Positions 1 to 64,000 of a stretch of 64,000 bases of DNA are shown here, one piece after another (position 1 is the first letter of the stretch; each line of letters begins with the position of its first letter). A model generated the notes under the pieces. The model was given only the letters and a program-made list of their open reading frames with translations. It was not told the DNA's origin and did not search any database. Made by a program: the position numbers and the translations under genes. Source of the DNA: an uncultured Cytophagaceae bacterium. GTDB lineage: Bacteria > Bacteroidota > Bacteroidia > Cytophagales > Spirosomataceae. The DNA lies in contig CAIUGL010000103.1 in the NCBI GenBank assembly GCA_903898715.1, positions 1 through 64,000 on the forward strand, given 5' to 3'.

Positions 1-1
1 G

Positions 2-568
2 TTTAAAGAGATGGAGGGGATACACTCCCGCACCGACTTTGACCTGAAGGCGCATCAAGAATTATCGAAAAAGAAACAACAGTATTTTGATCCAGAGATT
101 AATCAGAACTACATTCCTTATGTCGTGGAGACGTCGGTGGGTGCAGATCGATTGTTCTTAGCGATTTTGTGCAATGCGTATACAGAAGAAACAACTGGCG
201 AGGGTGAAACTTTGAAGCAGCGTGTTTATTTGAATATTCACCCAGCTTTGGCGCCTACGAAAGTGGCGGTATTGCCATTAGTGAAGAAAGATGGCTTGGC
301 TGAAAAAGCACAAGAGATTACGAATCAAATGAAATTTGCCTTTAATACAACGTACGACGATGGTGGAGCAATTGGCAAGCGCTATACCCGTCAAGATTTA
401 ATTGGGACACCGTATTGTGTGGTGGTCGATTACCAAACGATGGAAGATCAGACGGTAACAGTTCGCGATCGCAACACGATGACCCAAGAGCGCATTTCTA
501 TCGCTGACCTAAAAGAAAAATTAGGCTATGCGGTATCGATGGAGCGTATTTTTGAAAAATTGGTTTAA
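2..568 (+). CDS. glyS: Glycyl-tRNA synthetase, C-terminal part (5' truncated by window edge)
   Basis: The C-terminal 188 residues of a class II glycyl-tRNA synthetase of the single-chain alpha2 type, which charges tRNA-Gly in the cytoplasm. The reading frame is already open at base 2, so the start lies outside the window. The stretch EGIHSRTDFDLKAHQ, the motif-3 region YVVETSVGADRLFLA and the following anticodon-binding domain (HPALAPTKVAVLPLV and GKRYTRQDLIGTPYCVVVD) are typical of the family. The stop is 19 bases before the next gene, so both may be on one transcript. Identification is firm; only the N-terminal half cannot be checked. Confidence 0.95.
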   Translation, partial: FKEMEGIHSRTDFDLKAHQELSKKKQQYFDPEINQNYIPYVVETSVGADRLFLAILCNAYTEETTGEGETLKQRVYLNIHPALAPTKVAVLPLVKKDGLAEKAQEITNQMKFAFNTTYDDGGAIGKRYTRQDLIGTPYCVVVDYQTMEDQTVTVRDRNTMTQERISIADLKEKLGYAVSMERIFEKLV

Positions 569-587
569 AAACGCAAACAACGACAAC

Positions 588-2591
588 ATGACGACTGATC
601 AGAATCCAGCTGAAGAAGAAAACGTACCCGTACCATCTGAGACGATAGAAACACCTTCGATACAAGAAGAGGCGCCTGAACTTACCTCGGAGACAGTAGA
701 AATACTTTCCCAAGAAGTCGAGGCATCTCATGTAGAAACAGCAGAAACACTTCCGAACGAAGTAGAAGAAGCGGCACCAGCGGAGACAGTAGAAATGCTA
801 TCGAAAGTTGTCGAGGCACCTTCACCCGTTAAAGAGGTGGAATATCCCCTGTTTGATTTGGCGGTGGCTACGAAGGATAATTTCTTAACCTACTTTGGCA
901 AGATCAAAGAAATCGCGTCGGCACATGCGCATGCGGCGACCTATAAAAAGGTAGATGAGATCACGAAGGAAGTCAAAGAAGCATGGAATCAGTTGAAGCA
1001 AGCGGAAAAGCAAGCAGCGATTGAGGCGTTTAAATCAGCGAATGAAGGCTCTGATGAAGGATTTGATTTCAAAGATGAGGCGATTCATGCGGTAGAACAA
1101 ATTTTAGCTAGTCTTCGGACAGAGAAGCAAGCTTTTTTCCAAACTTTGGAAAAGGCACGCGAGAAAGCTTTGGAAGGCAAAACGCGCTTAATCAATGACT
1201 TAAGAACCTTGGTAGATGCGGATGATTATTCGGATCCGGCGCATGTGAATGCGAGTTTCAAGGCATTTAAAAAGATACAAGAAGAGTGGAAAGGATTGGG
1301 GTCTGTTCAGGGGCCGATGAACCAAACACTTTGGCAGTCATACCATGCATTAGTCGATCGTTTTTATTCAAACCGTTCGATTTTTTATGAGCTGTTGGAA
1401 TTAGATCGCAAAAAGAATCTACAAGCGAAGGAAATCATTGCGGCCAAATTGGAAAAATTAGCCGCATCCGTAGCTAATTCAACGAAAGTTCCTGCCCTAT
1501 TGAAGGAAGCGGAAGAATTATTTAACGAATACAAGCATATCGGTCCGGCGCAACGTGAAGAAAATGAGGCGATGTGGCAGCGAGTGAAGAAATCGTTGGA
1601 TGTGTTGTTTGAGCAAAAGCGTCAGATTAATGATGCCAACAAAGCTGTATTTGAGGAGAATTTAAAGATCAAAAAGGAGTTGGGTGATTTGATGCATACT
1701 TACGCATCATTCCAGTCGGCAACAATCACCGAATGGAACCAAGCGTCCAAAGCGGTTTTAGCGTTACAAGAGCAGTGGGGTAAACTGAAAGGTGGTTTAC
1801 CGCGTGATGGAGGCAAGGAAGTGAGTCACCAATTTTGGACTGATCTGAAATTATTCTTTAAGCATAAGAGTGAGTTTTTTGCGAAGATTGATGCAGAGCG
1901 TAAGGCTAATTTGGCCGCGAAGCAATTGTTGATTGAGCAGGTGGAGGGCATCGTAGCGGTGGGAACGGATACTGCGGAAATCACGAATCAGGTGATTGAA
2001 TTACAGAAAAAGTGGAAGGATATCGGTCATGTACCGGAGAAGCAAAAGGATAGCATTTATGCCAAATTCAAAGCGGCATGTGATGCGTATTTCAACTTAA
2101 AGCGTTCGGCCTCTAAAGGTGCGAAGGATGAGGAGTTTGAAGCGAACTTAGTTGCGAAGCAGGCGATATTGACGGAGATGGCAGCGATGCTGACCGATCC
2201 AAGTTCATTAGCGAAGTTGGGCACGATCAAGGCCAATTGGGATGCCATTGGATTTGTGCCACGTAAGGATGTGAAAACGGTTCAAGAGAGTTTCCGGAAT
2301 TCGTGGAATGCGTTAATTGATTTGGCTCGGACACAGCCGAAGGAGCAATTAGCGGCCTGGGGATTTGAATTGAAATCATTGAAAACGGAGTCGGCAGGTT
2401 CATCCTCCGAAGGTTCTGCCCCATCGGCGGATCAGCGTAAGAAGATCCAAACCTTGGAAAATGATATTGCGGTGTTAACCAATAACTTAGAGTTCTTTGC
2501 GAAGTCGAAAAACAGTGATAAGCTGCGTGCGGAGGTAGAAAAGAAAATTGAGGCGGCGGAAAAAGAATTGGAGAAACTGAAAAAAAGTTAA
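588..2591 (+). CDS. DUF349 repeat protein
   Basis: A 667-residue, highly charged, mostly helical protein. Residues 1-85 form an acidic Glu/Pro/Val-rich tract with imperfect repeats around 'ETVEMLSK'. The rest carries about five DUF349-type units, each with a W-x-x-hydrophobic-G core followed by an aromatic: EEWKGLGSV, EYKHIGPAQ, EQWGKLKGG, KKWKDIGHV and ANWDAIGFV. The C-terminal 50 residues are predicted coiled coil. I chose the ATG at 588 because the earlier in-frame ATG at 528 lies inside glyS and adds no conserved sequence. DUF349 proteins are widespread in Bacteroidota; their molecular function is not established. The gene ends 61 bases before a tRNA that has its own promoter. Confidence 0.85.
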   Translation: MTTDQNPAEEENVPVPSETIETPSIQEEAPELTSETVEILSQEVEASHVETAETLPNEVEEAAPAETVEMLSKVVEAPSPVKEVEYPLFDLAVATKDNFLTYFGKIKEIASAHAHAATYKKVDEITKEVKEAWNQLKQAEKQAAIEAFKSANEGSDEGFDFKDEAIHAVEQILASLRTEKQAFFQTLEKAREKALEGKTRLINDLRTLVDADDYSDPAHVNASFKAFKKIQEEWKGLGSVQGPMNQTLWQSYHALVDRFYSNRSIFYELLELDRKKNLQAKEIIAAKLEKLAASVANSTKVPALLKEAEELFNEYKHIGPAQREENEAMWQRVKKSLDVLFEQKRQINDANKAVFEENLKIKKELGDLMHTYASFQSATITEWNQASKAVLALQEQWGKLKGGLPRDGGKEVSHQFWTDLKLFFKHKSEFFAKIDAERKANLAAKQLLIEQVEGIVAVGTDTAEITNQVIELQKKWKDIGHVPEKQKDSIYAKFKAACDAYFNLKRSASKGAKDEEFEANLVAKQAILTEMAAMLTDPSSLAKLGTIKANWDAIGFVPRKDVKTVQESFRNSWNALIDLARTQPKEQLAAWGFELKSLKTESAGSSSEGSAPSADQRKKIQTLENDIAVLTNNLEFFAKSKNSDKLRAEVEKKIEAAEKELEKLKKS

Positions 2592-2609
2592 TTTTTTTAA
2601 ACTTCGGTT

Positions 2610-2639
2610 TTGCGATTTAGGAGAATAACACTACTTTTG
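2610..2639 (+). promoter_or_regulatory. Bacteroidota-type promoter for tRNA-Thr
   Basis: TTG at 2610-2612, a 19-bp spacer and TACTTTTG at 2632-2639 match the Bacteroidota housekeeping promoter (TTG, about 17-20 bp, TAnnTTTG). The predicted start would be about 7 bases before the tRNA. Confidence 0.75.
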
Positions 2640-2652
2640 TAAACCGAAATGC

Positions 2653-2725
2653 GCCTCCTTAGCTCAGCTGGTAGAGCAACTGATTTGTAATCAGTAGGTC
2701 GTTGGTTCGATCCCGACAGGAGGCT
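2653..2725 (+). tRNA. tRNA-Thr (anticodon UGU)
   Basis: A complete cloverleaf. The acceptor stem GCCTCCT/AGGAGGC pairs perfectly (2653-2659 with 2718-2724). The D arm is 2662-2677, the anticodon stem ACTGA/TCAGT encloses TTTGTAA with anticodon TGT at 2686-2688, and the T arm GTTGG-TTCGATC-CCGAC is 2701-2717. CCA is not encoded. The anticodon reads ACA and probably other Thr codons. Confidence 0.97.
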
Positions 2726-2731
2726 CTTCTA

Positions 2732-2758
2732 CCCTCGACAGAAATGTCGGGGGTTTTT
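2732..2758 (+). terminator. Rho-independent terminator of tRNA-Thr
   Basis: A 9-bp stem (CCCTCGACA / TGTCGGGGG, one G-T pair) with a GAAA loop is followed by a run of six T, six bases after the tRNA. Confidence 0.85.
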
Positions 2759-2764
2759 TGTTGG

Positions 2765-2798
2765 ACTCTAGACGTTAGACATTGGACGTTGGACTTTA
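2765..2798. repeat. Heptanucleotide repeat run, GACGTTR family
   Basis: Four to five 7-bp units (GACGTTA, GACATTG, GACGTTG, GACTTTA) in register between the tRNA terminator and the converging nuclease gene. The same family recurs at about 19.1-19.3, 33.8, 35.1 and 40.4 kb. Confidence 0.7.
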
Positions 2799-2803
2799 AT
2801 AAC

Positions 2804-3559
2804 TTACAAATTCCAACCACTCAAATTCACTGCACCTTCTAGCTTATTTTCTATCGAATCATCTAATTGCGGAAAGAAATCCAAACCAGTTCTACGCTCG
2901 ATTTCATCGATGGGTACAGTAAATGATTTAAGCGCCAAGGAAGATCCTGCATTTGCCAGAACAAATCCAATCATTTTTGGATTTGGTCCATCCTTGAATG
3001 CAATTTTATAAAATGTACAAGGGACCGTAATGCCACCTGAAATTGTTCCGCAGTTTCCAGACAAAATTGGCCCTGTAGCCACATATAGACCTTTATTTGA
3101 TAAAGCAGCACTTCGAACCCAATCTTCTAAACTTGCCCAAATTCCCCGATTAAACGAAGGGGTCATGGGCGACATATTGGACATATAAAACGTCTCAGAC
3201 ATAGCTTTTAGATTTAAGGACATATCTGCCGCTGGACAGAGATGCCCACGATCATACCCAATACCTACATACGCTGTACTTGAAACTGGATTTGACTTAA
3301 CCTTAGGGTCTATACGAAAATCATCCGTTCGTTTTTGGCCGCCATTAATACTTTCAGGTGTTAAAAAATAGAAGGCGAATTCGGATTGGCGGTGTGCAGC
3401 CACATAGGACAACGAATAATAGGTATGATTGATCGGGTAGCCCTTAGAAGCTTGAGGTAAAGTATTGCTTCGTGTGGTCAATACAGGACTGTCTGGTTCA
3501 CACGCACATAAACCAACAATCGCAATAAATAAACAAATCAAATACTTCATTGTCACCAA
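2804..3559 (-). CDS. DNA/RNA non-specific endonuclease, lipoprotein
   Basis: A 251-residue protein of the NucA/Serratia-nuclease (beta-beta-alpha-metal) family, which cuts double- and single-stranded nucleic acid with a single metal ion. The signature DRGHLCPAADM is at residues 103-113, with His106 the expected general base. The later motif NMSPMTPSFNRGIWASLE supplies the conserved Asn metal ligand (about 138). The N-terminus is a lipoprotein signal ending LCA-C, so the enzyme is probably membrane-anchored outside the cytoplasm, as expected for nutrient or defence nucleases. The start could be the fourth residue (MKYL). It lies 15 bases downstream of the GT9 gene on the same strand, so the two may be co-transcribed. 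Confidence 0.88.
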   Translation of the reverse strand: MVTMKYLICLFIAIVGLCACEPDSPVLTTRSNTLPQASKGYPINHTYYSLSYVAAHRQSEFAFYFLTPESINGGQKRTDDFRIDPKVKSNPVSSTAYVGIGYDRGHLCPAADMSLNLKAMSETFYMSNMSPMTPSFNRGIWASLEDWVRSAALSNKGLYVATGPILSGNCGTISGGITVPCTFYKIAFKDGPNPKMIGFVLANAGSSLALKSFTVPIDEIERRTGLDFFPQLDDSIENKLEGAVNLSGWNL

Positions 3560-3574
3560 TGATTAACAAATCCT

Positions 3575-4555
3575 TTATTCACTTCCCCACATCTCCCCTA
3601 CTTGCCGCGCAATCGCTGGCAAATCCTGCTGTTTCATACAATTGAAATGACCTTTAGGGCAGGTTTTGGTGCCGAAATTAGAACAGGGCTGGCAAGTTAG
3701 ATTAGGTACTATCGCTTGAAAAACGCGTGTTTTAGAGTTTTCGGGCATAAATGGCTCCACTTGGAGGGCTGGCGAAGTCGCACCCCAAATCGCTATCACA
3801 TTTTTCTCAAAAGCGCAGGCGATATATAACATGCCCGTATCATGTGAAATGACCAGACGCGCATCGCGAACCAAAGCGGCGGATTCATGTAAGGAATACA
3901 TTCCACATGTATTTAGTATCCGATCAGGATCTAGTGCCGCAATTTCAGCACCTTCTACCTTTTCCTCTGGACCACCGATCAATACGATGGGATGAGGAAT
4001 AAGCTTGACTAATTGCTTGAGTGATTCCAAGGGCAATTTCTTCGTGGCATACGAGGCACCTATAACCAAGGCCACATATCCTTCGGGGAATAATCCTGAC
4101 ACTTGAGTACCCGCTGGAATGAAGTAATCGAGCCCTTTTCCATCGTACACTACCCCCAGCGGAGCTAATGCGTCCACACTGCGAAGGGAAATATGCCGAT
4201 CGGGCATGCGGTTAACTTGGAATTTGGTCAATAAAAACTTCTCAACGCTCAGTTTGTTATAGGCCAAAACCGGTACACCCAAGGCTAATCGGATGCGAAA
4301 ACTGCGCAGATTCTTGTGTAGGTCAACGATATAATCGAAGGAATAGCCTTTCAACTCTTCAATGGTTGCTGCTAAATCCGAATCAAAATAATGGAATTGG
4401 TCGATGTACGGATTCGCCTCCGTCACGGCCTTCATGGAACGCTTGGTCAACAAATGAATTTCGACGCCGGGCAATTGCTGTTTGGCACAACGGAAAGCCG
4501 CAGATGCCAAAACAATATCTCCAATAGCCGAAAAACGAATGAAAAGTAAGCGCAT
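3575..4555 (-). CDS. Glycosyltransferase family 9 (heptosyltransferase-like)
   Basis: A 326-residue GT-B glycosyltransferase of family 9, the ADP-heptose:LPS transferase family, probably acting in lipopolysaccharide core assembly on the inner face of the cytoplasmic membrane. The N-terminus MRLLFIRFSAIGDIVLAS carries the RF(S)AIGDIV motif. The C-terminal domain has LVISHDTGMLYIACAF and IAIWGATSP, the nucleotide-sugar binding region. A start 14 codons upstream (4597) is possible, but MRLLFIRFSAIGD is the usual beginning of the family. The true sugar donor cannot be told from sequence. It is divergent from the M24 peptidase gene. Confidence 0.88.
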   Translation of the reverse strand: MRLLFIRFSAIGDIVLASAAFRCAKQQLPGVEIHLLTKRSMKAVTEANPYIDQFHYFDSDLAATIEELKGYSFDYIVDLHKNLRSFRIRLALGVPVLAYNKLSVEKFLLTKFQVNRMPDRHISLRSVDALAPLGVVYDGKGLDYFIPAGTQVSGLFPEGYVALVIGASYATKKLPLESLKQLVKLIPHPIVLIGGPEEKVEGAEIAALDPDRILNTCGMYSLHESAALVRDARLVISHDTGMLYIACAFEKNVIAIWGATSPALQVEPFMPENSKTRVFQAIVPNLTCQPCSNFGTKTCPKGHFNCMKQQDLPAIARQVGEMWGSE

Positions 4556-4653
4556 GCGGTGTGATAAACAGCAACAAATTTGCCAAAAAAAGACCACAGA
4601 TTATCAGTTTCGTGGAATTAATTCTAAATTTAGCCGATATACCTCAGACGCAA

Positions 4654-5880
4654 ATGATTGCACGTAGACAATTCCTTCAAAATAGCATCGGGATGAGCGC
4701 CCTAGCTACTCACCTCCCCATTTTTACATCGAATGACCTGCATCCTGCATCACCGATTAGCATCGAAGAACGTTTGGGTCGTATCCAAAAAGCACAATCC
4801 CTACTTCAGCAAAACAAAATGGCTGCCCTCATCATGGATGCAGGAACCAGCATGCAGTATTTTACAGGGCTGAGTTGGTACCCATCCGAGCGAAGCATGT
4901 TAGTGATTTTACCTGCCAAAGGAGAGTTAACCTACATTTGCCCATACTTCGAGGAAGACCGATTACTCGAAATGATTAAAGTTGGCATGCAAATTCGCAC
5001 CTGGCACGAGGATGAAAACCCGTTCCAACTGTGCATCAAAACCATACAAGATCTAGGATTCCGCCAAGGGAAAATTGGCATCGAAGAACAAGCTCGCTTT
5101 TTCATTGTGGACGGACTCCGCAAGGCAGGTCCTTCCTTTGAACTCGTGAGCGGCGATCCCATCTCGGTGGCTTGTCGGCTTATTAAATCCCCCACCGAAA
5201 TCGCCCTCATGCAGCGGGCCAATGACATCACCACCGTAGCCATTCAAGCGGGAATTGCGGCGTTAACAGAAGGTTGCAATCCGCGTCAGATAAGTCAAAA
5301 AATAGCTCAAAAACACACTGAATTGGGCGCCCAGCACGGTTTTGCATCCGTAACTTTTGGGGTGGCGACTTCCTTTCCACATGGTAGTTCCCGACCACAA
5401 GTCTTAAAAAAAGGTGATGTGGTCATGCTTGATTGCGGTTGCCAAGTGGATGGATACGAATCCGATATTACGCGGACCGTGGTTTTTGGTGAGCCATCGC
5501 AGAAACAAATTGACATTTGGAATTTAGAAAAAAGGGCCCAACATGCCGGATTTGAGGCGGCAGTATTGGGTGCGCCATGTGAAAATGTGGATTTGGCGGC
5601 CAGAGGAACTTTAGTCAAAGCGGGTTATGGCCCAGAGTATAAACTACCAGGACTTCCACACCGCACCGGACATGGTATCGGAATGGATGGGCATGAATGG
5701 GGAAATATGGTTAAGGGGAATAAATTACCGCTGCAAGTGGGGATGTGTTTCTCGATTGAACCTACGATTGCGATCCCTGGGGAATTCGGAGTACGACTTG
5801 AAGATTGTGTGTATATGACAGCGCAAGGCCCGAAATGGTTTAGCCAGCCGAGTCCTTCGATCAGTAATCCATTTGCGTAG
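4654..5880 (+). CDS. Tat-exported Xaa-Pro peptidase (M24B family)
   Basis: A 408-residue metallopeptidase with an N-terminal creatinase-like domain (about 45-170) and a C-terminal pita-bread M24 domain. All five expected metal ligands are visible: Asp260 and Asp271 (LDCGCQVDGYESDITRT), His340 (HRTGHGIGMDGHE), Glu369 (FSIEPTI) and Glu383 (GVRLEDCVYM). Such enzymes remove N-terminal residues preceding proline. The first residues MIARRQFLQNSIGMSA form a twin-arginine signal, which suggests export of the folded, metal-loaded enzyme. I prefer the ATG at 4654 over 4561 because it places the twin-arginine motif at the N-terminus. It could instead be a creatinase-type amidinohydrolase, but the peptidase reading is more likely. 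Confidence 0.88.
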   Translation: MIARRQFLQNSIGMSALATHLPIFTSNDLHPASPISIEERLGRIQKAQSLLQQNKMAALIMDAGTSMQYFTGLSWYPSERSMLVILPAKGELTYICPYFEEDRLLEMIKVGMQIRTWHEDENPFQLCIKTIQDLGFRQGKIGIEEQARFFIVDGLRKAGPSFELVSGDPISVACRLIKSPTEIALMQRANDITTVAIQAGIAALTEGCNPRQISQKIAQKHTELGAQHGFASVTFGVATSFPHGSSRPQVLKKGDVVMLDCGCQVDGYESDITRTVVFGEPSQKQIDIWNLEKRAQHAGFEAAVLGAPCENVDLAARGTLVKAGYGPEYKLPGLPHRTGHGIGMDGHEWGNMVKGNKLPLQVGMCFSIEPTIAIPGEFGVRLEDCVYMTAQGPKWFSQPSPSISNPFA

Positions 5881-5904
5881 AGTCGCGACACCTCGCGTTT
5901 TTTT

Positions 5905-5940
5905 CTTTGGCAAACCTTTTCAGGATTGCCAAAGTTTGAG
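5905..5940. repeat. Dispersed palindrome, TTTGGCAAA family
   Basis: CTTTGGCAA ... TTGCCAAAG arms enclose CCTTTTCAGGA and are followed by TTTGAG. The same unit is at 33897-33931, and a diverged unit at 26743-26780. All lie just after the stop codon of a plus-strand gene, as a hairpin at the transcript end would. Confidence 0.7.
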
Positions 5941-5953
5941 ATGCGAAGCTTCA

Positions 5954-6025
5954 ATTCCCCAGACTGAAGTCTGGGGTTATAACCCCTGGCTTTAGCCTGG
6001 GGAATAGACGCGAAGTTTCGCGTCT
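5954..6025. repeat. Dispersed CCCCAG palindrome pair plus GACGCGA hairpin
   Basis: Two hairpins back to back: CCCCAGACT-GA-AGTCTGGGG at 5957-5976 and CCCCTGGCT-TT-AGCCTGGGG at 5983-6002. Together they form one larger inverted repeat bounded by ATTCCCC / GGGGAAT. They are followed by a further hairpin AGACGCGA / TCGCGTCT at 6006-6025. It sits between converging genes and may serve as a bidirectional transcript end. Confidence 0.75.
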
Positions 6026-7474
6026 CTACAAACTAATCTCCTTTGTAACACAGCTCGGAACGTCTTCTGCGTAATGTGAAACAAAGATTAGCGTCATATC
6101 CGATGTCGCCGCAAGCTGATCAATGACATCTTTGACCCGTTGGACTTGTTCTTGGTCTAGACCCTGACAAGGTTCATCCAGAATCAATAACGGTGGATTC
6201 TTCACAAATGCCCGCGCAATCAAAATCATCTTTTGCTCTCCCGTGGAAAGCGTATGAAAAGGACGATTACGTAAATATCCCAAACCAAACATCGCCAAAC
6301 AGGCATCCACCTGCTCAGTTTGTTGCTCGTTCACCTTGCGAGTGACCCCCAATAAATCAAACAAACCCGAAGCCACCACGGCAAACGAAGTTCCTGTTTC
6401 CTTGAAATACAAATGCATTTCCGGACTGACATACCCTATATTCCGTTTGATGTCCCAAATACTTTCCCCCGTACCCCGCTTTCGACCAAACAACGTGATA
6501 TCCTGCGCATAGGATTGTGGATTATCAGCTGTTATCAAACTCAATAAAGTAGACTTTCCTGCGCCATTTGGCCCTTTTAAAACCCAACGCTCCCCTCGGT
6601 TAATCGTCCACGAAAACTGATCTAAAATGGTTTTGGATCCATAACGAATCGTGACGTTTCGTAAAGAAACAAGCGGGGAATCGTCTAAATCCCCAGGCTG
6701 AAGCCCGGGGTTATTATTTTCCTCCTCAGACTGAAGCCCGGGGTTATTATTTCTCTCCCCATGCTGAAGCCCGGGGTTATTATTTCTCTTCTCATGCTGA
6801 AGCATGGAGTTAAAATGTTCATCCTGATGCTTTAGCTTGGGGATCACAGGAACATCCCTGCGAAGCCTATACACTCGATTCACAAATTCAGGAATATCCC
6901 CTCCCGATAAAAACAGGATGAATCGGATGCCTTGCGCTTGTAATTGACTTAATCCTGCCGACAATACCGCCCGGCCAGCTACATCCAAACCTAAATACGG
7001 ATTATCTAATAACAACCAATCGGGCCTTTGGCCTAATGCTTTCACAATCTGCAAGCGTTTATTCTCGCCGTTGGAAAGTTGCAATAATGGCTTGTCCAAC
7101 AAGCCATCTAGCTTAAACATGGTCACATATGCAGCCACATCAAGTTCACCCAATTCCTCTCGAACGGTATACGAATCTTCCGAATCAGCTGAATTAAAAC
7201 GCTGTTGGAGATAAAATTCAGAAATATTACTGCGATTCTTAAAGTGATGTTGCTGCTCCACATACAACACAAATGATCCCTGAAACCACACCTCCCCTTT
7301 TCGAAACAAACGACCTGAAAGTGCTTTGGCCAACGTTGTTTTCCCAGAACCCATCGGCCCTACAACCGCCAAACAATCTTCGGCACCTATCTCAAACGAA
7401 ATGTCTTTCAGCACTTCATGCGGCCCGTAAGAGGCCGATAAATGAATGACATGCGCAACGATTTCTGTGGACAT
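6026..7474 (-). CDS. Tandem-ATPase ABC protein (ModF/PhrA-like)
   Basis: A 482-residue protein with two ABC ATPase domains and no membrane segment. Domain 1 has Walker A GPMGSGKTT (39-47) and signature LSNGE. Its Walker B reads LLLDNP, with Asn in place of the catalytic Glu, and its switch region FLSGGD lacks the His. Domain 2 is complete: GPNGAGKST, LSTGE, LILDEP and FVSHYAED. So domain 2 probably hydrolyses ATP while domain 1 is regulatory. The linker carries an 11-residue repeat (NNNPGLQ followed by four variable residues) encoded by an expanded intergenic palindrome family (6691-6815). No permease gene is adjacent. The start at 7474 is preferred; 7513 is possible but would lie closer to the divergent gene's promoter. 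Confidence 0.85.
   Translation of the reverse strand: MSTEIVAHVIHLSASYGPHEVLKDISFEIGAEDCLAVVGPMGSGKTTLAKALSGRLFRKGEVWFQGSFVLYVEQQHHFKNRSNISEFYLQQRFNSADSEDSYTVREELGELDVAAYVTMFKLDGLLDKPLLQLSNGENKRLQIVKALGQRPDWLLLDNPYLGLDVAGRAVLSAGLSQLQAQGIRFILFLSGGDIPEFVNRVYRLRRDVPVIPKLKHQDEHFNSMLQHEKRNNNPGLQHGERNNNPGLQSEEENNNPGLQPGDLDDSPLVSLRNVTIRYGSKTILDQFSWTINRGERWVLKGPNGAGKSTLLSLITADNPQSYAQDITLFGRKRGTGESIWDIKRNIGYVSPEMHLYFKETGTSFAVVASGLFDLLGVTRKVNEQQTEQVDACLAMFGLGYLRNRPFHTLSTGEQKMILIARAFVKNPPLLILDEPCQGLDQEQVQRVKDVIDQLAATSDMTLIFVSHYAEDVPSCVTKEISL
6683..6846. repeat. In-frame 33-bp repeat array built from the CCCCAG palindrome
   Basis: Consecutive copies of a unit beginning with a CCCCAGGCT-like arm, then GA, AGCCCGGGG and TTATTATTTC (starts near 6691, 6724, 6757 and 6790), plus an opposite-orientation half unit (GATGCTTTAGCTTGGGG) at about 6825-6842. 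The period is 33 bp (11 codons), so the frame of the ABC gene is kept. The unit matches the free palindromes at 5954-6005 and 12634-12700. Confidence 0.85.
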
Positions 7475-7542
7475 AGGGGAAATAAACAGCCAACAATTTA
7501 CCGCATTTTTCATACATTTAGCCTGCTTTAAACCGATAAACC

Positions 7543-9057
7543 ATGAAAAAACTATTCCTAATAGGCCTAATAAGCTTGTTGGCCCTACCCGCCTTCACCC
7601 AATCATTACCTCGCAGTACACCCGAAGCGGAAGGAATTTCATCTGCAGCGATCCAACAATACATCGAAAAAATTGACCCCAAACGCCATGAATTACATTC
7701 CTATATGCTCATTCGGCATGGGAAGGTGGTTTCCGAGGCGTGGTGGAAACCGTATGCGGCGGATAAAGTGCATTCGATGTACAGCGTTTCCAAGAGCTGG
7801 ACTTCTACAGCAATTGGTTTTGCAGTCGCAGAAAAACGACTCAGCGTTCAAGATAAAGTACTTTCATTTTTCCCGGAATATGCAGACCTAAAGGACAAAC
7901 CTTTTCTTCAAGATTTACGCGTCCAAGATCTATTGACGATGTCAGTTGGCCATGAAAAAGAACCACTTCGCAGTGTCATCGTCATGCAGCCCGACTGGAT
8001 TCGTGGTTTCTTGAATCACCCGATTGTAGCCAAACCTGGTACGAAATTCCTTTATAACACGCTGGCAACCTATATGCTTTCCGCCATTATTCAGAAAGTG
8101 ACTGGCGAAACGACTTTGGCTTATTTAAAACCACGCTTATTAGATCCATTACATATTACTGGAATTGATTGGGAATCGGATCAAAAAGGCATCAACGTAG
8201 GTGGCTGGGGGATCCGCGTCAAAACGGAAGACATGGCTAAACTGGGATTACTCTATCTAAACAAAGGAAAGTTCGAAGGCAAACAAATACTTCCTGCTGC
8301 TTGGGTGGAAGAGGCAACCAGCAAGCACATCGACCAAGAGCCGGATGCATCGGCAGAAAAACGGGCAACTGGACAATATGCAGATTGGATTCAAGGATAT
8401 GGCTATCAGTTTTGGCGGAGCCGGAATAATTCATTTCGTGGAGATGGGGCCTTTGGCCAGTATATCTTAATGATGCCTGAACAAGATGCGGTTTTGATTA
8501 TTACCTCAGAGTCACATGACTTACCAGATGACTTGAACCAAGTGTGGCAACATTTATTGCCGGAATTTCAAGCAAAAGCATTAGCTCCCAATCCAAAGGC
8601 TTTAGCTTCATTAAAGCAATTTAATGCGTCGAGACAACTGGATGCTCCTACAAATGAGCTTCCATTCAAAAACTTACAAGCAGCGATTACCTTAGAAAAG
8701 AATCAGTTTGATTTTGCGCGCATGCAAATCAAAACCAAAGGAGAAGCGGCCGAATTAATCATCACGACCAAAGATTCTACCCAGCATGCCTTTAAACTAG
8801 GATTCAGAACTTGGGGTATTGGAAAATCACAACTGGTTGGCCCCTACATGCTACGCGCAGCACGGGTGGATTTAGCCAAAATAGCCCCTTTTGATTATGC
8901 AGGTAGCTACCGACAATTAGACGATCAATCGCTCGAAATCACGCTTCGCTACTTCGAAAGCCCCCATCGCTGGACCTTTACATGGAAACCAGAGGTGGTC
9001 GAGGTGGTGAATTCATTTGAGCCGCAAACGAAGATTGAGATGAGAGGTAAGAAGTGA
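7543..9057 (+). CDS. Exported serine hydrolase, class C beta-lactamase fold
   Basis: A 504-residue protein with a cleavable signal (MKKLFLIGLISLLALPAFTQ). The catalytic S-x-x-K is Ser81-Val-Ser-Lys84 and the second motif is YNT in KFLYNTLATYML. The family includes esterases, D-aminopeptidases and DD-peptidases as well as beta-lactamases, so the substrate is unknown; it probably acts in the periplasm. About 130 residues after the catalytic domain form a C-terminal beta-rich extension. The last codons (MRGKK) and the TGA stop lie within the AGAGGTR heptanucleotide run that follows, so the present C-terminus may have been created by repeat spread. Divergent from the ABC gene with 68 bases between starts. 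Confidence 0.82.
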   Translation: MKKLFLIGLISLLALPAFTQSLPRSTPEAEGISSAAIQQYIEKIDPKRHELHSYMLIRHGKVVSEAWWKPYAADKVHSMYSVSKSWTSTAIGFAVAEKRLSVQDKVLSFFPEYADLKDKPFLQDLRVQDLLTMSVGHEKEPLRSVIVMQPDWIRGFLNHPIVAKPGTKFLYNTLATYMLSAIIQKVTGETTLAYLKPRLLDPLHITGIDWESDQKGINVGGWGIRVKTEDMAKLGLLYLNKGKFEGKQILPAAWVEEATSKHIDQEPDASAEKRATGQYADWIQGYGYQFWRSRNNSFRGDGAFGQYILMMPEQDAVLIITSESHDLPDDLNQVWQHLLPEFQAKALAPNPKALASLKQFNASRQLDAPTNELPFKNLQAAITLEKNQFDFARMQIKTKGEAAELIITTKDSTQHAFKLGFRTWGIGKSQLVGPYMLRAARVDLAKIAPFDYAGSYRQLDDQSLEITLRYFESPHRWTFTWKPEVVEVVNSFEPQTKIEMRGKK

Positions 9058-9167
9058 GAGGTGAGAGGTAAGAAGTAAGAGGTGAGAGGTGAGAGGTGAG
9101 AGGTGAGAGGTAAGAGGTGTTTTGATTTAGTAAAACTCTTACTTCTTACCTCTTACTTCTCACCTCC
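9037..9167. repeat. AGAGGTR heptanucleotide runs in inverted orientation
   Basis: A forward run of GAGAGGT/AAGAGGT/AAGAAGT units occupies 9037-9119 and a reverse run (ACTTCTT, ACCTCTT, ACTTCTC) 9136-9167. The RNA could fold into a long imperfect stem with a loop of about 16 bases, just after the stop of the hydrolase gene. I see no other feature between 9168 and 9251. Confidence 0.8.
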
Positions 9168-9251
9168 TAAAGATTTCGTCGCAAAATTTTGACCAAAGGA
9201 TACAATTATCAAAAAGGATTCCTATACTTGAGTTAACAAACCTGTACTCCT

Positions 9252-10253
9252 ATGAAAAAGAATTACAATAACTCCCGTCGGCAATTTTTAGCAGCCGGCT
9301 CCCTTGCCTCTTTAGGCCTTTTATTTGCCAAACCAGCAGCCTTTGCCTTTGGCTCAGCGAAACCAGATTCGAAATTTGGTGGCGTTCAAATCGGTTGCAT
9401 CACGTATTCATACCGCAGCATGCCAGGATCCATTGATGATATCATCGGATACTTAACACAATGCGGCATTTCAGCGACTGAATTAATGGGCGATGCGGTT
9501 GAGGAATATGCTGGCAAGCCAGTAAATCCGGTACAGATGCGTTGGGTTCCAGGCCAGCCGCGTCCTACGCTCACCGACGAGCAACGTGCAGCCATGAAAA
9601 AATACCAAGAAGATGTTAAGGCATGGCGTGAATCAGTTTCTATGGACAAATTCAAAGAAGTTCGCGCGAAATTGGATAAAGCTGGCATTAGTGTTTATGC
9701 CTATAAGCCCAATGCCTTTGGCCCGAACAATTCAGATGGCGAAGTAGAATATGCATTAAAATCTGCTAAGGTTTTAGGGGCTAAATCGGTGACGGTTGAA
9801 TTGCCAACTGACCCGAAACAAACCCAACGTCTAGGAGATCTAGGTGCGAAACACGGTATCTATTTCGGATATCACGCCCATTTACAAGTAAAGGACACGG
9901 CTTTTGATGAAGCTTTGGCACAATCACCTTATAACTCCATGAACTTAGATGCTGGTCACTACATCGCGGTAGGTGCGCCACATACAACGGCAAGTTTATT
10001 AGCCTTACTAGAAGCGAAAAAAGATCGTATCACTTCATTGCACATCAAAGACCGTACATCGAAAGAAAACGGGGCGAAAAACTTGGTGTGGGGCACAGGA
10101 GATACTCCATTAAAGGAGATCTTAACGGCCATGAAGAAAAACAAATACAAATTCCCGGCTACAATCGAATTGGAATACGACATTCCAGCTGGTTCAGATG
10201 CCGTGGCAGAAGTGAAAAAATGTGTGGAATACGCGAAAGCAATCTTAGTCTAA
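9252..10253 (+). CDS. Tat-exported sugar phosphate isomerase/epimerase-like protein
   Basis: A 333-residue xylose-isomerase-like TIM-barrel protein (AP endonuclease 2 superfamily). The N-terminus has a twin-arginine motif (SRRQFLAAG) and a hydrophobic stretch ending AFAFG, so it is exported folded. Barrel motifs visible are IGCITYSYRSMPG near the first strand, VTVELPTD, the metal-site region MNLDAGHYIAVG, SLHIKDRT and the last-strand glutamate in ATIELEYDIPAG. Many Bacteroidota encode such exported proteins near sugar-degrading enzymes; the GH43 and Gfo/Idh genes close by fit that. The exact reaction is not known. The 3' end overlaps the NnrD remnant on the other strand by nine bases. Confidence 0.85.
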   Translation: MKKNYNNSRRQFLAAGSLASLGLLFAKPAAFAFGSAKPDSKFGGVQIGCITYSYRSMPGSIDDIIGYLTQCGISATELMGDAVEEYAGKPVNPVQMRWVPGQPRPTLTDEQRAAMKKYQEDVKAWRESVSMDKFKEVRAKLDKAGISVYAYKPNAFGPNNSDGEVEYALKSAKVLGAKSVTVELPTDPKQTQRLGDLGAKHGIYFGYHAHLQVKDTAFDEALAQSPYNSMNLDAGHYIAVGAPHTTASLLALLEAKKDRITSLHIKDRTSKENGAKNLVWGTGDTPLKEILTAMKKNKYKFPATIELEYDIPAGSDAVAEVKKCVEYAKAILV

Positions 10254-10523
10254 CAGCCTAATTTCACTCAAATGATCAATCAAGTCGGAGGCCACTAAAC
10301 TGGCCTTCGATTTTTTTTGTATCGCCAAATCCCCCGATAAACCATGAATATAAGCGCCTAGGCGAACAGCCACATCAGGTGCATATTCTTGCGCACATAA
10401 AGCGGCGCCAACTTTACCTGGACTTCCGGCGATAATCAACACATGCCCGAAAGATTTTTTATGTCCATCGGGCTGTCGGTGTTGTTTAATCTGATTTATC
10501 CAGGGAAGATCTATTCGATTCAT
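10245..10523 (-). pseudogene. nnrD: Internally deleted remnant of ADP-dependent NAD(P)H-hydrate dehydratase
   Basis: A 92-codon open frame that joins the two ends of a YjeF C-terminal (NnrD) domain. Residues 20-45 match the domain's start (HKKSFGHVLIIAGSPGKVGAA). Residues 47-90 match its very end (LGAYIHGLSGDLAIQKK, then SLVASDLIDHL). Everything between, including the family's GTGDVLTG catalytic motif and the nucleotide site, is absent. The full domain is about 280 residues, so roughly 180 residues are missing with the frame kept. It cannot be catalytically active as seen. It starts with ATG at 10523 and ends inside the neighbouring gene's stop. A functional copy would be expected elsewhere in the genome. 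Expression is unknown. Confidence 0.75.
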
Positions 10524-10545
10524 AGACCTAAATATAGGTATTTAA

Positions 10546-11550
10546 TTAATAGGCCGTGATCGTTTCGATTGATCCATCCGCGCGATACTTCAATTCAGTT
10601 ACTTTGATATTGCGTAAATGCGTTCTGCCTGATAATTGTACGTCATGGAAATAGAGATACCATTTGCCATTTTGCTCGACTATGGAATGGTGATTGGTCC
10701 AACCTTTAACCGGTTTTAAAATCACACCTTGATACGTAAATGGCCCATAAGGACTTGATCCTGTTGCGTAGGCAATGTTATGGGTGTCGCCTGTGGAATA
10801 GCTGAAATAGTACTTCCCGTTATATTGATGGACGAAAGCAGCCTCAAAAAACCGACGGTCATGATCGGAGGATAAAAGTACTTTTCCCGCCGCATCCAAA
10901 ATCTGCACATCACGTGGCTTTTCGGCTAACACCTTCATATTTTTATCGAGCTTAGCCACCTTGGCCATCAATGCCGGCTGATCGCTTGCCGGTTGGCTAT
11001 CATCATTCGCCATATAATGCCCCATTTTCCAGCGTTGCAATTGGCCTCCCCAAATACCCCCAAAATACATGTAATGAGATCCATCAGCATCTTTAAATAC
11101 ACAAGGATCAATGCTGTAAGTACCTTCGATGTAATTAGGCTCCGCTTTAAATGGGCCTTCCGGTTTAGCCGAACTAGCTACTCCGATGCGGAAAATGCCT
11201 TCTTTATCTCTGGCAGGGAAATATAAATAATATTGTCCTTTGGATTCTGCTGCATCTGGTGCCCAAAGCATCTTACCCGCCCATGGAATATCTGCTAATT
11301 TTAATGCGACTCCGTGATCTGTCACAGGGCCAGCGGGCGTAGTTTGTGATAGCACATGATAATCATTCATCGCAAAATGGCTGCCCATGTCATCTTCTTT
11401 GACACCTGCATCAATGTCGTGCGATGGATAAATGTAGATTTTTCCTTGAAATAAGTGGGCAGAAGGATCTGCCGTGTAGATATGCGAAACAAGTGGTTGC
11501 TGAGCAAATGCCCCAAAACTCACGAAAGCAAAAACGAGTATTTTTTTCAT
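10546..11550 (-). CDS. Glycoside hydrolase family 43 protein
   Basis: A 334-residue five-bladed beta-propeller hydrolase with a signal peptide (MKKILVFAFVSFGAFA|QQ), so periplasmic or surface-exposed. GH43 enzymes cleave arabinose- or xylose-containing polysaccharides. The triad can be placed: base Asp28 in YTADPSAHLF, pKa-tuning Asp in YSIDPCVFKD, and acid Glu in RRFFEAAFVHQY. The sequence WAPDAAESKGQYYLYFPA is also characteristic. The start at 11550 gives the signal peptide; the frame is open to 11571. Divergent from the Gfo/Idh gene with 47 bases between starts, so the promoter region is shared. Substrate (arabinan, xylan or other) cannot be decided from sequence. Confidence 0.88.
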   Translation of the reverse strand: MKKILVFAFVSFGAFAQQPLVSHIYTADPSAHLFQGKIYIYPSHDIDAGVKEDDMGSHFAMNDYHVLSQTTPAGPVTDHGVALKLADIPWAGKMLWAPDAAESKGQYYLYFPARDKEGIFRIGVASSAKPEGPFKAEPNYIEGTYSIDPCVFKDADGSHYMYFGGIWGGQLQRWKMGHYMANDDSQPASDQPALMAKVAKLDKNMKVLAEKPRDVQILDAAGKVLLSSDHDRRFFEAAFVHQYNGKYYFSYSTGDTHNIAYATGSSPYGPFTYQGVILKPVKGWTNHHSIVEQNGKWYLYFHDVQLSGRTHLRNIKVTELKYRADGSIETITAY

Positions 11551-11597
11551 CTGAATAGGTTTGTATATCAAAGCCCTAAATTTCTTATTTTTACTTC

Positions 11598-12632
11598 ATG
11601 AAAGCAATTCAAACCGCATTATTATCCTATGGGATGTCGGGACGCATTTTTCACGCCCCTTTCCTTGAAATTCATCCCGGCTTCGAGCTCGTTGGCTCCT
11701 ACGAACGCAGCCAAAAAAACATTCAAAAAGCCTATCCTGGAACACACTCGTATGATTCGCTAGACGAAGTCATCCAAGATGCTGATATTGAATTAGTTAT
11801 CGTCAATACCCCCATCCCCACGCATTTCGAATATGCCTCCAAAGCATTGAAAGCTTGTAAACATGTCGTAGTTGAAAAAGCATTTACGAACTCGACAGCC
11901 GAAGCATTGGAATTGCAACAAATAGCTTCAGAGGTTGGAAAACATATTTTTGTCTACCAAAATCGCCGTTGGGATTCAGATTTTTTAACGGTTAAAAAAA
12001 TATACGAATCGGGCCAACTGGGCGAATTGGTTGAAGCGGAATTTCACTTTGATCGCTTTAATGGAATCAAATCGCCCAAAATGCACAAGGAAGTTCCTGG
12101 GCCGGGGGCTGGAATCATATTTGATTTGGGGCCGCATATCATTGATCAGGCCTTGCATTTGTTTGGAAAACCGACGCATGTATTTGCCGACTTGCGTAAA
12201 ACACGTCCGGGTACGGAGGTAGAAGATTTGTTTGAGATATTACTGTATTACCCAGAAATGCGTGTTCGATTGAAGGCAGGCTATTATTTCAAAGCGCCGA
12301 TTCCTGCGTTTCAGTTGCATGGCAAATTGGGCAGCTTTATCAAGACTCGTTCAGACCGACAAGAAATTGACCTCGATGCAGGTCTAAAGCCACAAGGAAA
12401 AGAATGGGGACTGGATAGTCCTTCTGATTACGGTTTGATACATGTAGATGGTTCGAATCCTGACCGGGTAGTTTCTGAAAAAGGCGATTTTATGGCCTTT
12501 TATGAAAATGTTTATCAATCTTTACGCGGCGATGCGACACCATCGGTTTCCGTTCAAGATGGAATCAATAGCATGCGGGTGATCGATGCGGCGATGGAAA
12601 GTAGTCGGGAGAAAAAAGTGATTGCTTATTAG
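11598..12632 (+). CDS. Gfo/Idh/MocA family oxidoreductase
   Basis: A 344-residue NAD(P)-dependent sugar or polyol dehydrogenase-like protein, cytoplasmic. The N-terminal Rossmann part shows LLSYGMSGRIFHAPFL (Gly motif), then VNTPIPTHFEYASKALKAC and VVEKAF, the family's EKP-like position. The C-terminal domain includes YQNRRWDSDFLTVKKI and GIIFDLGPHIIDQALHLFG, the usual catalytic His region. It resembles the YdgJ subgroup; the substrate is not predictable. With the divergent GH43 gene it may belong to sugar use. Confidence 0.88.
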   Translation: MKAIQTALLSYGMSGRIFHAPFLEIHPGFELVGSYERSQKNIQKAYPGTHSYDSLDEVIQDADIELVIVNTPIPTHFEYASKALKACKHVVVEKAFTNSTAEALELQQIASEVGKHIFVYQNRRWDSDFLTVKKIYESGQLGELVEAEFHFDRFNGIKSPKMHKEVPGPGAGIIFDLGPHIIDQALHLFGKPTHVFADLRKTRPGTEVEDLFEILLYYPEMRVRLKAGYYFKAPIPAFQLHGKLGSFIKTRSDRQEIDLDAGLKPQGKEWGLDSPSDYGLIHVDGSNPDRVVSEKGDFMAFYENVYQSLRGDATPSVSVQDGINSMRVIDAAMESSREKKVIAY

Positions 12633-12633
12633 G

Positions 12634-12700
12634 AATTCCCCAGACTAAAGTCTGGGGTTAATAACATAGATAATAACCCCAGACTTTAGTCTGGGGAATT
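12634..12700. repeat. Complete CCCCAG palindrome unit with 27-bp arms
   Basis: Arms 12634-12660 and 12674-12700 are perfect inverted copies, and each arm is itself a hairpin (CCCCAGACT-AA-AGTCTGGGG). It starts one base after the stop of the oxidoreductase and ends 13 bases before the ATG of the Crp-like regulator, so it is the whole intergenic region. It is the best-preserved copy in the window. Confidence 0.9.
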
Positions 12701-12713
12701 TAAAAACAAAGCC

Positions 12714-13343
12714 ATGGAATTAGATATACTTGCCAATTTCGAGCCTGAGTTAAAGAAGAAGATCCAACAAGTAGGTGTGATCCGAAAATTTCAAGCGGAT
12801 GATTTTCTGATGAAAACAGGCCAAAGTATTCGCTCGGCCGTATTAGTTACCAAAGGAATCATTAAAGTTTTTCGTGAGGATGATGAGGGAAATGAAGTAT
12901 TTATGTACAACCTGCACCCGGGAGAAGCCTGTGCGATTTCCATGACCTGCGCATCCCGCAATCTCAATAGCCAGATTATGGCGAAGGCATTGGTGGACAC
13001 GGAAGTCCTTACCATCCCAGTCGAATTAATGGATGAATGGGCTGCCAAATATAAATCTTGGTATCAGTTCGTTTTAGAAACTTATCGTTCGCGATTTGAG
13101 GAATTGTTGGATACACTTGACCACATTGCCTTTCGTAATTTGGACGAGCGTTTGTTATGGTATTTAAAACAACATCAAAAGAGTTTAAAAAGTAATGTCA
13201 TCAAGGTTTCATTTACAGATATTGCTACGGAATTAAACTCCTCGCGTGAGGTTATTTCGCGGTTGATGAAAAAACTTGCCGAAAAAGGATTTATTAAAAT
13301 CAATAAAAACCAAATTGAAATCATCAATTTGAAGGGACTGTGA
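12714..13343 (+). CDS. Crp/Fnr-family transcription regulator, probable regulator of the sulfur island
   Basis: A 209-residue regulator with an N-terminal cNMP-binding-like beta barrel (FLMKTGQSIRSAVLVTKGIIKVF, then NLHPGEACAISMTCASRN), a dimer helix, and a C-terminal winged helix (SFTDIATELNSSREVISRLMKKLAEKGFI, about 163-195). No N-terminal four-cysteine cluster is present, so an Fnr-type iron-sulfur sensor is unlikely. The signal could be a cysteine (for example Cys79 or Cys85 region), haem or an unknown ligand. It stands first in the sulfur island and its stop codon lies inside a Crp-type operator that precedes the porin gene. The regulatory assignment is inference from position and operator phasing. 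Confidence 0.88.
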   Translation: MELDILANFEPELKKKIQQVGVIRKFQADDFLMKTGQSIRSAVLVTKGIIKVFREDDEGNEVFMYNLHPGEACAISMTCASRNLNSQIMAKALVDTEVLTIPVELMDEWAAKYKSWYQFVLETYRSRFEELLDTLDHIAFRNLDERLLWYLKQHQKSLKSNVIKVSFTDIATELNSSREVISRLMKKLAEKGFIKINKNQIEIINLKGL

Positions 13344-13382
13344 TATACATCACGACTGAAAATTAAATTAAGTGACAATTTG
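13339..13382 (+). promoter_or_regulatory. Crp/Fnr-type operator and -7 element before the porin gene
   Basis: TGTGAT-ATAC-ATCACG at 13339-13354, overlapping the regulator's TGA stop. The -7-like ACAATTTG ends at 13382, 35.5 bp from the operator centre, which is class II (about -41.5) spacing. Confidence 0.7.
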
Positions 13383-13402
13383 CATGCCTAAACACAATAA
13401 GC

Positions 13403-14815
13403 ATGCCTAAACATTTCACCTTAATTTTCATATTCCTTTTGATTAATACGGCACATATAGTAGCCCAACATCAAGAAATTCATACGACACCGCATCTTTG
13501 GAAAGGCAAAAAAAGTGTGGCGGAAGATTCAAGCTCCCTCCTATTTGCCTTCAAACATGGGAAAGTACATGGTAACCTAAGGTATTTTTTCATGGCCACT
13601 GAAAACCAAGGACATCTCACCGATGCCTATGCACATGCTGCAGGTGGAGGATTATTCTACGAAACTGCTTCATTTAAAGGCTTTCAAATGGGTGTGGGTG
13701 GTTATTTTATCTATAATGTTGGCTCTTCCAACATGGCCCAAATTGATCCATATACCCAAACTGCGAGTCGATACGAGACCTCATTATTTGATTTGGAGGA
13801 CCTGACAAATAAAAATGATTTAGATCGTCTCGAGGAACTATACCTGAAATACAATTTCAAAAAATCACATATTACAGCTGGAAAACAATTAATTAATACG
13901 CCATTTATCAACCTGCAGGACGGCCGGATGCGACCGACTGAAGTAGGTGGATTGTATGGGGAAATCTTTCCCGGTAAAAAAAATAAATTGGAAGGTGGCT
14001 ACTTGTATGAAATCTCCCCACGCGGTACCGTGGATTGGTATGGAATCGGTGAATCCATCGGAATTTACCCTAATGGAGTCAATACCAATGGAGTAAAAGG
14101 AAATTATAAGGGAAATATTGAGTCCAAAGGAATTTACTTATTGGGTTATACGCACCAACTACCCCAAAACCAATCCATCAAATTTTGGAATGTATTAGTT
14201 GAAAATGTATTCAATACCAGCATGATCCAATGGGATTGGAAAAAAAATGAATGGGTGGCAGGATTGCAATACACGCATCAACAAGCGGTCAATCAAGGAG
14301 GCAATGAGGATCCATCAAAAACCTATTTTTCTCCAGATCAAAAGTCAAACGTGATAAGTGCTAAAATAGGCTATGAAAAATCTGCCTGGAATACCTCTTT
14401 AAGCTATACGAGAATTACAGCGGATGGACGTTATTTAATGCCACGCGAATGGGGCCGTGATCCATTTTACACCTTTATGCCACGTGAACGGAATGAAGGA
14501 TTTGGTGATTTGCATGCGTTAGTTGGCAAAGTAATCTACACCTTCCCAGATTTTCCTCTAAAGGCGAATTTGAGTTATGGATACTTCCAATTACCTGATG
14601 TGAAGAATTATGCGTTGAATAAATATGGCTTACCGAGTTATACCCAATTGAATGTAGATTTAACGTATGAATTCATCAACTTCCTGGAGGGGCTTGAAAT
14701 TCAAGCCTTATATGTGCATAAATCAAATCAAGGCGAAACATATCAGAACGAAAAATACATCATTAACAAGGTCAATATGAGTAATTTTAACCTTATTATG
14801 AACTTCCATTTTTGA
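13403..14815 (+). CDS. OprD-like outer-membrane porin
   Basis: A 470-residue outer-membrane beta-barrel protein with signal peptide (MPKHFTLIFIFLLINTAHIVAQ) and a terminal phenylalanine (NLIMNFHF), as expected for BAM substrates. Internal strands alternate hydrophobic and aromatic residues, and KKSHITAGKQLINTPFINLQDGRM resembles the OprD-family constriction region. It probably admits small anions or organic acids. Its promoter carries the operator shared with the thiosulfate genes, which suggests a sulfur-oxyanion or related solute. The sequence ATGCCTAAACA is duplicated at 13384 and 13403; the upstream copy is out of frame and stops after eight codons at 13410, so it overlaps the true start. 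Confidence 0.75.
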   Translation: MPKHFTLIFIFLLINTAHIVAQHQEIHTTPHLWKGKKSVAEDSSSLLFAFKHGKVHGNLRYFFMATENQGHLTDAYAHAAGGGLFYETASFKGFQMGVGGYFIYNVGSSNMAQIDPYTQTASRYETSLFDLEDLTNKNDLDRLEELYLKYNFKKSHITAGKQLINTPFINLQDGRMRPTEVGGLYGEIFPGKKNKLEGGYLYEISPRGTVDWYGIGESIGIYPNGVNTNGVKGNYKGNIESKGIYLLGYTHQLPQNQSIKFWNVLVENVFNTSMIQWDWKKNEWVAGLQYTHQQAVNQGGNEDPSKTYFSPDQKSNVISAKIGYEKSAWNTSLSYTRITADGRYLMPREWGRDPFYTFMPRERNEGFGDLHALVGKVIYTFPDFPLKANLSYGYFQLPDVKNYALNKYGLPSYTQLNVDLTYEFINFLEGLEIQALYVHKSNQGETYQNEKYIINKVNMSNFNLIMNFHF

Positions 14816-14834
14816 TTTAAACTTTTTTTAGGCT

Positions 14835-14879
14835 TGTGATAAAAATCACGAATAAGCATTAAAAATACCTTCAAATTTG
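14835..14879 (+). promoter_or_regulatory. Crp/Fnr-type operator and -7 element before the TauE/SafE operon
   Basis: TGTGAT-AAAA-ATCACG at 14835-14850, the best palindrome of the set. CAAATTTG (one mismatch to TAnnTTTG) ends at 14879, 36.5 bp from the operator centre. The gene starts at 14906. Confidence 0.78.
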
Positions 14880-14905
14880 TATCAACAAAAACAAATAAGA
14901 CACGC

Positions 14906-15727
14906 ATGGAAATTATAGGTTATTTCGCTTCCCTACTCATCGGCATCTCACTCGGTTTAATCGGTGGTGGTGGATCCATTTTAACGGTACCTGTTTTGGT
15001 ATATTTATTTGGGGTGGATCCTATTCTTGCTACAGCTTATTCATTATTTGTGGTAGGGGCAAGTTCATTAGTAGGCGCCTTCCCTAAGTACAAGCAAGGA
15101 TTGATTAATGTAAAAACTGCGGTCATCTTTGGTATACCATCCATTGCAGCGGTATATGCCACGCGTAAATTCATCGTACCCTTAATTCCTGCAGAAGTAT
15201 TTACTTTAGGAGATTTTGTGGTCACCAAATCTATATTAATGATGGTTTTATTCGCCATCTTAATGGTAGCGGCTTCTATCTCTATGATTCGCGGTAAATG
15301 CGAGCAATGTGAAAAGGAGAAACTAGGTACTTATGTAGAAGAGGAACAAGTATTCAATTACCCAATGATCTTGATTGAAGGAGCTGTTGTTGGTACTTTG
15401 ACTGGATTAGTTGGCGCCGGTGGTGGATTCTTAATCATCCCAGCTTTAGTAATGCTTTCCAAATTATCCATGAAACAAGCGGTGGGCACTTCCCTTTTAA
15501 TCATTGCGGCAAAATCATTAATTGGCTTTACGGGTGACTTGGGACATCATGCCATAGACTGGAACTTGTTACTAACTGTTACAGGGCTAGCGATTGTAGG
15601 TATATTCTTCGGCGATATAATTAGTAAAAAAGTAGACGGAAATAAATTAAAAGTAGGTTTTGGATGGTTTGTTTTGGTGATGGGTATTTACATCCTGATC
15701 CAACAGTTGGCCTTCCCCTTGAAATAG
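14906..15727 (+). CDS. TauE/SafE (TSUP) family permease, probable sulfite or sulfur-anion exporter
   Basis: A 273-residue polytopic membrane protein of the TSUP family. Glycine-rich repeats GISLGLIGGGGSILTVPVLVYL near the start and GTLTGLVGAGGGFLIIPALVML near the middle mark the two homologous halves. About seven or eight hydrophobic segments are visible. A short cytoplasmic loop carries CEQCEKEK. Family members export sulfite, sulfoacetate or take up other organic anions. In CstB-containing operons a TauE-like protein is a usual partner, so sulfite or thiosulfate efflux is a fair inference. First gene of an operator-controlled transcript that continues into the CstB-like gene 33 bases later. 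Confidence 0.85.
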   Translation: MEIIGYFASLLIGISLGLIGGGGSILTVPVLVYLFGVDPILATAYSLFVVGASSLVGAFPKYKQGLINVKTAVIFGIPSIAAVYATRKFIVPLIPAEVFTLGDFVVTKSILMMVLFAILMVAASISMIRGKCEQCEKEKLGTYVEEEQVFNYPMILIEGAVVGTLTGLVGAGGGFLIIPALVMLSKLSMKQAVGTSLLIIAAKSLIGFTGDLGHHAIDWNLLLTVTGLAIVGIFFGDIISKKVDGNKLKVGFGWFVLVMGIYILIQQLAFPLK

Positions 15728-15760
15728 ATTAAACACATTCACAGCATAATAATTACGAAA

Positions 15761-17179
15761 ATGAAAGTAGAACAAATTTACACGGGATGTTTAGCACAGG
15801 GTGCTTACTACATCGAGAACAACGGAGAAGCAGCGATCATCGATCCACTTCGCGAGGTACAACCTTACATCGAAAAAGCAGAGCGCAATGGAGCGAAAAT
15901 CAAGTATGTATTTGAAACACACTTTCATGCTGACTTCGTTTCAGGACACATCGACTTATCTGCAAAAACAGGTGCTCCGATCATTTACGGACCTAATGCA
16001 GCTTGCCAATTTGAGTGTATCACAGCAACGGATGGTCAAGAATTTCCATTAGGAAACGCTAAAATCCGTGTCATTCATACACCAGGACATACGATGGAAT
16101 CAACTTGTTTCCTTTTGATCGATGAGAATGGAAAAGAAACAAGCTTATTCTCAGGTGATACCTTATTCATCGGTGATGTAGGTCGTCCAGATTTAGCTCA
16201 AAAAGTAAAGGCTGATTTGACTCAAGAAATTTTAGCAGGTCATTTATTCGACTCTTTGCGTAACAAAATCATGCCGTTAGCAGATGATATCATCGTATAT
16301 CCTGCACACGGTGCTGGTTCTGCATGTGGTAAAAACATGAGTAAAGAGACAACAGATACATTGGGTAACCAAAAGAAAACGAACTATGCGTTGAATCCTG
16401 CTTTAACAAAAGAATCATTCACTAAAGAGGTTTTGACAGGATTAGTTGCTCCTCCCGCTTACTTTCCATTGAACGTATTGATGAATATTCAAGGATATGA
16501 CTCGATTGATAAAGTGTTAGAGCGTGGCCAACATGCCTTAAGTCCAGAAGGATTTGAAGCAGCTGCGAACGAAACGAGCGCGTTGATCTTAGATACACGC
16601 GATCCACAGACTTTCGCAGCGGGATTTGTCCCTAACTCGATCAATATCGGAATCGATGGATCATTTGCTCCATGGGTGGGTGCAATGATTCCAGACATTA
16701 AGCAAGAAATCTTGTTGGTTACTGATGAAGGCCGCGAAGAAGAAGTAATCACACGTTTAGCGCGTGTTGGTTATGACTTCACAATCGGATATCTAAAAGG
16801 TGGTTTTGCATCTTGGAAAGCATCAGGAAAAGAATTTGACCAAATCGAATCCATCGAACCAGCTGAAGCATTCAAACGTATTCAAGCAGGAGAAGGTGAA
16901 ATCATCGACGTACGTAAGAATTCAGAATATTTATCTGAGCACGTGATTGATGCAGAAAATGCTCCTTTGGATTTCATTAATGATAGCATGTTGAAAATCG
17001 ATAAAAACAAGACCTACTTCGTACACTGTGCGGGTGGTTACCGTTCGATGATTTTCAACTCTACCTTAAGAGCTCGTGGATATGACAACTTAATTGATAT
17101 CAATGGTGGCTTTAAAGCGATCAAAGAGTCAGAAAAGTTCCAAGTGTCTGATTTTGTTTGTCCTTCTACCCTTTTGTAA
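15761..17179 (+). CDS. CstB-like persulfide dioxygenase fused to two rhodanese domains
   Basis: A 472-residue three-domain enzyme. Residues 1-235 form a metallo-beta-lactamase-fold persulfide dioxygenase (ETHE1 type) with metal ligands His54, His56, Asp58, His63, His110, Asp133 and His183 positions visible in THFHADFVSGH, HTPGH, SGDTLF and YPAHGAG. Residues 270-355 are a rhodanese domain without its active-site cysteine (TDEGREEE). Residues 365-460 are a second rhodanese with the loop HCAGGYRSM, Cys423. The same order, including the dead middle domain, is known from CstB, which converts persulfide to thiosulfate via sulfite. So it probably detoxifies or uses sulfane sulfur in the cytoplasm. 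Two bases separate it from the next rhodanese gene. Confidence 0.9.
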   Translation: MKVEQIYTGCLAQGAYYIENNGEAAIIDPLREVQPYIEKAERNGAKIKYVFETHFHADFVSGHIDLSAKTGAPIIYGPNAACQFECITATDGQEFPLGNAKIRVIHTPGHTMESTCFLLIDENGKETSLFSGDTLFIGDVGRPDLAQKVKADLTQEILAGHLFDSLRNKIMPLADDIIVYPAHGAGSACGKNMSKETTDTLGNQKKTNYALNPALTKESFTKEVLTGLVAPPAYFPLNVLMNIQGYDSIDKVLERGQHALSPEGFEAAANETSALILDTRDPQTFAAGFVPNSINIGIDGSFAPWVGAMIPDIKQEILLVTDEGREEEVITRLARVGYDFTIGYLKGGFASWKASGKEFDQIESIEPAEAFKRIQAGEGEIIDVRKNSEYLSEHVIDAENAPLDFINDSMLKIDKNKTYFVHCAGGYRSMIFNSTLRARGYDNLIDINGGFKAIKESEKFQVSDFVCPSTLL

Positions 17180-17181
17180 GC

Positions 17182-17454
17182 ATGGAAGAGTTATTAGCAA
17201 ATCCAGCAACTACGGTTGTTGACGTACGTGAAACAGGCGAATTTGCCAGTGGACATTATGCAGGAGCGATCAATATTCCGTTGGGAATTATTCCTTTACG
17301 CATTGATGAATTCAAGGAAATGAATGGTCCAATTGTGGTTTATTGCCGTAGTGGTAACCGCTCAGGAATGGCCATGAACTTATTAAAACAAGCTGGATTG
17401 TCCGAGGTATTTAACGGAGGAGGTTTACACGATATGCTTGTGTATCAAGATTAA
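17182..17454 (+). CDS. Single-domain rhodanese (GlpE/PspE-like)
   Basis: A 90-residue sulfurtransferase with the active-site loop CRSGNRS and catalytic Cys55, preceded by VVDVRE and EFASGHYAGAINIPL. It has no signal peptide, so it is cytoplasmic. I chose ATG 17182, two bases after the preceding stop, over the upstream ATG 17158, which lies inside the CstB-like gene. It probably accepts or passes on persulfide or thiosulfate sulfur in the same pathway. A terminator-like hairpin follows it. Confidence 0.92.
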   Translation: MEELLANPATTVVDVRETGEFASGHYAGAINIPLGIIPLRIDEFKEMNGPIVVYCRSGNRSGMAMNLLKQAGLSEVFNGGGLHDMLVYQD

Positions 17455-17468
17455 TCAATGTGCTCAAT

Positions 17469-17494
17469 AAGCCCAGGTAATGCCTGGGCTTTTA
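17469..17494 (+). terminator. Intra-cluster terminator or attenuator
   Basis: AAGCCCAGG / CCTGGGCTT stem (17469-17477 with 17483-17491) with loop TAATG and a run of four T. It lies between the rhodanese gene and the next small membrane protein, so expression may step down there. Confidence 0.65.
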
Positions 17495-17506
17495 ACAAAT
17501 CAGAAT

Positions 17507-17749
17507 ATGTTCACAGCTTTGACACAGAATTGGAATGTTATGCGTATCATTCGCCTCGTATTTGGAGGATATGCCTTGATAGAAGCCTATCGAGGTAATG
17601 ACATGCTCATGGGTATGCTCGGTCTCGTGCTGGTAGGAATGGCGCTTTTAAACGCAGGATGCGGTGCGCAAGGTTGCGGAGTACCTATTCAAAAATCAAC
17701 TGCTAAAGATCACGATGATGTGGAATATGAAGAAGTTCATTCAAAATAA
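17507..17749 (+). CDS. Small membrane protein, DUF2892/YgaP-like
   Basis: An 80-residue protein with two hydrophobic segments (NVMRIIRLVFGGYALIEAY and MLMGMLGLVLVGMALLNAG) followed by CGAQGCG and a charged tail. It resembles the DUF2892 membrane module that is often fused or next to rhodaneses, as in YgaP. The paired cysteines next to the membrane could carry sulfane sulfur, which is inference. ATG 17507 is preferred because an earlier ATG at 17480 lies in the preceding hairpin. Confidence 0.65.
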   Translation: MFTALTQNWNVMRIIRLVFGGYALIEAYRGNDMLMGMLGLVLVGMALLNAGCGAQGCGVPIQKSTAKDHDDVEYEEVHSK

Positions 17750-17951
17750 CGGTTGGCAAATCTTAGGTGTAATATTCGGCGGCATCGGCGGATATTTCTA
17801 CTGGCGAGATATTGGTTGTGCTACAGGCACTTGCCCGATTACCAGCAAGCCATTGAATAGCATCGTTTACTTTGCTGTGTTGGGTTATTTTATGATTGGC
17901 ACGATTGCAAAAGCAAGTTTAGAGCTAAGAGCTAAGAAGCGAGAGGTTTGA
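17727..17951 (+). CDS. Small membrane protein, DUF6132-like
   Basis: A 74-residue protein with two membrane segments (WQILGVIFGGIGGYFYWR and NSIVYFAVLGYFMIGTIA) and, between them, the cysteine motif GCATGTCPITSKP, which is typical of DUF6132. The first 23 bases overlap the preceding gene, suggesting translational coupling. The C-terminus (KKREV) and TGA stop fall in AGAGGT-like repeat sequence. Its function is unknown; conserved position beside YeeE/YedE genes suggests a role in sulfur handling at the membrane. Confidence 0.7.
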   Translation: MKKFIQNNGWQILGVIFGGIGGYFYWRDIGCATGTCPITSKPLNSIVYFAVLGYFMIGTIAKASLELRAKKREV

Positions 17952-17982
17952 CACAAATGAATTAATTTGCCAAAATATTTCC

Positions 17983-18035
17983 ACTGATTACTGATTACTG
18001 ATTACTGATTACTGATTACTGATTACTGACTACTG
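17983..18035. repeat. GATTACT heptanucleotide tandem array
   Basis: About seven near-perfect tandem copies of a 7-bp unit (ACTGATT), the last ones diverging to ACTGACT. It fills most of the 112-base gap before the YeeE/YedE genes. Confidence 0.9.
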
Positions 18036-18063
18036 AAAACTAAAAACTAAATTTTAACTTACT

Positions 18064-18627
18064 ATGATGGAAACAATCACCCAACCCTGGCCTTGGTATA
18101 CGGCAGGAATTATCATCGGACTTATCGTTCCGGCGTTGTTAATTTTAGGTAACAAGCACTTTGGAATCTCGGCAAACCTACGCCATGCATGTGCCGCATG
18201 TTTACCGAGTAACATCCCATTTTTCAAGTATGATTGGAAAAAAGAATCCTGGAACTTTTTCTTTGTAGGAGGTATTCTAGTGGGCGGCATCATCTCAACC
18301 CTTTATTTAGGATCAGGAGATGCTGTAATCGTGCACCCAGATTTAGCAAAAGAATTAGCTAGTTATGGCATCACTAATTTCTCAGGCATGGTGCCAGAAC
18401 AATTATTTTCTTTTGAATCCTTATTTACTTTACGTGGCTTAGTCATGATGATTGGTGGTGGTTTCTTAGTAGGATTTGGCGCACGTTATGCAGGTGGCTG
18501 TACATCCGGACACGCAATCATGGGACTTTCCGACTTACAATGGCCATCCTTAGTAGCTACCATCTGTTTCATGATAGGTGGATTTATCATGGCTAATTTC
18601 ATTTTACCATTCATCTTACACCTATAA
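18064..18627 (+). CDS. YeeE/YedE family permease, first half (thiosulfate uptake)
   Basis: A 187-residue membrane protein corresponding to the N-terminal-type half of the YeeE/YedE (TsuA) thiosulfate transporter. Motifs visible are HACAACLPSNIPFF and ARYAGGCTSGHAIMG; the latter holds the conserved Gly-Gly-Cys-Thr-Ser-Gly-His stretch in which a cysteine contacts thiosulfate in characterised relatives. About four to five hydrophobic segments. The single-chain form is about twice as long; here the halves are separate genes five bases apart, so a heterodimer is expected. The second Met (18067) could be the start. Confidence 0.88.
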   Translation: MMETITQPWPWYTAGIIIGLIVPALLILGNKHFGISANLRHACAACLPSNIPFFKYDWKKESWNFFFVGGILVGGIISTLYLGSGDAVIVHPDLAKELASYGITNFSGMVPEQLFSFESLFTLRGLVMMIGGGFLVGFGARYAGGCTSGHAIMGLSDLQWPSLVATICFMIGGFIMANFILPFILHL

Positions 18628-18632
18628 TTCAC

Positions 18633-19142
18633 ATGGAAAATAAGCCAAATCAAGACACAAATCTGACAGATTTCGAAGTACGTTCTTTAGACACCATGTG
18701 TGTAAATGAATCAGAATTAAAGCATCCGTGGTACTATAACTTAAAATATAGTTTAGTAGGAGTTATTTTTGGCATCGTATTTATTAAAGCTGAAATCATC
18801 TCCTGGTTCCGAATTCAAGAAATGTTCCGCTTACAGAGCTTTCACATGTACGGAGTAATCGGTACTGCAGTTGTCGTAGGTGCTATCTCGGTATTTTTAA
18901 TCAAGAAATTGAAGGTTAAAACGATTCACGGGGAGGAAATTACGTTCACCGACAAGAAATTCAATAAGGGCCAAATCATTGGTGGCTTAATTTTTGGACT
19001 AGGATGGGCATTAACGGGAGCTTGCCCAGGTCCTCTCTTCGCACAAGTAGGTTCAGGTGCTATCGTTATCTTAGTAGTTATCCTAAGCGCTACGGCAGGA
19101 ACTTGGGTGTATGGCAAGTTTAGAGATCAGTTGCCGCATTAA
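18633..19142 (+). CDS. YeeE/YedE family permease, second half
   Basis: A 169-residue partner of the preceding gene, with the second conserved cysteine motif in GWALTGACPGPLFAQVGSG and about four membrane segments. The N-terminal 35 residues are hydrophilic and contain MCVNESELKHPWYYNLKYS, common in this half (DUF6691-type). Together the two would import thiosulfate or a related sulfane-sulfur anion. The transcript ends at the strong bidirectional terminator downstream. Confidence 0.88.
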   Translation: MENKPNQDTNLTDFEVRSLDTMCVNESELKHPWYYNLKYSLVGVIFGIVFIKAEIISWFRIQEMFRLQSFHMYGVIGTAVVVGAISVFLIKKLKVKTIHGEEITFTDKKFNKGQIIGGLIFGLGWALTGACPGPLFAQVGSGAIVILVVILSATAGTWVYGKFRDQLPH

Positions 19143-19206
19143 AATTTGACGCTAGACCTTAGACTTTAGACGTCGGATGTTTGTCTAAGAGGTTGACTTT
19201 AAAAAG

Positions 19207-19263
19207 TTAGAATTAAAAAAGCTAGTCATGGAATTTACCAATGACTAGCTTTTTTAATTCTAA
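19207..19263. terminator. Strong bidirectional terminator
   Basis: 23-bp perfect arms at 19207-19229 and 19241-19263 with an 11-base loop. A run of six A on one arm and six T on the other lets it end both the plus-strand YeeE/YedE transcript and the converging SoxB-like transcript. It is flanked on both sides by GACGTTR-type heptanucleotides (19145-19180 and 19272-19304) in opposite orientation. Confidence 0.92.
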
Positions 19264-19298
19264 ACTTAATCTGACGTCCAGCGTCTAACGTCTGACGT

Positions 19299-20972
19299 CT
19301 ATCTAAACGTATAATCCACCCCCGTCACTTGGCTCAATAAATCTTGAGGGCCATCTAGAATCTTCGCATCGTGACGCAAGACAGGTGTCACTGGAGAGAA
19401 TTTAGTTAAATACTCTTTCATCATGGAGTGTAATGTATACGCCGTATTTGTTGGCTCCTTTACTCCCTTCATGCGGCACAACATATCCTCGGGATCACCA
19501 TCGCGCTCGCAAGCACACAACGTGTACATCCGGTTTTTATCTAAGGCTTCGCCAGCAATAGTCACCTTTTTCACGCGTTCACCTACCCGATCAAATGCCT
19601 TAAATTCCACTTGCATCCCTTTGAAACGAATAAGCCAACCGCCAAAGCGCTTGGAAGCATCTTGCGCAAATACGTTCTGCATTTCTTTTTCCAACCAATC
19701 TAAAATTTGTTGGCCTGAAGCCTTCGCCGTACGAATCGTACTATCCACAGGTAACATATCATATAAATAACCCTCTGTAATAGCTACTTTACCATCCTTT
19801 CCTGGAACTCTTGGAGGGCAAAAACGGAATCCATTAGATAAAACGACATCCGCATTCACCTTCCATTTTAATGCATCTACGATCATCGTATCAATGGTAT
19901 TCTCCACAACAAAGTTGCGGTAAAGTGGAACGGTACTATACCCTAATACTTTATTTATTTCTTCCTTGTACGGTTTCTCTAAGTCTTGCACTAAGGTCTT
20001 TATCGCCGGATCAGCAGGGTATTTGATGGGATCCACTTCAATTAATTCATAGGTGGAACCTAAGACTTTACCATCTTTAACTTGGATATCTAGTTTGCCC
20101 ACAAACGAACCAAAAGCCCCTGGCTCAACAATCTTGGTATATTCTGCTTGAATCGGTTTACGAATACGCTCATGCGTATCTGCCCCGAAAATATAATCCA
20201 CCCCTTGACAATCCGGGTTGTTTCCTAAGGCAATTTGTTGAGATAATCCCAAATGAGATAGAATAATCACAAAGTCACATTGTTCTTGCTCACGCAATAA
20301 GGTCACGTATTCCTTGAGGTTATCCTCAGGTTTGGTATATACAATTCCTTTCGAATACATCGGTGATTGACGCAATGGAACTAATGGATCTGTATAACCT
20401 AGAAAACCAATTTTAACCCCCATGCGGTGCATGATTTGATAAGGTTGAAAGATCAGTTCGCCTTTCTTTCCATCCCCTAAATCATGGTACATATTCGCAC
20501 AAATTTTAGGAGCTAAGAGCCCTCCCAATAATTTCTGCATATTCTTTTTGTAATAGACCACCTCCCAGTTTCCCGGTAAATAAAGGTCATAATCCATCGC
20601 ATTTAACAAGGGTACAAATGCTTGACCAGTTGTTTTCACCGAAAGCATACTACCTTGGAACATATCACCTGTATCTAACGTGATGGTGTTTTCTGGATTC
20701 TTCTCTTTTAATTTCTTCAAAGCGGTGGCCATGTGTGGATACCCGCCTGCTTTACGGAAGGTCAACTCATTATTTTCCCAAAACAATTCATCATGCGCAT
20801 GCAATTGGCAGTGTACATCTGTTGTTTGGAGAATCGTGATTTGACCTGATCCAGCAATTGATTTAGCCGCTGGCATATTTCCTGCTGCAGCTTTAGCCTG
20901 TATCCCAGCTGGCGTTAAAGCCGCAACACTTGTCAGGATTCCCCCTTGTAAAAATTTTCTTCTCGAGTTCAT
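19299..20972 (-). CDS. SoxB-like Tat-exported metallohydrolase (5'-nucleotidase family)
   Basis: A 557-residue calcineurin-type phosphoesterase with a C-terminal 5'-nucleotidase domain. A twin-arginine signal (NSRRKFLQGG) indicates export of a folded, metal-loaded enzyme, as for SoxB. Metal motifs are TTDVHCQLHAHDELFW, TLDTGDMFQGS, SHLGLSQQ and GADTHERI. The usual GNHEFD motif reads GNWEVV, close to the GHWEFT of SoxB, the dimanganese thiosulfohydrolase. Its gene follows the TsdA-like gene by four bases, so both are transcribed from the same operator-controlled promoter. I see no SoxXA, SoxYZ or SoxCD in the window, so the substrate may differ from SoxY-bound thiosulfonate. A plain periplasmic 5'-nucleotidase is the alternative. 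Confidence 0.72.
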   Translation of the reverse strand: MNSRRKFLQGGILTSVAALTPAGIQAKAAAGNMPAAKSIAGSGQITILQTTDVHCQLHAHDELFWENNELTFRKAGGYPHMATALKKLKEKNPENTITLDTGDMFQGSMLSVKTTGQAFVPLLNAMDYDLYLPGNWEVVYYKKNMQKLLGGLLAPKICANMYHDLGDGKKGELIFQPYQIMHRMGVKIGFLGYTDPLVPLRQSPMYSKGIVYTKPEDNLKEYVTLLREQEQCDFVIILSHLGLSQQIALGNNPDCQGVDYIFGADTHERIRKPIQAEYTKIVEPGAFGSFVGKLDIQVKDGKVLGSTYELIEVDPIKYPADPAIKTLVQDLEKPYKEEINKVLGYSTVPLYRNFVVENTIDTMIVDALKWKVNADVVLSNGFRFCPPRVPGKDGKVAITEGYLYDMLPVDSTIRTAKASGQQILDWLEKEMQNVFAQDASKRFGGWLIRFKGMQVEFKAFDRVGERVKKVTIAGEALDKNRMYTLCACERDGDPEDMLCRMKGVKEPTNTAYTLHSMMKEYLTKFSPVTPVLRHDAKILDGPQDLLSQVTGVDYTFR

Positions 20973-20976
20973 TCGT

Positions 20977-22017
20977 TTATTTTTTAGACTTCTTGTGTTT
21001 AGCAATCCACTCTTTTATCGGCTTATACGGCCCATATTTATGTTGTTCTTCCGTAAATGGATCCGCATAAGGACCAAAAGGGTGATCAAAAGGTTTACCC
21101 GCGATATCCGGCCAATCTTGACTCAAATCTTTAGCTGGCCGAGGCATCGAATTCACATAAGCTGCCAAATCCCACGCTTCCTCATCTGATAATTGAGGCT
21201 TATCGTAGTTGGCCCCTAATGGCATATTGTATTTGACATAACCGGCAAAATTTGACATACGGTAAAGTCCTGCGCCTTGATTATAACTATGCGGGCCCCA
21301 AAGTGGAGGATACGTGTAGGACTTCCCACTTTCCGCCAATACACCACCGCCATCTGCTTGATGACAAGACTGGCATTTAGCTGCATATACTTCTGCGCCT
21401 TTAGCTGGATCAATCGCGCGCTTTAAACCTTTTAATTTAAATATGCCTGAACCTTTGGGAGCTACTCCTTTTTCAACATCAGTGCCCAACCATTTGATAT
21501 AGGCCAAAATTGCCTGCATTTCTTTACTCTCCACGGCTAATGATTGACCATTTAAACTACGCTCAAAACAATCGTTTACCCGCTTAACTTGATCTTCAAT
21601 TGTCCCGGAACGTGCTCTGAATTTTGGATACGTAGATTGCACCGCGAAATAGTTATTTCCCCACGGTTGGGTACCGGCATTTAAGTGGCAATTTTGACAA
21701 TTCATGCCATTGGAAATGGCCTTCACAGAACCCTTAGGTCCTAAATATTCGGAAGTATGGGCAATTAATTCGCGACCATATTCAACTAATTCCTTTTGAG
21801 AATCTGTTAAATACATCATCCGCCAGTCAGATGGCGCCGTCCACAAGTGTGTGAAATTAGAGTCCGGCGCCACATAAACTGCAGTTGAATCAGCTGAGGT
21901 GCTTTTTTTATATTCAAAAGAATTATAGACCAAAAAGGACATGAGCCCCACAAGTGTCACTAATAAAATATAAAGAAATAAGGAAATAGAATTAGCTCCC
22001 GAATTTGATGTTGCCAT
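20977..22017 (-). CDS. tsdA: TsdA-like dihaem cytochrome c, thiosulfate dehydrogenase
   Basis: A 346-residue membrane-anchored cytochrome c with one N-terminal transmembrane segment (about 11-31) and two haem sites, CQNCH (107-111) and CQSCH (215-219). Between them, NDCFERSLNG puts Cys150 where TsdA uses a cysteine as axial ligand of the active haem. KYNMP supplies Met265 for the second haem. TsdA couples two thiosulfates to tetrathionate, or the reverse, in the periplasm. The context of thiosulfate transport and persulfide oxidation supports the call. Electron acceptor is not identified in the window. First gene of the minus-strand operon. Confidence 0.87.
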   Translation of the reverse strand: MATSNSGANSISLFLYILLVTLVGLMSFLVYNSFEYKKSTSADSTAVYVAPDSNFTHLWTAPSDWRMMYLTDSQKELVEYGRELIAHTSEYLGPKGSVKAISNGMNCQNCHLNAGTQPWGNNYFAVQSTYPKFRARSGTIEDQVKRVNDCFERSLNGQSLAVESKEMQAILAYIKWLGTDVEKGVAPKGSGIFKLKGLKRAIDPAKGAEVYAAKCQSCHQADGGGVLAESGKSYTYPPLWGPHSYNQGAGLYRMSNFAGYVKYNMPLGANYDKPQLSDEEAWDLAAYVNSMPRPAKDLSQDWPDIAGKPFDHPFGPYADPFTEEQHKYGPYKPIKEWIAKHKKSKK

Positions 22018-22034
22018 AGTATTAATTATATCTG

Positions 22035-22078
22035 CGAAATTAGTCTATAATCAACATCTCTTCGTGACATATATCACT
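22035..22078 (-). promoter_or_regulatory. Crp/Fnr-type operator and -7 element before tsdA
   Basis: On the minus strand AGTGAT-ATAT-GTCACG (22063-22078). TAATTTCG (one mismatch to TAnnTTTG) lies at 22035-22042, its last base 35.5 bp from the operator centre. The ATG is at 22017. Confidence 0.72.
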
Positions 22079-22105
22079 TTCAGTCTATAATATTTCATTT
22101 TTCCG

Positions 22106-22774
22106 CTAAAATTTCTCCATGGCTGAATTAACAATCGCATCGAATTCCGCTTGTGTAATGTAGACAAGGGTATACGTACCATTCCAGTTTTTGATATTCT
22201 TATAAAAAGAGCGCATGTGATTTCTACTACCCTTGTTTAAGAAATCATAGACTAATCGAACATCCTGATTATTCGTCACAGCTAATGAACTATTCAAATC
22301 ACTTATATCCAAATCTTCAATGGTAGCACCTACTTGATAAGCAGCTAATAAACTTACTCGCCCTTGGCTAACTAATTGTTTATAAAGTGACTGCAAAACA
22401 GGGTTAGCATATACTCCTCTGGCATTTGTTTTCATAGGATCAGTTAAATTATATTTCTTAATAATCGTTAACATCGCCTCCATGTGACTCAACTCACTAT
22501 TGGGGATATTTTGAAATACATTTACCCCATAGATATCAAACATTGTTTGATAAACATCATAGGCTAACTTTTCTTCTTCACGAATGAATAGAATACGCGC
22601 CTTTTCAGCATCGTCTAAAGGTTCAGTTGGCAAACCAATAACTGCCTGATTAATAGCCGCTAAACTCGCTGTCATATTTACTTGAGTAGTAAATACTGGA
22701 TCATCATTTTTTGTACAACTCGCTAATCCAATTACGAGTGCAAGGGCAAAGAACTTCGTGGTTAATTTTTTCAT
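22106..22774 (-). CDS. DUF2202 lipoprotein
   Basis: A 222-residue protein with a lipoprotein signal (VIGLASC, Cys at about 20) and a DUF2202 domain. The domain is helical and ferritin-like, with carboxylate and histidine positions in REEEKLAYDVYQTMF and NSELSHMEAMLTII that could bind a metal pair. The function of the family is unknown. Its own promoter has the same operator arrangement as tsdA, which places it in the sulfur regulon by inference. The start at 22774 (MKKLTTKFF) gives the signal peptide. Confidence 0.8.
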   Translation of the reverse strand: MKKLTTKFFALALVIGLASCTKNDDPVFTTQVNMTASLAAINQAVIGLPTEPLDDAEKARILFIREEEKLAYDVYQTMFDIYGVNVFQNIPNSELSHMEAMLTIIKKYNLTDPMKTNARGVYANPVLQSLYKQLVSQGRVSLLAAYQVGATIEDLDISDLNSSLAVTNNQDVRLVYDFLNKGSRNHMRSFYKNIKNWNGTYTLVYITQAEFDAIVNSAMEKF

Positions 22775-22795
22775 GTTTTTAAATATTTGTTTTGC

Positions 22796-22840
22796 CAAAG
22801 GTGAGGCTAATTAAAAAACCCGAACGTGATAAAACTCACC
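22796..22840 (-). promoter_or_regulatory. Crp/Fnr-type operator and -7 element before the DUF2202 gene
   Basis: On the minus strand GGTGAG-TTTT-ATCACG (22825-22840). CACCTTTG at 22796-22803 has one mismatch to TAnnTTTG, with its last base 36.5 bp from the operator centre. A second, weaker site AATGAT-TATA-ATCACG lies at 22851-22866. Confidence 0.65.
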
Positions 22841-22962
22841 AATAACCGAAAATGATTATAATCACGTTTTTGCAATTATGCCCAAACAAGCCTAATTATT
22901 TGTCATGAATAAGCTCTGATGGCAGTAGGCTAATCTACCCAGAAAAATGCAGGAAATTAATG

Positions 22963-22970
22963 TATTTTTG
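22963..22970 (+). promoter_or_regulatory. -7 element before the GT4-like gene
   Basis: TATTTTTG matches TAnnTTTG exactly, 20 bases before the chosen ATG. No clear -33 TTG is seen. Confidence 0.5.
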
Positions 22971-22990
22971 TGCGTCAATTCCCTCATAAA

Positions 22991-23986
22991 ATGCACATTT
23001 TAATCGTTCATGATCAGAAAATACCCGTAGCTGGTTATGGAGGAACTGAACGTGTGATTTGGGGCTTAGCGAAATCCTTACAAGGACTCGGCCATCAAGT
23101 CACCTTTTTAGTGCCCCAAGGATCTCACTGTCCATTCGCGACGGTATTACCTTGGAATCCCAGTCAATCCTTGAACGAACAAATTCCAGAATCCGTTGAT
23201 GTGGTTCACTTGAATCATACGCCAAGTGAGGTCATCGAAAAGCCTTACGTGGTGACCGTACATGGGAATCCAAATGAAGAAACGTCCCTAAACATCAATT
23301 CCATTTTTGTTTCCCAAAACCATGCCAATCGCTACGGATCTAATTCGTTTGTCCACAATGGACTAGATTGGGATGATTATGGCCAACCTAATCTAACGCA
23401 ATCACGTGATTATGTGCACTTTTTAGGTAAGGCTGCATGGCGTGTTAAAAATGTACAAGGAGCTATCGATACGGTTTTACGAACTCCAAATGAAAAACTT
23501 GCCGTGCTTGGCGGTACACGCTTAAATCTGAAGATGGGTTTTCGCATGACTTGGAGCACGCGCATTCAGTTTTATGGAACGGTGGGGGGCCAACAAAAAT
23601 TAGATCTCCTCTCCCATTCCAAAGGTTTAGTATTTCCGGTCCGTTGGCACGAACCATTCGGATTAGCCATCACTGAAAGCTTATATTTCGGTTGCCCTAT
23701 TTTTGCAACGCCTTACGGTTCTTTACCTGAATTAGTCACATCCGAATTTGGCTTATTAAGTAACCAGGAAGATGAAATGGCCATAGCCATCCAACATACA
23801 GGTGCATATAATAAACAACATTGTCATGCGTATGCGCGAGATGTATTCGATTCGCTATCAATGGCTAAAAAATACCTGATAGCCTACGAAAAGGTGTTAA
23901 ATGGGCATTTTCTGAGTGCGAGTACCCCTCGATTATTGGAGAAAGATCCCCCCAAATTTTTACCTTGGAACAATAAAAGCCTGTGA
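22991..23986 (+). CDS. Glycosyltransferase, GT4-like
   Basis: A 331-residue GT-B glycosyltransferase. The N-terminal domain has a glycine loop in VAGYGGTERVIWGLAKSL, and the C-terminal domain ends with FPVRWHEPFGLAITESLYFGCPI, the E-x7-E nucleotide-sugar site. Sugar donor and acceptor are unknown. It sits among sulfur genes but has a separate promoter, so I see no functional link. The stop codon is inside the stem of the following terminator. The ATG 22991 is preferred over 22970, which overlaps the -7 element. Confidence 0.85.
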   Translation: MHILIVHDQKIPVAGYGGTERVIWGLAKSLQGLGHQVTFLVPQGSHCPFATVLPWNPSQSLNEQIPESVDVVHLNHTPSEVIEKPYVVTVHGNPNEETSLNINSIFVSQNHANRYGSNSFVHNGLDWDDYGQPNLTQSRDYVHFLGKAAWRVKNVQGAIDTVLRTPNEKLAVLGGTRLNLKMGFRMTWSTRIQFYGTVGGQQKLDLLSHSKGLVFPVRWHEPFGLAITESLYFGCPIFATPYGSLPELVTSEFGLLSNQEDEMAIAIQHTGAYNKQHCHAYARDVFDSLSMAKKYLIAYEKVLNGHFLSASTPRLLEKDPPKFLPWNNKSL

Positions 23987-24005
23987 TATAAGTCACAGGC
24001 TTTTT
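23976..24005. terminator. Bidirectional terminator with Crp-like core
   Basis: An 11-bp stem (AAAGCCTGTGA / TCACAGGCTTT) with a six-base loop and a T run, between converging genes. Its core TGTGAT-ATAA-GTCACA also fits the Crp/Fnr operator pattern, but no promoter is placed to use it. Confidence 0.88.
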
Positions 24006-24027
24006 CAATTGACAAAGCTAATTTGCG

Positions 24028-24438
24028 TTAGTATTTAAGGTAGGCCCAGCCGGCCTCTTGCTTGAGCACTACTTCTGCAACACCAGATGGAACTGTTCCT
24101 GCTTGCGTCAAGATGGTCGAACGGTCGATTTTACGTTCACGAATCGTATTTTCGCACGCTTTAAATAAAACACCCAAAGCTGCTAATTCAGCTACTTTGG
24201 CCTTTTGAGTAGTCTTGCCATCAATCAGGATACCGATACCTGAACCATGCGCAACTAATTCAATTTGAGTTGTTTTACCCAATGCCGTTTGAAGATTGGA
24301 TATATTTTTCAAAGCTCCATGCCAAACAAGCGTATCAGACGTATTTAATTGGATAACAACTTTGTGTACTGGATTTTGTGCCTGTGCTGCGAAAACAGCG
24401 AAAATGGCAATAATGATGGATAATATAGACTTTTTCAT
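24028..24438 (-). CDS. Periplasmic DsrE/DsrF-like protein
   Basis: A 136-residue protein with a signal peptide (ending AAQAQ) and a DsrE-like fold. The segment VAHGSGIGILIDG and the conserved cysteine in LFKACENTIRER (Cys95) are typical of COG1416-type members. DsrE relatives carry sulfur as persulfide on such a cysteine. Being exported, this one may bind sulfane sulfur in the periplasm near the TsdA and SoxB-like enzymes. That role is inference. It has no recognisable operator of its own and is divergent from the methyltransferase gene. Confidence 0.8.
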   Translation of the reverse strand: MKKSILSIIIAIFAVFAAQAQNPVHKVVIQLNTSDTLVWHGALKNISNLQTALGKTTQIELVAHGSGIGILIDGKTTQKAKVAELAALGVLFKACENTIRERKIDRSTILTQAGTVPSGVAEVVLKQEAGWAYLKY

Positions 24439-24475
24439 ATGAATATTTTTTTTACGAAACTAACCAATTACCAGA

Positions 24476-25075
24476 ATGAAAGCAACGTGGGATGCAAGAT
24501 ATCAGTCAACTGAATATCAATATGGAATCAATCCAAATGACTTTTTTGCGGAGCAAATTGCCAATATACCCGTTGGCCGTATATTAATTCCTGCCGCTGG
24601 AGAAGGACGAGATGCCATTTATGCAGCTAAACTAGGCTGGGAAGTTTACGCGTTTGATTTGAGTGAACAAGGGGAAGCGAAAGCATTGAAATTGGCTCGT
24701 GAGCAGCATGTCCAACTGCATTATGTGTGTGCAGATGCACTGAAAATCCAATTTCCACTTGAATCTTTTGATGTGATTATGTCAACCTACTTTCATACAT
24801 CACCAGAAATCCGACCGCTTGTACATGCCAAATTTATCAAGTGGCTAAAGCCTGGTGGAACTTTATTGTTGGAGGGATTTAATAAAAGGCAGTTGGCCTA
24901 TACTTCGGGAGGACCTAAAGATGCCAACTGGCTTTTTGATACCGATACTTTGGCATTAGACTTTAAATCATTGGATACTCAGTTAAATCAAGAAATCATA
25001 CGCACATTAGATGAAGGACCCTTACATCAAGGCAAAGCGGAAGTCATTCAACTGAGGGCAATAAAAAAGGGATAG
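24476..25075 (+). CDS. Class I SAM-dependent methyltransferase (TehB/thiopurine methyltransferase-like)
   Basis: A 199-residue cytoplasmic methyltransferase. Motif I is ILIPAAGEGRDAIYAAKLG, followed by an acidic residue in VYAFDLS, VCADALKIQFP and FDVIMSTYFH. GTLLLEGFNK near residue 142 is post-motif. Relatives methylate thiols, thiopurines or tellurite/selenite, which would suit the surrounding sulfur genes, but the substrate is not known. It ends 63 bases before the next rhodanese, and the operator for that gene begins one base before its TAG stop. Confidence 0.8.
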   Translation: MKATWDARYQSTEYQYGINPNDFFAEQIANIPVGRILIPAAGEGRDAIYAAKLGWEVYAFDLSEQGEAKALKLAREQHVQLHYVCADALKIQFPLESFDVIMSTYFHTSPEIRPLVHAKFIKWLKPGGTLLLEGFNKRQLAYTSGGPKDANWLFDTDTLALDFKSLDTQLNQEIIRTLDEGPLHQGKAEVIQLRAIKKG

Positions 25076-25118
25076 AGACAAATATCACGATTTAGGCTAA
25101 TATTCAAAATTATCTTTG
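25074..25118 (+). promoter_or_regulatory. Crp/Fnr-type operator and perfect -7 element before the rhodanese gene
   Basis: AGAGAC-AAAT-ATCACG at 25074-25089 has a weak distal half and a perfect proximal half. TATCTTTG at 25111-25118 matches TAnnTTTG exactly, 36.5 bp from the operator centre. Confidence 0.6.
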
Positions 25119-25138
25119 ACACACTAAACAGAAAAACA

Positions 25139-25444
25139 ATGCTCCAATTCATAAAAAATATCTTGGGAATAGGCCCCAAAGTTGACATTACAGCGCTAAT
25201 CGCACAAGGTGCCACGGTAGTAGACGTTCGTACGCCTGCCGAATACAAAGACGGACACGTTAAAGGATCGATTAATCTTCCATTGCAAACCTTGGGAAGC
25301 CAAATGAACAAATTAAAGAAAGATGAAGTTATTGTAACTTGCTGTAGGTCTGGAAGCAGAAGCGGAATGGCCCGTCGGCAATTACAAGCTGCCGGTTTCA
25401 CGCAAGTGTATAATGGTGGACCTTGGAATTCAATTAAGAAGTAA
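25139..25444 (+). CDS. Single-domain rhodanese
   Basis: A 101-residue rhodanese with loop CRSGSRSG and catalytic Cys69, preceded by VVDVRTPAEYKDGHVKGSINLPL. The first ten residues are hydrophobic (MLQFIKNILGIG), perhaps a short membrane-associating helix, but there is no clear signal peptide. It is followed by heptanucleotide repeats and then a thioredoxin gene. Likely role: moving sulfane sulfur between thiosulfate, persulfides and thioredoxin. Confidence 0.9.
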   Translation: MLQFIKNILGIGPKVDITALIAQGATVVDVRTPAEYKDGHVKGSINLPLQTLGSQMNKLKKDEVIVTCCRSGSRSGMARRQLQAAGFTQVYNGGPWNSIKK

Positions 25445-25445
25445 T

Positions 25446-25580
25446 AAGTCCGAAGGCAAAAAGTCCGGAGGAAATCGTTTATTTGGCTAATGTTTAACTT
25501 ATTAATACTGACAAAAAAAATTCAAATTAAGACTTCGGACTTTCGACTCCGGACTACTGACTACTGATTACTAACTACTG
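25446..25580. repeat. Inverted heptanucleotide runs (AGTCCGA and CGGACTN, then GATTACT-like)
   Basis: AGTCCGAAGG / AGTCCGGAGG units at 25447-25475 face TTCGGACTTTCGACTCCGGACTA at 25533-25557, followed by CTGACTACTGATTACTAACTACTGA up to about 25580. Nothing else is seen in the gap. Confidence 0.75.
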
Positions 25581-25592
25581 AACCCTAAAAAA

Positions 25593-25889
25593 ATGAGCAA
25601 ATTTGCAGAACTATTGAAATCCCCAGAACCCGTTTTAGTTGACTTTTCAGCTGAATGGTGTGGGCCATGTAAACAGTTAAAACCAATTTTAGAACAACTA
25701 AAATCCAAGGTGGGCGAATCCGCCAAAATCATCAAAATAGATGTGGATAAAAACAGATCTTTGGCTGATAAATTCCAAATTCGATCTGTTCCTACACTGA
25801 TACTATTCAAGGATGGAAAATCCGTTTGGAGACAATCAGGGGTAATTCCGGCGAGTACGTTGGAAGGAATTATTAAACAGTATAAATAG
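25593..25889 (+). CDS. Thioredoxin
   Basis: A 98-residue thioredoxin with WCGPC active site (Cys23, Cys26) and the cis-proline segment RSVPTLILFKDG. It lacks a signal peptide, so it is cytoplasmic. The length is slightly short but complete. Position between two rhodanese genes suggests it reduces persulfides or regenerates sulfurtransferases, though a general thioredoxin role is equally possible. Confidence 0.93.
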   Translation: MSKFAELLKSPEPVLVDFSAEWCGPCKQLKPILEQLKSKVGESAKIIKIDVDKNRSLADKFQIRSVPTLILFKDGKSVWRQSGVIPASTLEGIIKQYK

Positions 25890-25893
25890 TTAT

Positions 25894-25968
25894 CAGTCGC
25901 TAGTCACTAGTCGACAGTCGCTAGTCGTCAGTCATCAGTCGCTAGTCGTCAGTCACTAGTCGTTAGTT
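25894..25968. repeat. GTCNNTA heptanucleotide tandem array
   Basis: About ten contiguous 7-bp units of the form GTC-(GCT/ACT/GTC/ATC/GAC)-A, such as GTCGCTA, GTCACTA, GTCGTCA and GTCGTTA. It starts four bases after the thioredoxin stop. Confidence 0.88.
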
Positions 25969-26005
25969 TAAATAAAGAACAATTATTTTTTTAAAATACT
26001 TCTAT

Positions 26006-26731
26006 ATGCAAATCATAAAAAATATTTTCACCTCACTACTTATAGCTTTATCATTATTCGGATGCACGAAAAAAGAGGGATTGCAAAATTTGGCAGCAAC
26101 TGAATTTCAAAGCGAATTAAAATCAGCGGAACCTGGCCAAATTCTCGATGTGCGGACCAGCGATGAATATGCAAATGGACATATTGAAGGCGCCATTTTA
26201 GCAGATGTCACGAGTGATGCATTCCAAAATGCAGTGGCCAACCTAGACAAATCAAAAACAGTTTATGTGTATTGCCTATCCGGCGGCAGATCAAGTTCTG
26301 CAGCAGGCCAACTCCAAGCTATGAGCTTTAAATCTGTTGTGAATTTAACTGGAGGGATGTTGGCCTGGCAATCGGCCAACCTACCTGTATCCACCCAAGA
26401 GGGAGTCGCAAAACGTACAGAGGGATTGACTGTTGCTGATTTTGACAACCAAATCAAGGGAAAAAAATTGGTTATTGTTGACTATAACGCCACTTGGTGT
26501 GGTCCCTGCAAGCAATTAAGCCCGGTTTTAGAAGCTTGGATTAAAGCACAAAATGGACAAGTAGAGTTAATTAAAATCGACGTCGACGAGAATCAAGAAC
26601 TAGCCAAGGCCAAGCAAATTGAGTCGATTCCTTATTTGGAATTCTATAAAGACGGCAAAATGATCGATAAGCAAATCGGCATGGGTGATGCGGCTAGCAT
26701 GACCAAGCAGTGGACAAAAATTTTATTGTAA
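26006..26731 (+). CDS. Rhodanese-thioredoxin fusion lipoprotein
   Basis: A 241-residue exported protein. The lipoprotein signal ends SLFGC (Cys20). Residues 28-128 are a rhodanese domain with loop CLSGGRSS (Cys90); residues 140-241 are a thioredoxin domain with WCGPC (Cys165, Cys168) and the cis-proline ESIPYLEFYKDG. Coupling both activities in one envelope protein suggests that a sulfane sulfur bound to Cys90 is released or reduced by the thioredoxin part. It mirrors the two preceding separate genes, which are the cytoplasmic equivalents. The electron donor for the thioredoxin part is not seen in the window. Gene order rhodanese, thioredoxin, fusion suggests a gene-fusion history, which is inference. 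Confidence 0.9.
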   Translation: MQIIKNIFTSLLIALSLFGCTKKEGLQNLAATEFQSELKSAEPGQILDVRTSDEYANGHIEGAILADVTSDAFQNAVANLDKSKTVYVYCLSGGRSSSAAGQLQAMSFKSVVNLTGGMLAWQSANLPVSTQEGVAKRTEGLTVADFDNQIKGKKLVIVDYNATWCGPCKQLSPVLEAWIKAQNGQVELIKIDVDENQELAKAKQIESIPYLEFYKDGKMIDKQIGMGDAASMTKQWTKILL

Positions 26732-26742
26732 AGATGATTTTT

Positions 26743-26853
26743 CTTTGGCAAAGCTAAACGCTTTGCCAAATTTTGAGGCGTTTTCATGCCGATTCCATAG
26801 GGCTAAAACCTAGGGATTTTTTTGTTTATAACCCAAGTTTTAACCTGGGAATT
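26743..26853. repeat. Diverged TTTGGCAAA and CCCCAG palindromes
   Basis: A TTTGGCAAAG / CTTTGCCAAA hairpin at 26744-26770 is followed by decayed CCCCAG-type hairpins at 26792-26817 (ATAGGGCTAAAACCTAGGG) and 26828-26853. The order of the two families is the same as at 5905-6005. Confidence 0.65.
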
Positions 26854-26873
26854 TTGAGGATATAGCGCCCTCG

Positions 26874-28064
26874 CTAACACCGCATCCGCTTCCATACAAT
26901 CACCGCCGATACGACCGTTAAGCCCGCAATACTTGTAATGGAGATTGAATACGAAAAATAAGCACTTAAAACACCCGTGAGAAGTGCCCCCACGGCATAG
27001 CCCGAATCACGCCAAAGTCTAAATATCCCCAAGCTTTTAGCCCGGTCGAGTGGATGCGTATGTGTTGCAATTGCTGATAAAAACGTTGGATAGACCATTG
27101 CCGTACCTATTCCCAATAAAACAGACAACCCAGCAAATTGGAAAAAGGAAACTGCCCAAATAAGTCCTACTAAGGCAAGAGCCTGGAGGAGAAGGCCGTA
27201 GGTCAACAAATCTTTTTGACATATCAAATCAGACAATTTACCGGTTCCCAATTGGCCTAATCCCCAAACTGCCGGATAAATAGCCGTAATGACCCCAATT
27301 TCGGCCAAGCTAAACCCCTTCGATAGCAATAAAATAGGAAATAAACCCCATACCATTCCATCATTCAGATTATTCACTAATCCGGCTTGCGTAATCGATC
27401 CTAAATTTCGATCAGCCCAGGTCGTTTCCCAGAAAATAGATTTTAATCGCGGCACATGACTCTCCCCCACCGCCGCAGCCACATGCCCTTGCGTATCATG
27501 CACAAAAAAGATACTTAATCCCAAACCCATACCTACAAACGCAATTCCGATATAAAAAGGGTATGGTCGAATGCCATAGTTTTGCGCAATCCAACCAGTT
27601 AAGAAGGCAACTAAGCCAACCGATATATAACCAGCAAATTCATTGATTCCCATCGCCAAACCACGATTCTTATCTCCAACTAAATCAATTTTCATGGTGA
27701 CGGTACTAGACCATGCAAAACCTTGGTTTAAGCCCAACAGAACATTCGCAGCTATAATCCAATTCCAACTAGGCGCCCACATCAATATAAAGGGAATCGG
27801 AATGGCAAAGACCCATCCCAAAATCAACAATTTCCGCCGACCTACCTGATTCGCAAAATGACCCGCATAATAATTTGAAACAGCTTTGACTAATCCAAAA
27901 ACAACTATAAAAGAAAACACAGCTACACTGGAAGCCATACCAAATTCCTGTAAAGCGAGTTGGGGTAAGATCGAACGCTCAAGCCCAACCATACCGCCCA
28001 CAAAGGCATTAACTAAAACCAATAAGCTGAATTGTCTCCAATTTTGACGTAAACCCAATTGCAT
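26874..28064 (-). CDS. MFS transporter
   Basis: A 396-residue major facilitator with about 12 hydrophobic segments. The loop after the second segment reads GHFANQVGRRKLLILGW, the MFS motif A, and VGDKNRGLAMGINEFAGY lies in the fourth to fifth segments. The substrate is unknown. An in-frame ATG at 28121 is possible but MQLGLRQNWRQFSLL is the more natural N-terminus. It follows the Crp-like gene by 65 bases on the same strand, so that regulator may control it. Confidence 0.82.
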   Translation of the reverse strand: MQLGLRQNWRQFSLLVLVNAFVGGMVGLERSILPQLALQEFGMASSVAVFSFIVVFGLVKAVSNYYAGHFANQVGRRKLLILGWVFAIPIPFILMWAPSWNWIIAANVLLGLNQGFAWSSTVTMKIDLVGDKNRGLAMGINEFAGYISVGLVAFLTGWIAQNYGIRPYPFYIGIAFVGMGLGLSIFFVHDTQGHVAAAVGESHVPRLKSIFWETTWADRNLGSITQAGLVNNLNDGMVWGLFPILLLSKGFSLAEIGVITAIYPAVWGLGQLGTGKLSDLICQKDLLTYGLLLQALALVGLIWAVSFFQFAGLSVLLGIGTAMVYPTFLSAIATHTHPLDRAKSLGIFRLWRDSGYAVGALLTGVLSAYFSYSISITSIAGLTVVSAVIVWKRMRC

Positions 28065-28129
28065 ATACCACCCATTTAGTTCCACAAAGGACAATAGATG
28101 GCGGGCAAATACACTTATCAAATGTTAAA

Positions 28130-28699
28130 TTAACTTTTCTTTGCGCGAATACGACTTAAGCTAACTTGGGTGATTCCCAAATAGGAGGCAATGAATTTGA
28201 GGGGTGCTTTACGCAATACATCCGGTTGATCCTGAGTGAGCAATCGATAGCGCTCTTCAGCTGTGTGAAACTGCAAATTTTCAATCCGCTGAATCGTTTG
28301 CACATAAGCCTGCTCAAACATGCGGGTGAATAATCGCTCAATATCACGATGCGTCTCATACAAGAAAAAAAGATCACTCGTAGCTATTGACCAAACTTCT
28401 GCATCTTCCAAAACCTGAATTGCCTTTTTACTCGGCATGCCAGCAAACAAACTTTCAGCACGCGCAATCAAACAAAATGGGAGGTAAAATCCTTCAGTCA
28501 CATCATTTCCATCCTGAAAATAATAGATCCGAGCAAGACCCTTTTTTAAAAAATACAAGGTCTTACAGGTTTGGCCGATTTGTTGTAAATCTTGATTTTT
28601 AGGAATGGAATGGGTTTGAATGAGTGAGGCAAGCGCAGCCTCAGAAGAAACCGTTAGACTGGATATTTGCTTGAAATGTGCTAATAACTGATTAGACAT
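28130..28699 (-). CDS. Crp/Fnr-family regulator, second copy
   Basis: A 189-residue regulator with a cNMP-binding-like barrel (LQQIGQTCKTLYFLKKGLARIYYF, then EGFYLPFCLIARAESLF) and a short C-terminal helix-turn-helix (APLKFIASYLGITQVSLSRIRAKKS). This subgroup is common in Bacteroidota and usually lacks cAMP-binding residues. It differs from the regulator at 12.7 kb in both domains. The ATG 28699 is preferred since the 17 upstream codons contain the -7 element region and no conserved residues. Confidence 0.82.
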   Translation of the reverse strand: MSNQLLAHFKQISSLTVSSEAALASLIQTHSIPKNQDLQQIGQTCKTLYFLKKGLARIYYFQDGNDVTEGFYLPFCLIARAESLFAGMPSKKAIQVLEDAEVWSIATSDLFFLYETHRDIERLFTRMFEQAYVQTIQRIENLQFHTAEERYRLLTQDQPDVLRKAPLKFIASYLGITQVSLSRIRAKKS

Positions 28700-28733
28700 G
28701 AACAAATGACTACAATGATAGAGACCCGTTCTC

Positions 28734-28741
28734 CAAATATA
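28734..28741 (-). promoter_or_regulatory. -7 element of the second Crp-like gene
   Basis: TATATTTG on the minus strand is an exact TAnnTTTG match, about 35 bases before the ATG at 28699. Confidence 0.6.
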
Positions 28742-28777
28742 AAGACGCAATGTCTTACTTCTCTATGAGTAAACTAT

Positions 28778-29254
28778 TTATTTCTGCTTCTCAAACCCTA
28801 ACGAAACCGAATTCACGCAATAGCGTAAGCCTGTTTCCGTAGGACCATCATCGAAAACGTGTCCTAAATGACCACCACATTTGGCGCATGTGATCTCAAT
28901 ACGACGCATACCCAAAGTTAAATCAGCTGTTTCTTTAATAACACCTGCTTTGACTTCCTTATCGAAAGAAGGCCAACCGCAGTGCGAATCAAACTTGGAA
29001 TCCGATTTAAATAAACGCGTCCCACAACCCCGACAAGTATAATATCCTTCTTCATTGTGCATCAAGAATTTACCTGTATATGGACGCTCCGTTCCTTTTT
29101 GACGTAAAATATAGTACTCATCTTCACTCAAACGAGCTTTCCATTCAGCCTCAGTAACTGGTAATTTATCCATTGAACTTGTTGATTTAGGAGTTTGGCT
29201 ACATGCCTGAAAGGCTAATGCAAGCGCAAACAAGAAATAAGGAAATGATTTCAT
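28778..29254 (-). CDS. msrB: Peptide-methionine (R)-S-oxide reductase MsrB, lipoprotein
   Basis: A 158-residue MsrB that reduces methionine-R-sulfoxide in proteins. A lipoprotein signal ends FQACSQ, so it acts in the envelope. The zinc ligands are CRGCG and CAKCGGHLGH, and the catalytic cysteine is in GLRYCVNSVSLGF. HCGWPSF is the substrate-binding region. It is full length for a single-domain MsrB. Confidence 0.95.
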   Translation of the reverse strand: MKSFPYFLFALALAFQACSQTPKSTSSMDKLPVTEAEWKARLSEDEYYILRQKGTERPYTGKFLMHNEEGYYTCRGCGTRLFKSDSKFDSHCGWPSFDKEVKAGVIKETADLTLGMRRIEITCAKCGGHLGHVFDDGPTETGLRYCVNSVSLGFEKQK

Positions 29255-29296
29255 ACGATTTCGTTTAGGATGAAACGAAAAAACAAGCCAAATGTT

Positions 29297-30289
29297 TTAC
29301 TCAATTAAATCACCTAAGAACATTAAATACGGAGTTTCCGCAGGCGAATCAATATCCTTGTAGCGATGGTAATTTCCTAAAATCAAGTTTTGAAGGGTTT
29401 TCTTCAAACGCTTCCAACGCGCCTCAGGCAAATTTGCCCGACGATCCCAATAATCAATTCGGGTATCCAAAGGCTCAAACCGCTGATTCGGGAATTTTTC
29501 CGAAACCGCTTTGCGTAGTTCTACTAAATATTCCAATTTCTTTCGATACGGACCAACCTTGTCCTCATGTGGCCGCTGAATACGTTCCCACATCGTAGGC
29601 GGTGTACCCGGATTTCCTTTAACCCCTACCTGTTGCTCTGAATGCAAACGATATTGCACATAGGTCGCCGGAATAAAATCAATCCGATTTTCCAATGCCG
29701 CCGAGATACCCATCCATGCATCATGCAAAAAGAAAGAAGGTAAATTCGTTGGGAAAGGAGAAATTTTATCTAAAAACCGCTTCCGAATACCCATGGTACA
29801 TCCGGTAACCCGATTACCATCTAATAAGATATCTAATGATTTTCCAGCACGCCACTCCCGCTGCTGTTCCTCGCGAAAACGAAAGGTGGACCATAATTTT
29901 TTGCCAGAAATTTGGCCAAATTCATCCACTAAAAGTGCATCTGTAAATACTACTTCGGCTTGATCGTGGTGATTAAAATAGGTGGAGATTCGTTCAATTT
30001 TTTGATGATCCCAATAATCATCCTGATCCGCTGGGAAAATATAATCTCCTGAACAAAGTGATAATGCCTTTTGAAAATTTTGATAGGTACCTAAGCGCGT
30101 TGGATTGCGGTGAATCACCAAGGGCAGTCGGTCTGTAAATTGCTCCAAAATCTCCAGCGTCCTATCTGTAGACCCCTCATCGCAGACAATAATCTCGTCG
30201 GCACGCATAGTTTGGTCAACAAAACTACTCAGCTGAGTCCGGAGAAATTTCTCTCCGTTTAAGGTACAAAGTGCAATCGATATCTTCAA
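29297..30289 (-). CDS. Glycosyltransferase family 2
   Basis: A 330-residue GT-A glycosyltransferase. SIALCTLNGEKFLRTQLSSF is the N-terminal nucleotide-binding strand; DEGSTDRTLEIL and PADQDDYW give the DxD region. GCTMGIRKRFLD and LHDAWMG follow. No membrane segment is evident. No ATG sits at the expected N-terminus: a TTG at 30287-30289 (TTG AAG ATA TCG) gives LKISIALCTLNG and lies 11 bases after the polA stop. The nearest upstream ATG (30376) would add 29 residues from inside polA and is less likely. Probably co-transcribed with polA. Confidence 0.82.
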   Translation of the reverse strand: MKISIALCTLNGEKFLRTQLSSFVDQTMRADEIIVCDEGSTDRTLEILEQFTDRLPLVIHRNPTRLGTYQNFQKALSLCSGDYIFPADQDDYWDHQKIERISTYFNHHDQAEVVFTDALLVDEFGQISGKKLWSTFRFREEQQREWRAGKSLDILLDGNRVTGCTMGIRKRFLDKISPFPTNLPSFFLHDAWMGISAALENRIDFIPATYVQYRLHSEQQVGVKGNPGTPPTMWERIQRPHEDKVGPYRKKLEYLVELRKAVSEKFPNQRFEPLDTRIDYWDRRANLPEARWKRLKKTLQNLILGNYHRYKDIDSPAETPYLMFLGDLIE

Positions 30290-30300
30290 AACAAAGCAAA

Positions 30301-33126
30301 TTAATGGGCTTCCAACCAATTCATACCAACACCAATACCCGTTTCCATGGCCACACCCAAATCCATGGCTTGACACATAATTTCATTAATCTTCTCGCGA
30401 AGGTAATTAATTTCATCTACATGCGCATCAAAAACTAATTCGTCATGAACCGTCAAAATCATTCGCGATTTTAGATTTTCCCGTTCAATAAACGATTGAA
30501 TCTGAATCATGGCCACTTTGATCATATCTGCCGCAGAACCCTGAATAGGCGCATTAATTGCATTTCGTTCCGCAAAACTCCGCTCATTCATATTGGGAGA
30601 TAAGATATCACGCAAATAACGACGTCGGCCGAGTACCGTTTCAACATAACCCAGTTCACGCGCTTGGGTAATGGTCGCATCCATGTAGGACTTGACATTC
30701 GGAAACTCGACAAAATATTGATCGATAATTTCCTTCGCTTCCGTCCGCGAGATGCCTAAAGAACCTGCTAAACCAAAGGCAGATTGACCATAAATAATCC
30801 CAAAATTGACCGCTTTGGCCCGTCGGCGCAATTCAGAAGTCACCTCTTCCAAACTAACCTTGAAAACCTTCGCAGCAGTTGCCTTATGCACATCAATTCC
30901 TTGATTAAATGCGTTCAACATCGCCTCATCTTTGGCAAAAGCAGCCATAATGCGCAACTCAATCTGCGAGTAATCGGCCGATAGAATCTGATAATTCGAA
31001 TCACGCGGAATAAATGCTTTCCGTATTTCACGGCCTCTAGGCGTCCGAATTGGTATATTTTGCAGGTTGGGATCCTTTGAAGACAAACGCCCCGTAGCCG
31101 TAACCGCCTGCATAAATGAGGTATGAATACGACCTGTTTTAGGTGAAATCAAAAGAGGAAGTGCGTCCACGTAGGTCGACTTTAATTTCTGCAATTCCCT
31201 GAAATCAAGAATTAAACGGGCAATTTCATGTTCAGATTCCAACTTAGACAAAACCTCTTCGCCCGTCATGTATTGGCCCGTTTTGGTTTTCTTAGCTTTC
31301 GGATCCAATTTTAATTTCTCAAATAAGATCTCACCCAATTGCTTGGGCGATGCCACATTGAATTCTTGGCCCGCAGCCTCAAAGATTTTTTGTTGGACTT
31401 CTCTCGAATCAACCTCGAGCGTCTTTGACATTTCTTGCAAGAAAGCCACGTCTAAGTTTACCCCTTCACATTCGATCTTGGATAGTACCCGAGCTAAGGG
31501 CATTTCTACGTCCATCAATAATTCGATGGCTTTGGGATTTTTGGCCAACTGCTCATCTAAAAATGGCTTGATTTGAAGCGTTACATCAGCATCTTCAGCT
31601 GCATATTCTTTAATGTCCTCCAGGGAAACATCCCGCATATTGCCTTGCTTAACACCTTTTTTACCGATCAAGGTCTCAATCGACAATGGCTCATACTGCA
31701 AATAAGACATGGCCAATGCGTCCATATTGTGCCGTTTTTCAGGTTCGATTAGGTAGTGCGCAAGCATGGTGTCGTAGGTAATACCCTTGATTTCAATGCC
31801 ATAATTCGCCAGTACACTCATGTCATATTTAATGTTCTGAGCTACTTTTTGAATGGCTTCATTCGCAAAAAGATCTTTGAATAAGTCAACAAGTGATTGT
31901 GCTTCTGTTTGATCCTCCGGGAATGGTACGTAAAATGCCTCCCCTTTTCGGTAAGCAAATGACATACCCACTAACTCCGCCTCCACAGCTGTTAAACTCG
32001 TGGTTTCCGTATCAAAACAGAAGGTGGTTTGTCGGCCTAAAAAACCCACCAGCGACCTCACAGCGGCTTCGCCTTGAACCAAATGATATTGATGTGCCGT
32101 ATTCGACAGATTATTAAAATGAGAAACCTTTTCTTCCGCCTCCTCGTCCAACATAAATCCAGCTGGAGCAGCTACCGGTGACCCAAACATATCCATTTGA
32201 TTGGAAGCCACTTTTGGGCTTGCTTTGGGTTTGGGTGCTACGGGTTCTGGGTCTTCGCCTAGGATGCGTCTGCGTAACGTTCTGAATTCTAGTTCATCTA
32301 ATAATGGCTCTAACAATTCACGATTAGGCTCGGTTTTGATTAATTTTTCTTCTTCGTATTCAATAGGAACCTCACACAAGATGGTTGCCAAATGACGTGA
32401 AAGCATGCCTTGCTCTTGAAAGTTTTCCAAGTTTTCACGCAGTTTCCCTTTTAGCTTATCGGTATTTTTAAATAGGTTCTCCATCGAACCATATTCTTCA
32501 ATTAACTTCTGTGCAGTCTTCTCTCCGACCCCGGGAACACCTGGAATATTATCAACCGCATCTCCCATTAAACCAAGCATATCAATGACTTGGTCCACGT
32601 GTTGAATGTTCCATTTGGCACAAACTTCCTTGGGACCTAGGACCTCAACACCCTTGCCCATGAAGGCAGGCTTGTACATTTTGATTCGCTCTTCGACCAG
32701 TTGGCCATAATCCTTATCCGGCGTCATCATATACACCTCGATATCTGGATTAGCGCGAACGGCTTTTTTAGCGATTGTTCCGATGATGTCATCGGCTTCA
32801 TACCCATCCAAGATTAAGATGGGAATATCCAATGCTTCAACTAATTTCTTAACGTAGGGAATGGCGATGGTAATGTCCTCCGGTTGCTTTTCCCGTTGGG
32901 CTTTGTATGGCGTGTATTCGACGTGCCGGAAAGTAGGTGCCGACGTATCAAAGGCGACGCCCAAATAATCGGGTTTTTCCTTTTGAATTACTTCCAAAAT
33001 GGTGTTTGTAAAACCAAAAACGGCACTAGTATTGATCCCTTTTGATGAAATTCGGGGTGTTTTGGCAAACGCAAAATGGGCGCGATAAATCAGCGCCATC
33101 GCATCAAAAAGGAATAATTTTTTCAT
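30301..33126 (-). CDS. polA: DNA polymerase I
   Basis: A 941-residue replication and repair polymerase with three domains. The 5' nuclease is at about 1-290 (FLFDAMALIYRAHFAF, GYEADDIIGT, MGDAVDNIPGVPGVG). The 3'-5' exonuclease at about 345-530 still has its Asp-x-Glu (FCFDTETTSL). The polymerase is at about 560-941 with SADYSQIELRIMA, RRRAKAVNFGIIYG and MILTVHDELVF. The length is normal. It starts with ATG at 33126 and has its own -7 element. The GT2 gene follows 11 bases after the stop. Confidence 0.97.
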   Translation of the reverse strand: MKKLFLFDAMALIYRAHFAFAKTPRISSKGINTSAVFGFTNTILEVIQKEKPDYLGVAFDTSAPTFRHVEYTPYKAQREKQPEDITIAIPYVKKLVEALDIPILILDGYEADDIIGTIAKKAVRANPDIEVYMMTPDKDYGQLVEERIKMYKPAFMGKGVEVLGPKEVCAKWNIQHVDQVIDMLGLMGDAVDNIPGVPGVGEKTAQKLIEEYGSMENLFKNTDKLKGKLRENLENFQEQGMLSRHLATILCEVPIEYEEEKLIKTEPNRELLEPLLDELEFRTLRRRILGEDPEPVAPKPKASPKVASNQMDMFGSPVAAPAGFMLDEEAEEKVSHFNNLSNTAHQYHLVQGEAAVRSLVGFLGRQTTFCFDTETTSLTAVEAELVGMSFAYRKGEAFYVPFPEDQTEAQSLVDLFKDLFANEAIQKVAQNIKYDMSVLANYGIEIKGITYDTMLAHYLIEPEKRHNMDALAMSYLQYEPLSIETLIGKKGVKQGNMRDVSLEDIKEYAAEDADVTLQIKPFLDEQLAKNPKAIELLMDVEMPLARVLSKIECEGVNLDVAFLQEMSKTLEVDSREVQQKIFEAAGQEFNVASPKQLGEILFEKLKLDPKAKKTKTGQYMTGEEVLSKLESEHEIARLILDFRELQKLKSTYVDALPLLISPKTGRIHTSFMQAVTATGRLSSKDPNLQNIPIRTPRGREIRKAFIPRDSNYQILSADYSQIELRIMAAFAKDEAMLNAFNQGIDVHKATAAKVFKVSLEEVTSELRRRAKAVNFGIIYGQSAFGLAGSLGISRTEAKEIIDQYFVEFPNVKSYMDATITQARELGYVETVLGRRRYLRDILSPNMNERSFAERNAINAPIQGSAADMIKVAMIQIQSFIERENLKSRMILTVHDELVFDAHVDEINYLREKINEIMCQAMDLGVAMETGIGVGMNWLEAH

Positions 33127-33136
33127 AGAAATTGAC

Positions 33137-33144
33137 TAATTTTG
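33137..33144 (+). promoter_or_regulatory. -7 element of pdxH
   Basis: TAATTTTG, an exact TAnnTTTG match, 47 bases before the pdxH ATG. The -33 position would lie in the polA start region. Confidence 0.55.
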
Positions 33145-33163
33145 GCCGAGCAGAAAGCCCGCT

Positions 33164-33171
33164 CAAAGATA
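33164..33171 (-). promoter_or_regulatory. -7 element of polA
   Basis: TATCTTTG on the minus strand, an exact match, 37 bases before the polA ATG. It is interleaved with the divergent pdxH promoter. Confidence 0.6.
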
Positions 33172-33191
33172 AGAAATAAAAATTCTGAATT

Positions 33192-33824
33192 ATGAATTTA
33201 GCTGCCCTTCGTGAGAATTATCAAAAAGGTGAACTTTTAGAAACCACAGTACATATTGATCCGATTGAGCAATTTAAAATTTGGTTTCAAGAAGCGTCAA
33301 ATGCCAAAGTTATTGAGCCCAATGCAATGTTTTTGAGTACAGTGGGGCATGACAATAAACCAGCCGGTCGGATTGTCTTATTAAAACATGTAGATGAGGC
33401 TTTCTCTTTTTTTACAAATTATCACTCGCGCAAAGGGGCTGAATTAGCACAGCACGCGCATGCTTCCTTGACCTTCTTTTGGGGGGAATTGGAGCGGCAA
33501 GTGCGCATTGAAGGAAATGTACATAAGATGTCGGAAGTCCTTTCGACCGAATATTTCCATCAAAGACCGCGTGAATCTCAATTGGGCGCTTGGGTATCAG
33601 ACCAAAGCGCACGCGTTGAATCTCGCGAATATTTAGAACAACGCTATGCCGAATTAGCCAAAACGTATGAGGGAAAAGAAATCCCGAAACCGGTACATTG
33701 GGGAGGTTACCAGCTAATCCCCTCCTATTTCGAATTCTGGCAAGGCAGACCCTCTAGACTACATGATCGAATTGTGTACGAGAAGAATGGGCAGGCATGG
33801 GAGCGGTATCGAATAGCACCATAA
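33192..33824 (+). CDS. pdxH: Pyridoxamine 5'-phosphate oxidase
   Basis: A 210-residue FMN enzyme that oxidises pyridoxamine or pyridoxine 5'-phosphate to pyridoxal 5'-phosphate in vitamin B6 salvage. Visible motifs are GRIVLLKHVDEAFSFFTNYHS (FMN binding), SLTFFWGELERQVRIEG and the C-terminal FWQGRPSRLHDRI and WERYRIAP, all classical. Length is normal. Divergent from polA with 65 bases between starts. Confidence 0.97.
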   Translation: MNLAALRENYQKGELLETTVHIDPIEQFKIWFQEASNAKVIEPNAMFLSTVGHDNKPAGRIVLLKHVDEAFSFFTNYHSRKGAELAQHAHASLTFFWGELERQVRIEGNVHKMSEVLSTEYFHQRPRESQLGAWVSDQSARVESREYLEQRYAELAKTYEGKEIPKPVHWGGYQLIPSYFEFWQGRPSRLHDRIVYEKNGQAWERYRIAP

Positions 33825-33828
33825 ATTT

Positions 33829-34060
33829 AGACGTTGGACGTTGGACGTTGGACGTTAGAGGTTAGAACTAAGAGGTAAGAGGTGAGAGGTTAGTCTCTTT
33901 GGCAAACCTTTCAGGATTGCCAAAGTTTGAGCCGCATGCAATGCGGCGATTATCCTTAGACGTTAGACATAAGAAGTTAGAGGTGAGAGTTAAGAGATCA
34001 TTAAGCATACCTTCGGACTTCGGACTATTTTCCTCCGGACTGGTTACTAGCGACTAAACA
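33829..34060. repeat. Mosaic of four repeat families in a 320-base gene-free gap
   Basis: The gap 33825-34144 holds no gene. It contains GACGTTG units (33833-33855), AGAGGTR units (33856-33892), a TTTGGCAAA palindrome (33897-33931) followed by GCCGCATGCAATGCGGC, again GACGTTA and AGAGGTG units (33958-34000), CGGACTT / CGGACTA units (34013-34040) and a short GACTAGC-like stretch (34043-34058). From 34061 to 34144 nothing is recognised. Confidence 0.8.
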
Positions 34061-34144
34061 CTTTTCCCTGACTATTTTTATCAGTTCTCAAATAAGAGAA
34101 ATCCCACTTGTGTCGTATGTTTGGTAAACATCCTAACCCAACAT

Positions 34145-35083
34145 ATGAAATCGTCCATTCTACGATATTGCTATCTTATACTATTTCTTATTTTATTAAC
34201 TATGGGCATACCCTTTACAAATGCCCAAGGACAATTGATCAAGGTTTTCGACGCAGAATCACATGTCGCAGTCCCTTATGCGACTATTCACTTTTTAGCA
34301 CAAAATATTTCCTATTCAACCAATGAAAATGGCTTCTTTTTAGTTTCGACTAAACTCCGAGAACAAAAGGATTCGTTGCGCATCAGCTGCGTTGGTTATA
34401 CACCTCAAACAATTTTGCTCGGAAATAACCCCAAAATGCTTGAAATTCAACTCCAAGCCGCACAAATTGAATTAACTGAAATTCGAGTTCATCCCCACAA
34501 ATTCAACCTATTTAATACAGAAAAAGCACATATGAAAGGCTCCATGGGCGGTGTAGCTGAAGAAGAATACATGGTTGGCTTAAGCTTTGATTCTACCCAA
34601 TTTGCCCATAAAATGATTGAATCGGTCATGGTGTATATTGCCAAAGGAGGAGATTATAAAGTCCCATTTCGTATTCGATTATTCCGCTTACGGAATGGAA
34701 AACCAACCTCAGAGGAGTTATATCAAACAAATTGGGTAGTACGTGCCACAAAAACCGGGTGGAACACCTTCGACATTCCTAGCAAGGATGTATACATCCC
34801 TGAATCTGGCTGCCTGATTGCAGTCGAATGGCTCGAATTTCAAAACATCGATTACTCGAAAATCGATTATTCCAAAAGAGATTTCAATTTAGATTTTAGT
34901 AAGTATAAAGGACAATATCTTGGCGTGGGCTACACAAAAAAGCCTAATTCTAGCCTTGGTTTTTATCGGAATATTAAATCAAAAGGTGTTTGGCATTCCT
35001 CCGATCTACTATTTGGTAATTTTAAAAATCCTGTATTTCACAATAGGATATTAAGGCCGATGATTGCCTTAAAATTGAGGTAA
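34145..35083 (+). CDS. Exported protein with carboxypeptidase-regulatory-like domain
   Basis: A 312-residue protein with a signal peptide (hydrophobic LILFLILLTMGIPFTNAQG). Residues 28-110 are a CarboxypepD_reg-like beta sandwich (QLIKVFDAESHVAVPYATI, then TNENGFFLV and LRISCVGYTP), the domain that often precedes TonB-dependent receptors. No barrel follows; the rest is a conserved but unnamed beta-rich region. Function unknown, probably periplasmic or outer-membrane attached. The TAA stop is inside GAGGTAAGA, the start of a heptanucleotide run. ATG 34145 is preferred for its signal peptide. Confidence 0.72.
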   Translation: MKSSILRYCYLILFLILLTMGIPFTNAQGQLIKVFDAESHVAVPYATIHFLAQNISYSTNENGFFLVSTKLREQKDSLRISCVGYTPQTILLGNNPKMLEIQLQAAQIELTEIRVHPHKFNLFNTEKAHMKGSMGGVAEEEYMVGLSFDSTQFAHKMIESVMVYIAKGGDYKVPFRIRLFRLRNGKPTSEELYQTNWVVRATKTGWNTFDIPSKDVYIPESGCLIAVEWLEFQNIDYSKIDYSKRDFNLDFSKYKGQYLGVGYTKKPNSSLGFYRNIKSKGVWHSSDLLFGNFKNPVFHNRILRPMIALKLR

Positions 35084-35275
35084 GACGTTGGACGTTAGAG
35101 GTTAGAGGTTAGAACTAAGAGGTAAGAGGTCATTAAACTTACCTTCGGACTCCGGACTATTTTCCTTCGGACTGATGACTAGCGACTGACGACTAGTGAC
35201 TGATGACTAGCGACTGCCCACTCTTACCTCTTACCTCTTACCTCTCACCTCTTACCTCTTACCTCTCACCTCTCC
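35084..35275. repeat. Heptanucleotide mosaic filling the gap between converging genes
   Basis: GACGTTR (35084-35097), AGAGGTT/AGAGGTA (35096-35130), CGGACTC (35144-35173), GACTAGC / GACTGAT units (35173-35216) and reverse CTTACCT / CTCACCT units (35221-35273), in that order. The AGAGGTR run and its reverse complement flank the rest and could pair. No other feature is seen. Confidence 0.88.
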
Positions 35276-38194
35276 CTAGTCCTCCCTCCTCGGATCCACC
35301 CGCCAGCCCAACTTCCTTAATTGCTGCACCCGCAACGTGCGATGCCCGAATTCCTCCATCACCACGCCCTGCATCCAATACACCCCATTCCCCCGAAACG
35401 AATACTTTTTCAAATCCGCCGGAAAATGCACCGTATCAAAAAACTCACCCCGCACATCCACAAAATACCCGAAATACATCCGGTCGCCCGACTTCGTGCG
35501 CGTCGGCTTTAAGGTCACCAAATACCCCAAAATATCCCCCCGATCATACGCTAAATCCGCATTCAACAAGGTATGCGGTAAATCTGATACCAAATCATAG
35601 GGCGAACACAACGGAAAACCCAATATCTCCCACTGGTCAAACGCATCCTCCGCCGGATCATGCAACAAGTCCGGCAATACACCCAAATCCGACACCTCAT
35701 CCCCAAACATCTCCATCGCCACCACCGGAGCCACCTTCCCCTGAAAACGTGCATGCGCCTCCCAAAGCAACGGCTTCTTTTCCACACCTAAATGTCGGAA
35801 AGCCCCAACCCGAATCAATAAAATCGCCTGCTCCAATCCCAAAGAAACCCGATGCACAAAATCCTCCCAAGACCGAAACGGCCCTCCCTGCCTCCGCGCC
35901 TCCAATAAATCCTGAATCACCCGCTTCTCCAAACCCTTCACATGTACCCAGCCCATCCAAACCACCAACCCGCGAATCGACGTCAAATAATCACTCGCAT
36001 TAATTTCCGGAGCCTCCACCTGCGCCCCACATCGCCTAGCCTCATGGACATAAAACTCCGTCCGGTAAAATCCCCCAAAATTATTAATCACCGCCACCAT
36101 GAACTCCAGCGGATAATAGGTCTTTAAATACAAACTTTGGTAACTCTCCACCGCAAATGAAGCCGAATGCGCCTTCGAAAACGAATAACCCGAAAAACTC
36201 TCCATTTGACGCCAGACCTCCCGTGACACCGCCTCCGCATAGCCCTTCGCCGCACAATTTGTAAAAAACGCCTCCCGAATCCGCTCAAATTCCGCACGTG
36301 ATCGGTGCTTGCCCGACATCCCCCGCCGCAACACATCCGCCTCCGCCAAACTCAAACCCGCAAAATAATGCGCCACCTTGATCACATCCTCCTGATACAC
36401 CATCACTCCATAAGTCTCCTTCATCAACTCCCCCATCAAGGGATGAACCGGCTCATACGAATCCGGCGCATGATACCGCTCAATATAAGCCTTCATCATT
36501 CCTGAAGACGCGACACCCGGTCGTATAATCGACGAGGCTGCGACCAAGGTTATGTAATCCTGGCAGTCCAATTTCTTCAATAACTGCCGCATCGCGGGCG
36601 ATTCAATATAAAAACAACCCATGGTCTCGTGCCGCATCAACTGCCCGCGAATCCCCTCATCCTGCATAAAATCCTGCACCCGATGCACATCCACATCCAC
36701 CCCACGATTCGCCCGAATGATATCCACCGACTCCTTGATATGCCCCAACCCGCGTTGTGACAAAATATCAAACTTCGCAAAACCAATCTCCTCCGCCACA
36801 TACATATCAAACTGGCAGATGGGAAAACCCTTTGGCATAGGTTCTAACGCCGTATACGCAAACAAAGGCTCCTCCGAAATCAAAATACCCCCCGCATGAA
36901 TGCTCAGGTAATTCGGGAAGTCCAATAACAAATTCCCGTACTTCACAATCAACATGTGAATCTCCGAACTCACCTCCCGTATCGCCGTGGCGGGGTCCAA
37001 CCACGCATCGATTTCGGCTTTGGGTAAGCCAAAAACCTTCGCTAATTCCCGATAAATCGACTTATCCCGAAAAGTCACATACGTGGCTAGCAAGCATACA
37101 TGCTTCGCGCCGTAACGCTTAAAGATATAATCGATGATGTCATTGCGCTCATCCCACGAAAAGTCAATATCAAAATCCGGCGGACTCGTCCGATGCGGAT
37201 TAATGAAGCGCTCAAAATATAAATCCAACGCCACCGGATCCACATCCGTAATCCCCAAACAATACGCCACAATCGAGTTCGCCCCCGAACCACGCCCCAC
37301 ATGAAAATAACCTCGAGAACGCGCATAGCGAATAATATCCCACGTAATCAGAAAATACGCATCAAAATGCAACTCATGAATCACCTTCAACTCCTTCTCG
37401 ACCCGCGCCTTTGCCTCCCGGTCTGAACGTGGATAGCGATAACGCAAACCCTCATAGGCCAGTTTGGTCAATAAAGCCAAATCATCCTCCCGACTCGAGC
37501 CGTACAAACGTCGGTTCTTGGGTAATTTAAAATCAAAGTGAAAGGTGCAGTTGGCCAACAGCTGCTCAGCGGCATCCAATAACCCCGGATAATCCCGACA
37601 AATCTCCCGCAACTCTTCCGGCGTGTACATCCGCTCATCCTCCTGCGCCTGCGCCTTGGGTGAAAGCTTACTCAACAAGACATTTTGGTCAATCGCCCGC
37701 AACAAACGGTGCATCGAAAAACCCTGCTTGTTCAAGAACGTGACCGGTTGGCACCACACCATCCCACCCAAATCCTTCACATTCCACAAGGCCTTCAAAT
37801 CCGTTCCACGAATACCCCAGCGTTCATTGGGACCTAGCGTGCGCAATACCTTTCGCCGACTAAACGGAAAAATCGTCCAGACATCCTCCCATTCCGGAGG
37901 TCGCTCCGGCCAATCCCCACCAGCCAATAAAATCTGAGAAGCAAAGGCATTAATCTGTGCTAAACCTGCGGGATTCCGCGCCAGGCAGACATAGCCTTTG
38001 GTAAATTCCATGCCTACCACCGGCTTAATCCCCGCTTCTGTACACGCCTGCACAAAATCGAAAACCCCAGAAGCACGGTGAATATCTGTTAAGGCCAATA
38101 CCTGAATGCCACGCGCCACCGCCGCTTCCACTAGCTGCTCAGGCGAAAGCGTTCCATAACGGAGGCTATAAAAGGAGTGACAATTCAAGTACAT
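35276..38194 (-). CDS. DnaE-type DNA polymerase III alpha subunit (damage-tolerance module)
   Basis: A 972-residue C-family polymerase, shorter than a replicative DnaE (about 1160). The catalytic aspartates are in SPPDFDIDFSWDERNDI, and FVHRVSLGLEQAILLIRVGAF is the helix-hairpin-helix area. The N-terminal PHP domain is degenerate: the usual HxH reads NCHSFYSL and the usual TDHD reads TDIHRASG, so intrinsic proofreading or pyrophosphatase activity is probably lost. It starts three bases after the dinB stop, so it is part of the operon repressor-linked with polymerase IV. This arrangement resembles DnaE2/ImuC mutasomes. Base composition looks more G+C-rich than in neighbours. A separate replicative dnaE is expected elsewhere. 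Confidence 0.85.
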   Translation of the reverse strand: MYLNCHSFYSLRYGTLSPEQLVEAAVARGIQVLALTDIHRASGVFDFVQACTEAGIKPVVGMEFTKGYVCLARNPAGLAQINAFASQILLAGGDWPERPPEWEDVWTIFPFSRRKVLRTLGPNERWGIRGTDLKALWNVKDLGGMVWCQPVTFLNKQGFSMHRLLRAIDQNVLLSKLSPKAQAQEDERMYTPEELREICRDYPGLLDAAEQLLANCTFHFDFKLPKNRRLYGSSREDDLALLTKLAYEGLRYRYPRSDREAKARVEKELKVIHELHFDAYFLITWDIIRYARSRGYFHVGRGSGANSIVAYCLGITDVDPVALDLYFERFINPHRTSPPDFDIDFSWDERNDIIDYIFKRYGAKHVCLLATYVTFRDKSIYRELAKVFGLPKAEIDAWLDPATAIREVSSEIHMLIVKYGNLLLDFPNYLSIHAGGILISEEPLFAYTALEPMPKGFPICQFDMYVAEEIGFAKFDILSQRGLGHIKESVDIIRANRGVDVDVHRVQDFMQDEGIRGQLMRHETMGCFYIESPAMRQLLKKLDCQDYITLVAASSIIRPGVASSGMMKAYIERYHAPDSYEPVHPLMGELMKETYGVMVYQEDVIKVAHYFAGLSLAEADVLRRGMSGKHRSRAEFERIREAFFTNCAAKGYAEAVSREVWRQMESFSGYSFSKAHSASFAVESYQSLYLKTYYPLEFMVAVINNFGGFYRTEFYVHEARRCGAQVEAPEINASDYLTSIRGLVVWMGWVHVKGLEKRVIQDLLEARRQGGPFRSWEDFVHRVSLGLEQAILLIRVGAFRHLGVEKKPLLWEAHARFQGKVAPVVAMEMFGDEVSDLGVLPDLLHDPAEDAFDQWEILGFPLCSPYDLVSDLPHTLLNADLAYDRGDILGYLVTLKPTRTKSGDRMYFGYFVDVRGEFFDTVHFPADLKKYSFRGNGVYWMQGVVMEEFGHRTLRVQQLRKLGWRVDPRRED

Positions 38195-38197
38195 GGG

Positions 38198-39385
38198 CTA
38201 TTCCGACTTAGGTCCTAAGGCATTTCGACGCTCTCCGCGCTCCATCAGTCCACTCGCCCGTAAAACCGAGAAGTCCCCGTAGCGATTTCGCAGATTGTCC
38301 ATCGCCCCATACAAAGGCACCAGACGCGCCCCGTCATCAAACAAACTCAGTTGTTCCTGACCTTGCAACAATTTGGAAAAACGTACCCCTATCAGCCGAA
38401 TCAACAGTCGGCGATCATACAATTTCTCAAACAACTCGTGCACCGCCGGAATCAGGCGATGATCACTCGCAGACGCCGGAATACTGATTTGTCGGGTATG
38501 CGTATCAAAATTCGAATAGCGTAATTTGACCGTGATGCAGGAAGTGCATTGGCCGAGTTTGCGGAGGTCGTAGGCCAACTGCTCAGTCAAAGAACCTAAG
38601 ATTCGGTGTAATAACTTCACATCCGTCGTGTCTTGCTCAAAGGTAATCTCCTTCGAAAGCGATTTTTGTTCGGAATAAGGTACGACAGGACGTAAATCGA
38701 TGCCATTGGCCCGCTCCCACAACATGACACCGGATTTACCAAAAGTACGTTCCAAGATCTTCAATGGCATTTGGCTGAGGGTACCCACATGCACAATACC
38801 CATATTTCGGAGGGTTTGGGCCGTTACGGCTCCGATCATGGGAATCTTGCCAACTGCCATCGGAGCTAAGAAAGCCTTCTCTTCTCCCGGTAATACCTGA
38901 AATTGGCCCGCAGGTTTGACGTGATTCGTCGCGACTTTGGACACTGTTTTATTAACGGAAAGGCCAAAGGAAATCTGCAAACCGGTTTCCTTATGAATCT
39001 TTTGACGTAAATCTGTCGCAAATTGATACGAACCAAAAAACCGCTCCATCCCCGTCATATCCAAATAAAACTCATCGATTGACGCCTTCTCTACCACGGG
39101 TGCACGATCCATAATCATCCGCGTCACCCAGTCCGAATGCTGCGCATACGCCTCAAAATCTCCCCGCAACACCAGCGCATCTGGACATAACTTCAAAGCC
39201 ATCCGCATGGGCATCGCCGAACGTACCCCAAACGCACGTGTCTCATAACTGCAAGCCGCGACAACGCCTCGGTCCGACAAGCCTCCCACGATCACGGGTT
39301 TCCCCACGAGACGTGGATCTCGGAGTCGCTCGACGGAGACAAAGAACGAATCTAAGTCCATGTGCACAATGGCGCGATCTTGCAT
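38198..39385 (-). CDS. dinB: DNA polymerase IV (Y family)
   Basis: A 395-residue translesion polymerase. Catalytic residues are visible in VHMDLDSFFVSVE (Asp10) and KASIDEFYLDM (SIDE), and the fingers motif is CSYETRAFGVRSAMP. So, unlike ImuB, it is predicted active. Near the C-terminus EQLSLFDDG matches the beta-clamp-binding motif QLxLF. It lies first in the operon, ahead of the DnaE-type gene, and is divergent from a LexA/S24-type repressor gene. Confidence 0.95.
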   Translation of the reverse strand: MQDRAIVHMDLDSFFVSVERLRDPRLVGKPVIVGGLSDRGVVAACSYETRAFGVRSAMPMRMALKLCPDALVLRGDFEAYAQHSDWVTRMIMDRAPVVEKASIDEFYLDMTGMERFFGSYQFATDLRQKIHKETGLQISFGLSVNKTVSKVATNHVKPAGQFQVLPGEEKAFLAPMAVGKIPMIGAVTAQTLRNMGIVHVGTLSQMPLKILERTFGKSGVMLWERANGIDLRPVVPYSEQKSLSKEITFEQDTTDVKLLHRILGSLTEQLAYDLRKLGQCTSCITVKLRYSNFDTHTRQISIPASASDHRLIPAVHELFEKLYDRRLLIRLIGVRFSKLLQGQEQLSLFDDGARLVPLYGAMDNLRNRYGDFSVLRASGLMERGERRNALGPKSE

Positions 39386-39420
39386 AAAATTGGTAGCTAT
39401 TTGGGTAATTCGAATACCTT

Positions 39421-39463
39421 TCGTAACTTCGATGAGTATACGATTAAATATTGAATACGAATT
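39421..39463. promoter_or_regulatory. Candidate operator for the S24 repressor
   Basis: Between the divergent dinB and repressor genes, TCGTA at 39421-39425 is inverted relative to TACGA at 39439-39443, and a further TACGA lies at 39456-39460. The two ATACGA copies are 17 bp apart. The gap 39386-39493 holds no other palindromes of note apart from TTCGAA at 39409. Confidence 0.35.
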
Positions 39464-39493
39464 TTATTCATTTTACTTAAATAAGCAAATCGC

Positions 39494-40225
39494 ATGAGCA
39501 CTTTTTTTAGTCAGAATTTACGTTTTTTACGCAGCAAGATGTCCGAGAAAACATCGCAAGAAAAACTGGCTGAATTAATCAACATCAAGAAGCCCACCTT
39601 GGGCTCGTACGAATCCGGCAGAGCAGAACCTAAATATGCCGATCTCATCGAAATAGCTGAGTTTTTCAAGGTAGAGGTGGATGAATTACTTAAGGAAGAT
39701 CTTTCGAAAAGACTTCCCGGGATGGCCAACAAGCCTAAGCTACGTATTTTAGCCACCACGGTTGATTCCAATAATGAGGAGAATATCGAGATGGTACCCG
39801 TCAAAGCTTTGGCAGGATATACCGCTTCCTATGACGACGTAGAATTCATTCAAGAACTCCCAACCTTCCAAGTACCCTTCTTACCTCGCGATAAAAAATA
39901 CCGTGTATTCCCCATCAAAGGCGAATCCATGTTGCCCTTACAACCCGGCTCACTTGTCTTCGCAGAATACGTAGAAGACTGGACCGCCATCAAAGACGGA
40001 ACGATTTGTATTGTGGTGACGCGTGAAGACGGTGTCGTATTGAAACAAGTCATTAATCACTTGGCCGACCGCAAAGTATTGATCCTTAATTCGACCAACA
40101 AAACCTACGATCCTTATCCGATCCTCGGCTCTGAAATCCAAGAAATCTGGAAGTTCGCCGGGTATTTTCATAGTGATTTTCCGAGCAAGTCCGAAGGAAA
40201 TGAGTCCGAAGTCCGAAGGCAATAA
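39494..40225 (+). CDS. LexA/S24-type self-cleaving repressor with XRE helix-turn-helix
   Basis: A 243-residue repressor. Residues 5-65 are an XRE helix-turn-helix (SQEKLAELINIKKPTLGSYES). Residues 100-230 are an S24 peptidase-like domain with probable cleavage site Ala107-Gly108 (ALAGYTA), nucleophile Ser145 (IKGESMLPL) and general base Lys184 (GVVLKQV). RecA-stimulated self-cleavage would induce the divergent dinB-dnaE operon; this is inference from family and position. The last residues (SEGNESEVRRQ) are encoded by AGTCCGA heptanucleotides, so the C-terminus has been altered by repeats. Confidence 0.85.
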   Translation: MSTFFSQNLRFLRSKMSEKTSQEKLAELINIKKPTLGSYESGRAEPKYADLIEIAEFFKVEVDELLKEDLSKRLPGMANKPKLRILATTVDSNNEENIEMVPVKALAGYTASYDDVEFIQELPTFQVPFLPRDKKYRVFPIKGESMLPLQPGSLVFAEYVEDWTAIKDGTICIVVTREDGVVLKQVINHLADRKVLILNSTNKTYDPYPILGSEIQEIWKFAGYFHSDFPSKSEGNESEVRRQ

Positions 40226-40417
40226 AGGGCCGAAGGCAAATAAGTCCGAAGCGAAATAGCATGTAGGCAGTTAGTCCGAAGGGAAGACTTAAACAATTAC
40301 CCCTCCGGACTCCGGACTACCTCTTACCTCTTACCTCTTACTTCTCACCTCTTACCTCTCACCTCTTACATCTCACTTCTTAATTCCAGCGTCTAACGTC
40401 TAACGTCCAACGTCTAA
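40187..40417. repeat. Heptanucleotide mosaic over the repressor's 3' end and the gap before tex
   Basis: AGTCCGA-type units at 40187-40282, partly coding, face reverse CTCCGGACTCCGGACT at 40303-40319. They are followed by CTTACCT / CTCACCT units (40321-40380) and GTCTAAC / GTCCAAC units (40390-40415). No promoter is clear, and no other feature is seen. Confidence 0.85.
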
Positions 40418-40422
40418 TAATC

Positions 40423-42519
40423 ATGCTTGCAAAAATATCCTCCAGTTTAGGCATCCAAGAAAACCAAGTACGCAAAACAATCGAACTACTCGACGAAGGC
40501 GCTACAATTCCCTTTATTTCCCGTTACCGAAAAGAAGCGACTGGAAGCCTTGACGAAGTACAAGTAGTCCAAATACGCGACTTGCGTGACCAATTGGTGG
40601 AATTAGAAAAACGCCGTGAAGCCATCCTGAAATCACTCAAGGAATTAGATAAACTAAGCCCCGAACTCGAAAGAGCCGTGCGCGGAGCGGAAACCCTCGC
40701 CAAACTCGAGGACATCTACCTTCCCTACAAACCCAAACGTAAAACACGCGCGATGGCCGCAAGGGAAAAAGGACTACAGGCTTTGGCAGATAAACTATTC
40801 GAACAACGCATGCTTGACCCGGAAGTCTTAGCCGCAGAGTTCCTCGATGATACGGAAGAAGCTTTAGCCGGCGCACGCGATATTTTGGCAGAGGAAATGA
40901 TGGAAACAGCCGAAGCACGCGAAGAAGCTCGCCAGTTATTCTCCCGCAAAACAACGGTTAAATCCACCGTCGCCAAAGGAAAACAAGAAGTGGGGATTAA
41001 ATATAAAGACTATTTCGATTGGTCCGAATCCCTCGCTCAAGCACCTTCCCACCGCGTTTTAGCCCTTTTTAGAGGAGAAAATGAAGGTATTTTAAACTTA
41101 AACCTGGCAGGGCCAGACCAAGATGTACTCGACAAATTAGACCGGCGGTTTATTAAAGGCAATAATGCCTGTGCCCGACAAGTAACGCTAGCCATCCAGG
41201 ACGGTTACAAACGCTTGCTCATGCCGGCGATGGAAAATGAAATGCGGGCAGAGGCAAAGAAACGTGCCGACGAGGAAGCGATTCGTGTCTTTGCTGAAAA
41301 CATGCGCCAATTACTTTTGGCAGCACCACTCGGACAAAAACGGGTACTTGCACTTGACCCTGGATTCCGTACCGGATGTAAATTGGTCTGCCTAGATGAA
41401 CAAGGAACCTTACTAGACAACACAGCCGTTTACCCACATACTGGTCCTGGACAAGCACAAGAGGCCGCTCATACCATCAGCGCATGGGTAAAAAAATACA
41501 AGGTGCAAGCCATCGCGATTGGCAATGGAACGGCTGGTCGGGAAACCGAAGCCTTTGTACGCAACTTGAAATTGGAAGGGATAAATATCATCATGGTCAA
41601 CGAAAGTGGTGCCTCCATTTATTCAGCTTCCGATGCAGCACGCGAAGAATTTCCAGATAAAGATATTACAGTACGTGGAGCAGTTTCCATAGGTCGAAGA
41701 TTAATGGACCCATTAGCTGAATTGGTTAAAATTGATCCCAAGTCGATTGGCGTGGGACAATACCAACATGACGTAGACCAAAAGAAATTACAAGCATCAC
41801 TAGATGACACAGTCATTTCGTGCGTAAACTCCGTAGGAGTCGAACTGAATACCGCCTCCAAACAAATCCTTTCTTACGTTTCTGGACTTGGACCGCAGTT
41901 GGCCCAAAACATCATCGACTACCGTACGAAAAACGGCCCCTTCATCAAGCGATCTGATTTGAAAAAAGTCACTCGTTTAGGTGAAAAAGCATACGAACAA
42001 GCGGCTGCTTTCTTACGCATTAGGCACGCGAAAAATCCGTTAGATGCCAGCGCCGTTCACCCAGAACGCTATGATATCGTGGAAAAAATGGCGAAAGATT
42101 TGAATTGTAAGGTGGGTGATTTATTGGCCAACGAATCCCTGCGCAAGCAAATTCAACTGCAGAAATACGTGACTAGCGAAGTGGGGATGCCTACGCTCAC
42201 AGACATCTTGGCTGAATTGGCTAAACCCGGCCGTGACCCGCGCGAACAATTCGAAGCTTTTGAATTTACTGAAGGTGTGAATGAAATTAAGGATCTACGC
42301 ATCGGTATGAAACTACCAGGCATTGTGACAAACATTACCAATTTTGGCGCCTTTGTGGACATTGGAGTACATCAGGACGGATTAGTCCACGTAAGCCAGT
42401 TGGCCGACAAATTTGTCAAAGACCCTAACGAAATTGTCAAAGTAGCTCAAAAAGTCATGGTTACCGTGACAGAGGTGGATGAAGCACGAAAGCGCATCGC
42501 TTTGAGCATGAAGAAATAA
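40423..42519 (+). CDS. tex: Tex family S1 RNA-binding protein
   Basis: A 698-residue Tex homologue. Order of domains: helical N-terminal Tex region (FISRYRKEATGSLDEVQV), YqgF-like nuclease fold at about 305-430 (LALDPGFRTGCKLVCLD), helix-hairpin-helix (YVSGLGPQLAQNIIDYR, then KKVTRLGEKAYEQAAAFLR) and a C-terminal S1 domain at about 625-698 (GIVTNITNFGAFVDIGVHQDG). Tex binds RNA and the transcription machinery; its exact task is not settled. The length is slightly below the usual 720-780. Preceded by a repeat mosaic. Confidence 0.94.
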   Translation: MLAKISSSLGIQENQVRKTIELLDEGATIPFISRYRKEATGSLDEVQVVQIRDLRDQLVELEKRREAILKSLKELDKLSPELERAVRGAETLAKLEDIYLPYKPKRKTRAMAAREKGLQALADKLFEQRMLDPEVLAAEFLDDTEEALAGARDILAEEMMETAEAREEARQLFSRKTTVKSTVAKGKQEVGIKYKDYFDWSESLAQAPSHRVLALFRGENEGILNLNLAGPDQDVLDKLDRRFIKGNNACARQVTLAIQDGYKRLLMPAMENEMRAEAKKRADEEAIRVFAENMRQLLLAAPLGQKRVLALDPGFRTGCKLVCLDEQGTLLDNTAVYPHTGPGQAQEAAHTISAWVKKYKVQAIAIGNGTAGRETEAFVRNLKLEGINIIMVNESGASIYSASDAAREEFPDKDITVRGAVSIGRRLMDPLAELVKIDPKSIGVGQYQHDVDQKKLQASLDDTVISCVNSVGVELNTASKQILSYVSGLGPQLAQNIIDYRTKNGPFIKRSDLKKVTRLGEKAYEQAAAFLRIRHAKNPLDASAVHPERYDIVEKMAKDLNCKVGDLLANESLRKQIQLQKYVTSEVGMPTLTDILAELAKPGRDPREQFEAFEFTEGVNEIKDLRIGMKLPGIVTNITNFGAFVDIGVHQDGLVHVSQLADKFVKDPNEIVKVAQKVMVTVTEVDEARKRIALSMKK

Positions 42520-42550
42520 GAAAAGCCCTCATAAATTGAGGGCTTTTCTT
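42520..42550. terminator. Bidirectional terminator between tex and the HMA gene
   Basis: A 12-bp stem (GAAAAGCCCTCA / TGAGGGCTTTTC) with loop TAAAT, flanked by A and T runs. It starts directly after the tex stop codon. Confidence 0.9.
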
Positions 42551-42859
42551 TTACTTTTTGCAGCAACTAGGGAGTTTATCGAAACTCTTTTTAATTGCCT
42601 TTACATCGTCAGCATCATAACCCGTTTCCGCGATTACTTGCTTAATCTTCGCGACATCGATTTTATCTGGATTATACACCACGGTAATATTCGATTGATC
42701 CTCCAAATTCAAATCTGATTTTTCAACCCCTTTAGTCAACGCTAAATTCTTTTCGATGCGCTCCTTGCACATTTCGCAAATAGCGGAAGTTTTAATCTTC
42801 ACTGTTTGTGTAGGTCCTGACAAAAACCCGAAGAGCAGCACTAATAATAATGTTTTCAT
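42551..42859 (-). CDS. Exported heavy-metal-associated (HMA) domain protein
   Basis: A 102-residue protein with a signal peptide (LLLVLLFGFLSG) and an HMA fold. The metal site CEMC is at about 28-31, replacing the usual GMTCxxC, and KLPSCCKK adds a cysteine pair at the C-terminus. Such domains bind Cu(I) or other soft metals. Its neighbours (a heavy-metal-binding peptide, a TonB receptor and a HYC_CC_PP protein) suggest envelope copper handling, which is inference. Confidence 0.82.
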   Translation of the reverse strand: MKTLLLVLLFGFLSGPTQTVKIKTSAICEMCKERIEKNLALTKGVEKSDLNLEDQSNITVVYNPDKIDVAKIKQVIAETGYDADDVKAIKKSFDKLPSCCKK

Positions 42860-42870
42860 TCTTTTTTATT

Positions 42871-42897
42871 TAACCCCAGGCATCAGCCTGAGAAGCC
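42871..42897. repeat. Half unit of the CCCCAG palindrome family
   Basis: AACCCCAGGC-AT-CAGCCTGAG between the HMA gene and the small metal-binding gene; a single, decayed hairpin. Confidence 0.5.
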
Positions 42898-42901
42898 TAA
42901 C

Positions 42902-43102
42902 CTATTTTTTTACCACTTTCAAATCCATCGTGCACGCAGGACACTTTCCTTTTTTCGCGTAAGTCTTAGCCCCTTCACACTTCATGGGACACTGATACAC
43001 TTCTTTTTTCTCCTCCATTTTCGCCTTTTTAGATGATGGCGTTTGCGCAAATGTTCCAAACATCGCAAAAACCATTCCGGAAACTAAGATGACCTTTTTC
43101 AT
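42902..43102 (-). CDS. Small exported heavy-metal-binding domain protein
   Basis: A 66-residue protein with a signal peptide (MKKVILVSGMVFAMFGTFAQ) and a short metal-binding domain: YQCPMKCEGAKTYAKKGKCP followed by ACTMDLKVV, matching the YxCPMxP...GKCPxCGMxL pattern seen in copper-efflux proteins. Here the second half reads CPACTM, so Thr replaces the usual Gly. Lies between the HMA gene and the TonB receptor, 11 bases from the latter, and is probably co-transcribed. Confidence 0.82.
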   Translation of the reverse strand: MKKVILVSGMVFAMFGTFAQTPSSKKAKMEEKKEVYQCPMKCEGAKTYAKKGKCPACTMDLKVVKK

Positions 43103-43113
43103 ATAATTATTAT

Positions 43114-45321
43114 TTAGTTGATTTTATAACGTATTCCTGTGTAAACCATCCGCCCAGCTATGGGTGCCCAAATCATGGTGGCATCAAAACCCCTAGCAAA
43201 AGGATCAGCCGCACCCATGATAGGATTTGCTTGCGTAAAATTAAATAGATTTTCTACGCCAACATACATTTCCCAATGTTTAAATTGGCGCGTCACTTGT
43301 CCATAAACCATCGAAAACGCTGGCGCGTTCACTTCCGGTGCATCACCTACATGGACATAAGCATTCGGAATCCGACGTGATCCGCTCCACTGCCATGTCA
43401 AATCAAATTTCCAAATATCATATTTCGTCGCATAAGCTACGTTGACAAGCACACGATCCCGATTCAAAAATGGCTTCGACAAACGTCTTAGCGCTCCACT
43501 TTCCGATAAATAATCAGATGCCACATCTTGAAAACGATAAGCCGCTTTCCATTCCAATCGTGGTAATGGGCTATAATTAAATTCAATTTGGGCACTTTTT
43601 GAATAGGATGCACCTGGATTTGAGTACATGCGAATGGCGTGAGCGATTTCCATGTCAACGATCCATTGATGTGTGAAGTCGGTCTGGAAATAATCTAGCA
43701 CAAAGTTAGCTTTGCGGTTGGCCAACTGGAATTCGTGCGACAACGAGAATCCATAATTCCATGCCTCTTCTAACGGATTGAGATTACCAACCAACTGAAT
43801 ATACCGGGTATTCGCCAAGAAACCCATGTTTTCCGCTAACGGATTCACACGGCGCCACCCTTTTCCGGCAGATGCCCTGGCCATCCAGGTAGGTGAAATA
43901 TCCCATTTGGCATGTAGCCGTGGCACCCATTTGGTTCCCAATTGATTATGAAAATCAATGCGATTACCAACGACCAACGTGAATCGATTCGGAATTGTCC
44001 AGATATATTCACCGAAAAACCCAGGAACAATTTCTGTTCTTGCATAGGTAGAATCAATATAACGTTCTTGGTAAGAATCATACAAAAAGCTCGATCCGGC
44101 CTTCCACGTATGATTTGTATTATCAATAATGGATTGATAAATTAAATTACCAAACATACTTTGCTCTCGCCCGACATACGACTTGAACGCAAAATAGGAA
44201 TCGTTACGGTGGTCGGCAGCGGATAGAATCAGCCCTAAACCTTTCCAAGGTTTTGTTTGAAACAAGCGGGCTATTTTGGCAAAACTCTCAAAACGCGTGG
44301 TTGCACTTCCAAAACCATACACACGGTACCGATTAGATGTTTTTTCCTCGAAATTCATTTGGCCCGCCACGCGTTGTTCACGCAAATAACCTCCTCCCCA
44401 TTGTACCATCCACTTGTCCGTGGCATACTTCCATCGGTTCATGACATTGACCAAATTAAACAAAGGCAAATCCATAAACCCATCCTTGTTTCCATCGAGG
44501 CGGGAAACTTGTTGGGAATAATGTGTCAACAATGCCGTGGAAAGCTTTCCATTAAATTTATGTGCGGCTTGTTGGTTTACCTCAAATCTCCCTTGCGAAT
44601 TTCCATAGGTATTTAAAAAATATACTTCTGACGTATCCGGTTTAACCAATTCCATGTTGATAGCTCCCGTCATTGATTCATATCCGTTCACTACGGAACT
44701 TTGGCCTTTGGCTAAATCGATCGAACGAATCCACGTACCTGGAATGTAGTTCAATCCATAGGTTGATTTTAAGCCTCGTATGGAAGGAACATTTTCTACT
44801 TGGGTTTGCACATAGGTACCTGATAGGCCCAATAGTGAAATTTGTTTCGCGCCTGTGATGGCATCTGTAAAATTAACTGATACACTTGCATTCGTCTCGA
44901 AACTTTCGGAGAGGTTACAACAAGCCGCTTTGGCAAGCGTTTTCATCGTTAAGATTTCCCTACTTTGAATGGATTGAACATCATGTCCGCCAGGCGACGC
45001 CAGCACACTCACCTCTGCTAATTCGCTCGAATTAGCTGTCAAATGCACATGTACAAATCGAGGTTTATCTACCCAAACAGAATCAGGCTTAAATCCGACT
45101 GCACGGATAGTCAGCCAACCGGGAAACGTACGCACTCGCAATTTAAAAACCCCATCCACACCGCAGGTGGCGCCCAATTTGTCGGCCGAATAATTGACCG
45201 TAGCGCCAGGAATATCTTCCATGTTGCCCTGAGCATCCAAGCTCATCACGCGGCCATTGAGCTCCTGTGCCACCAGGGGAAAACCCCATAAACAAAAAAT
45301 TATAAGCAATAATCGATTCAT
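43114..45321 (-). CDS. TonB-dependent outer-membrane receptor
   Basis: A 735-residue receptor. Signal peptide (ending PLVAQ), a carboxypeptidase-regulatory-like domain at about 20-105, a plug (about 115-225, with SVNFTDAITGAKQISLLGLSG and GYESMTGAINMELVKPD) and a 22-strand-type barrel ending YTGIRYKIN. An unusual double cysteine (KAACCNLSESFETN) precedes the plug. This KAACCNLSESF pattern is common in Bacteroidota receptors located beside metal-binding genes. Copper or another metal chelate is a reasonable guess, given the neighbouring genes. Confidence 0.88.
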   Translation of the reverse strand: MNRLLLIIFCLWGFPLVAQELNGRVMSLDAQGNMEDIPGATVNYSADKLGATCGVDGVFKLRVRTFPGWLTIRAVGFKPDSVWVDKPRFVHVHLTANSSELAEVSVLASPGGHDVQSIQSREILTMKTLAKAACCNLSESFETNASVSVNFTDAITGAKQISLLGLSGTYVQTQVENVPSIRGLKSTYGLNYIPGTWIRSIDLAKGQSSVVNGYESMTGAINMELVKPDTSEVYFLNTYGNSQGRFEVNQQAAHKFNGKLSTALLTHYSQQVSRLDGNKDGFMDLPLFNLVNVMNRWKYATDKWMVQWGGGYLREQRVAGQMNFEEKTSNRYRVYGFGSATTRFESFAKIARLFQTKPWKGLGLILSAADHRNDSYFAFKSYVGREQSMFGNLIYQSIIDNTNHTWKAGSSFLYDSYQERYIDSTYARTEIVPGFFGEYIWTIPNRFTLVVGNRIDFHNQLGTKWVPRLHAKWDISPTWMARASAGKGWRRVNPLAENMGFLANTRYIQLVGNLNPLEEAWNYGFSLSHEFQLANRKANFVLDYFQTDFTHQWIVDMEIAHAIRMYSNPGASYSKSAQIEFNYSPLPRLEWKAAYRFQDVASDYLSESGALRRLSKPFLNRDRVLVNVAYATKYDIWKFDLTWQWSGSRRIPNAYVHVGDAPEVNAPAFSMVYGQVTRQFKHWEMYVGVENLFNFTQANPIMGAADPFARGFDATMIWAPIAGRMVYTGIRYKIN

Positions 45322-45372
45322 TTGAAATGGATTTAACGTAAAACGAAATGTTTTTAATGGTCGTTAAATGTC

Positions 45373-45774
45373 CTAAATCAAATATACTTGGATGCATGCG
45401 CGCTTGACAGAAGCGGGGGGTGAAAAATCAGATTCTTGAAGAAATAAACTGGGTTCGAAATGTGTGTAGCTATCGAAAAAGGTCGACAATTTGCCTGAGG
45501 GAGCGGTCGCTACAAAATCGAAATCAATAAATTTCAACTGCTGCTCTGCGCTTAATTTGACCTGAAATTGGTCATATGAACAACAAGAGGCGCGAGATAC
45601 AACATCGCGTGTGACAGGTTTACTTTTTGCACAGCAACTTACTTGACTACCCCAACCGTAAGAAACACTTCCAGTAAAAATACAGGTGGCTGATTTCCAC
45701 GCGAAACCTGTTTGGCCTAAAAGAAGCCAAAAAACAAAGAATAGTACGAAAGACTTTTTCAATATTTTCGTCAT
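45373..45774 (-). CDS. HYC_CC_PP family protein
   Basis: A 133-residue exported protein with a signal peptide-like segment (SFVLFFVFWLLLGQTGFA). It has the family's double cysteines (VSCCAKSK and ASCCSYDQF) and C-terminal Pro-Pro (FSPPASVKRACIQVYLI). The initial HYC motif is replaced by ATC. Members are small, found in Bacteroidota next to metal-related TonB receptors; function unknown. A -7-like TATATTTG on the minus strand (45379-45386) overlaps its last codons and could drive the receptor gene. Confidence 0.75.
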   Translation of the reverse strand: MTKILKKSFVLFFVFWLLLGQTGFAWKSATCIFTGSVSYGWGSQVSCCAKSKPVTRDVVSRASCCSYDQFQVKLSAEQQLKFIDFDFVATAPSGKLSTFFDSYTHFEPSLFLQESDFSPPASVKRACIQVYLI

Positions 45775-45862
45775 GGGTACATGAAACAAGCGCGGAAAAT
45801 TACGAAAGGAAACGTTAATATATAAGTCAATGCCATAGAAATATTCTTTCTTTGCAGTTGCT

Positions 45863-47491
45863 ATGTTTAAACGGGTGTTTCTCTTTATTGTTTTGGTATT
45901 AGGTGTATTTCAAGGTATGGCCCAAGAAACTCGTTACCGCTACCTCATACTCTTTAAGGACAAAAAAAACTCCCCATTTTCAATCACTGCGCCAGACAAA
46001 TTTTTGTCGGCATCTGCCATTAATCGTAGGTTAAAAAACAAAATTGAGATTCGGGAACAAGATTTACCAGTAAACCCAACCTACATCGAGGAATTAAAGG
46101 CAGCGGGAGCCCAGATTATTTATCCCCTTAAATGGGTCAATGGGGTATTAATTAAGGAAAAACCGAAAAACATCGCCAAAATTAAAGCATTAAAATCAGT
46201 GTTAGGGCTTTACAAAAATATGCCCTTGGATTCAAGTTCAGATCTTCGTCTTGAAACGCAAGCTAAAAACCTATCGAAGGAATCCGCGGTACTTGATTAT
46301 GGAAACTCATTAACCCAGATAAGCCAATTGGGCGTGGATAAAATGCATGCGAAAGGCTTTACAGGAAAGGACGTCAAAATCACCTTATTGGATGATGGCT
46401 TTGCACAAGCTGACCAAGTGGGCTATTTACAAAATGTCTATACCGAAAAGCGATTATTAGGCACACTGGTGACTGATCCTGGCATACGTTCGGTGTATGT
46501 GGGTGGGGCGCATGGAACCAATGTTTGGAGTACGATAGCCGCGCAATCACCTGGGAAGTTAATTGGCACAGCTTTTCAAGCCCAATTTGCCTTGGCACAA
46601 ACAGAGGAAGGGAATCATGAGCTCTTGGTTGAAGAAGCCAATTGGATGCGTGGAGCGGAATGGGCGGACAGTTTGGGAACGGATATCATTTCTTCATCGC
46701 TGGGATATTCAGAATTTGACAATAGTCAATACAATCACAGCTATGCAGATATGAATGGAAAGACTACTTTAGTTACCCAAGCTGCAGCGTTTGCCGCGAG
46801 CAAAGGAATTGTGTGTATTATTTCGGCGGGAAATCAAGGGAATGACGCTTGGAAATACATTACTGCTCCGGCAGATGCCGACTCCATTTTGAGCGTGGGT
46901 GCAGTGGATCGAAATGGGCTACGCGTATCTTTTAGCTCTATTGGGCCCTCCTCAGATTTGCGCATCAAGCCTGATATCGCGGCAATGGGTTTATCAACAA
47001 TTACTGGACTTCCTTCGGGAACCATTGGATCACTGAATGGCACATCTTTTTCTGCTCCATTAATTGCTGGATTAGTCGCTGGAATCATACAAGCGAACCC
47101 GCAAAAGACCGCACAAGAAATCATTCAAGGAATTCGAAAATCAGGTACTCAGTCGTCAAAACCTGACCAATTACTCGGTTATGGCATTCCAAATTTCGAC
47201 CGAGCCAATCAAATTGTTAACCCCGTCTTGGGAAATGAATTACCTGTCGAAAACCGGTTTCATGTATATCCCAACCCGGTTGCTGCAGGTCAAAAAATTC
47301 AGGTTTCAACGGGTGGAATAAACCAAGGAACCTTAGATATTTTGAATGCTCAAGGAGCTATTGTCCAATCACTTAGCTTCCAAAATACGGAATTTGATTT
47401 TTTTGTAGCGCCTTTCGTTTCTGGAAAATATTATTTTAGATTTACGCACGGAAATCTTGTCACAGTGATTCCTGTACTACTAAACCTGTAA
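45863..47491 (+). CDS. Secreted subtilisin-like serine peptidase with T9SS sorting domain
   Basis: A 542-residue S8 peptidase. Signal peptide to about residue 21; catalytic Asp in ITLLDDGFAQAD, His in GGAHGTNVWSTIAAQ, oxyanion Asn in CIISAGNQGND and Ser in LNGTSFSAPLIAG. The final 75 residues (NRFHVYPNPVAAGQKIQVS onward) form a type A sorting domain of the Bacteroidota type IX secretion system, so the enzyme is secreted or surface-attached. The acidic metal-site replacements are not analysed. Two bases separate it from the next gene. Confidence 0.93.
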   Translation: MFKRVFLFIVLVLGVFQGMAQETRYRYLILFKDKKNSPFSITAPDKFLSASAINRRLKNKIEIREQDLPVNPTYIEELKAAGAQIIYPLKWVNGVLIKEKPKNIAKIKALKSVLGLYKNMPLDSSSDLRLETQAKNLSKESAVLDYGNSLTQISQLGVDKMHAKGFTGKDVKITLLDDGFAQADQVGYLQNVYTEKRLLGTLVTDPGIRSVYVGGAHGTNVWSTIAAQSPGKLIGTAFQAQFALAQTEEGNHELLVEEANWMRGAEWADSLGTDIISSSLGYSEFDNSQYNHSYADMNGKTTLVTQAAAFAASKGIVCIISAGNQGNDAWKYITAPADADSILSVGAVDRNGLRVSFSSIGPSSDLRIKPDIAAMGLSTITGLPSGTIGSLNGTSFSAPLIAGLVAGIIQANPQKTAQEIIQGIRKSGTQSSKPDQLLGYGIPNFDRANQIVNPVLGNELPVENRFHVYPNPVAAGQKIQVSTGGINQGTLDILNAQGAIVQSLSFQNTEFDFFVAPFVSGKYYFRFTHGNLVTVIPVLLNL

Positions 47492-47493
47492 AA

Positions 47494-48600
47494 ATGAAAT
47501 CTCGCTTTTTATCGTTGGACATCCTCCGTGGCATTACGTTGGCCGCTATGATTTTAGTTAATACGTCCGGCAATGGCACATATACCTACGGTCCTTTACA
47601 ACACGCTGATTGGCACGGCTTCACACCCACGGACCTCGTATTTCCTACCTTCTTATTTATGGTGGGCGTTGCGATGCGATTCTCATTTAAAGCATTCAAC
47701 TACACATTAACTCCTGCCGTTCGATCCAAAATTCTAAAAAGAACGGTCTTGTTATTCCTCATTAATTACATCATATTCTATTTTCCTTTCATCGATTTTA
47801 CGTGGGAAAATTTGCGCTTTTTAAATGTATTGCCCCGCATTGCGTTATCGTATTGTGCCATTTCATTTATCACCTTAAGTGTCCCAGCGCGTTGGCTTAC
47901 CACGATAAATATCAGCTTTCTTCTTGCCTACTGGGCTATTATGGCCCTTTTGGGCGACACAGGTGTAGCTTATGAATTGGGATCAAATGCCGTTCTCAAA
48001 TTGGATTTGTTTCTCTTTGGACCTACCCACTTATATGATGGAAATGGTATTCCATTCGACCCAGAAGGCTTTTTGAGCACATTACCAGCCTTGAGTACCT
48101 GTTTATTTGGATATCAAGTCAGTTTGTATTTAGAGAAACAAAGGGACGCGCAAAAACCTGCATTAACCGGTTTGCTAGTATACGGTATTGGGCTAATCGT
48201 ACTGGCACTGATTTGGGACAAAAGCTTTCCCATCAACAAAAAATTGTGGACAAGTTCGTTTGTTCTAATGTGTGCAGGGATAGATTTTGTATTGATTGGC
48301 TTATTGAATTGGTGGATTGAAGTCAAGGAAAGGAATTTTGCGAATACCTTCTTCTTGGTTTTTGGTACCAATTCTATTTTAGCTTACGCCATCTCGGAAG
48401 TGTTAACGATCCAAATGTCACATGTCCAAATACAAGAGGGATCTGGAACAACGTCACTAAACGATTGGCTTTATTGGCATATTTTCGAACCGGTATTCGG
48501 AAAATTCAACGGATCACTCGCGTACGCAATCTGCTTCGTGCTGGTTTGTTGGTCCCTTTGCTATGTTTGCTACAAGCGAAAATGGTTTCTGAAAGTTTAA
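47494..48600 (+). CDS. DUF5009/HGSNAT-like membrane acyltransferase
   Basis: A 368-residue protein with about ten membrane segments. The N-terminus SRFLSLDILRGITLAAMILVN and the loop HADWHGFTPTDLVFPTFLFM are characteristic of relatives of heparan-alpha-glucosaminide N-acetyltransferase (NagX type), which transfer acetyl groups across the membrane. His in HADWHG corresponds to the catalytic region. The acceptor is unknown; cell-wall amino sugars or glycans are possible. Its 3' end overlaps the ROK gene by four bases, converging. Confidence 0.88.
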   Translation: MKSRFLSLDILRGITLAAMILVNTSGNGTYTYGPLQHADWHGFTPTDLVFPTFLFMVGVAMRFSFKAFNYTLTPAVRSKILKRTVLLFLINYIIFYFPFIDFTWENLRFLNVLPRIALSYCAISFITLSVPARWLTTINISFLLAYWAIMALLGDTGVAYELGSNAVLKLDLFLFGPTHLYDGNGIPFDPEGFLSTLPALSTCLFGYQVSLYLEKQRDAQKPALTGLLVYGIGLIVLALIWDKSFPINKKLWTSSFVLMCAGIDFVLIGLLNWWIEVKERNFANTFFLVFGTNSILAYAISEVLTIQMSHVQIQEGSGTTSLNDWLYWHIFEPVFGKFNGSLAYAICFVLVCWSLCYVCYKRKWFLKV

Positions 48601-49520
48601 GCAAACAACATCGCCGCACCGAATACACCCGCACTATCGCCTAATTTGGGCTTAACAATAGGGGTATTTACTTCACCAGAATTGAAAATGTATTTCTTTA
48701 TCCGATTATAACCTTCGGTATAAAGCAAGTCAATATTGCCTACACCGCCACCGATGACAATGACATCTGGGTCAAGCACGTTGATTAAGGTGGAAATGGC
48801 CCGACCGAAATTCTCCAACATGCGGTCTACGGTTGCCAAAGCAACGGGATCATTTCCCGCAAAATAAGCTTGCATAATCTGCGGCATGCGCATCTTTTGA
48901 CCCGACTGGCGTTCATAAAATAACTCCAATGCCGGTCCAGAAATCACGTGTTCAACACATCCAGCTTTCCCACAGTAACACGAATCGCCCCCCTCTTCTA
49001 AAATATTATGCCCCCATTCCCCTCCAATTCCATGTACACCTTTTACCACTTTTCCATGTGCAACCAATCCTCCTCCAACGCCAGTACCCATAATCACACC
49101 AAAGACAATTTCGGCTCCGGGGTGTACGTCCAAAACAGCACCTAAATGAGTTTCTGCCAATGCAAAACAATTCGCATCATTGGCAAGCGACACCTCACAT
49201 CCTAAAATAGCCGCCAAATCCGAAGCCATGGCCTGCCCATTCATACAGACCGTATTGCAATTTTTCATGGTTTGGGTACGCGGATCCAACACACCTGGGG
49301 TGGCAAAGCCCACTTGGACAGGTGATTCATTCAGTTCAGTCGCCACCTCGTCCACTAAGCGTTTGACTTGCAGTAGAATATGCGTATAACCTTTCGAAGC
49401 TTCTGTGTCAATGCGTTTGCGCATGATGACACGCGTAGGATTCTGCCGATCTAATACGGCACATTCAATTTTGGTTCCCCCTAAATCAACACCCCATAAA
49501 TTACCGCCTGTTGTCTTCAT
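48597..49520 (-). CDS. ROK family sugar kinase
   Basis: A 307-residue protein of the ROK family, probably a glucokinase or N-acetylhexosamine kinase. The phosphate loop is WGVDLGGTKIECAVLD at 9-24. The zinc-binding motif CYCGKAGCVEHVISGP and MGTGVGGGLVAHGK are typical. There is no helix-turn-helix, so it is a kinase rather than a repressor. It overlaps the 3' end of rsgA by 20 bases, suggesting coupling. Confidence 0.9.
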   Translation of the reverse strand: MKTTGGNLWGVDLGGTKIECAVLDRQNPTRVIMRKRIDTEASKGYTHILLQVKRLVDEVATELNESPVQVGFATPGVLDPRTQTMKNCNTVCMNGQAMASDLAAILGCEVSLANDANCFALAETHLGAVLDVHPGAEIVFGVIMGTGVGGGLVAHGKVVKGVHGIGGEWGHNILEEGGDSCYCGKAGCVEHVISGPALELFYERQSGQKMRMPQIMQAYFAGNDPVALATVDRMLENFGRAISTLINVLDPDVIVIGGGVGNIDLLYTEGYNRIKKYIFNSGEVNTPIVKPKLGDSAGVFGAAMLFA

Positions 49521-50433
49521 TTTCGAATATACTTAAATAGCTTAAATAGCGACTAGATGCAATTTCTCCAGACTCAACCGCCTTGATTACGGCACAAGCT
49601 GGCTCTGAAATGTGAACGCAATTGTTAAATTTACACGCGCCCAATAAGGCGCGCATTTCCGGAAAATAATGGGCTAGCTCTTCTTTTTCAATCTCGTGAA
49701 TTCCCATTTCATTAATGCCCGGACTATCAATTAAATAGGTTCCGTCACTTAATTCCCACATGGTTGAATAGGTCGTCGTATGCACACCTTTCTGAGCAAA
49801 ATCAGAGATTTCTTTGGTTTTAATCTGAAGATGTGGCGCTACAATATTCAACAAACTAGATTTACCTACACCTGAGTGACCGGCGATCAAGGAAACTTTC
49901 CCTTGAAACATAGCCTTAAATTCATCTACACCCTGATTTTTGGGGATCGAGGTAAATAAAATTCCATAGCCTAATTCTTGATACAACGCAGCATATTCAA
50001 AAACTTGATCTTGCTCCTCCTCGTCAAGTAAATCCATTTTGTTAAATACAATATGAACGGGAATGCGAAAAGCTTCCGCTGTCACTAAAAAACGATCCAA
50101 AAATCCAAGGGAAGTTTTGGGCGATTTTAAGGTCATGACAAAAATCGCTTGGTCAACGTTGGCGGCCAACATCTGCCCTTGGGCGGTTTTGTGAACTGAT
50201 TTACGAATCAAATAATTCGTGCGTGGTAGAATTTCTTCAATCAAGACGGTTTGATGCACCTCGTCTTCCATGGAAAACATCACCCAATCGCCTACGGCAA
50301 TTGGATTCGAAGTGGTAGGCCCCTTTAGCTTAAATTTGCCTTTCAAACGGCCATCAAAAACCTTTCCAGACTCAGCACGCACTTCGTACCAAGATCCAGT
50401 AGACCGCATAATTAAGCCTTTATTGAGCGACAT
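49501..50433 (-). CDS. rsgA: Ribosome small-subunit-dependent GTPase A
   Basis: A 310-residue circularly permuted GTPase that helps late 30S assembly. An N-terminal OB domain (GSWYEVRAESGKVFDGRLKG) precedes the GTPase motifs in permuted order: FNKMDLL (G4), TSIPKN (G5), GHSGVGKSSLLN (G1) and DSPGIN (G3). The C-terminal zinc site CKFNNCVHISEPAC is intact. ATG 50433 overlaps the waaA stop by 14 bases and is preferred; ATG 50409 is also possible. Confidence 0.96.
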   Translation of the reverse strand: MSLNKGLIMRSTGSWYEVRAESGKVFDGRLKGKFKLKGPTTSNPIAVGDWVMFSMEDEVHQTVLIEEILPRTNYLIRKSVHKTAQGQMLAANVDQAIFVMTLKSPKTSLGFLDRFLVTAEAFRIPVHIVFNKMDLLDEEEQDQVFEYAALYQELGYGILFTSIPKNQGVDEFKAMFQGKVSLIAGHSGVGKSSLLNIVAPHLQIKTKEISDFAQKGVHTTTYSTMWELSDGTYLIDSPGINEMGIHEIEKEELAHYFPEMRALLGACKFNNCVHISEPACAVIKAVESGEIASSRYLSYLSIFENEDNRR

Positions 50434-51673
50434 AGGCCTGATTTGTTTGTTCGATATACGACATAATTCGTTCAGTTGCCCCCGCTTGTAACGCAACAAA
50501 ATTTCTTGACATCACTTGTTTATTTACTAATAGATCTTCATCCTCAAAAATAACACGCATCGCTTGTTCCAATGTCGCAGCATCTGCAATGGGAAATGCT
50601 AAACCCAAAGAAACTAAATCTACCGCCTCATTAAATTTTTGATAATTTTTATTTCCAAAAAAGACCGTTGGCCCATACACCGCGGCCTCCAACGTATTAT
50701 GCAGACCAGCACCAAACGCCCCACCAATATACGCAAATGTAGCTCCACGATACATGGTGGCCAGTCGGCCTATTTCATCCACAATCAATACTTCCGCATT
50801 GTCAACTAACTCACCCGTAGAAAACATGACGGGTACAGACATTTGGTTTTTCCATGATTGAAGTTCCGCAGCGTGGATTTCATGGGGCACAATAACCCAT
50901 TTTAAGGGAAAAGCATGTGCATTTATGAGTGGAATAATGCAATCCAAATCAGCCTGCCAGGCAGATCCGACCACGATAAAAGCCTGATTGTCAACAAACT
51001 GGGTCAATAAATCCCAAGGGGATGAATTGCGTGCATTAGCTAAAACGCGATCAAAACGTGTATCACCAGCAACAGTCACTGCATGAATACCTATTGATTC
51101 GAGTAATTCTTTTGACTCTGTATTTTGAACAAAAAGGTGATTGAAGGAGGCCAACATCGATCTAAAAAATCCACCATACCATTGAAAAAATACATGATTG
51201 GGTCGGAAAATTCCAGAGACTAATAAGGTATGAATCCCTCGATCACGAAGTCCTTGCAAGTAGAAATACCAAAACTCATACTTGACAAATAGGGCAATTT
51301 TTGGCTTAACTAAATCTAAAAATCGGGCACTGGCATGGCGACCATCAAATGGCAAATAGCTTATATAATCGATGCCTGGTGTGTTTTTTCGAACTTCATA
51401 TCCGGATGGCGAATAAAAAGTGACTAAAATAAAATGATCTGGGTATTGATTTTTGAATGCCTCAATGATCGGTCGGCCTTGCTCGAATTCCCCCATTGAA
51501 GCGGTATGAATCCAAGCCACTGGCTTTTCATTCAAATGCATGGCAGACTCCAATCCCTCCCAAAGGGTTTGTTGGCCTTCATGCCACAATTTAGCTTTGG
51601 GATGAAACAAAGCAGCCAAACGCATGGTTTGGCGATATAAAAACAAGGCAAAAGAATAAAGCCAAACTCTCAA
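50420..51673 (-). CDS. waaA: 3-deoxy-D-manno-octulosonic acid transferase
   Basis: A 417-residue Kdo transferase that adds Kdo to lipid A precursor at the inner membrane. The N-terminal membrane anchor segment is RVWLYSFALFLYRQ; WIHTASMGEFEQGRPIIEAF and YVKYEFWYFYLQGLR are the acceptor domain motifs, and YIGGAFGAGLHNTLEAAVYG the donor-binding motif. Full length. Together with the GT9 gene it shows that the organism makes lipopolysaccharide. Confidence 0.95.
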   Translation of the reverse strand: MRVWLYSFALFLYRQTMRLAALFHPKAKLWHEGQQTLWEGLESAMHLNEKPVAWIHTASMGEFEQGRPIIEAFKNQYPDHFILVTFYSPSGYEVRKNTPGIDYISYLPFDGRHASARFLDLVKPKIALFVKYEFWYFYLQGLRDRGIHTLLVSGIFRPNHVFFQWYGGFFRSMLASFNHLFVQNTESKELLESIGIHAVTVAGDTRFDRVLANARNSSPWDLLTQFVDNQAFIVVGSAWQADLDCIIPLINAHAFPLKWVIVPHEIHAAELQSWKNQMSVPVMFSTGELVDNAEVLIVDEIGRLATMYRGATFAYIGGAFGAGLHNTLEAAVYGPTVFFGNKNYQKFNEAVDLVSLGLAFPIADAATLEQAMRVIFEDEDLLVNKQVMSRNFVALQAGATERIMSYIEQTNQAYVAQ

Positions 51674-51681
51674 GTTTTTAC

Positions 51682-51689
51682 TAAATTTG
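51682..51689 (+). promoter_or_regulatory. -7 element before the ytxJ-lipA operon
   Basis: TAAATTTG, an exact TAnnTTTG match, 49 bases before the ytxJ ATG; the -33 box is not clear. Confidence 0.5.
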
Positions 51690-51738
51690 ATGTTGAATTG
51701 ATAAAATTACAAAAATTAGCGGCACTTGCCACCATCCC

Positions 51739-52068
51739 ATGAATTGGAATCAACTAACAACAGAGCAACAACTGGACGAAATAATAGAGACATCGGCGGA
51801 AAAACCCGTAGTCATTTTCAAACACAGTACCCGTTGTTCGATTTCATCTACGGCATTAAGCCGACTAGAGCGTGCATGGGATGCCAATCAAACACCCGCA
51901 TTTTATTTAGATTTAATTGCCTATCGTCCTATTTCAGGATTAATCGCAGAGACATTTGATGTGGAGCATCAATCACCTCAGGTTCTTGTGATTGATCAAG
52001 GGAAATGTACCTATTCTGCCACACATTGGGATATATCCATGGATGAATTAAAGCCATTTTTAGCCTAA
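51739..52068 (+). CDS. ytxJ: YtxJ-family bacillithiol-system redox protein
   Basis: A 109-residue thioredoxin-fold protein with a monothiol motif, HSTRCSISSTAL (Cys33), characteristic of YtxJ. This family is associated with bacillithiol-using bacteria and may remove bacillithiol from proteins. The presence of a Cys-Ser site fits that. It begins a run of three closely spaced genes: gap of three bases to the next, ten to lipA. Confidence 0.88.
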   Translation: MNWNQLTTEQQLDEIIETSAEKPVVIFKHSTRCSISSTALSRLERAWDANQTPAFYLDLIAYRPISGLIAETFDVEHQSPQVLVIDQGKCTYSATHWDISMDELKPFLA

Positions 52069-52071
52069 ACC

Positions 52072-52830
52072 ATGCGTAAATTTTGGGGAGTTTTCTTGGT
52101 AGTTTGTTGTCCGCTGGTTTTACTAGGCCAACGGAAAAATACGGTCATTCAAGCCCCAAAAACAACCGTAAATACTTCAAAAAGTGAATGGTCATTAGGT
52201 GTATCTACGTCAACGAACTCCGGCATTTTTGGAGGTGTACAATTCCGCAAACCATGGGGTACAACAGAAAATAAAAATTTTGTGGGGCTAGAAGCTGCCA
52301 TTTTAAATGACTACCGTGAATTCACTTCCCCTTATACCTACAATGGTCGATCGCACAAAGACGGAAAACTAAATCAGTTGATTACAATTCGACCTGCCTT
52401 TGGACGGCAATGGACCTTGTTGCAAAAGTCCTCTGAAGGTGGGCAAAAACTTATGGGTTTGTTTTCCACTGGACCTAGCATAGGGCTACAAAAGCCATAT
52501 TATGTGGAAATATCGTATGATAATGGCGGTCAAGCCACCGCTGAAGTGCCGTATGCCAAAACGCTGGACAATACGTACAAAAAAGTGATTATCATGGGAG
52601 AAAGCAGTGTATTGAAGGGACTTAACGAATCCGTAATTGTTCCGGGTTGGCACGTTAAAACGGCTGTCAACATGGAAATTGAGACTTTAAAACAAAATAA
52701 TATTGGTATAGAAATCGGTTTTGTGGTGGATTACTTCACAAAACCAATTGACATGTTAAACCTTACGGCCGGTCGGCAAGTTTACACAACCGGTTACATC
52801 AGTTTTTCCATGGGAAAAAACACGAAATAA
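52072..52830 (+). CDS. Hypothetical exported beta-rich protein
   Basis: I do not recognise a named family. It is a 252-residue protein with a signal peptide (VFLVVCCPLVLLGQ). The rest alternates hydrophobic and polar residues and ends with VYTTGYISFSMGKNTK, which resembles a small outer-membrane barrel or a porin-like surface protein. Position between ytxJ and lipA suggests co-transcription but no shared function. Confidence 0.65.
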   Translation: MRKFWGVFLVVCCPLVLLGQRKNTVIQAPKTTVNTSKSEWSLGVSTSTNSGIFGGVQFRKPWGTTENKNFVGLEAAILNDYREFTSPYTYNGRSHKDGKLNQLITIRPAFGRQWTLLQKSSEGGQKLMGLFSTGPSIGLQKPYYVEISYDNGGQATAEVPYAKTLDNTYKKVIIMGESSVLKGLNESVIVPGWHVKTAVNMEIETLKQNNIGIEIGFVVDYFTKPIDMLNLTAGRQVYTTGYISFSMGKNTK

Positions 52831-52840
52831 CGCCTAAATC

Positions 52841-53710
52841 ATGATTGAATTACCACAAATAAGCCCTACCTCTTCCAATCGTAAACCAGATTGGTTACGT
52901 GTCAAATTACCCATTGGAGAGAATTACGCAAAAGTGCGCAAATTGGTTGACGAGTATAAATTACATACCATCTGCCAGTCGGGCAATTGCCCAAATATGG
53001 GCGAATGCTGGGGAGAGGGAACAGCAACATTTATGATTTTAGGCAACGTCTGCACACGATCTTGCACATTTTGTGCTGTGGCAACCGGTAGACCGCAAGA
53101 ATACGATGAAGATGAACCAAGACGTGTCGCCGAAGCAATTCAATTAATGCAGGTAAAGCACGCGGTCATCACTTCAGTCAACCGCGATGAATTAAAAGAT
53201 AAAGGAGCTGAAATTTGGTACCAAACAGTTCGTGCAGTAAAAGAAACAACTCCCGCAACGACCATTGAGACATTGATTCCAGATGTAAAGGCCAACTGGG
53301 ATGCCTTAATTCGTATGATTGAAGGAGGACAAGAAGTTGTTTCCCATAACATGGAGACGGTAGCACGTTTGTATCGCTATGTACGTCCACAGGCGAAATA
53401 TGAGCGGAGTTTGGAGCAAATCAAACGAACCAAAGAATTTGGAAAACGCAACAAATCCGGCATCATGTTGGGCCTAGGCGAAACAAAAGACGAAGTATTT
53501 CAAGCAATGGATGATTTAGTGGCACATGGACTTGATGTGTTGACCTTAGGACAATATTTACAGCCGACGAAAATGCACCACGAAGTCATTGAATGGATTC
53601 ATCCAGATACGTTCGCGATGTACAAAGAAGAAGGACTGAAGCGTGGACTTGCCTATGTTGAATCTGGTGCCCTAGTCCGTTCAAGTTATCACGCAGAACG
53701 ACACATCTAA
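52841..53710 (+). CDS. lipA: Lipoyl synthase
   Basis: A 289-residue radical SAM enzyme that inserts two sulfur atoms into octanoyl-protein to make lipoic acid. Both iron-sulfur sites are present: the auxiliary cluster [12 protein letters not shown] and the radical SAM cluster CTRSCTFC. The C-terminal serine ligand motif is VRSSYHAE. Length normal. The next gene's ATG directly abuts its stop. Confidence 0.97.
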
Positions 53711-54910
53711 ATGAGCGACATGCCATCACATCATCAGCCTACATACACCTATATCCTAGCGGGTGGCGGTATGGCCGGATTATCGTTGGCATTTTACCTC
53801 AATCAAAGCAGCGTACCATTTGATTCTATATTAATCATTGATCAAGCTGAGAAAAATACCCGGGATAAAACGTGGTGTTATTGGTCAGATCAACCCGAGA
53901 CATTTGACGCGGTGGTGGAGCATAGTTGGAACCAACTATGGTTTCATTCGTTCGATAATCGTAGTGACAAATTTTCGATTTTACCCTTTAGCTATCGTAA
54001 AATTCAAAGTGATTCTTGGTATGCATATATCCAAAAGGAGCTAAAGCAAAATCCCAAAATTCAGTTTATTCAAACCAAAGTTCTCGGCTTTTCATACGAA
54101 GGGCGTTATACCCAAGTTCGAACAGAGGCGGGTGATTTTACCGCGACCGAAAAGATCTTTGATAGTATCAGTGCCTTTCCTTGTGAGCTTGCGAATCCAC
54201 AGCATCTTAAACAACATTTTGTGGGTCTGACGATAGAAGCCAATTTTCCTATTTTTGACCCAGCTGCTGCCCATTTGTTTGACTTTAGAATTGCGCATAC
54301 ACCTGCCTGCGAGTTTATGTATGTACTACCTACGTCGGATCGAATCGCGTTGTTTGAACACACCTATTTTTCAGGCCAATTAAAAGAAAAACAGCATTAT
54401 TTGGACCAAATCAAGGCTTATTTATTCGGCGCCTATGGGTTGAGTGAAGATGATTATTTGGTTTTGGAAGAGGAATCAGGCATTATTCCAATGACTTTAT
54501 CGGAAGCCGAACCTCAAAATTTACACACGAAAGTAATACAAATTGGCACCTCCGGGGGATTTGTTAAATCAACCACGGGATATAGCTTTTTGCGTACGCA
54601 GCGGAAATTAAAAGAGTTGGTTGCCAATTTGCAAAATCAACACTGGGATGCCCCTGTGAATGATACAAAACCATTCAAAAAATGGATGGACCGCGTATTT
54701 TTACAAGTGCTCGTTGATCAAAAAATTAAAGGAAATAAGGTATTTGAATCGTTATTTCAAAAAAATAGACCTCAACTAATTTTGAGATTTCTAGAGGAGC
54801 AGACGACTATGTGGGAAGATTTAAAATTAATGACTTCCGTACCTACCCTGCCCTTTATGCAGGCTGCATTTAAAATTGCCTTAGCTGATCTACCTTTTCC
54901 TAAAAAATGA
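53711..54910 (+). CDS. crtY: Lycopene cyclase (CrtY type)
   Basis: A 399-residue flavoprotein of the CrtY/CrtL lycopene beta-cyclase family. The dinucleotide-binding loop is ILAGGGMAGLSLAFYL and KTWCYWSD, TEKIFDS and FEHTYFS are family features. It closes the ends of lycopene to make beta-carotene, so the organism is probably coloured. No other carotenoid gene is next to it. The start abuts lipA, implying co-transcription with lipA. Confidence 0.9.
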   Translation: MSDMPSHHQPTYTYILAGGGMAGLSLAFYLNQSSVPFDSILIIDQAEKNTRDKTWCYWSDQPETFDAVVEHSWNQLWFHSFDNRSDKFSILPFSYRKIQSDSWYAYIQKELKQNPKIQFIQTKVLGFSYEGRYTQVRTEAGDFTATEKIFDSISAFPCELANPQHLKQHFVGLTIEANFPIFDPAAAHLFDFRIAHTPACEFMYVLPTSDRIALFEHTYFSGQLKEKQHYLDQIKAYLFGAYGLSEDDYLVLEEESGIIPMTLSEAEPQNLHTKVIQIGTSGGFVKSTTGYSFLRTQRKLKELVANLQNQHWDAPVNDTKPFKKWMDRVFLQVLVDQKIKGNKVFESLFQKNRPQLILRFLEEQTTMWEDLKLMTSVPTLPFMQAAFKIALADLPFPKK

Positions 54911-54941
54911 TTGCCTTGCCCGAATATAAATCTTAAATTTG
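54911..54941 (+). promoter_or_regulatory. Bacteroidota-type promoter for metK
   Basis: TTG at 54911-54913, a 20-bp spacer and TAAATTTG at 54934-54941, an exact -7 match; the ATG is 31 bases downstream. Confidence 0.7.
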
Positions 54942-54971
54942 CACGTTTTTAAATCTAACAACCAATACCCA

Positions 54972-56228
54972 ATGGCTTATTTATTTACTTCAGAGTCAGT
55001 ATCCGAGGGACATCCCGATAAAGTAGCTGACCAAATTTCAGATGCGTTAATCGACCATTTCATGGCGTTTGACCCAACTTCTAAAGTAGCTTGTGAGACC
55101 CTAGTAACAACGGGGCAGGTTGTTTTAGCAGGTGAAGTAAATACCACAACCTATTTGGATGTGCAAGCCATTACACGTGATGTGATCCGTAAAATCGGTT
55201 ACACGAAATCTGAATATATGTTTGAAGCCAACTCATGTGGTATTTTATCTGCCATTCATGAGCAATCGGCCGACATTAATCAAGGTGTTGACCGTGCGAA
55301 TCCGGAAGAGCAAGGAGCAGGTGATCAGGGAATGATGTTTGGTTTTGCAACAAAAGAGACAGACAACTACATGCCTTTGGCATTGGATTTAGCACATAAA
55401 ATCCTTCAAGAATTATCGTATATCCGTAACAACGAGCCTAGCTTAATTGGTTATTTACGTCCGGATGCGAAATCTCAAGTAACCATCGAATACAGTGATG
55501 ATCATACGCCACAACGTATTGATACGATCGTTGTTTCGACTCAACATGATGACTTTGCAACGGAAGCGGAGATGTTGGCCAAAATCAAAAAAGACATCAT
55601 TGAAATCGTTATACCTCGCGTTAAAGCAAAGTTAAAGCCTGAATTACAAGCTTTATTTAACGATGCAATTACGTATCACATTAACCCAACGGGTAAATTT
55701 GTGATCGGTGGACCGCACGGAGATACTGGATTAACAGGTCGTAAAATCATCGTAGATACCTACGGTGGAAAAGGTGCTCACGGTGGTGGCGCATTCTCAG
55801 GAAAAGATCCTTCGAAAGTAGACCGCTCAGCAGCTTACGCGACGCGTCACATTGCGAAAAACTTAGTTGCTGCAGGCTTGTGTGACCAAGTATTAGTTCA
55901 AGTTTCCTATGCAATTGGTGTAGCTAAACCATGTGGTTTGTTCATTGATACGTACGGCACAGCAAAGGTTAACCTAACTGATGGCGAAATTGCACGTAAA
56001 GTAGAAGCTATCTTCGATATGCGTCCATACTTTATTGAGCAACGTTTGAAATTACGTAACCCAATCTATTCAGAAACTGCTGCTTATGGGCACATGGGTC
56101 GTAAAAATGAAGTTGTTACGAAAACATTCCATGGTCCAGGTGGTCAAAAAGTAACGAAAGAAGTGGAATTATTTACATGGGAAAAATTAGATTACGTAGA
56201 TGCAGTTAAGTCGGCATTCGGAATTTAA
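54972..56228 (+). CDS. metK: S-adenosylmethionine synthetase
   Basis: A 418-residue enzyme that makes S-adenosylmethionine from methionine and ATP. Motifs visible: [32 protein letters not shown] (ATP binding), [20 protein letters not shown] and [19 protein letters not shown]. The length is normal. ATG 54972 gives the standard N-terminus [14 protein letters not shown]; an upstream in-frame ATG at 54939 lies in the -7 element. Confidence 0.98.
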
Positions 56229-56247
56229 TCAACCCCAATGATCATAC

Positions 56248-56279
56248 AAAAGGTGCTCTTACCCGGAGCACCTTTTTTT
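56248..56279 (+). terminator. Rho-independent terminator after metK
   Basis: An 11-bp stem (AAAAGGTGCTC / GAGCACCTTTT) with a seven-base loop, followed by a run of seven T. Confidence 0.9.
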
Positions 56280-56336
56280 ATGGGGTATTTTCCGCTTAAT
56301 TTGAACAAATATTAGTGAAAACGAGTTAGAGAATAC

Positions 56337-57455
56337 ATGCGTACATCAAGTAAAAAAGGGTTTTATTTCAAGGAATTTGAAGAAAAAAGCATTTCGCCTT
56401 TTGACAAGCTTTTTGGCATATTTAAGGAACTCATTACCCATACCTCCGGTGACTTCGATGAAGCCATTGATTGGTTACGGGAATTGGATAAGGAATATGA
56501 GTTAACCGACGAAAACTATACCATCGAAGATTTCATTGAAGACCTAAAAGCCAAAGGCTATATTCGGGAAGAAGTAGATGAAAATGGAGGTACAGGTATG
56601 GGGATTACAGCCAAAACCGAACGTGCCATTCGACAAACAGCGTTAGAAAACATTTTTGGCAATCTCAATAAAAGTGGCGCTGGAAATCACAAGACGAAGG
56701 CGTCAGGGCAAGGAGATGAATTGACGGGTGAATTTAGATCCTATCATTTTGGCGATGGTTTAGAAAAGATTTCGTTAACGGAAAGTTTAAAAAATGCCCA
56801 AATCAATCATGGAATAGGCGAATTTGAATTAACGGAAGACGATTTAGTCGTTGAAGACACCCAATACAAATCTCAAATGAGTACGGTATTGATGATTGAC
56901 ATCAGTCACTCCATGATTCTTTATGGGGAAGATCGCATCACACCTGCCAAAAAAGTAGCGATGGCTTTGGCTGAATTAATTACGACACGCTACCCCAAAG
57001 ACACGATTGATATATTAGTTTTCGGCAATGATGCATGGAGCATTTCGATAAAAGATATCCCCTATTTAAAAGTAGGACCATACCATACCAATACGGTCGC
57101 CGGGTTGCAGTTGGCCATGGATATTCTACGTCGGAAACGAAATACCAACAAGCAGATTTTCATGATTACGGATGGGAAACCGAGTTGTGTCAAGGAAAAA
57201 GACGGGAGCTATTACATGAACAGTAATGGACTTGACCCCTATGTGACTGAAAAATGTTACACACAAGCGGCTCAAGCACGTAAATTACATATACCCATCA
57301 CGACATTTATGATTGCCCGCGACTCTTATCTCCAACAGTTTGTGGATAAGTTTACAGAGGCAAATCAAGGGAAAGCCTTCTATACTGGATTACGCGGTTT
57401 AGGGGAAATGATATTTCAAGATTACGAAACGAATAGAAAGAAAAGACTCAAATAA
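56337..57455 (+). CDS. VWA-domain protein, partner of the AAA+ ATPase
   Basis: A 372-residue cytoplasmic protein with a C-terminal von Willebrand factor A domain. The metal-ion-dependent adhesion site is DISHS in LMIDISHSMILYGEDR (about 187-192), with a threonine in PYHTNTVAGLQLAM and an aspartate in FMITDGKPSC. The N-terminal 180 residues are acidic and helical, without a recognised domain. VWA proteins paired with MoxR/ChlI-type AAA+ ATPases act as metal-chelatase-like or chaperone complexes. One base separates it from the AAA+ gene. Client unknown. Confidence 0.82.
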   Translation: MRTSSKKGFYFKEFEEKSISPFDKLFGIFKELITHTSGDFDEAIDWLRELDKEYELTDENYTIEDFIEDLKAKGYIREEVDENGGTGMGITAKTERAIRQTALENIFGNLNKSGAGNHKTKASGQGDELTGEFRSYHFGDGLEKISLTESLKNAQINHGIGEFELTEDDLVVEDTQYKSQMSTVLMIDISHSMILYGEDRITPAKKVAMALAELITTRYPKDTIDILVFGNDAWSISIKDIPYLKVGPYHTNTVAGLQLAMDILRRKRNTNKQIFMITDGKPSCVKEKDGSYYMNSNGLDPYVTEKCYTQAAQARKLHIPITTFMIARDSYLQQFVDKFTEANQGKAFYTGLRGLGEMIFQDYETNRKKRLK

Positions 57456-57456
57456 G

Positions 57457-58896
57457 ATGATTAAATTATTAGGTGAATTAAAGGCTTCAGGGTACCAAAG
57501 CAAATCCATTAAAGACGAACTACGAGACAATCTAATCCAGCACATGAAAGCTGGAACAACTGTTTTCGAAGGTGTACATGGATTCGAAAATTCAGTCATT
57601 CCAGAATTAGAAAGAGCTATTTTATCACGCCACAATATCAATTTACTCGGACTTCGGGGACAAGCGAAAACGCGACTTGCACGCCTCATGGTCAATCTAT
57701 TAGATGAGTATATTCCATATATCGAGGGATCTGAAATCAATGATGATCCATTGAATCCTATTTCTCGCTTTGCGATTAACTTGATTGAAGAAAAAGGAGA
57801 TCAAACACCAATTGCTTGGCTACATCGTTCAGATCGATTTGCTGAAAAATTAGCCACACCGGATGTTACTGTTGCTGATTTAATTGGCGACATAGATCCT
57901 ATCAAGGCGGCTAATTTAAAACTTTCGTATGCAGATGACCGTGTGATACATTTTGGGATGATTCCACGTGCAAATCGCTGCATTTTTGTCATTAATGAGA
58001 TTCCTGATCTTCAGGCGCGGATTCAGGTAGCCTTATTCAATATTTTACAAGAGGGTGATATCCAAATCAGAGGGTTTAAATTACGCCTACCTTTGGACGT
58101 TCAATTCATATTTACGGCAAATCCGGAGGACTATACGAACCGCGGAAGCATCGTAACGCCATTGAAAGATCGAATTGGATCTCAAATTCTAACCCATTAC
58201 CCAGAGAGCATTGCTGTTGCGCGTAAAATATCTTCACAGGAAGCGCGCCTGAATGCATCACAAACAGATCGGGTGTACATACCAAATCTTGCGTATGATC
58301 TACTGGAGCAAATCATTTTTGAAGCACGTCAAAGTGAATACATTGACATCAAAAGTGGAGTCAGCGCCCGTATGAGTATATCGATGCTAGAAAGTCTCGT
58401 GAGCACCGCTGAAAGAAGATCGTTGCTAAACAAAGAGAAGCATACGACGGTTCGTCTGGCTGATTTTATGGGTATCATTCCTGCAATTACCGGTAAGGTA
58501 GAGCTGGTATATGAAGGAGAGCAAGAGGGTGCCGCATTTGTGGCAGAACAGTTAATTGGCTCAGCCATTAAAACATTCCTTCCTGGTTTATTCCCTAAAA
58601 TAGAGAAACTATCGAAAAAAATCGAAGATACCCCTTACACAGCATTAATGGAGGCAATTTATGCAGGTGGAGGTTTGGTATTGTATGATGAAAGTTCGGC
58701 TGCCGACTACCAAGAAACGTTAAATTCCTTGAAACCACTGAATGAATTAGTGAAAAAATATCAAGGTGACGCGGCAGTTGAAGATCAGTATTTTATCAAA
58801 GAATTTCTATTGTGGGCTTTAGCGGAACATCACAAATTAGGGAAAGATCGACTGACGAATGGATTTGAATTCAAAGACTTGATTGGCATACTTTAA
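57457..58896 (+). CDS. AAA+ ATPase, magnesium-chelatase subunit I/MoxR-like
   Basis: A 479-residue AAA+ ATPase of the chelatase clade. Walker A is LGLRGQAKTRLARLM. Walker B reads IFVINEIPDL, so Asn stands in place of the usual Asp while the catalytic Glu is kept. FNILQEGDIQIRG and FIFTANPEDYTNRGSIVTPLKDR (sensor 1 and arginine finger region) follow. It probably forms a hexamer that remodels a target with the VWA protein as adaptor. No chlorophyll genes are nearby, so it is not a true magnesium chelatase. Confidence 0.85.
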   Translation: MIKLLGELKASGYQSKSIKDELRDNLIQHMKAGTTVFEGVHGFENSVIPELERAILSRHNINLLGLRGQAKTRLARLMVNLLDEYIPYIEGSEINDDPLNPISRFAINLIEEKGDQTPIAWLHRSDRFAEKLATPDVTVADLIGDIDPIKAANLKLSYADDRVIHFGMIPRANRCIFVINEIPDLQARIQVALFNILQEGDIQIRGFKLRLPLDVQFIFTANPEDYTNRGSIVTPLKDRIGSQILTHYPESIAVARKISSQEARLNASQTDRVYIPNLAYDLLEQIIFEARQSEYIDIKSGVSARMSISMLESLVSTAERRSLLNKEKHTTVRLADFMGIIPAITGKVELVYEGEQEGAAFVAEQLIGSAIKTFLPGLFPKIEKLSKKIEDTPYTALMEAIYAGGGLVLYDESSAADYQETLNSLKPLNELVKKYQGDAAVEDQYFIKEFLLWALAEHHKLGKDRLTNGFEFKDLIGIL

Positions 58897-58898
58897 AA

Positions 58899-58937
58899 AA
58901 AACACCCAATAAATTTTATTGGGTGTTTTCTTTTTTA
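58899..58937. terminator. Bidirectional terminator between the AAA+ gene and hpf
   Basis: 15-bp arms at 58899-58913 and 58915-58929 around ACACCCAATA / TATTGGGTGT, with A and T runs at either side; it serves the two converging genes. Confidence 0.9.
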
Positions 58938-59267
58938 TTCCGTTGCCAAATTGAGCTTGGCTGATTTCACTTGACTAATTTTTGCTTTAAATCGCTTGAT
59001 TTGTTCAGCTAATGCATTGAGAGCTAGATCTAAGGCTTCTTCAAATGATCTAGCTGTTTCTTTGACGAATAAGACCGCACCAGGTACTGCAATTTTAATT
59101 TCTAATAACTTTTCGCGCATTTTCCCTTCTCCGGTAAGCAACTTTAAAAATACTTCTCCTCCGGTTATTCGATCGTAAAAAGTATCTAACTTATTCAACT
59201 TAGCTTGAATGCTATCCAACAATTTACGATCAGCACTGAAGTGAATGGCGTGTACTTGCACTTTCAT
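58935..59267 (-). CDS. hpf: Ribosome hibernation-promoting factor, short form
   Basis: A 110-residue HPF/RaiA-type protein with the beta-alpha-beta-beta-beta-alpha layout: MKVQVHAIHFSADRKLLDSI at the start, VFLKLLTGEGK, KLLEIKIAVPG and SFEEALDLALNALAEQIKRF. It binds idle ribosomes in stationary phase. There is no C-terminal dimerisation extension. The start at 59267 gives the standard MKVQV; an ATG two codons earlier exists. Confidence 0.9.
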   Translation of the reverse strand: MKVQVHAIHFSADRKLLDSIQAKLNKLDTFYDRITGGEVFLKLLTGEGKMREKLLEIKIAVPGAVLFVKETARSFEEALDLALNALAEQIKRFKAKISQVKSAKLNLATE

Positions 59268-59394
59268 AATCATTAAATTTTAAGGGTGAATAGTTGCTTT
59301 GGGAATCTTAGCAAAGCCAACGAAAAACAGAACGTTTTAGATTCGTTGAAAAGGTATATTTTTTTCGAAATGATGTCAAGTAATTCGTGACAAT

Positions 59395-61047
59395 TTATTT
59401 CCACTGAACACGAATCAATCGAAAGGGAATATCGATTTGCCTAAAATAATCATGCCAAAAATACTGTATGGCAGATAAATGATCATTGGGCGATTTAACC
59501 TCAATAAAGCAATAAATCCCATTTTTTTCAATAAACAAATCGGGAAATCCTTTGGCATGCGTAGCCAAATGATTCCACATGTAAGTCAATACAGACCTTA
59601 ATGCTTTTGGGTCTATGACCCTAATTGCATTCTCCATAAACTCCCAATCCAAACTGTACCAGTCCACCAAAGGATTCAAAATACCTTGTTGGCGTTCCCC
59701 CACCCCCTGCATAAACACTAATGCCTGATCAGCATCATCGAGAATTTCCAAACGTGACGCAAAATCCTGTTGACTTAAGGCCGCAAACTCTAGTTGGCCA
59801 TAATGACTTGGCGCATACTGAAACGGGTGGTGATACCCCGATTTCTTTTCTTTAAACAGTAAATCCCACGTTAATAAACCTAGGATGTTTTTCCAAATTC
59901 GATTTTCAGAAAATGTGGCATAGTAGCCTTGTTTTTGAAAATAGTCAACGACACCTTGCTCCACATGACCTTGCCAGGATATGTCGATTTCAATAAGTTC
60001 TGCGTCTTTGAGCGAACTAGTTACCTTTTTGATATGTTTTTTTGAGGCTTGTTTGGCCAAAAAATCTTGAAAGAAATGAATTTCAGCAGGATTTTCAATG
60101 TATTCAAGTCCAAACTCAGCCCAATAAATAGCTTCATCGGTCCGTTTTAATTTAGCCAAGATGCGCACTCGGCGCTCCAATGAATTTATGGATGAAGCGT
60201 ATGCATAAACATTAAGCGCGTGTTCCAGTTGAAGATTTCGTTCGAGGTGTCGGCCAACTTGAAATAACATCTTCTCAAATGCGGGAATGACTAACTCAGT
60301 CAAATCGGAGATCATTGGAAGCACATTAGCTTCAAAAGATGCCATAATGGATGTGACTGAATCTGGTTGTTCTTTAATCTCCCAAAACCATTCACGCCAC
60401 AAACTAAGCTGCCATTTTTGCTCAATTTCTTTACGTGAAGCAAAATAAGGGATTAGATCCTCCTCGGATACATCTACAAATTGGCGATGACCTAAATCGC
60501 GCACAACGAATTCAGTCAGGTCGCGATGCCGGCTTCCAAAAAACAAGAACGTAGTAAATAAATAATAATTCTTATTGGTTGGTTGAATAAAATCATCCCC
60601 TGAAATCAACCCCAGATGCGGCTGATTACTTAATAAGTCAGCTAAAATTGGCTTAGCTAATGATTTTGAAATCTTCTGATCAGGGAAAAGTTGGTGCGCA
60701 ATCTCCAAACATGTTTCTTTTTTCAATACATGCAATAGTTCAGGCAGTATTGTGTCAGCTGAATACCTCTGTAAAAATTGAATATCAATTAATTCTTGAA
60801 AGGCGTCAGGTAATAAATCAATTTCAGGATAATTGATTTTATGTGTTTGAAACCAGGGAGTTGAACGTGAGCAGAGCCGCAAATACAAGCATTGAGCTGA
60901 TTTTGATAGTAAATCAAATTGATTGAGAAATTCGATTTCAGGCTCAATTAGCAAATTTTCATAATGCTTTTTGATGTAACGCAGAACAAATTGATAGTTA
61001 TCCCAATAATAGTCGGATGAAAGATTTGTTTGCGCAGGGGTCTGCAT
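59395..61047 (-). CDS. FAN1-like VRR-NUC nuclease
   Basis: A 550-residue structure-specific nuclease. The C-terminal VRR-NUC domain has the active-site acidic and lysine residues in GFPDLFIEKNG and IYCFIEVKSPNDHLSAIQYFW. The N-terminal region LSKSAQCLYLRLCSRSTPWF matches the SAP-like/wHTH region of FAN1, which unhooks DNA crosslinks. The middle is TPR-like. The length agrees with bacterial FAN1. It is a stand-alone gene, not part of a defence island. Confidence 0.87.
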   Translation of the reverse strand: MQTPAQTNLSSDYYWDNYQFVLRYIKKHYENLLIEPEIEFLNQFDLLSKSAQCLYLRLCSRSTPWFQTHKINYPEIDLLPDAFQELIDIQFLQRYSADTILPELLHVLKKETCLEIAHQLFPDQKISKSLAKPILADLLSNQPHLGLISGDDFIQPTNKNYYLFTTFLFFGSRHRDLTEFVVRDLGHRQFVDVSEEDLIPYFASRKEIEQKWQLSLWREWFWEIKEQPDSVTSIMASFEANVLPMISDLTELVIPAFEKMLFQVGRHLERNLQLEHALNVYAYASSINSLERRVRILAKLKRTDEAIYWAEFGLEYIENPAEIHFFQDFLAKQASKKHIKKVTSSLKDAELIEIDISWQGHVEQGVVDYFQKQGYYATFSENRIWKNILGLLTWDLLFKEKKSGYHHPFQYAPSHYGQLEFAALSQQDFASRLEILDDADQALVFMQGVGERQQGILNPLVDWYSLDWEFMENAIRVIDPKALRSVLTYMWNHLATHAKGFPDLFIEKNGIYCFIEVKSPNDHLSAIQYFWHDYFRQIDIPFRLIRVQWK

Positions 61048-61151
61048 GGCGGAATTGAGCTAATATTTACACTAAAATAGGACTATTTTTAGTTAATTTT
61101 CAAGATTTTAAACAGAAAATTAGATTTTTTCAACAATTTCAGAAATGATGT

Positions 61152-61159
61152 TATATTTG
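61152..61159 (+). promoter_or_regulatory. -7 element of pgk
   Basis: TATATTTG, an exact TAnnTTTG match, 51 bases before the ATG; no clear -33 TTG. Confidence 0.55.
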
Positions 61160-61210
61160 CAGGCTTGATATATCTCAGGTAAAACATATAATTTTAACGA
61201 AACAAAATTT

Positions 61211-62401
61211 ATGCAAACGGTTTCAAATTTCAATTTTGCTGGCAAAAAAGCATTAGTTCGTGTTGACTTCAACGTACCTCTTAATGAGCGATTTGAAATT
61301 ACAGATGATACACGTATCAAAGCAACGATTCCAACAATCCAAAAGATTTTATCGGATGGGGGTTCTGCTATCTTGATGTCACATTTAGGTCGTCCAAAGG
61401 ATGGGCCAACTGAAAAGTATTCCTTAAAGCATTTAGTAACACCACTTTCGTTGGTGTTTGGGGTTAAAGTTAAGTTTGCCACGGATTGTATCGGAGAAGA
61501 TGCTTCCGCATTAGCGGCAGATTTACAACCAGGTGAGATCCTTTTATTAGAGAATCTTCGCTTTTACAAAGAAGAAGAAAAAGGTGATGAGGCATTTGCT
61601 CAAAAATTAGCCAAACTAGGTAACGTATGGGTAAATGATGCATTTGGAACAGCACACCGCGCACATGCTTCTACGGCTGTAATGGGCAAGTTCTTTACGG
61701 ATAAAGTAGCTGGATATGTCATGCAAGCGGAATTAGATAATGCAAAGAAAATTTTAGAATACTCAGAGCGTCCGTTTACGGCAATCATGGGTGGATCAAA
61801 AATTTCAGATAAAATATTAATCATCGAGCGTTTACTAGATAAGGTTGACAATCTGATTATTGGCGGAGGAATGACCTATACCTTCTCGCTAGCTGAAGGA
61901 GGAAAAATCGGAAAATCAATTTCTGAGCCCGATAAAGTTGAATTAGCCAAATCTCTGATTGAGAAAGCGAAAGCAAAGGGTGTTAATTTAATTATGCCTG
62001 TTGACAATGTCTGTGCAGACGATTTCAACAACAATGCAAATCGCCAGACAGTTAGTCGTGGTGAGATTCCTGATGGATGGGAAGGATTAGATATTGGCCC
62101 AGAATCAGTTAAATTGTTTCAAGATGTGATTGCTAAGTCTAAAACGATTCTTTGGAATGGTCCGATGGGCGTGTTTGAGTTTCCAAATTTTGCCATTGGT
62201 ACGAATGCCATTGCCGATGCGGTCGTAAAAGCTACCGAAGAAAATGGTGCATTCTCGTTAATTGGTGGTGGTGACTCAGCCTCAGCAGTAAACAATGCAG
62301 GTTATGGAGATCGCGTTTCGTATGTGTCTACAGGCGGTGGTGCATTATTGGAATATATGGAAGGTAAGACATTACCTGGGGTAGCTGCTTTAGAAGCGTA
62401 A
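61211..62401 (+). CDS. pgk: Phosphoglycerate kinase
   Basis: A 396-residue glycolytic enzyme. Classical motifs: [54 protein letters not shown] and the nucleotide site [11 protein letters not shown]. Length normal. The transcript ends at a strong hairpin 23 bases after the stop. Confidence 0.98.
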
Positions 62402-62423
62402 AAAAACGTACGTATTATTTTTG

Positions 62424-62453
62424 AAGGCGAGGAAACATTTCCTCGCCTTTTTG
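62424..62453 (+). terminator. Rho-independent terminator after pgk
   Basis: AAGGCGAGGAA / TTCCTCGCCTT stem with a loop of about five bases and a T run to 62452. Confidence 0.9.
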
Positions 62454-62485
62454 TATTTTTAGCCTATTGTTCTCATACTTTAGAA

Positions 62486-64000
62486 ATGATCTATCCAAAC
62501 GAACCTATACAGTTAAAATCAACCTACATTAGCCTTGATAGTAGACAAATTTACGATCCAGAAAACACGGCGTTCGTTGCTGTACGTGGAATCAACCATG
62601 ATGGCCACCAGTATATGGAGACATTATATCAAAAAGGGGTTCGCGAATTTATCGTCGAAAAAGGTAGTTGGGTAGGCCAACTCCCCGAAAAAGCAAGCCA
62701 ATGGACCAATACATCGATATGGGTCGTTGACAATAGCATCAAAACATTACAGAATTTAGCTCATTTGCATCGTATCGCATTTAACCTACCTGTAGTAGGT
62801 ATTACGGGATCAAATGGTAAAACAACATGTAAAGAGTGGCTATACACATTGACTAAAAATGAGTTCAATGTCGTGCGTAGTCCTAAGAGCTTCAACTCAC
62901 AAATTGGCGTTCCACTATCTATTTGGGCAATTCAATCGCATCATACGCTAGGGATTTTTGAAGCTGGAATTTCAAAAATGAATGAGATGGGGCAATTAGA
63001 ACCCATCATACATCCTGAATATGGTATTTTTACGCATTTTGGCGAAGCACACAGTCAACATTTTGAAACAGATAAAATAAAGTTGACCGAAAAATTAAAG
63101 CTCTTCCGTCATAGCAAAAAACTAATCTATCGCGCAAGTGAAGAAACGAATGAATGGATTCATTTGGAGATGCAAAAAAATAACCCAACATGCGAGTTGG
63201 TGACCTGGAGTACCACAGACCCTAACCAAACCATCTTTGTTTATTGGAAAATAAACGGAACAAGAAGCCAACTAAAGTTTCAGAAAAAAAATCAATCTGA
63301 AGTATTTTTAGATCTACACGTTGAATTGTGTGATGAAGCATCACTTGAGAATATAACACATTGCATCATTCAGGCACATATACTAGGCTTAGATAAAGCC
63401 AAAATTGAACTTGCTTGCAAAGCAATCAGGCCCATCTCCATGCGTCTTGAAATCAAAGAGGGCGTACGAAATAATCAACTTATTGATGATTCATACAATA
63501 ATGACATGGATGGCCTTAGATTGGCCCTTCCCTTATTCAAACGATATGAGGAAAAATCAAAAGTACTTATCATCAGTGATTTCATGGAAACGGGGCAAAA
63601 AGAGGGTGATTTATATCCAACTATCGTCCAACTGATCAAGCATCATCGAATCGATCACGTCGTAGGTATAGGTAGTCAATTAGAACGAAATAAACATCTG
63701 TTCAATCAAATTTCAACGTATTCATCCACAGAGGATTTAATAGACTCTGGAGATTTAAATACGGTACATGATTCAGTCATTTTATTAAAAGGAGCAAGAA
63801 AATTTTCATTCGAAAAAATAGTCAATGCGCTCGAGACAAAGACACATTGCACCCAACTAGAAATAAATCTTGAGGCCATAGAAAATAACCTAACCTATTA
63901 CAAAGCAACAATAGGAAATGATACCAAAATCATGGGCATGGTCAAAGCACATGCTTATGGAGCTGGAGCTATTGAAATAGCTAAAGTATTACAATCTCAA
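62486..64000 (+). CDS. murF-alr: MurF-alanine racemase fusion (3' truncated by window edge)
   Basis: The frame from ATG 62486 is open to the window end, 505 residues. Residues 1-455 are a MurF-type ligase: Walker loop GITGSNGKTTCKEW at about 110-123, the FEAGIS and THFGEAHSQHF region, and DDSYNNDMDGLRLAL in the C-terminal domain. This adds D-Ala-D-Ala to UDP-MurNAc-tripeptide. From about 460 an alanine racemase domain begins (QLEINLEAIENNLTYYK), with the PLP lysine in MVKAHAYGAGA. The fusion, which links D-Ala supply to its use, is known in Bacteroidota. A shadow frame at 63405 is not a gene. Confidence 0.93.
   Translation, partial: MIYPNEPIQLKSTYISLDSRQIYDPENTAFVAVRGINHDGHQYMETLYQKGVREFIVEKGSWVGQLPEKASQWTNTSIWVVDNSIKTLQNLAHLHRIAFNLPVVGITGSNGKTTCKEWLYTLTKNEFNVVRSPKSFNSQIGVPLSIWAIQSHHTLGIFEAGISKMNEMGQLEPIIHPEYGIFTHFGEAHSQHFETDKIKLTEKLKLFRHSKKLIYRASEETNEWIHLEMQKNNPTCELVTWSTTDPNQTIFVYWKINGTRSQLKFQKKNQSEVFLDLHVELCDEASLENITHCIIQAHILGLDKAKIELACKAIRPISMRLEIKEGVRNNQLIDDSYNNDMDGLRLALPLFKRYEEKSKVLIISDFMETGQKEGDLYPTIVQLIKHHRIDHVVGIGSQLERNKHLFNQISTYSSTEDLIDSGDLNTVHDSVILLKGARKFSFEKIVNALETKTHCTQLEINLEAIENNLTYYKATIGNDTKIMGMVKAHAYGAGAIEIAKVLQSQ

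Follow-up and report, generated by a model that had tools for sequence, protein, structure and literature searches.

The window analysed here, a 64,000-nt stretch of DNA from an uncultured Cytophagaceae bacterium, encodes on its minus strand, at 6029–7513, a ModF-like protein with two ABC ATPase domains in an open reading frame (ORF) of 495 aa. Its best NCBIfam family is ModF (NF008186), which matches residues 35–493 with 357.1 bits; this score lies under the cut-off of 459, and the protein is therefore ModF-like only. The true start of the ORF is probably the methionine at codon 15 (MSTEIV). The codons ahead of it, 7472–7513 (MKNAVNCWLF), are the best conserved DNA in a codon alignment of seven species, with a codon conservation even stronger than that of the last linker unit described below. 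Such unusual DNA conservation ahead of MSTEIV suggests a control region, which the ABC gene may have in common with the divergent gene at 7543. The predicted structure (32 sequences) has a mean pLDDT of 77.6 and low segments at residues 1–13, 221–274 and 388–390. The long segment 221–274, with a pLDDT below 50, coincides with residues encoded by a palindromic repeat.

This palindrome-derived linker lies between the two ATPase domains (6690–6846, minus strand, residues ~223–275), and its DNA consists of palindromes of a REP-like intergenic family, namely four 33-bp units and a worn fifth hairpin. Tandem Repeats Finder reports an array at 6690–6803 with a period of 33, 3.5 copies and 88% matches, and a second repeat search returns the same 33-bp spacing. 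Each unit contains a 20-nt palindrome, CCCCRGRC-NNNN-GYCTGGGG with variants, and encodes 11 residues in frame, NNNPGLQ plus four, as the preliminary description of this DNA had correctly read from the sequence. The frame is indeed kept throughout the array, and the 33-bp period of 'about four' units was confirmed; the hairpins, on the other hand, number five. All are on the minus strand. The 3′-most unit, H3d (6691–6710, CCCCGGGCTTCAGCCTGGGG), is identical in four species; H3c (6724–6743) and H3b (6757–6776) are tandem copies; and H3a (6790–6809) and H5 (6823–6842) are presumed to be the inverted pair from which the array began, H3a as its 3′ and H5 as its 5′ member. H5 is inverted and worn, with 5 of 8 Watson-Crick pairs left. 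H5 retains 7 or 8 pairs in five other genomes (G003, G010, G031, G035 and G059; G000 is the window's own genome). Rfam gave no match at gathering scores within 4000–14000.

Matches to CCCCAGRCTNNAGYCTGGGG with up to three mismatches number eight in the window, three of them in the gene, where 0.05 are expected (100 shuffles); in the whole of G000 there are 37 sites with up to three mismatches and none for a reversed-pattern control. The free copies listed in that description are present, although mostly not as single palindromes. Those just downstream of the ABC gene (5953–6006, palindromes at 5957 and 5983) and upstream of a Crp-like gene (12634–12700, palindromes at 12638 and 12677) are inverted pairs. 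The copy listed at 26792 belongs to what is, by eye, a pair (26794–26852) eroded beyond the reach of the three-mismatch search, and only that at 42874–42893 is single, if imperfect. Palindromes occupy the same place in G035 at 5953–6006, 12634–12700 and 42874–42893, and in G010 also at 12634–12700. A second palindrome family (approximately GAGACGCGAnnnTTCGCGTCTC) often stands directly outside the REP-like pairs, at 6004–6028 and at outer ends at L107, L110, L130 and L143, and a third hairpin (approximately CTTTGGCAAACC..GGATTGCCAAAG), seen at 5907–5940 and 33904–33931, turns up repeatedly in relatives, close to the ends of genes and next to palindromes.

The free family has the anatomy of REP elements, minus the GTAG/CGTC tag and the Y1 transposase. 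The loci of G000, G035 and G010 comprise 78 pairs within 90 nt (one inside the ABC gene's array) and 42 singles (one inside the G035 orthologue). By eye, the pairs are mostly inverted and their ends are asymmetric, with AAT preceding and TTAT succeeding each unit; at L076, L122 and L135 free palindromes are tandemly repeated together with their flanks. A site-by-site survey of five genomes (the listed sites of G000, G003 and G031, together with 64 of the 72 in G035 and 79 of the ~90 in G010) placed 249 of 273 sites outside ORFs of at least 100 aa, 12 in the ABC linker and 12 in other ORFs. Among the 201 sites whose neighbours could be classified, counting pair members apart and using mechanical ORFs of at least 130 aa, 98 are flanked by codirectional ORFs, 90 by convergent and 13 by divergent ones. 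Dispersal mainly between genes, inverted dimers and rarity between divergent ORFs are thus all found, as in REP/REPIN elements; the end tag (by eye) and a cognate Y1 transposase are not.

The distribution of the family across genomes is narrow. Counted on the forward strand with up to two mismatches, the in-gene copies included, there are 34 palindromes in G000, 46 in G003, 90 in G010, 6 in G011, 41 in G022, 49 in G031, 72 in G035 and 1 in G059. The same tolerance gives none in 29 of the other 30 genomes of the genus and one, on one strand, in G032; a reversed control gives one on each strand in G010 and one on one strand in each of G021 and G030. A stricter pattern, applied to a draw of 241 genomes of the order, matches two of them, G000 (the sole member of the eight-species clade in that draw) and one other with a single copy. 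The eight genomes counted first are those whose ABC orthologue has a palindrome linker. The pond metagenome-assembled genome G059 (L154) has a decayed pair in its linker and one recognisable palindrome genome-wide, so that the family may have eroded there; with this linker beside a single palindrome, and six palindromes in G011, linker and free family are uncoupled in number.

The mobility that the preliminary description attributed to the repeat has the dispersed copies as its sole basis, and no mobiliser was found. The Y1 transposase (RAYT, PF01797) gave no match in any of the eight clade genomes, which are 71–89% complete, with a positive E. coli control. PF01797 matches do occur in 12 of 38 genus genomes (10 above the cut-off); this transposase was rejected as the present mobiliser, given that those 12 genomes have no palindromes (one, on one strand, in G032) and that the clade genomes lack a PF01797 match. 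For 13 of the 20 free clusters of G000, both flanks and a palindrome recur at the corresponding position in G035 or G010. This is a minimum, since the sequence of the relatives was examined only near palindromes of their own, and much of the family was therefore present before the clade split. The family looks old and mostly fixed. One free pair, near-identical in three species together with its flanks, lies just upstream of a conserved gene start (L069 4536–4591, L105 2901–2955, L138 1534–1589) and may have a function of its own.

Among the 273 sites in five genomes, the ABC gene is the only gene body accepted as entered. The other 12 of the 24 in-ORF sites were judged to be artefacts of start calls, gaps or spurious ORFs: at L064, L098, L108, L211 and L230 the palindrome precedes the recognised domain and lies no further in than codon ~30; the ORF at L104 crosses a stretch of N; and those at L234 and L245 (106 and 155 aa) have no Pfam match and overlap longer opposite frames. 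As to further genes with NNPGLQ-type repeats, a prospect raised at the outset, a protein search with the linker peptide in seven genomes (without G059) recovered the ABC gene from six of them and had no hit in G035; its one additional match was weak, a 65-aa frame in G022 with an E value of 0.335. The absence of stop codons noted earlier is nothing out of the ordinary: of the 408 frames of 68 free pairs, 94 are open, as are 35 of the 136 that have the offset used by the gene. Open frames are common enough in free pairs that no special coding ability is needed.

Comparison across species, with one genome per species, provides the framework for the history of the linker. When a tree is built from the two domains and the linker is left out, all eight species with palindrome linkers fall into one clade of freshwater Bacteroidota (Cytophagales) with an SH-aLRT of 100, and a sister clade of nine rows with an unrelated 51-aa linker joins it with a support of 96; the tree was made by a quick method and comes with warnings on the long outgroup branches L025 and L183. 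Linkers were printed for the eight members, 22 other genomes of the genus and one other of the order; the genus orthologues in G009, G015, G020, G024 and G033 were seen as matches stopping at the linker, and there was no clear ABC orthologue in G008, G014 or G026. Selection on the protein would have been indicated by distant orthologues with the same peptide in unrelated codons; the linkers printed from outside the clade are unrelated, and within the clade the codons themselves are common to the members, with a same-residue identity of 0.90 for the last unit in seven species. The earlier reading of an intergenic palindrome that entered a gene and expanded in frame is therefore supported, the family being nearly confined to the clade with the palindrome linker.

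Linkers differ within the clade in the number and spacing of hairpins. There are two in G035, G059, G011, G031 and G022, three in G003 and G010, and five in G000. The first two hairpins in the gene start 39 nt apart in G003, G010, G035 and G059, where the pair is laid out approximately as ATCCCC..GGGGTTAT-spacer-ATAACCCC..GGGGAT, roughly the layout of free inverted pairs; the start-to-start spacing of the 78 free pairs is 39 nt in one and 40 nt in eight. This resemblance makes an inverted pair the likely starting form. In G011, G022, G031 and G000 the first two hairpins start 33 nt apart. In G011, G022 and G031 the junction resembles one between copies of the unit, and these linkers may have passed through a form with three hairpins before losing one by deletion; given the 33-nt spacing in all four genomes, the order of duplication and deletion has more than one reading.

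Very probably, these observations are explained by a REP-like dimer that inserted once, in frame, in the ancestor of the clade and was tolerated in the linker; single hairpins were then gained and lost, and some correction took place at the level of the hairpin. An inverted pair (hairpin, ~19-nt spacer, inverted hairpin) would have entered the short inter-domain linker in the common ancestor of this small freshwater Cytophagales clade, in an open frame, and the insertion would have been tolerated, since the linker probably needs only to be a flexible tether, and then fixed. The 3′ hairpin would later have been duplicated as a 33-bp in-frame unit, giving three hairpins in G003 and G010 and five in G000, and the two-hairpin form would have been kept, shortened or decayed in G035, G059, G011, G022 and G031. 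Correction between arms and units may partly keep the hairpins matched and alter amino acids as well. The observations themselves establish a single clade, DNA common to its members, differing unit numbers, a position in the linker and a family nearly confined to the clade; we infer insertion over other routes, the sequence of duplications and losses, slippage and template switching as the means, and tolerance over benefit. The linker outside the palindromes cannot be aligned to that of the sister clade, and there is no alignable empty-site sequence; replacement of an older linker is therefore as possible as a clean insertion.

The source of the palindromes in the gene could have lain close by. 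A free pair (5957–6002) stands just downstream of the gene, with same-placed palindromes in G035, and palindromes also follow the ABC gene in other relatives; gene conversion or local duplication from this pair, ~700 bp downstream, might accordingly have seeded the linker in place of transposition. We regard this route as unlikely, as nothing beyond the palindromes themselves is recognised in the linker (by eye); the GAGACGCG..CGCGTCTC palindrome that adjoins the free pair, for one, has no counterpart there.

Arrival of a dimer that was simply tolerated does not account for all the conservation seen. The last unit has a same-residue codon identity of 0.903 across seven species; elsewhere in the gene the mean is 0.556 and the maximum 0.793 (377 windows of 11 codons behind the presumed start, with the 5′ leader, the linker and G059 left out); this figure is a rank and not a probability, because the species are related. 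When windows of eight codons are used and leader and linker are still included, 27 of 441 are as high as the core (0.877). The codon conservation of the last unit exceeds what plain tolerance predicts. As peptide, too, no part of the linker is better conserved than this unit: NPGLQPGD is unchanged in G000, G003, G010 and G031 and differs by one residue in G022 (KPGLQPGD) and G011 (NPGIQPGD). If NNNPGLQ were selected as a functional linker motif, the DNA palindrome would be a by-product of its codons. This is highly improbable: the codons are conserved and not the residues alone, the same palindrome family is found between genes, G035 and G059 retain the protein without the peptide, and the segment is predicted with low structural confidence.

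Conservation at the level of DNA could also mean that the in-gene palindromes are kept as functional hairpins in mRNA or DNA, for instance as an inter-domain translation pause or a protein-binding site. The codon identity of 0.90 against no more than 0.79 elsewhere speaks for such a function, as do a folding z-score of -4.06 (none of 200 shuffles as stable), compensated changes in the stems and, within the commonest unit, a G-T pair of the stem that reads G-U in the mRNA. Hairpin integrity, however, varies widely, with Watson-Crick pairs down to 5 of 8 in H5 and 4 in H3d of G011, 4 in H5 of G022, 3 in H3a of G059 and 5 in H5 of G000, and hairpin number ranges from two to five. Moreover, free copies in the same place in several species also look well conserved (by eye), so that conservation is not peculiar to the gene. 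A hairpin function is, on balance, improbable, and tolerated insertion of the dimer followed by hairpin gain, loss and correction is still the preferred explanation.

What keeps the arms matched may be a process that acts on DNA. In the in-gene stems, 127 of 168 pairs are Watson-Crick and 18 are G-T on the coding strand, that is, G-U in the mRNA; this is better than chance, since only 7 of 5000 shuffles of the arms matched as well, or 26 of 5000 when the 18 distinct hairpins alone were used. Paired differences, such as AGAC/GTCT versus ATGC/GCAT, change the protein accordingly (RLKS versus MLKH, PGLQPG versus PMLQHG). A fully paired variant, CCCCATGCTTCAGCATGGGG, occurs in the ABC gene of G010 and G035 and, with up to one mismatch, nowhere else in seven genomes (without G059), which fits a correction templated by hairpins inside the gene. 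A free variant two letters away, CCCCATGCTTTAGCGTGGGG, has three copies in G000 and three in G003, and a free source for CCCCATGCTTCAGCATGGGG is therefore possible. The coding hairpins are worn in G011 and G059, the genomes poorest in free copies, and also in G022, which has 41 copies; with G022 worn, this amounts to a hint of a genome-wide matching process. A tentative and rather speculative extension would be that DNA structure, not protein selection, steers the amino acids of the linker: template-switching correction between arms and units would make the paired differences within the gene, 33-bp steps would be gained and lost in frame, and coding hairpins would fade with the family (six copies in G011, one in G059).

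Insertion of palindromic elements into genes in frame has precedents. Intragenic REPs are described by Di Nocera et al. 2013 (PMC3733652) as short palindromes, many of them dimers, mostly between convergent or codirectional genes and sometimes in frame within them; inserts inside genes consist of dimers or groups in over half of the cases, 43–82 residues are encoded by clusters, and flexible linkers are proposed as insertion sites. The ABC-linker family resembles that description in its short palindromes, many dimers, mainly intergenic placement and in-frame presence in an ORF (PMC3733652). It differs in its AAT/TTAT ends without a GTAG or CGTC tag (by eye), in the single gene affected, in the lack of a transposase gene found here and in forms that can be compared across eight species. 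Inverted dimers and short, asymmetric-ended palindromes dispersed between genes are also features of REPIN/RAYT systems as described (PMC6006769), which the family departs from in that the clade genomes have no Y1 transposase match (0 of 8).

Rickettsia palindromic elements (RPEs), the best-known case and according to a review (PMC10969869) ~150 bp long with 44 in-gene integrations in R. conorii, likewise bring palindromic DNA in frame into protein genes. Many unrelated genes are affected in their case, whereas here a ~60-bp pair probably entered one gene among the surveyed sites and 33-bp unit copies followed. In coding inverted repeats of yeast, both arms are reported to change together through template switching, with altered amino acids (PMC8604942); the inverted repeat of the ABC linker, unlike these, began as an intergenic element, with template switching as a proposed cause of its paired changes. 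PARCELs are described as coding palindromic repeats of another kind (PMC2996958). Literature searches showed neither the ABC-linker palindrome family nor its in-frame linker case. In-frame REPs and RPEs being already known, what is added here is an unusually readable history, whose steps can be compared among eight species. Protein segments derived from non-coding repeats are usually visible only after the fact; a repeat-bearing clade, a repeat-free sister and forms with two to five hairpins make insertion, in-frame amplification, decay and correction separable in one protein. They also offer a natural experiment on what determines a linker sequence, the structure of the DNA or the function of the protein.

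Repeats of other kinds also occur in the window. Tandem arrays with a period of 7 bp (or 14 or 21 bp) lie at 9037–9119, 17983–18036, 25888–25967, 33827–33866, 35077–35130, 35170–35273 and 40318–40382; their heptamers differ (GAGGTGA, ACTGATT, AGTCGCT, GACGTTG, CTCTTAC), and some arrays are mutually inverse. A repeat of ~48 bp is present in four degenerate copies at 637–821.
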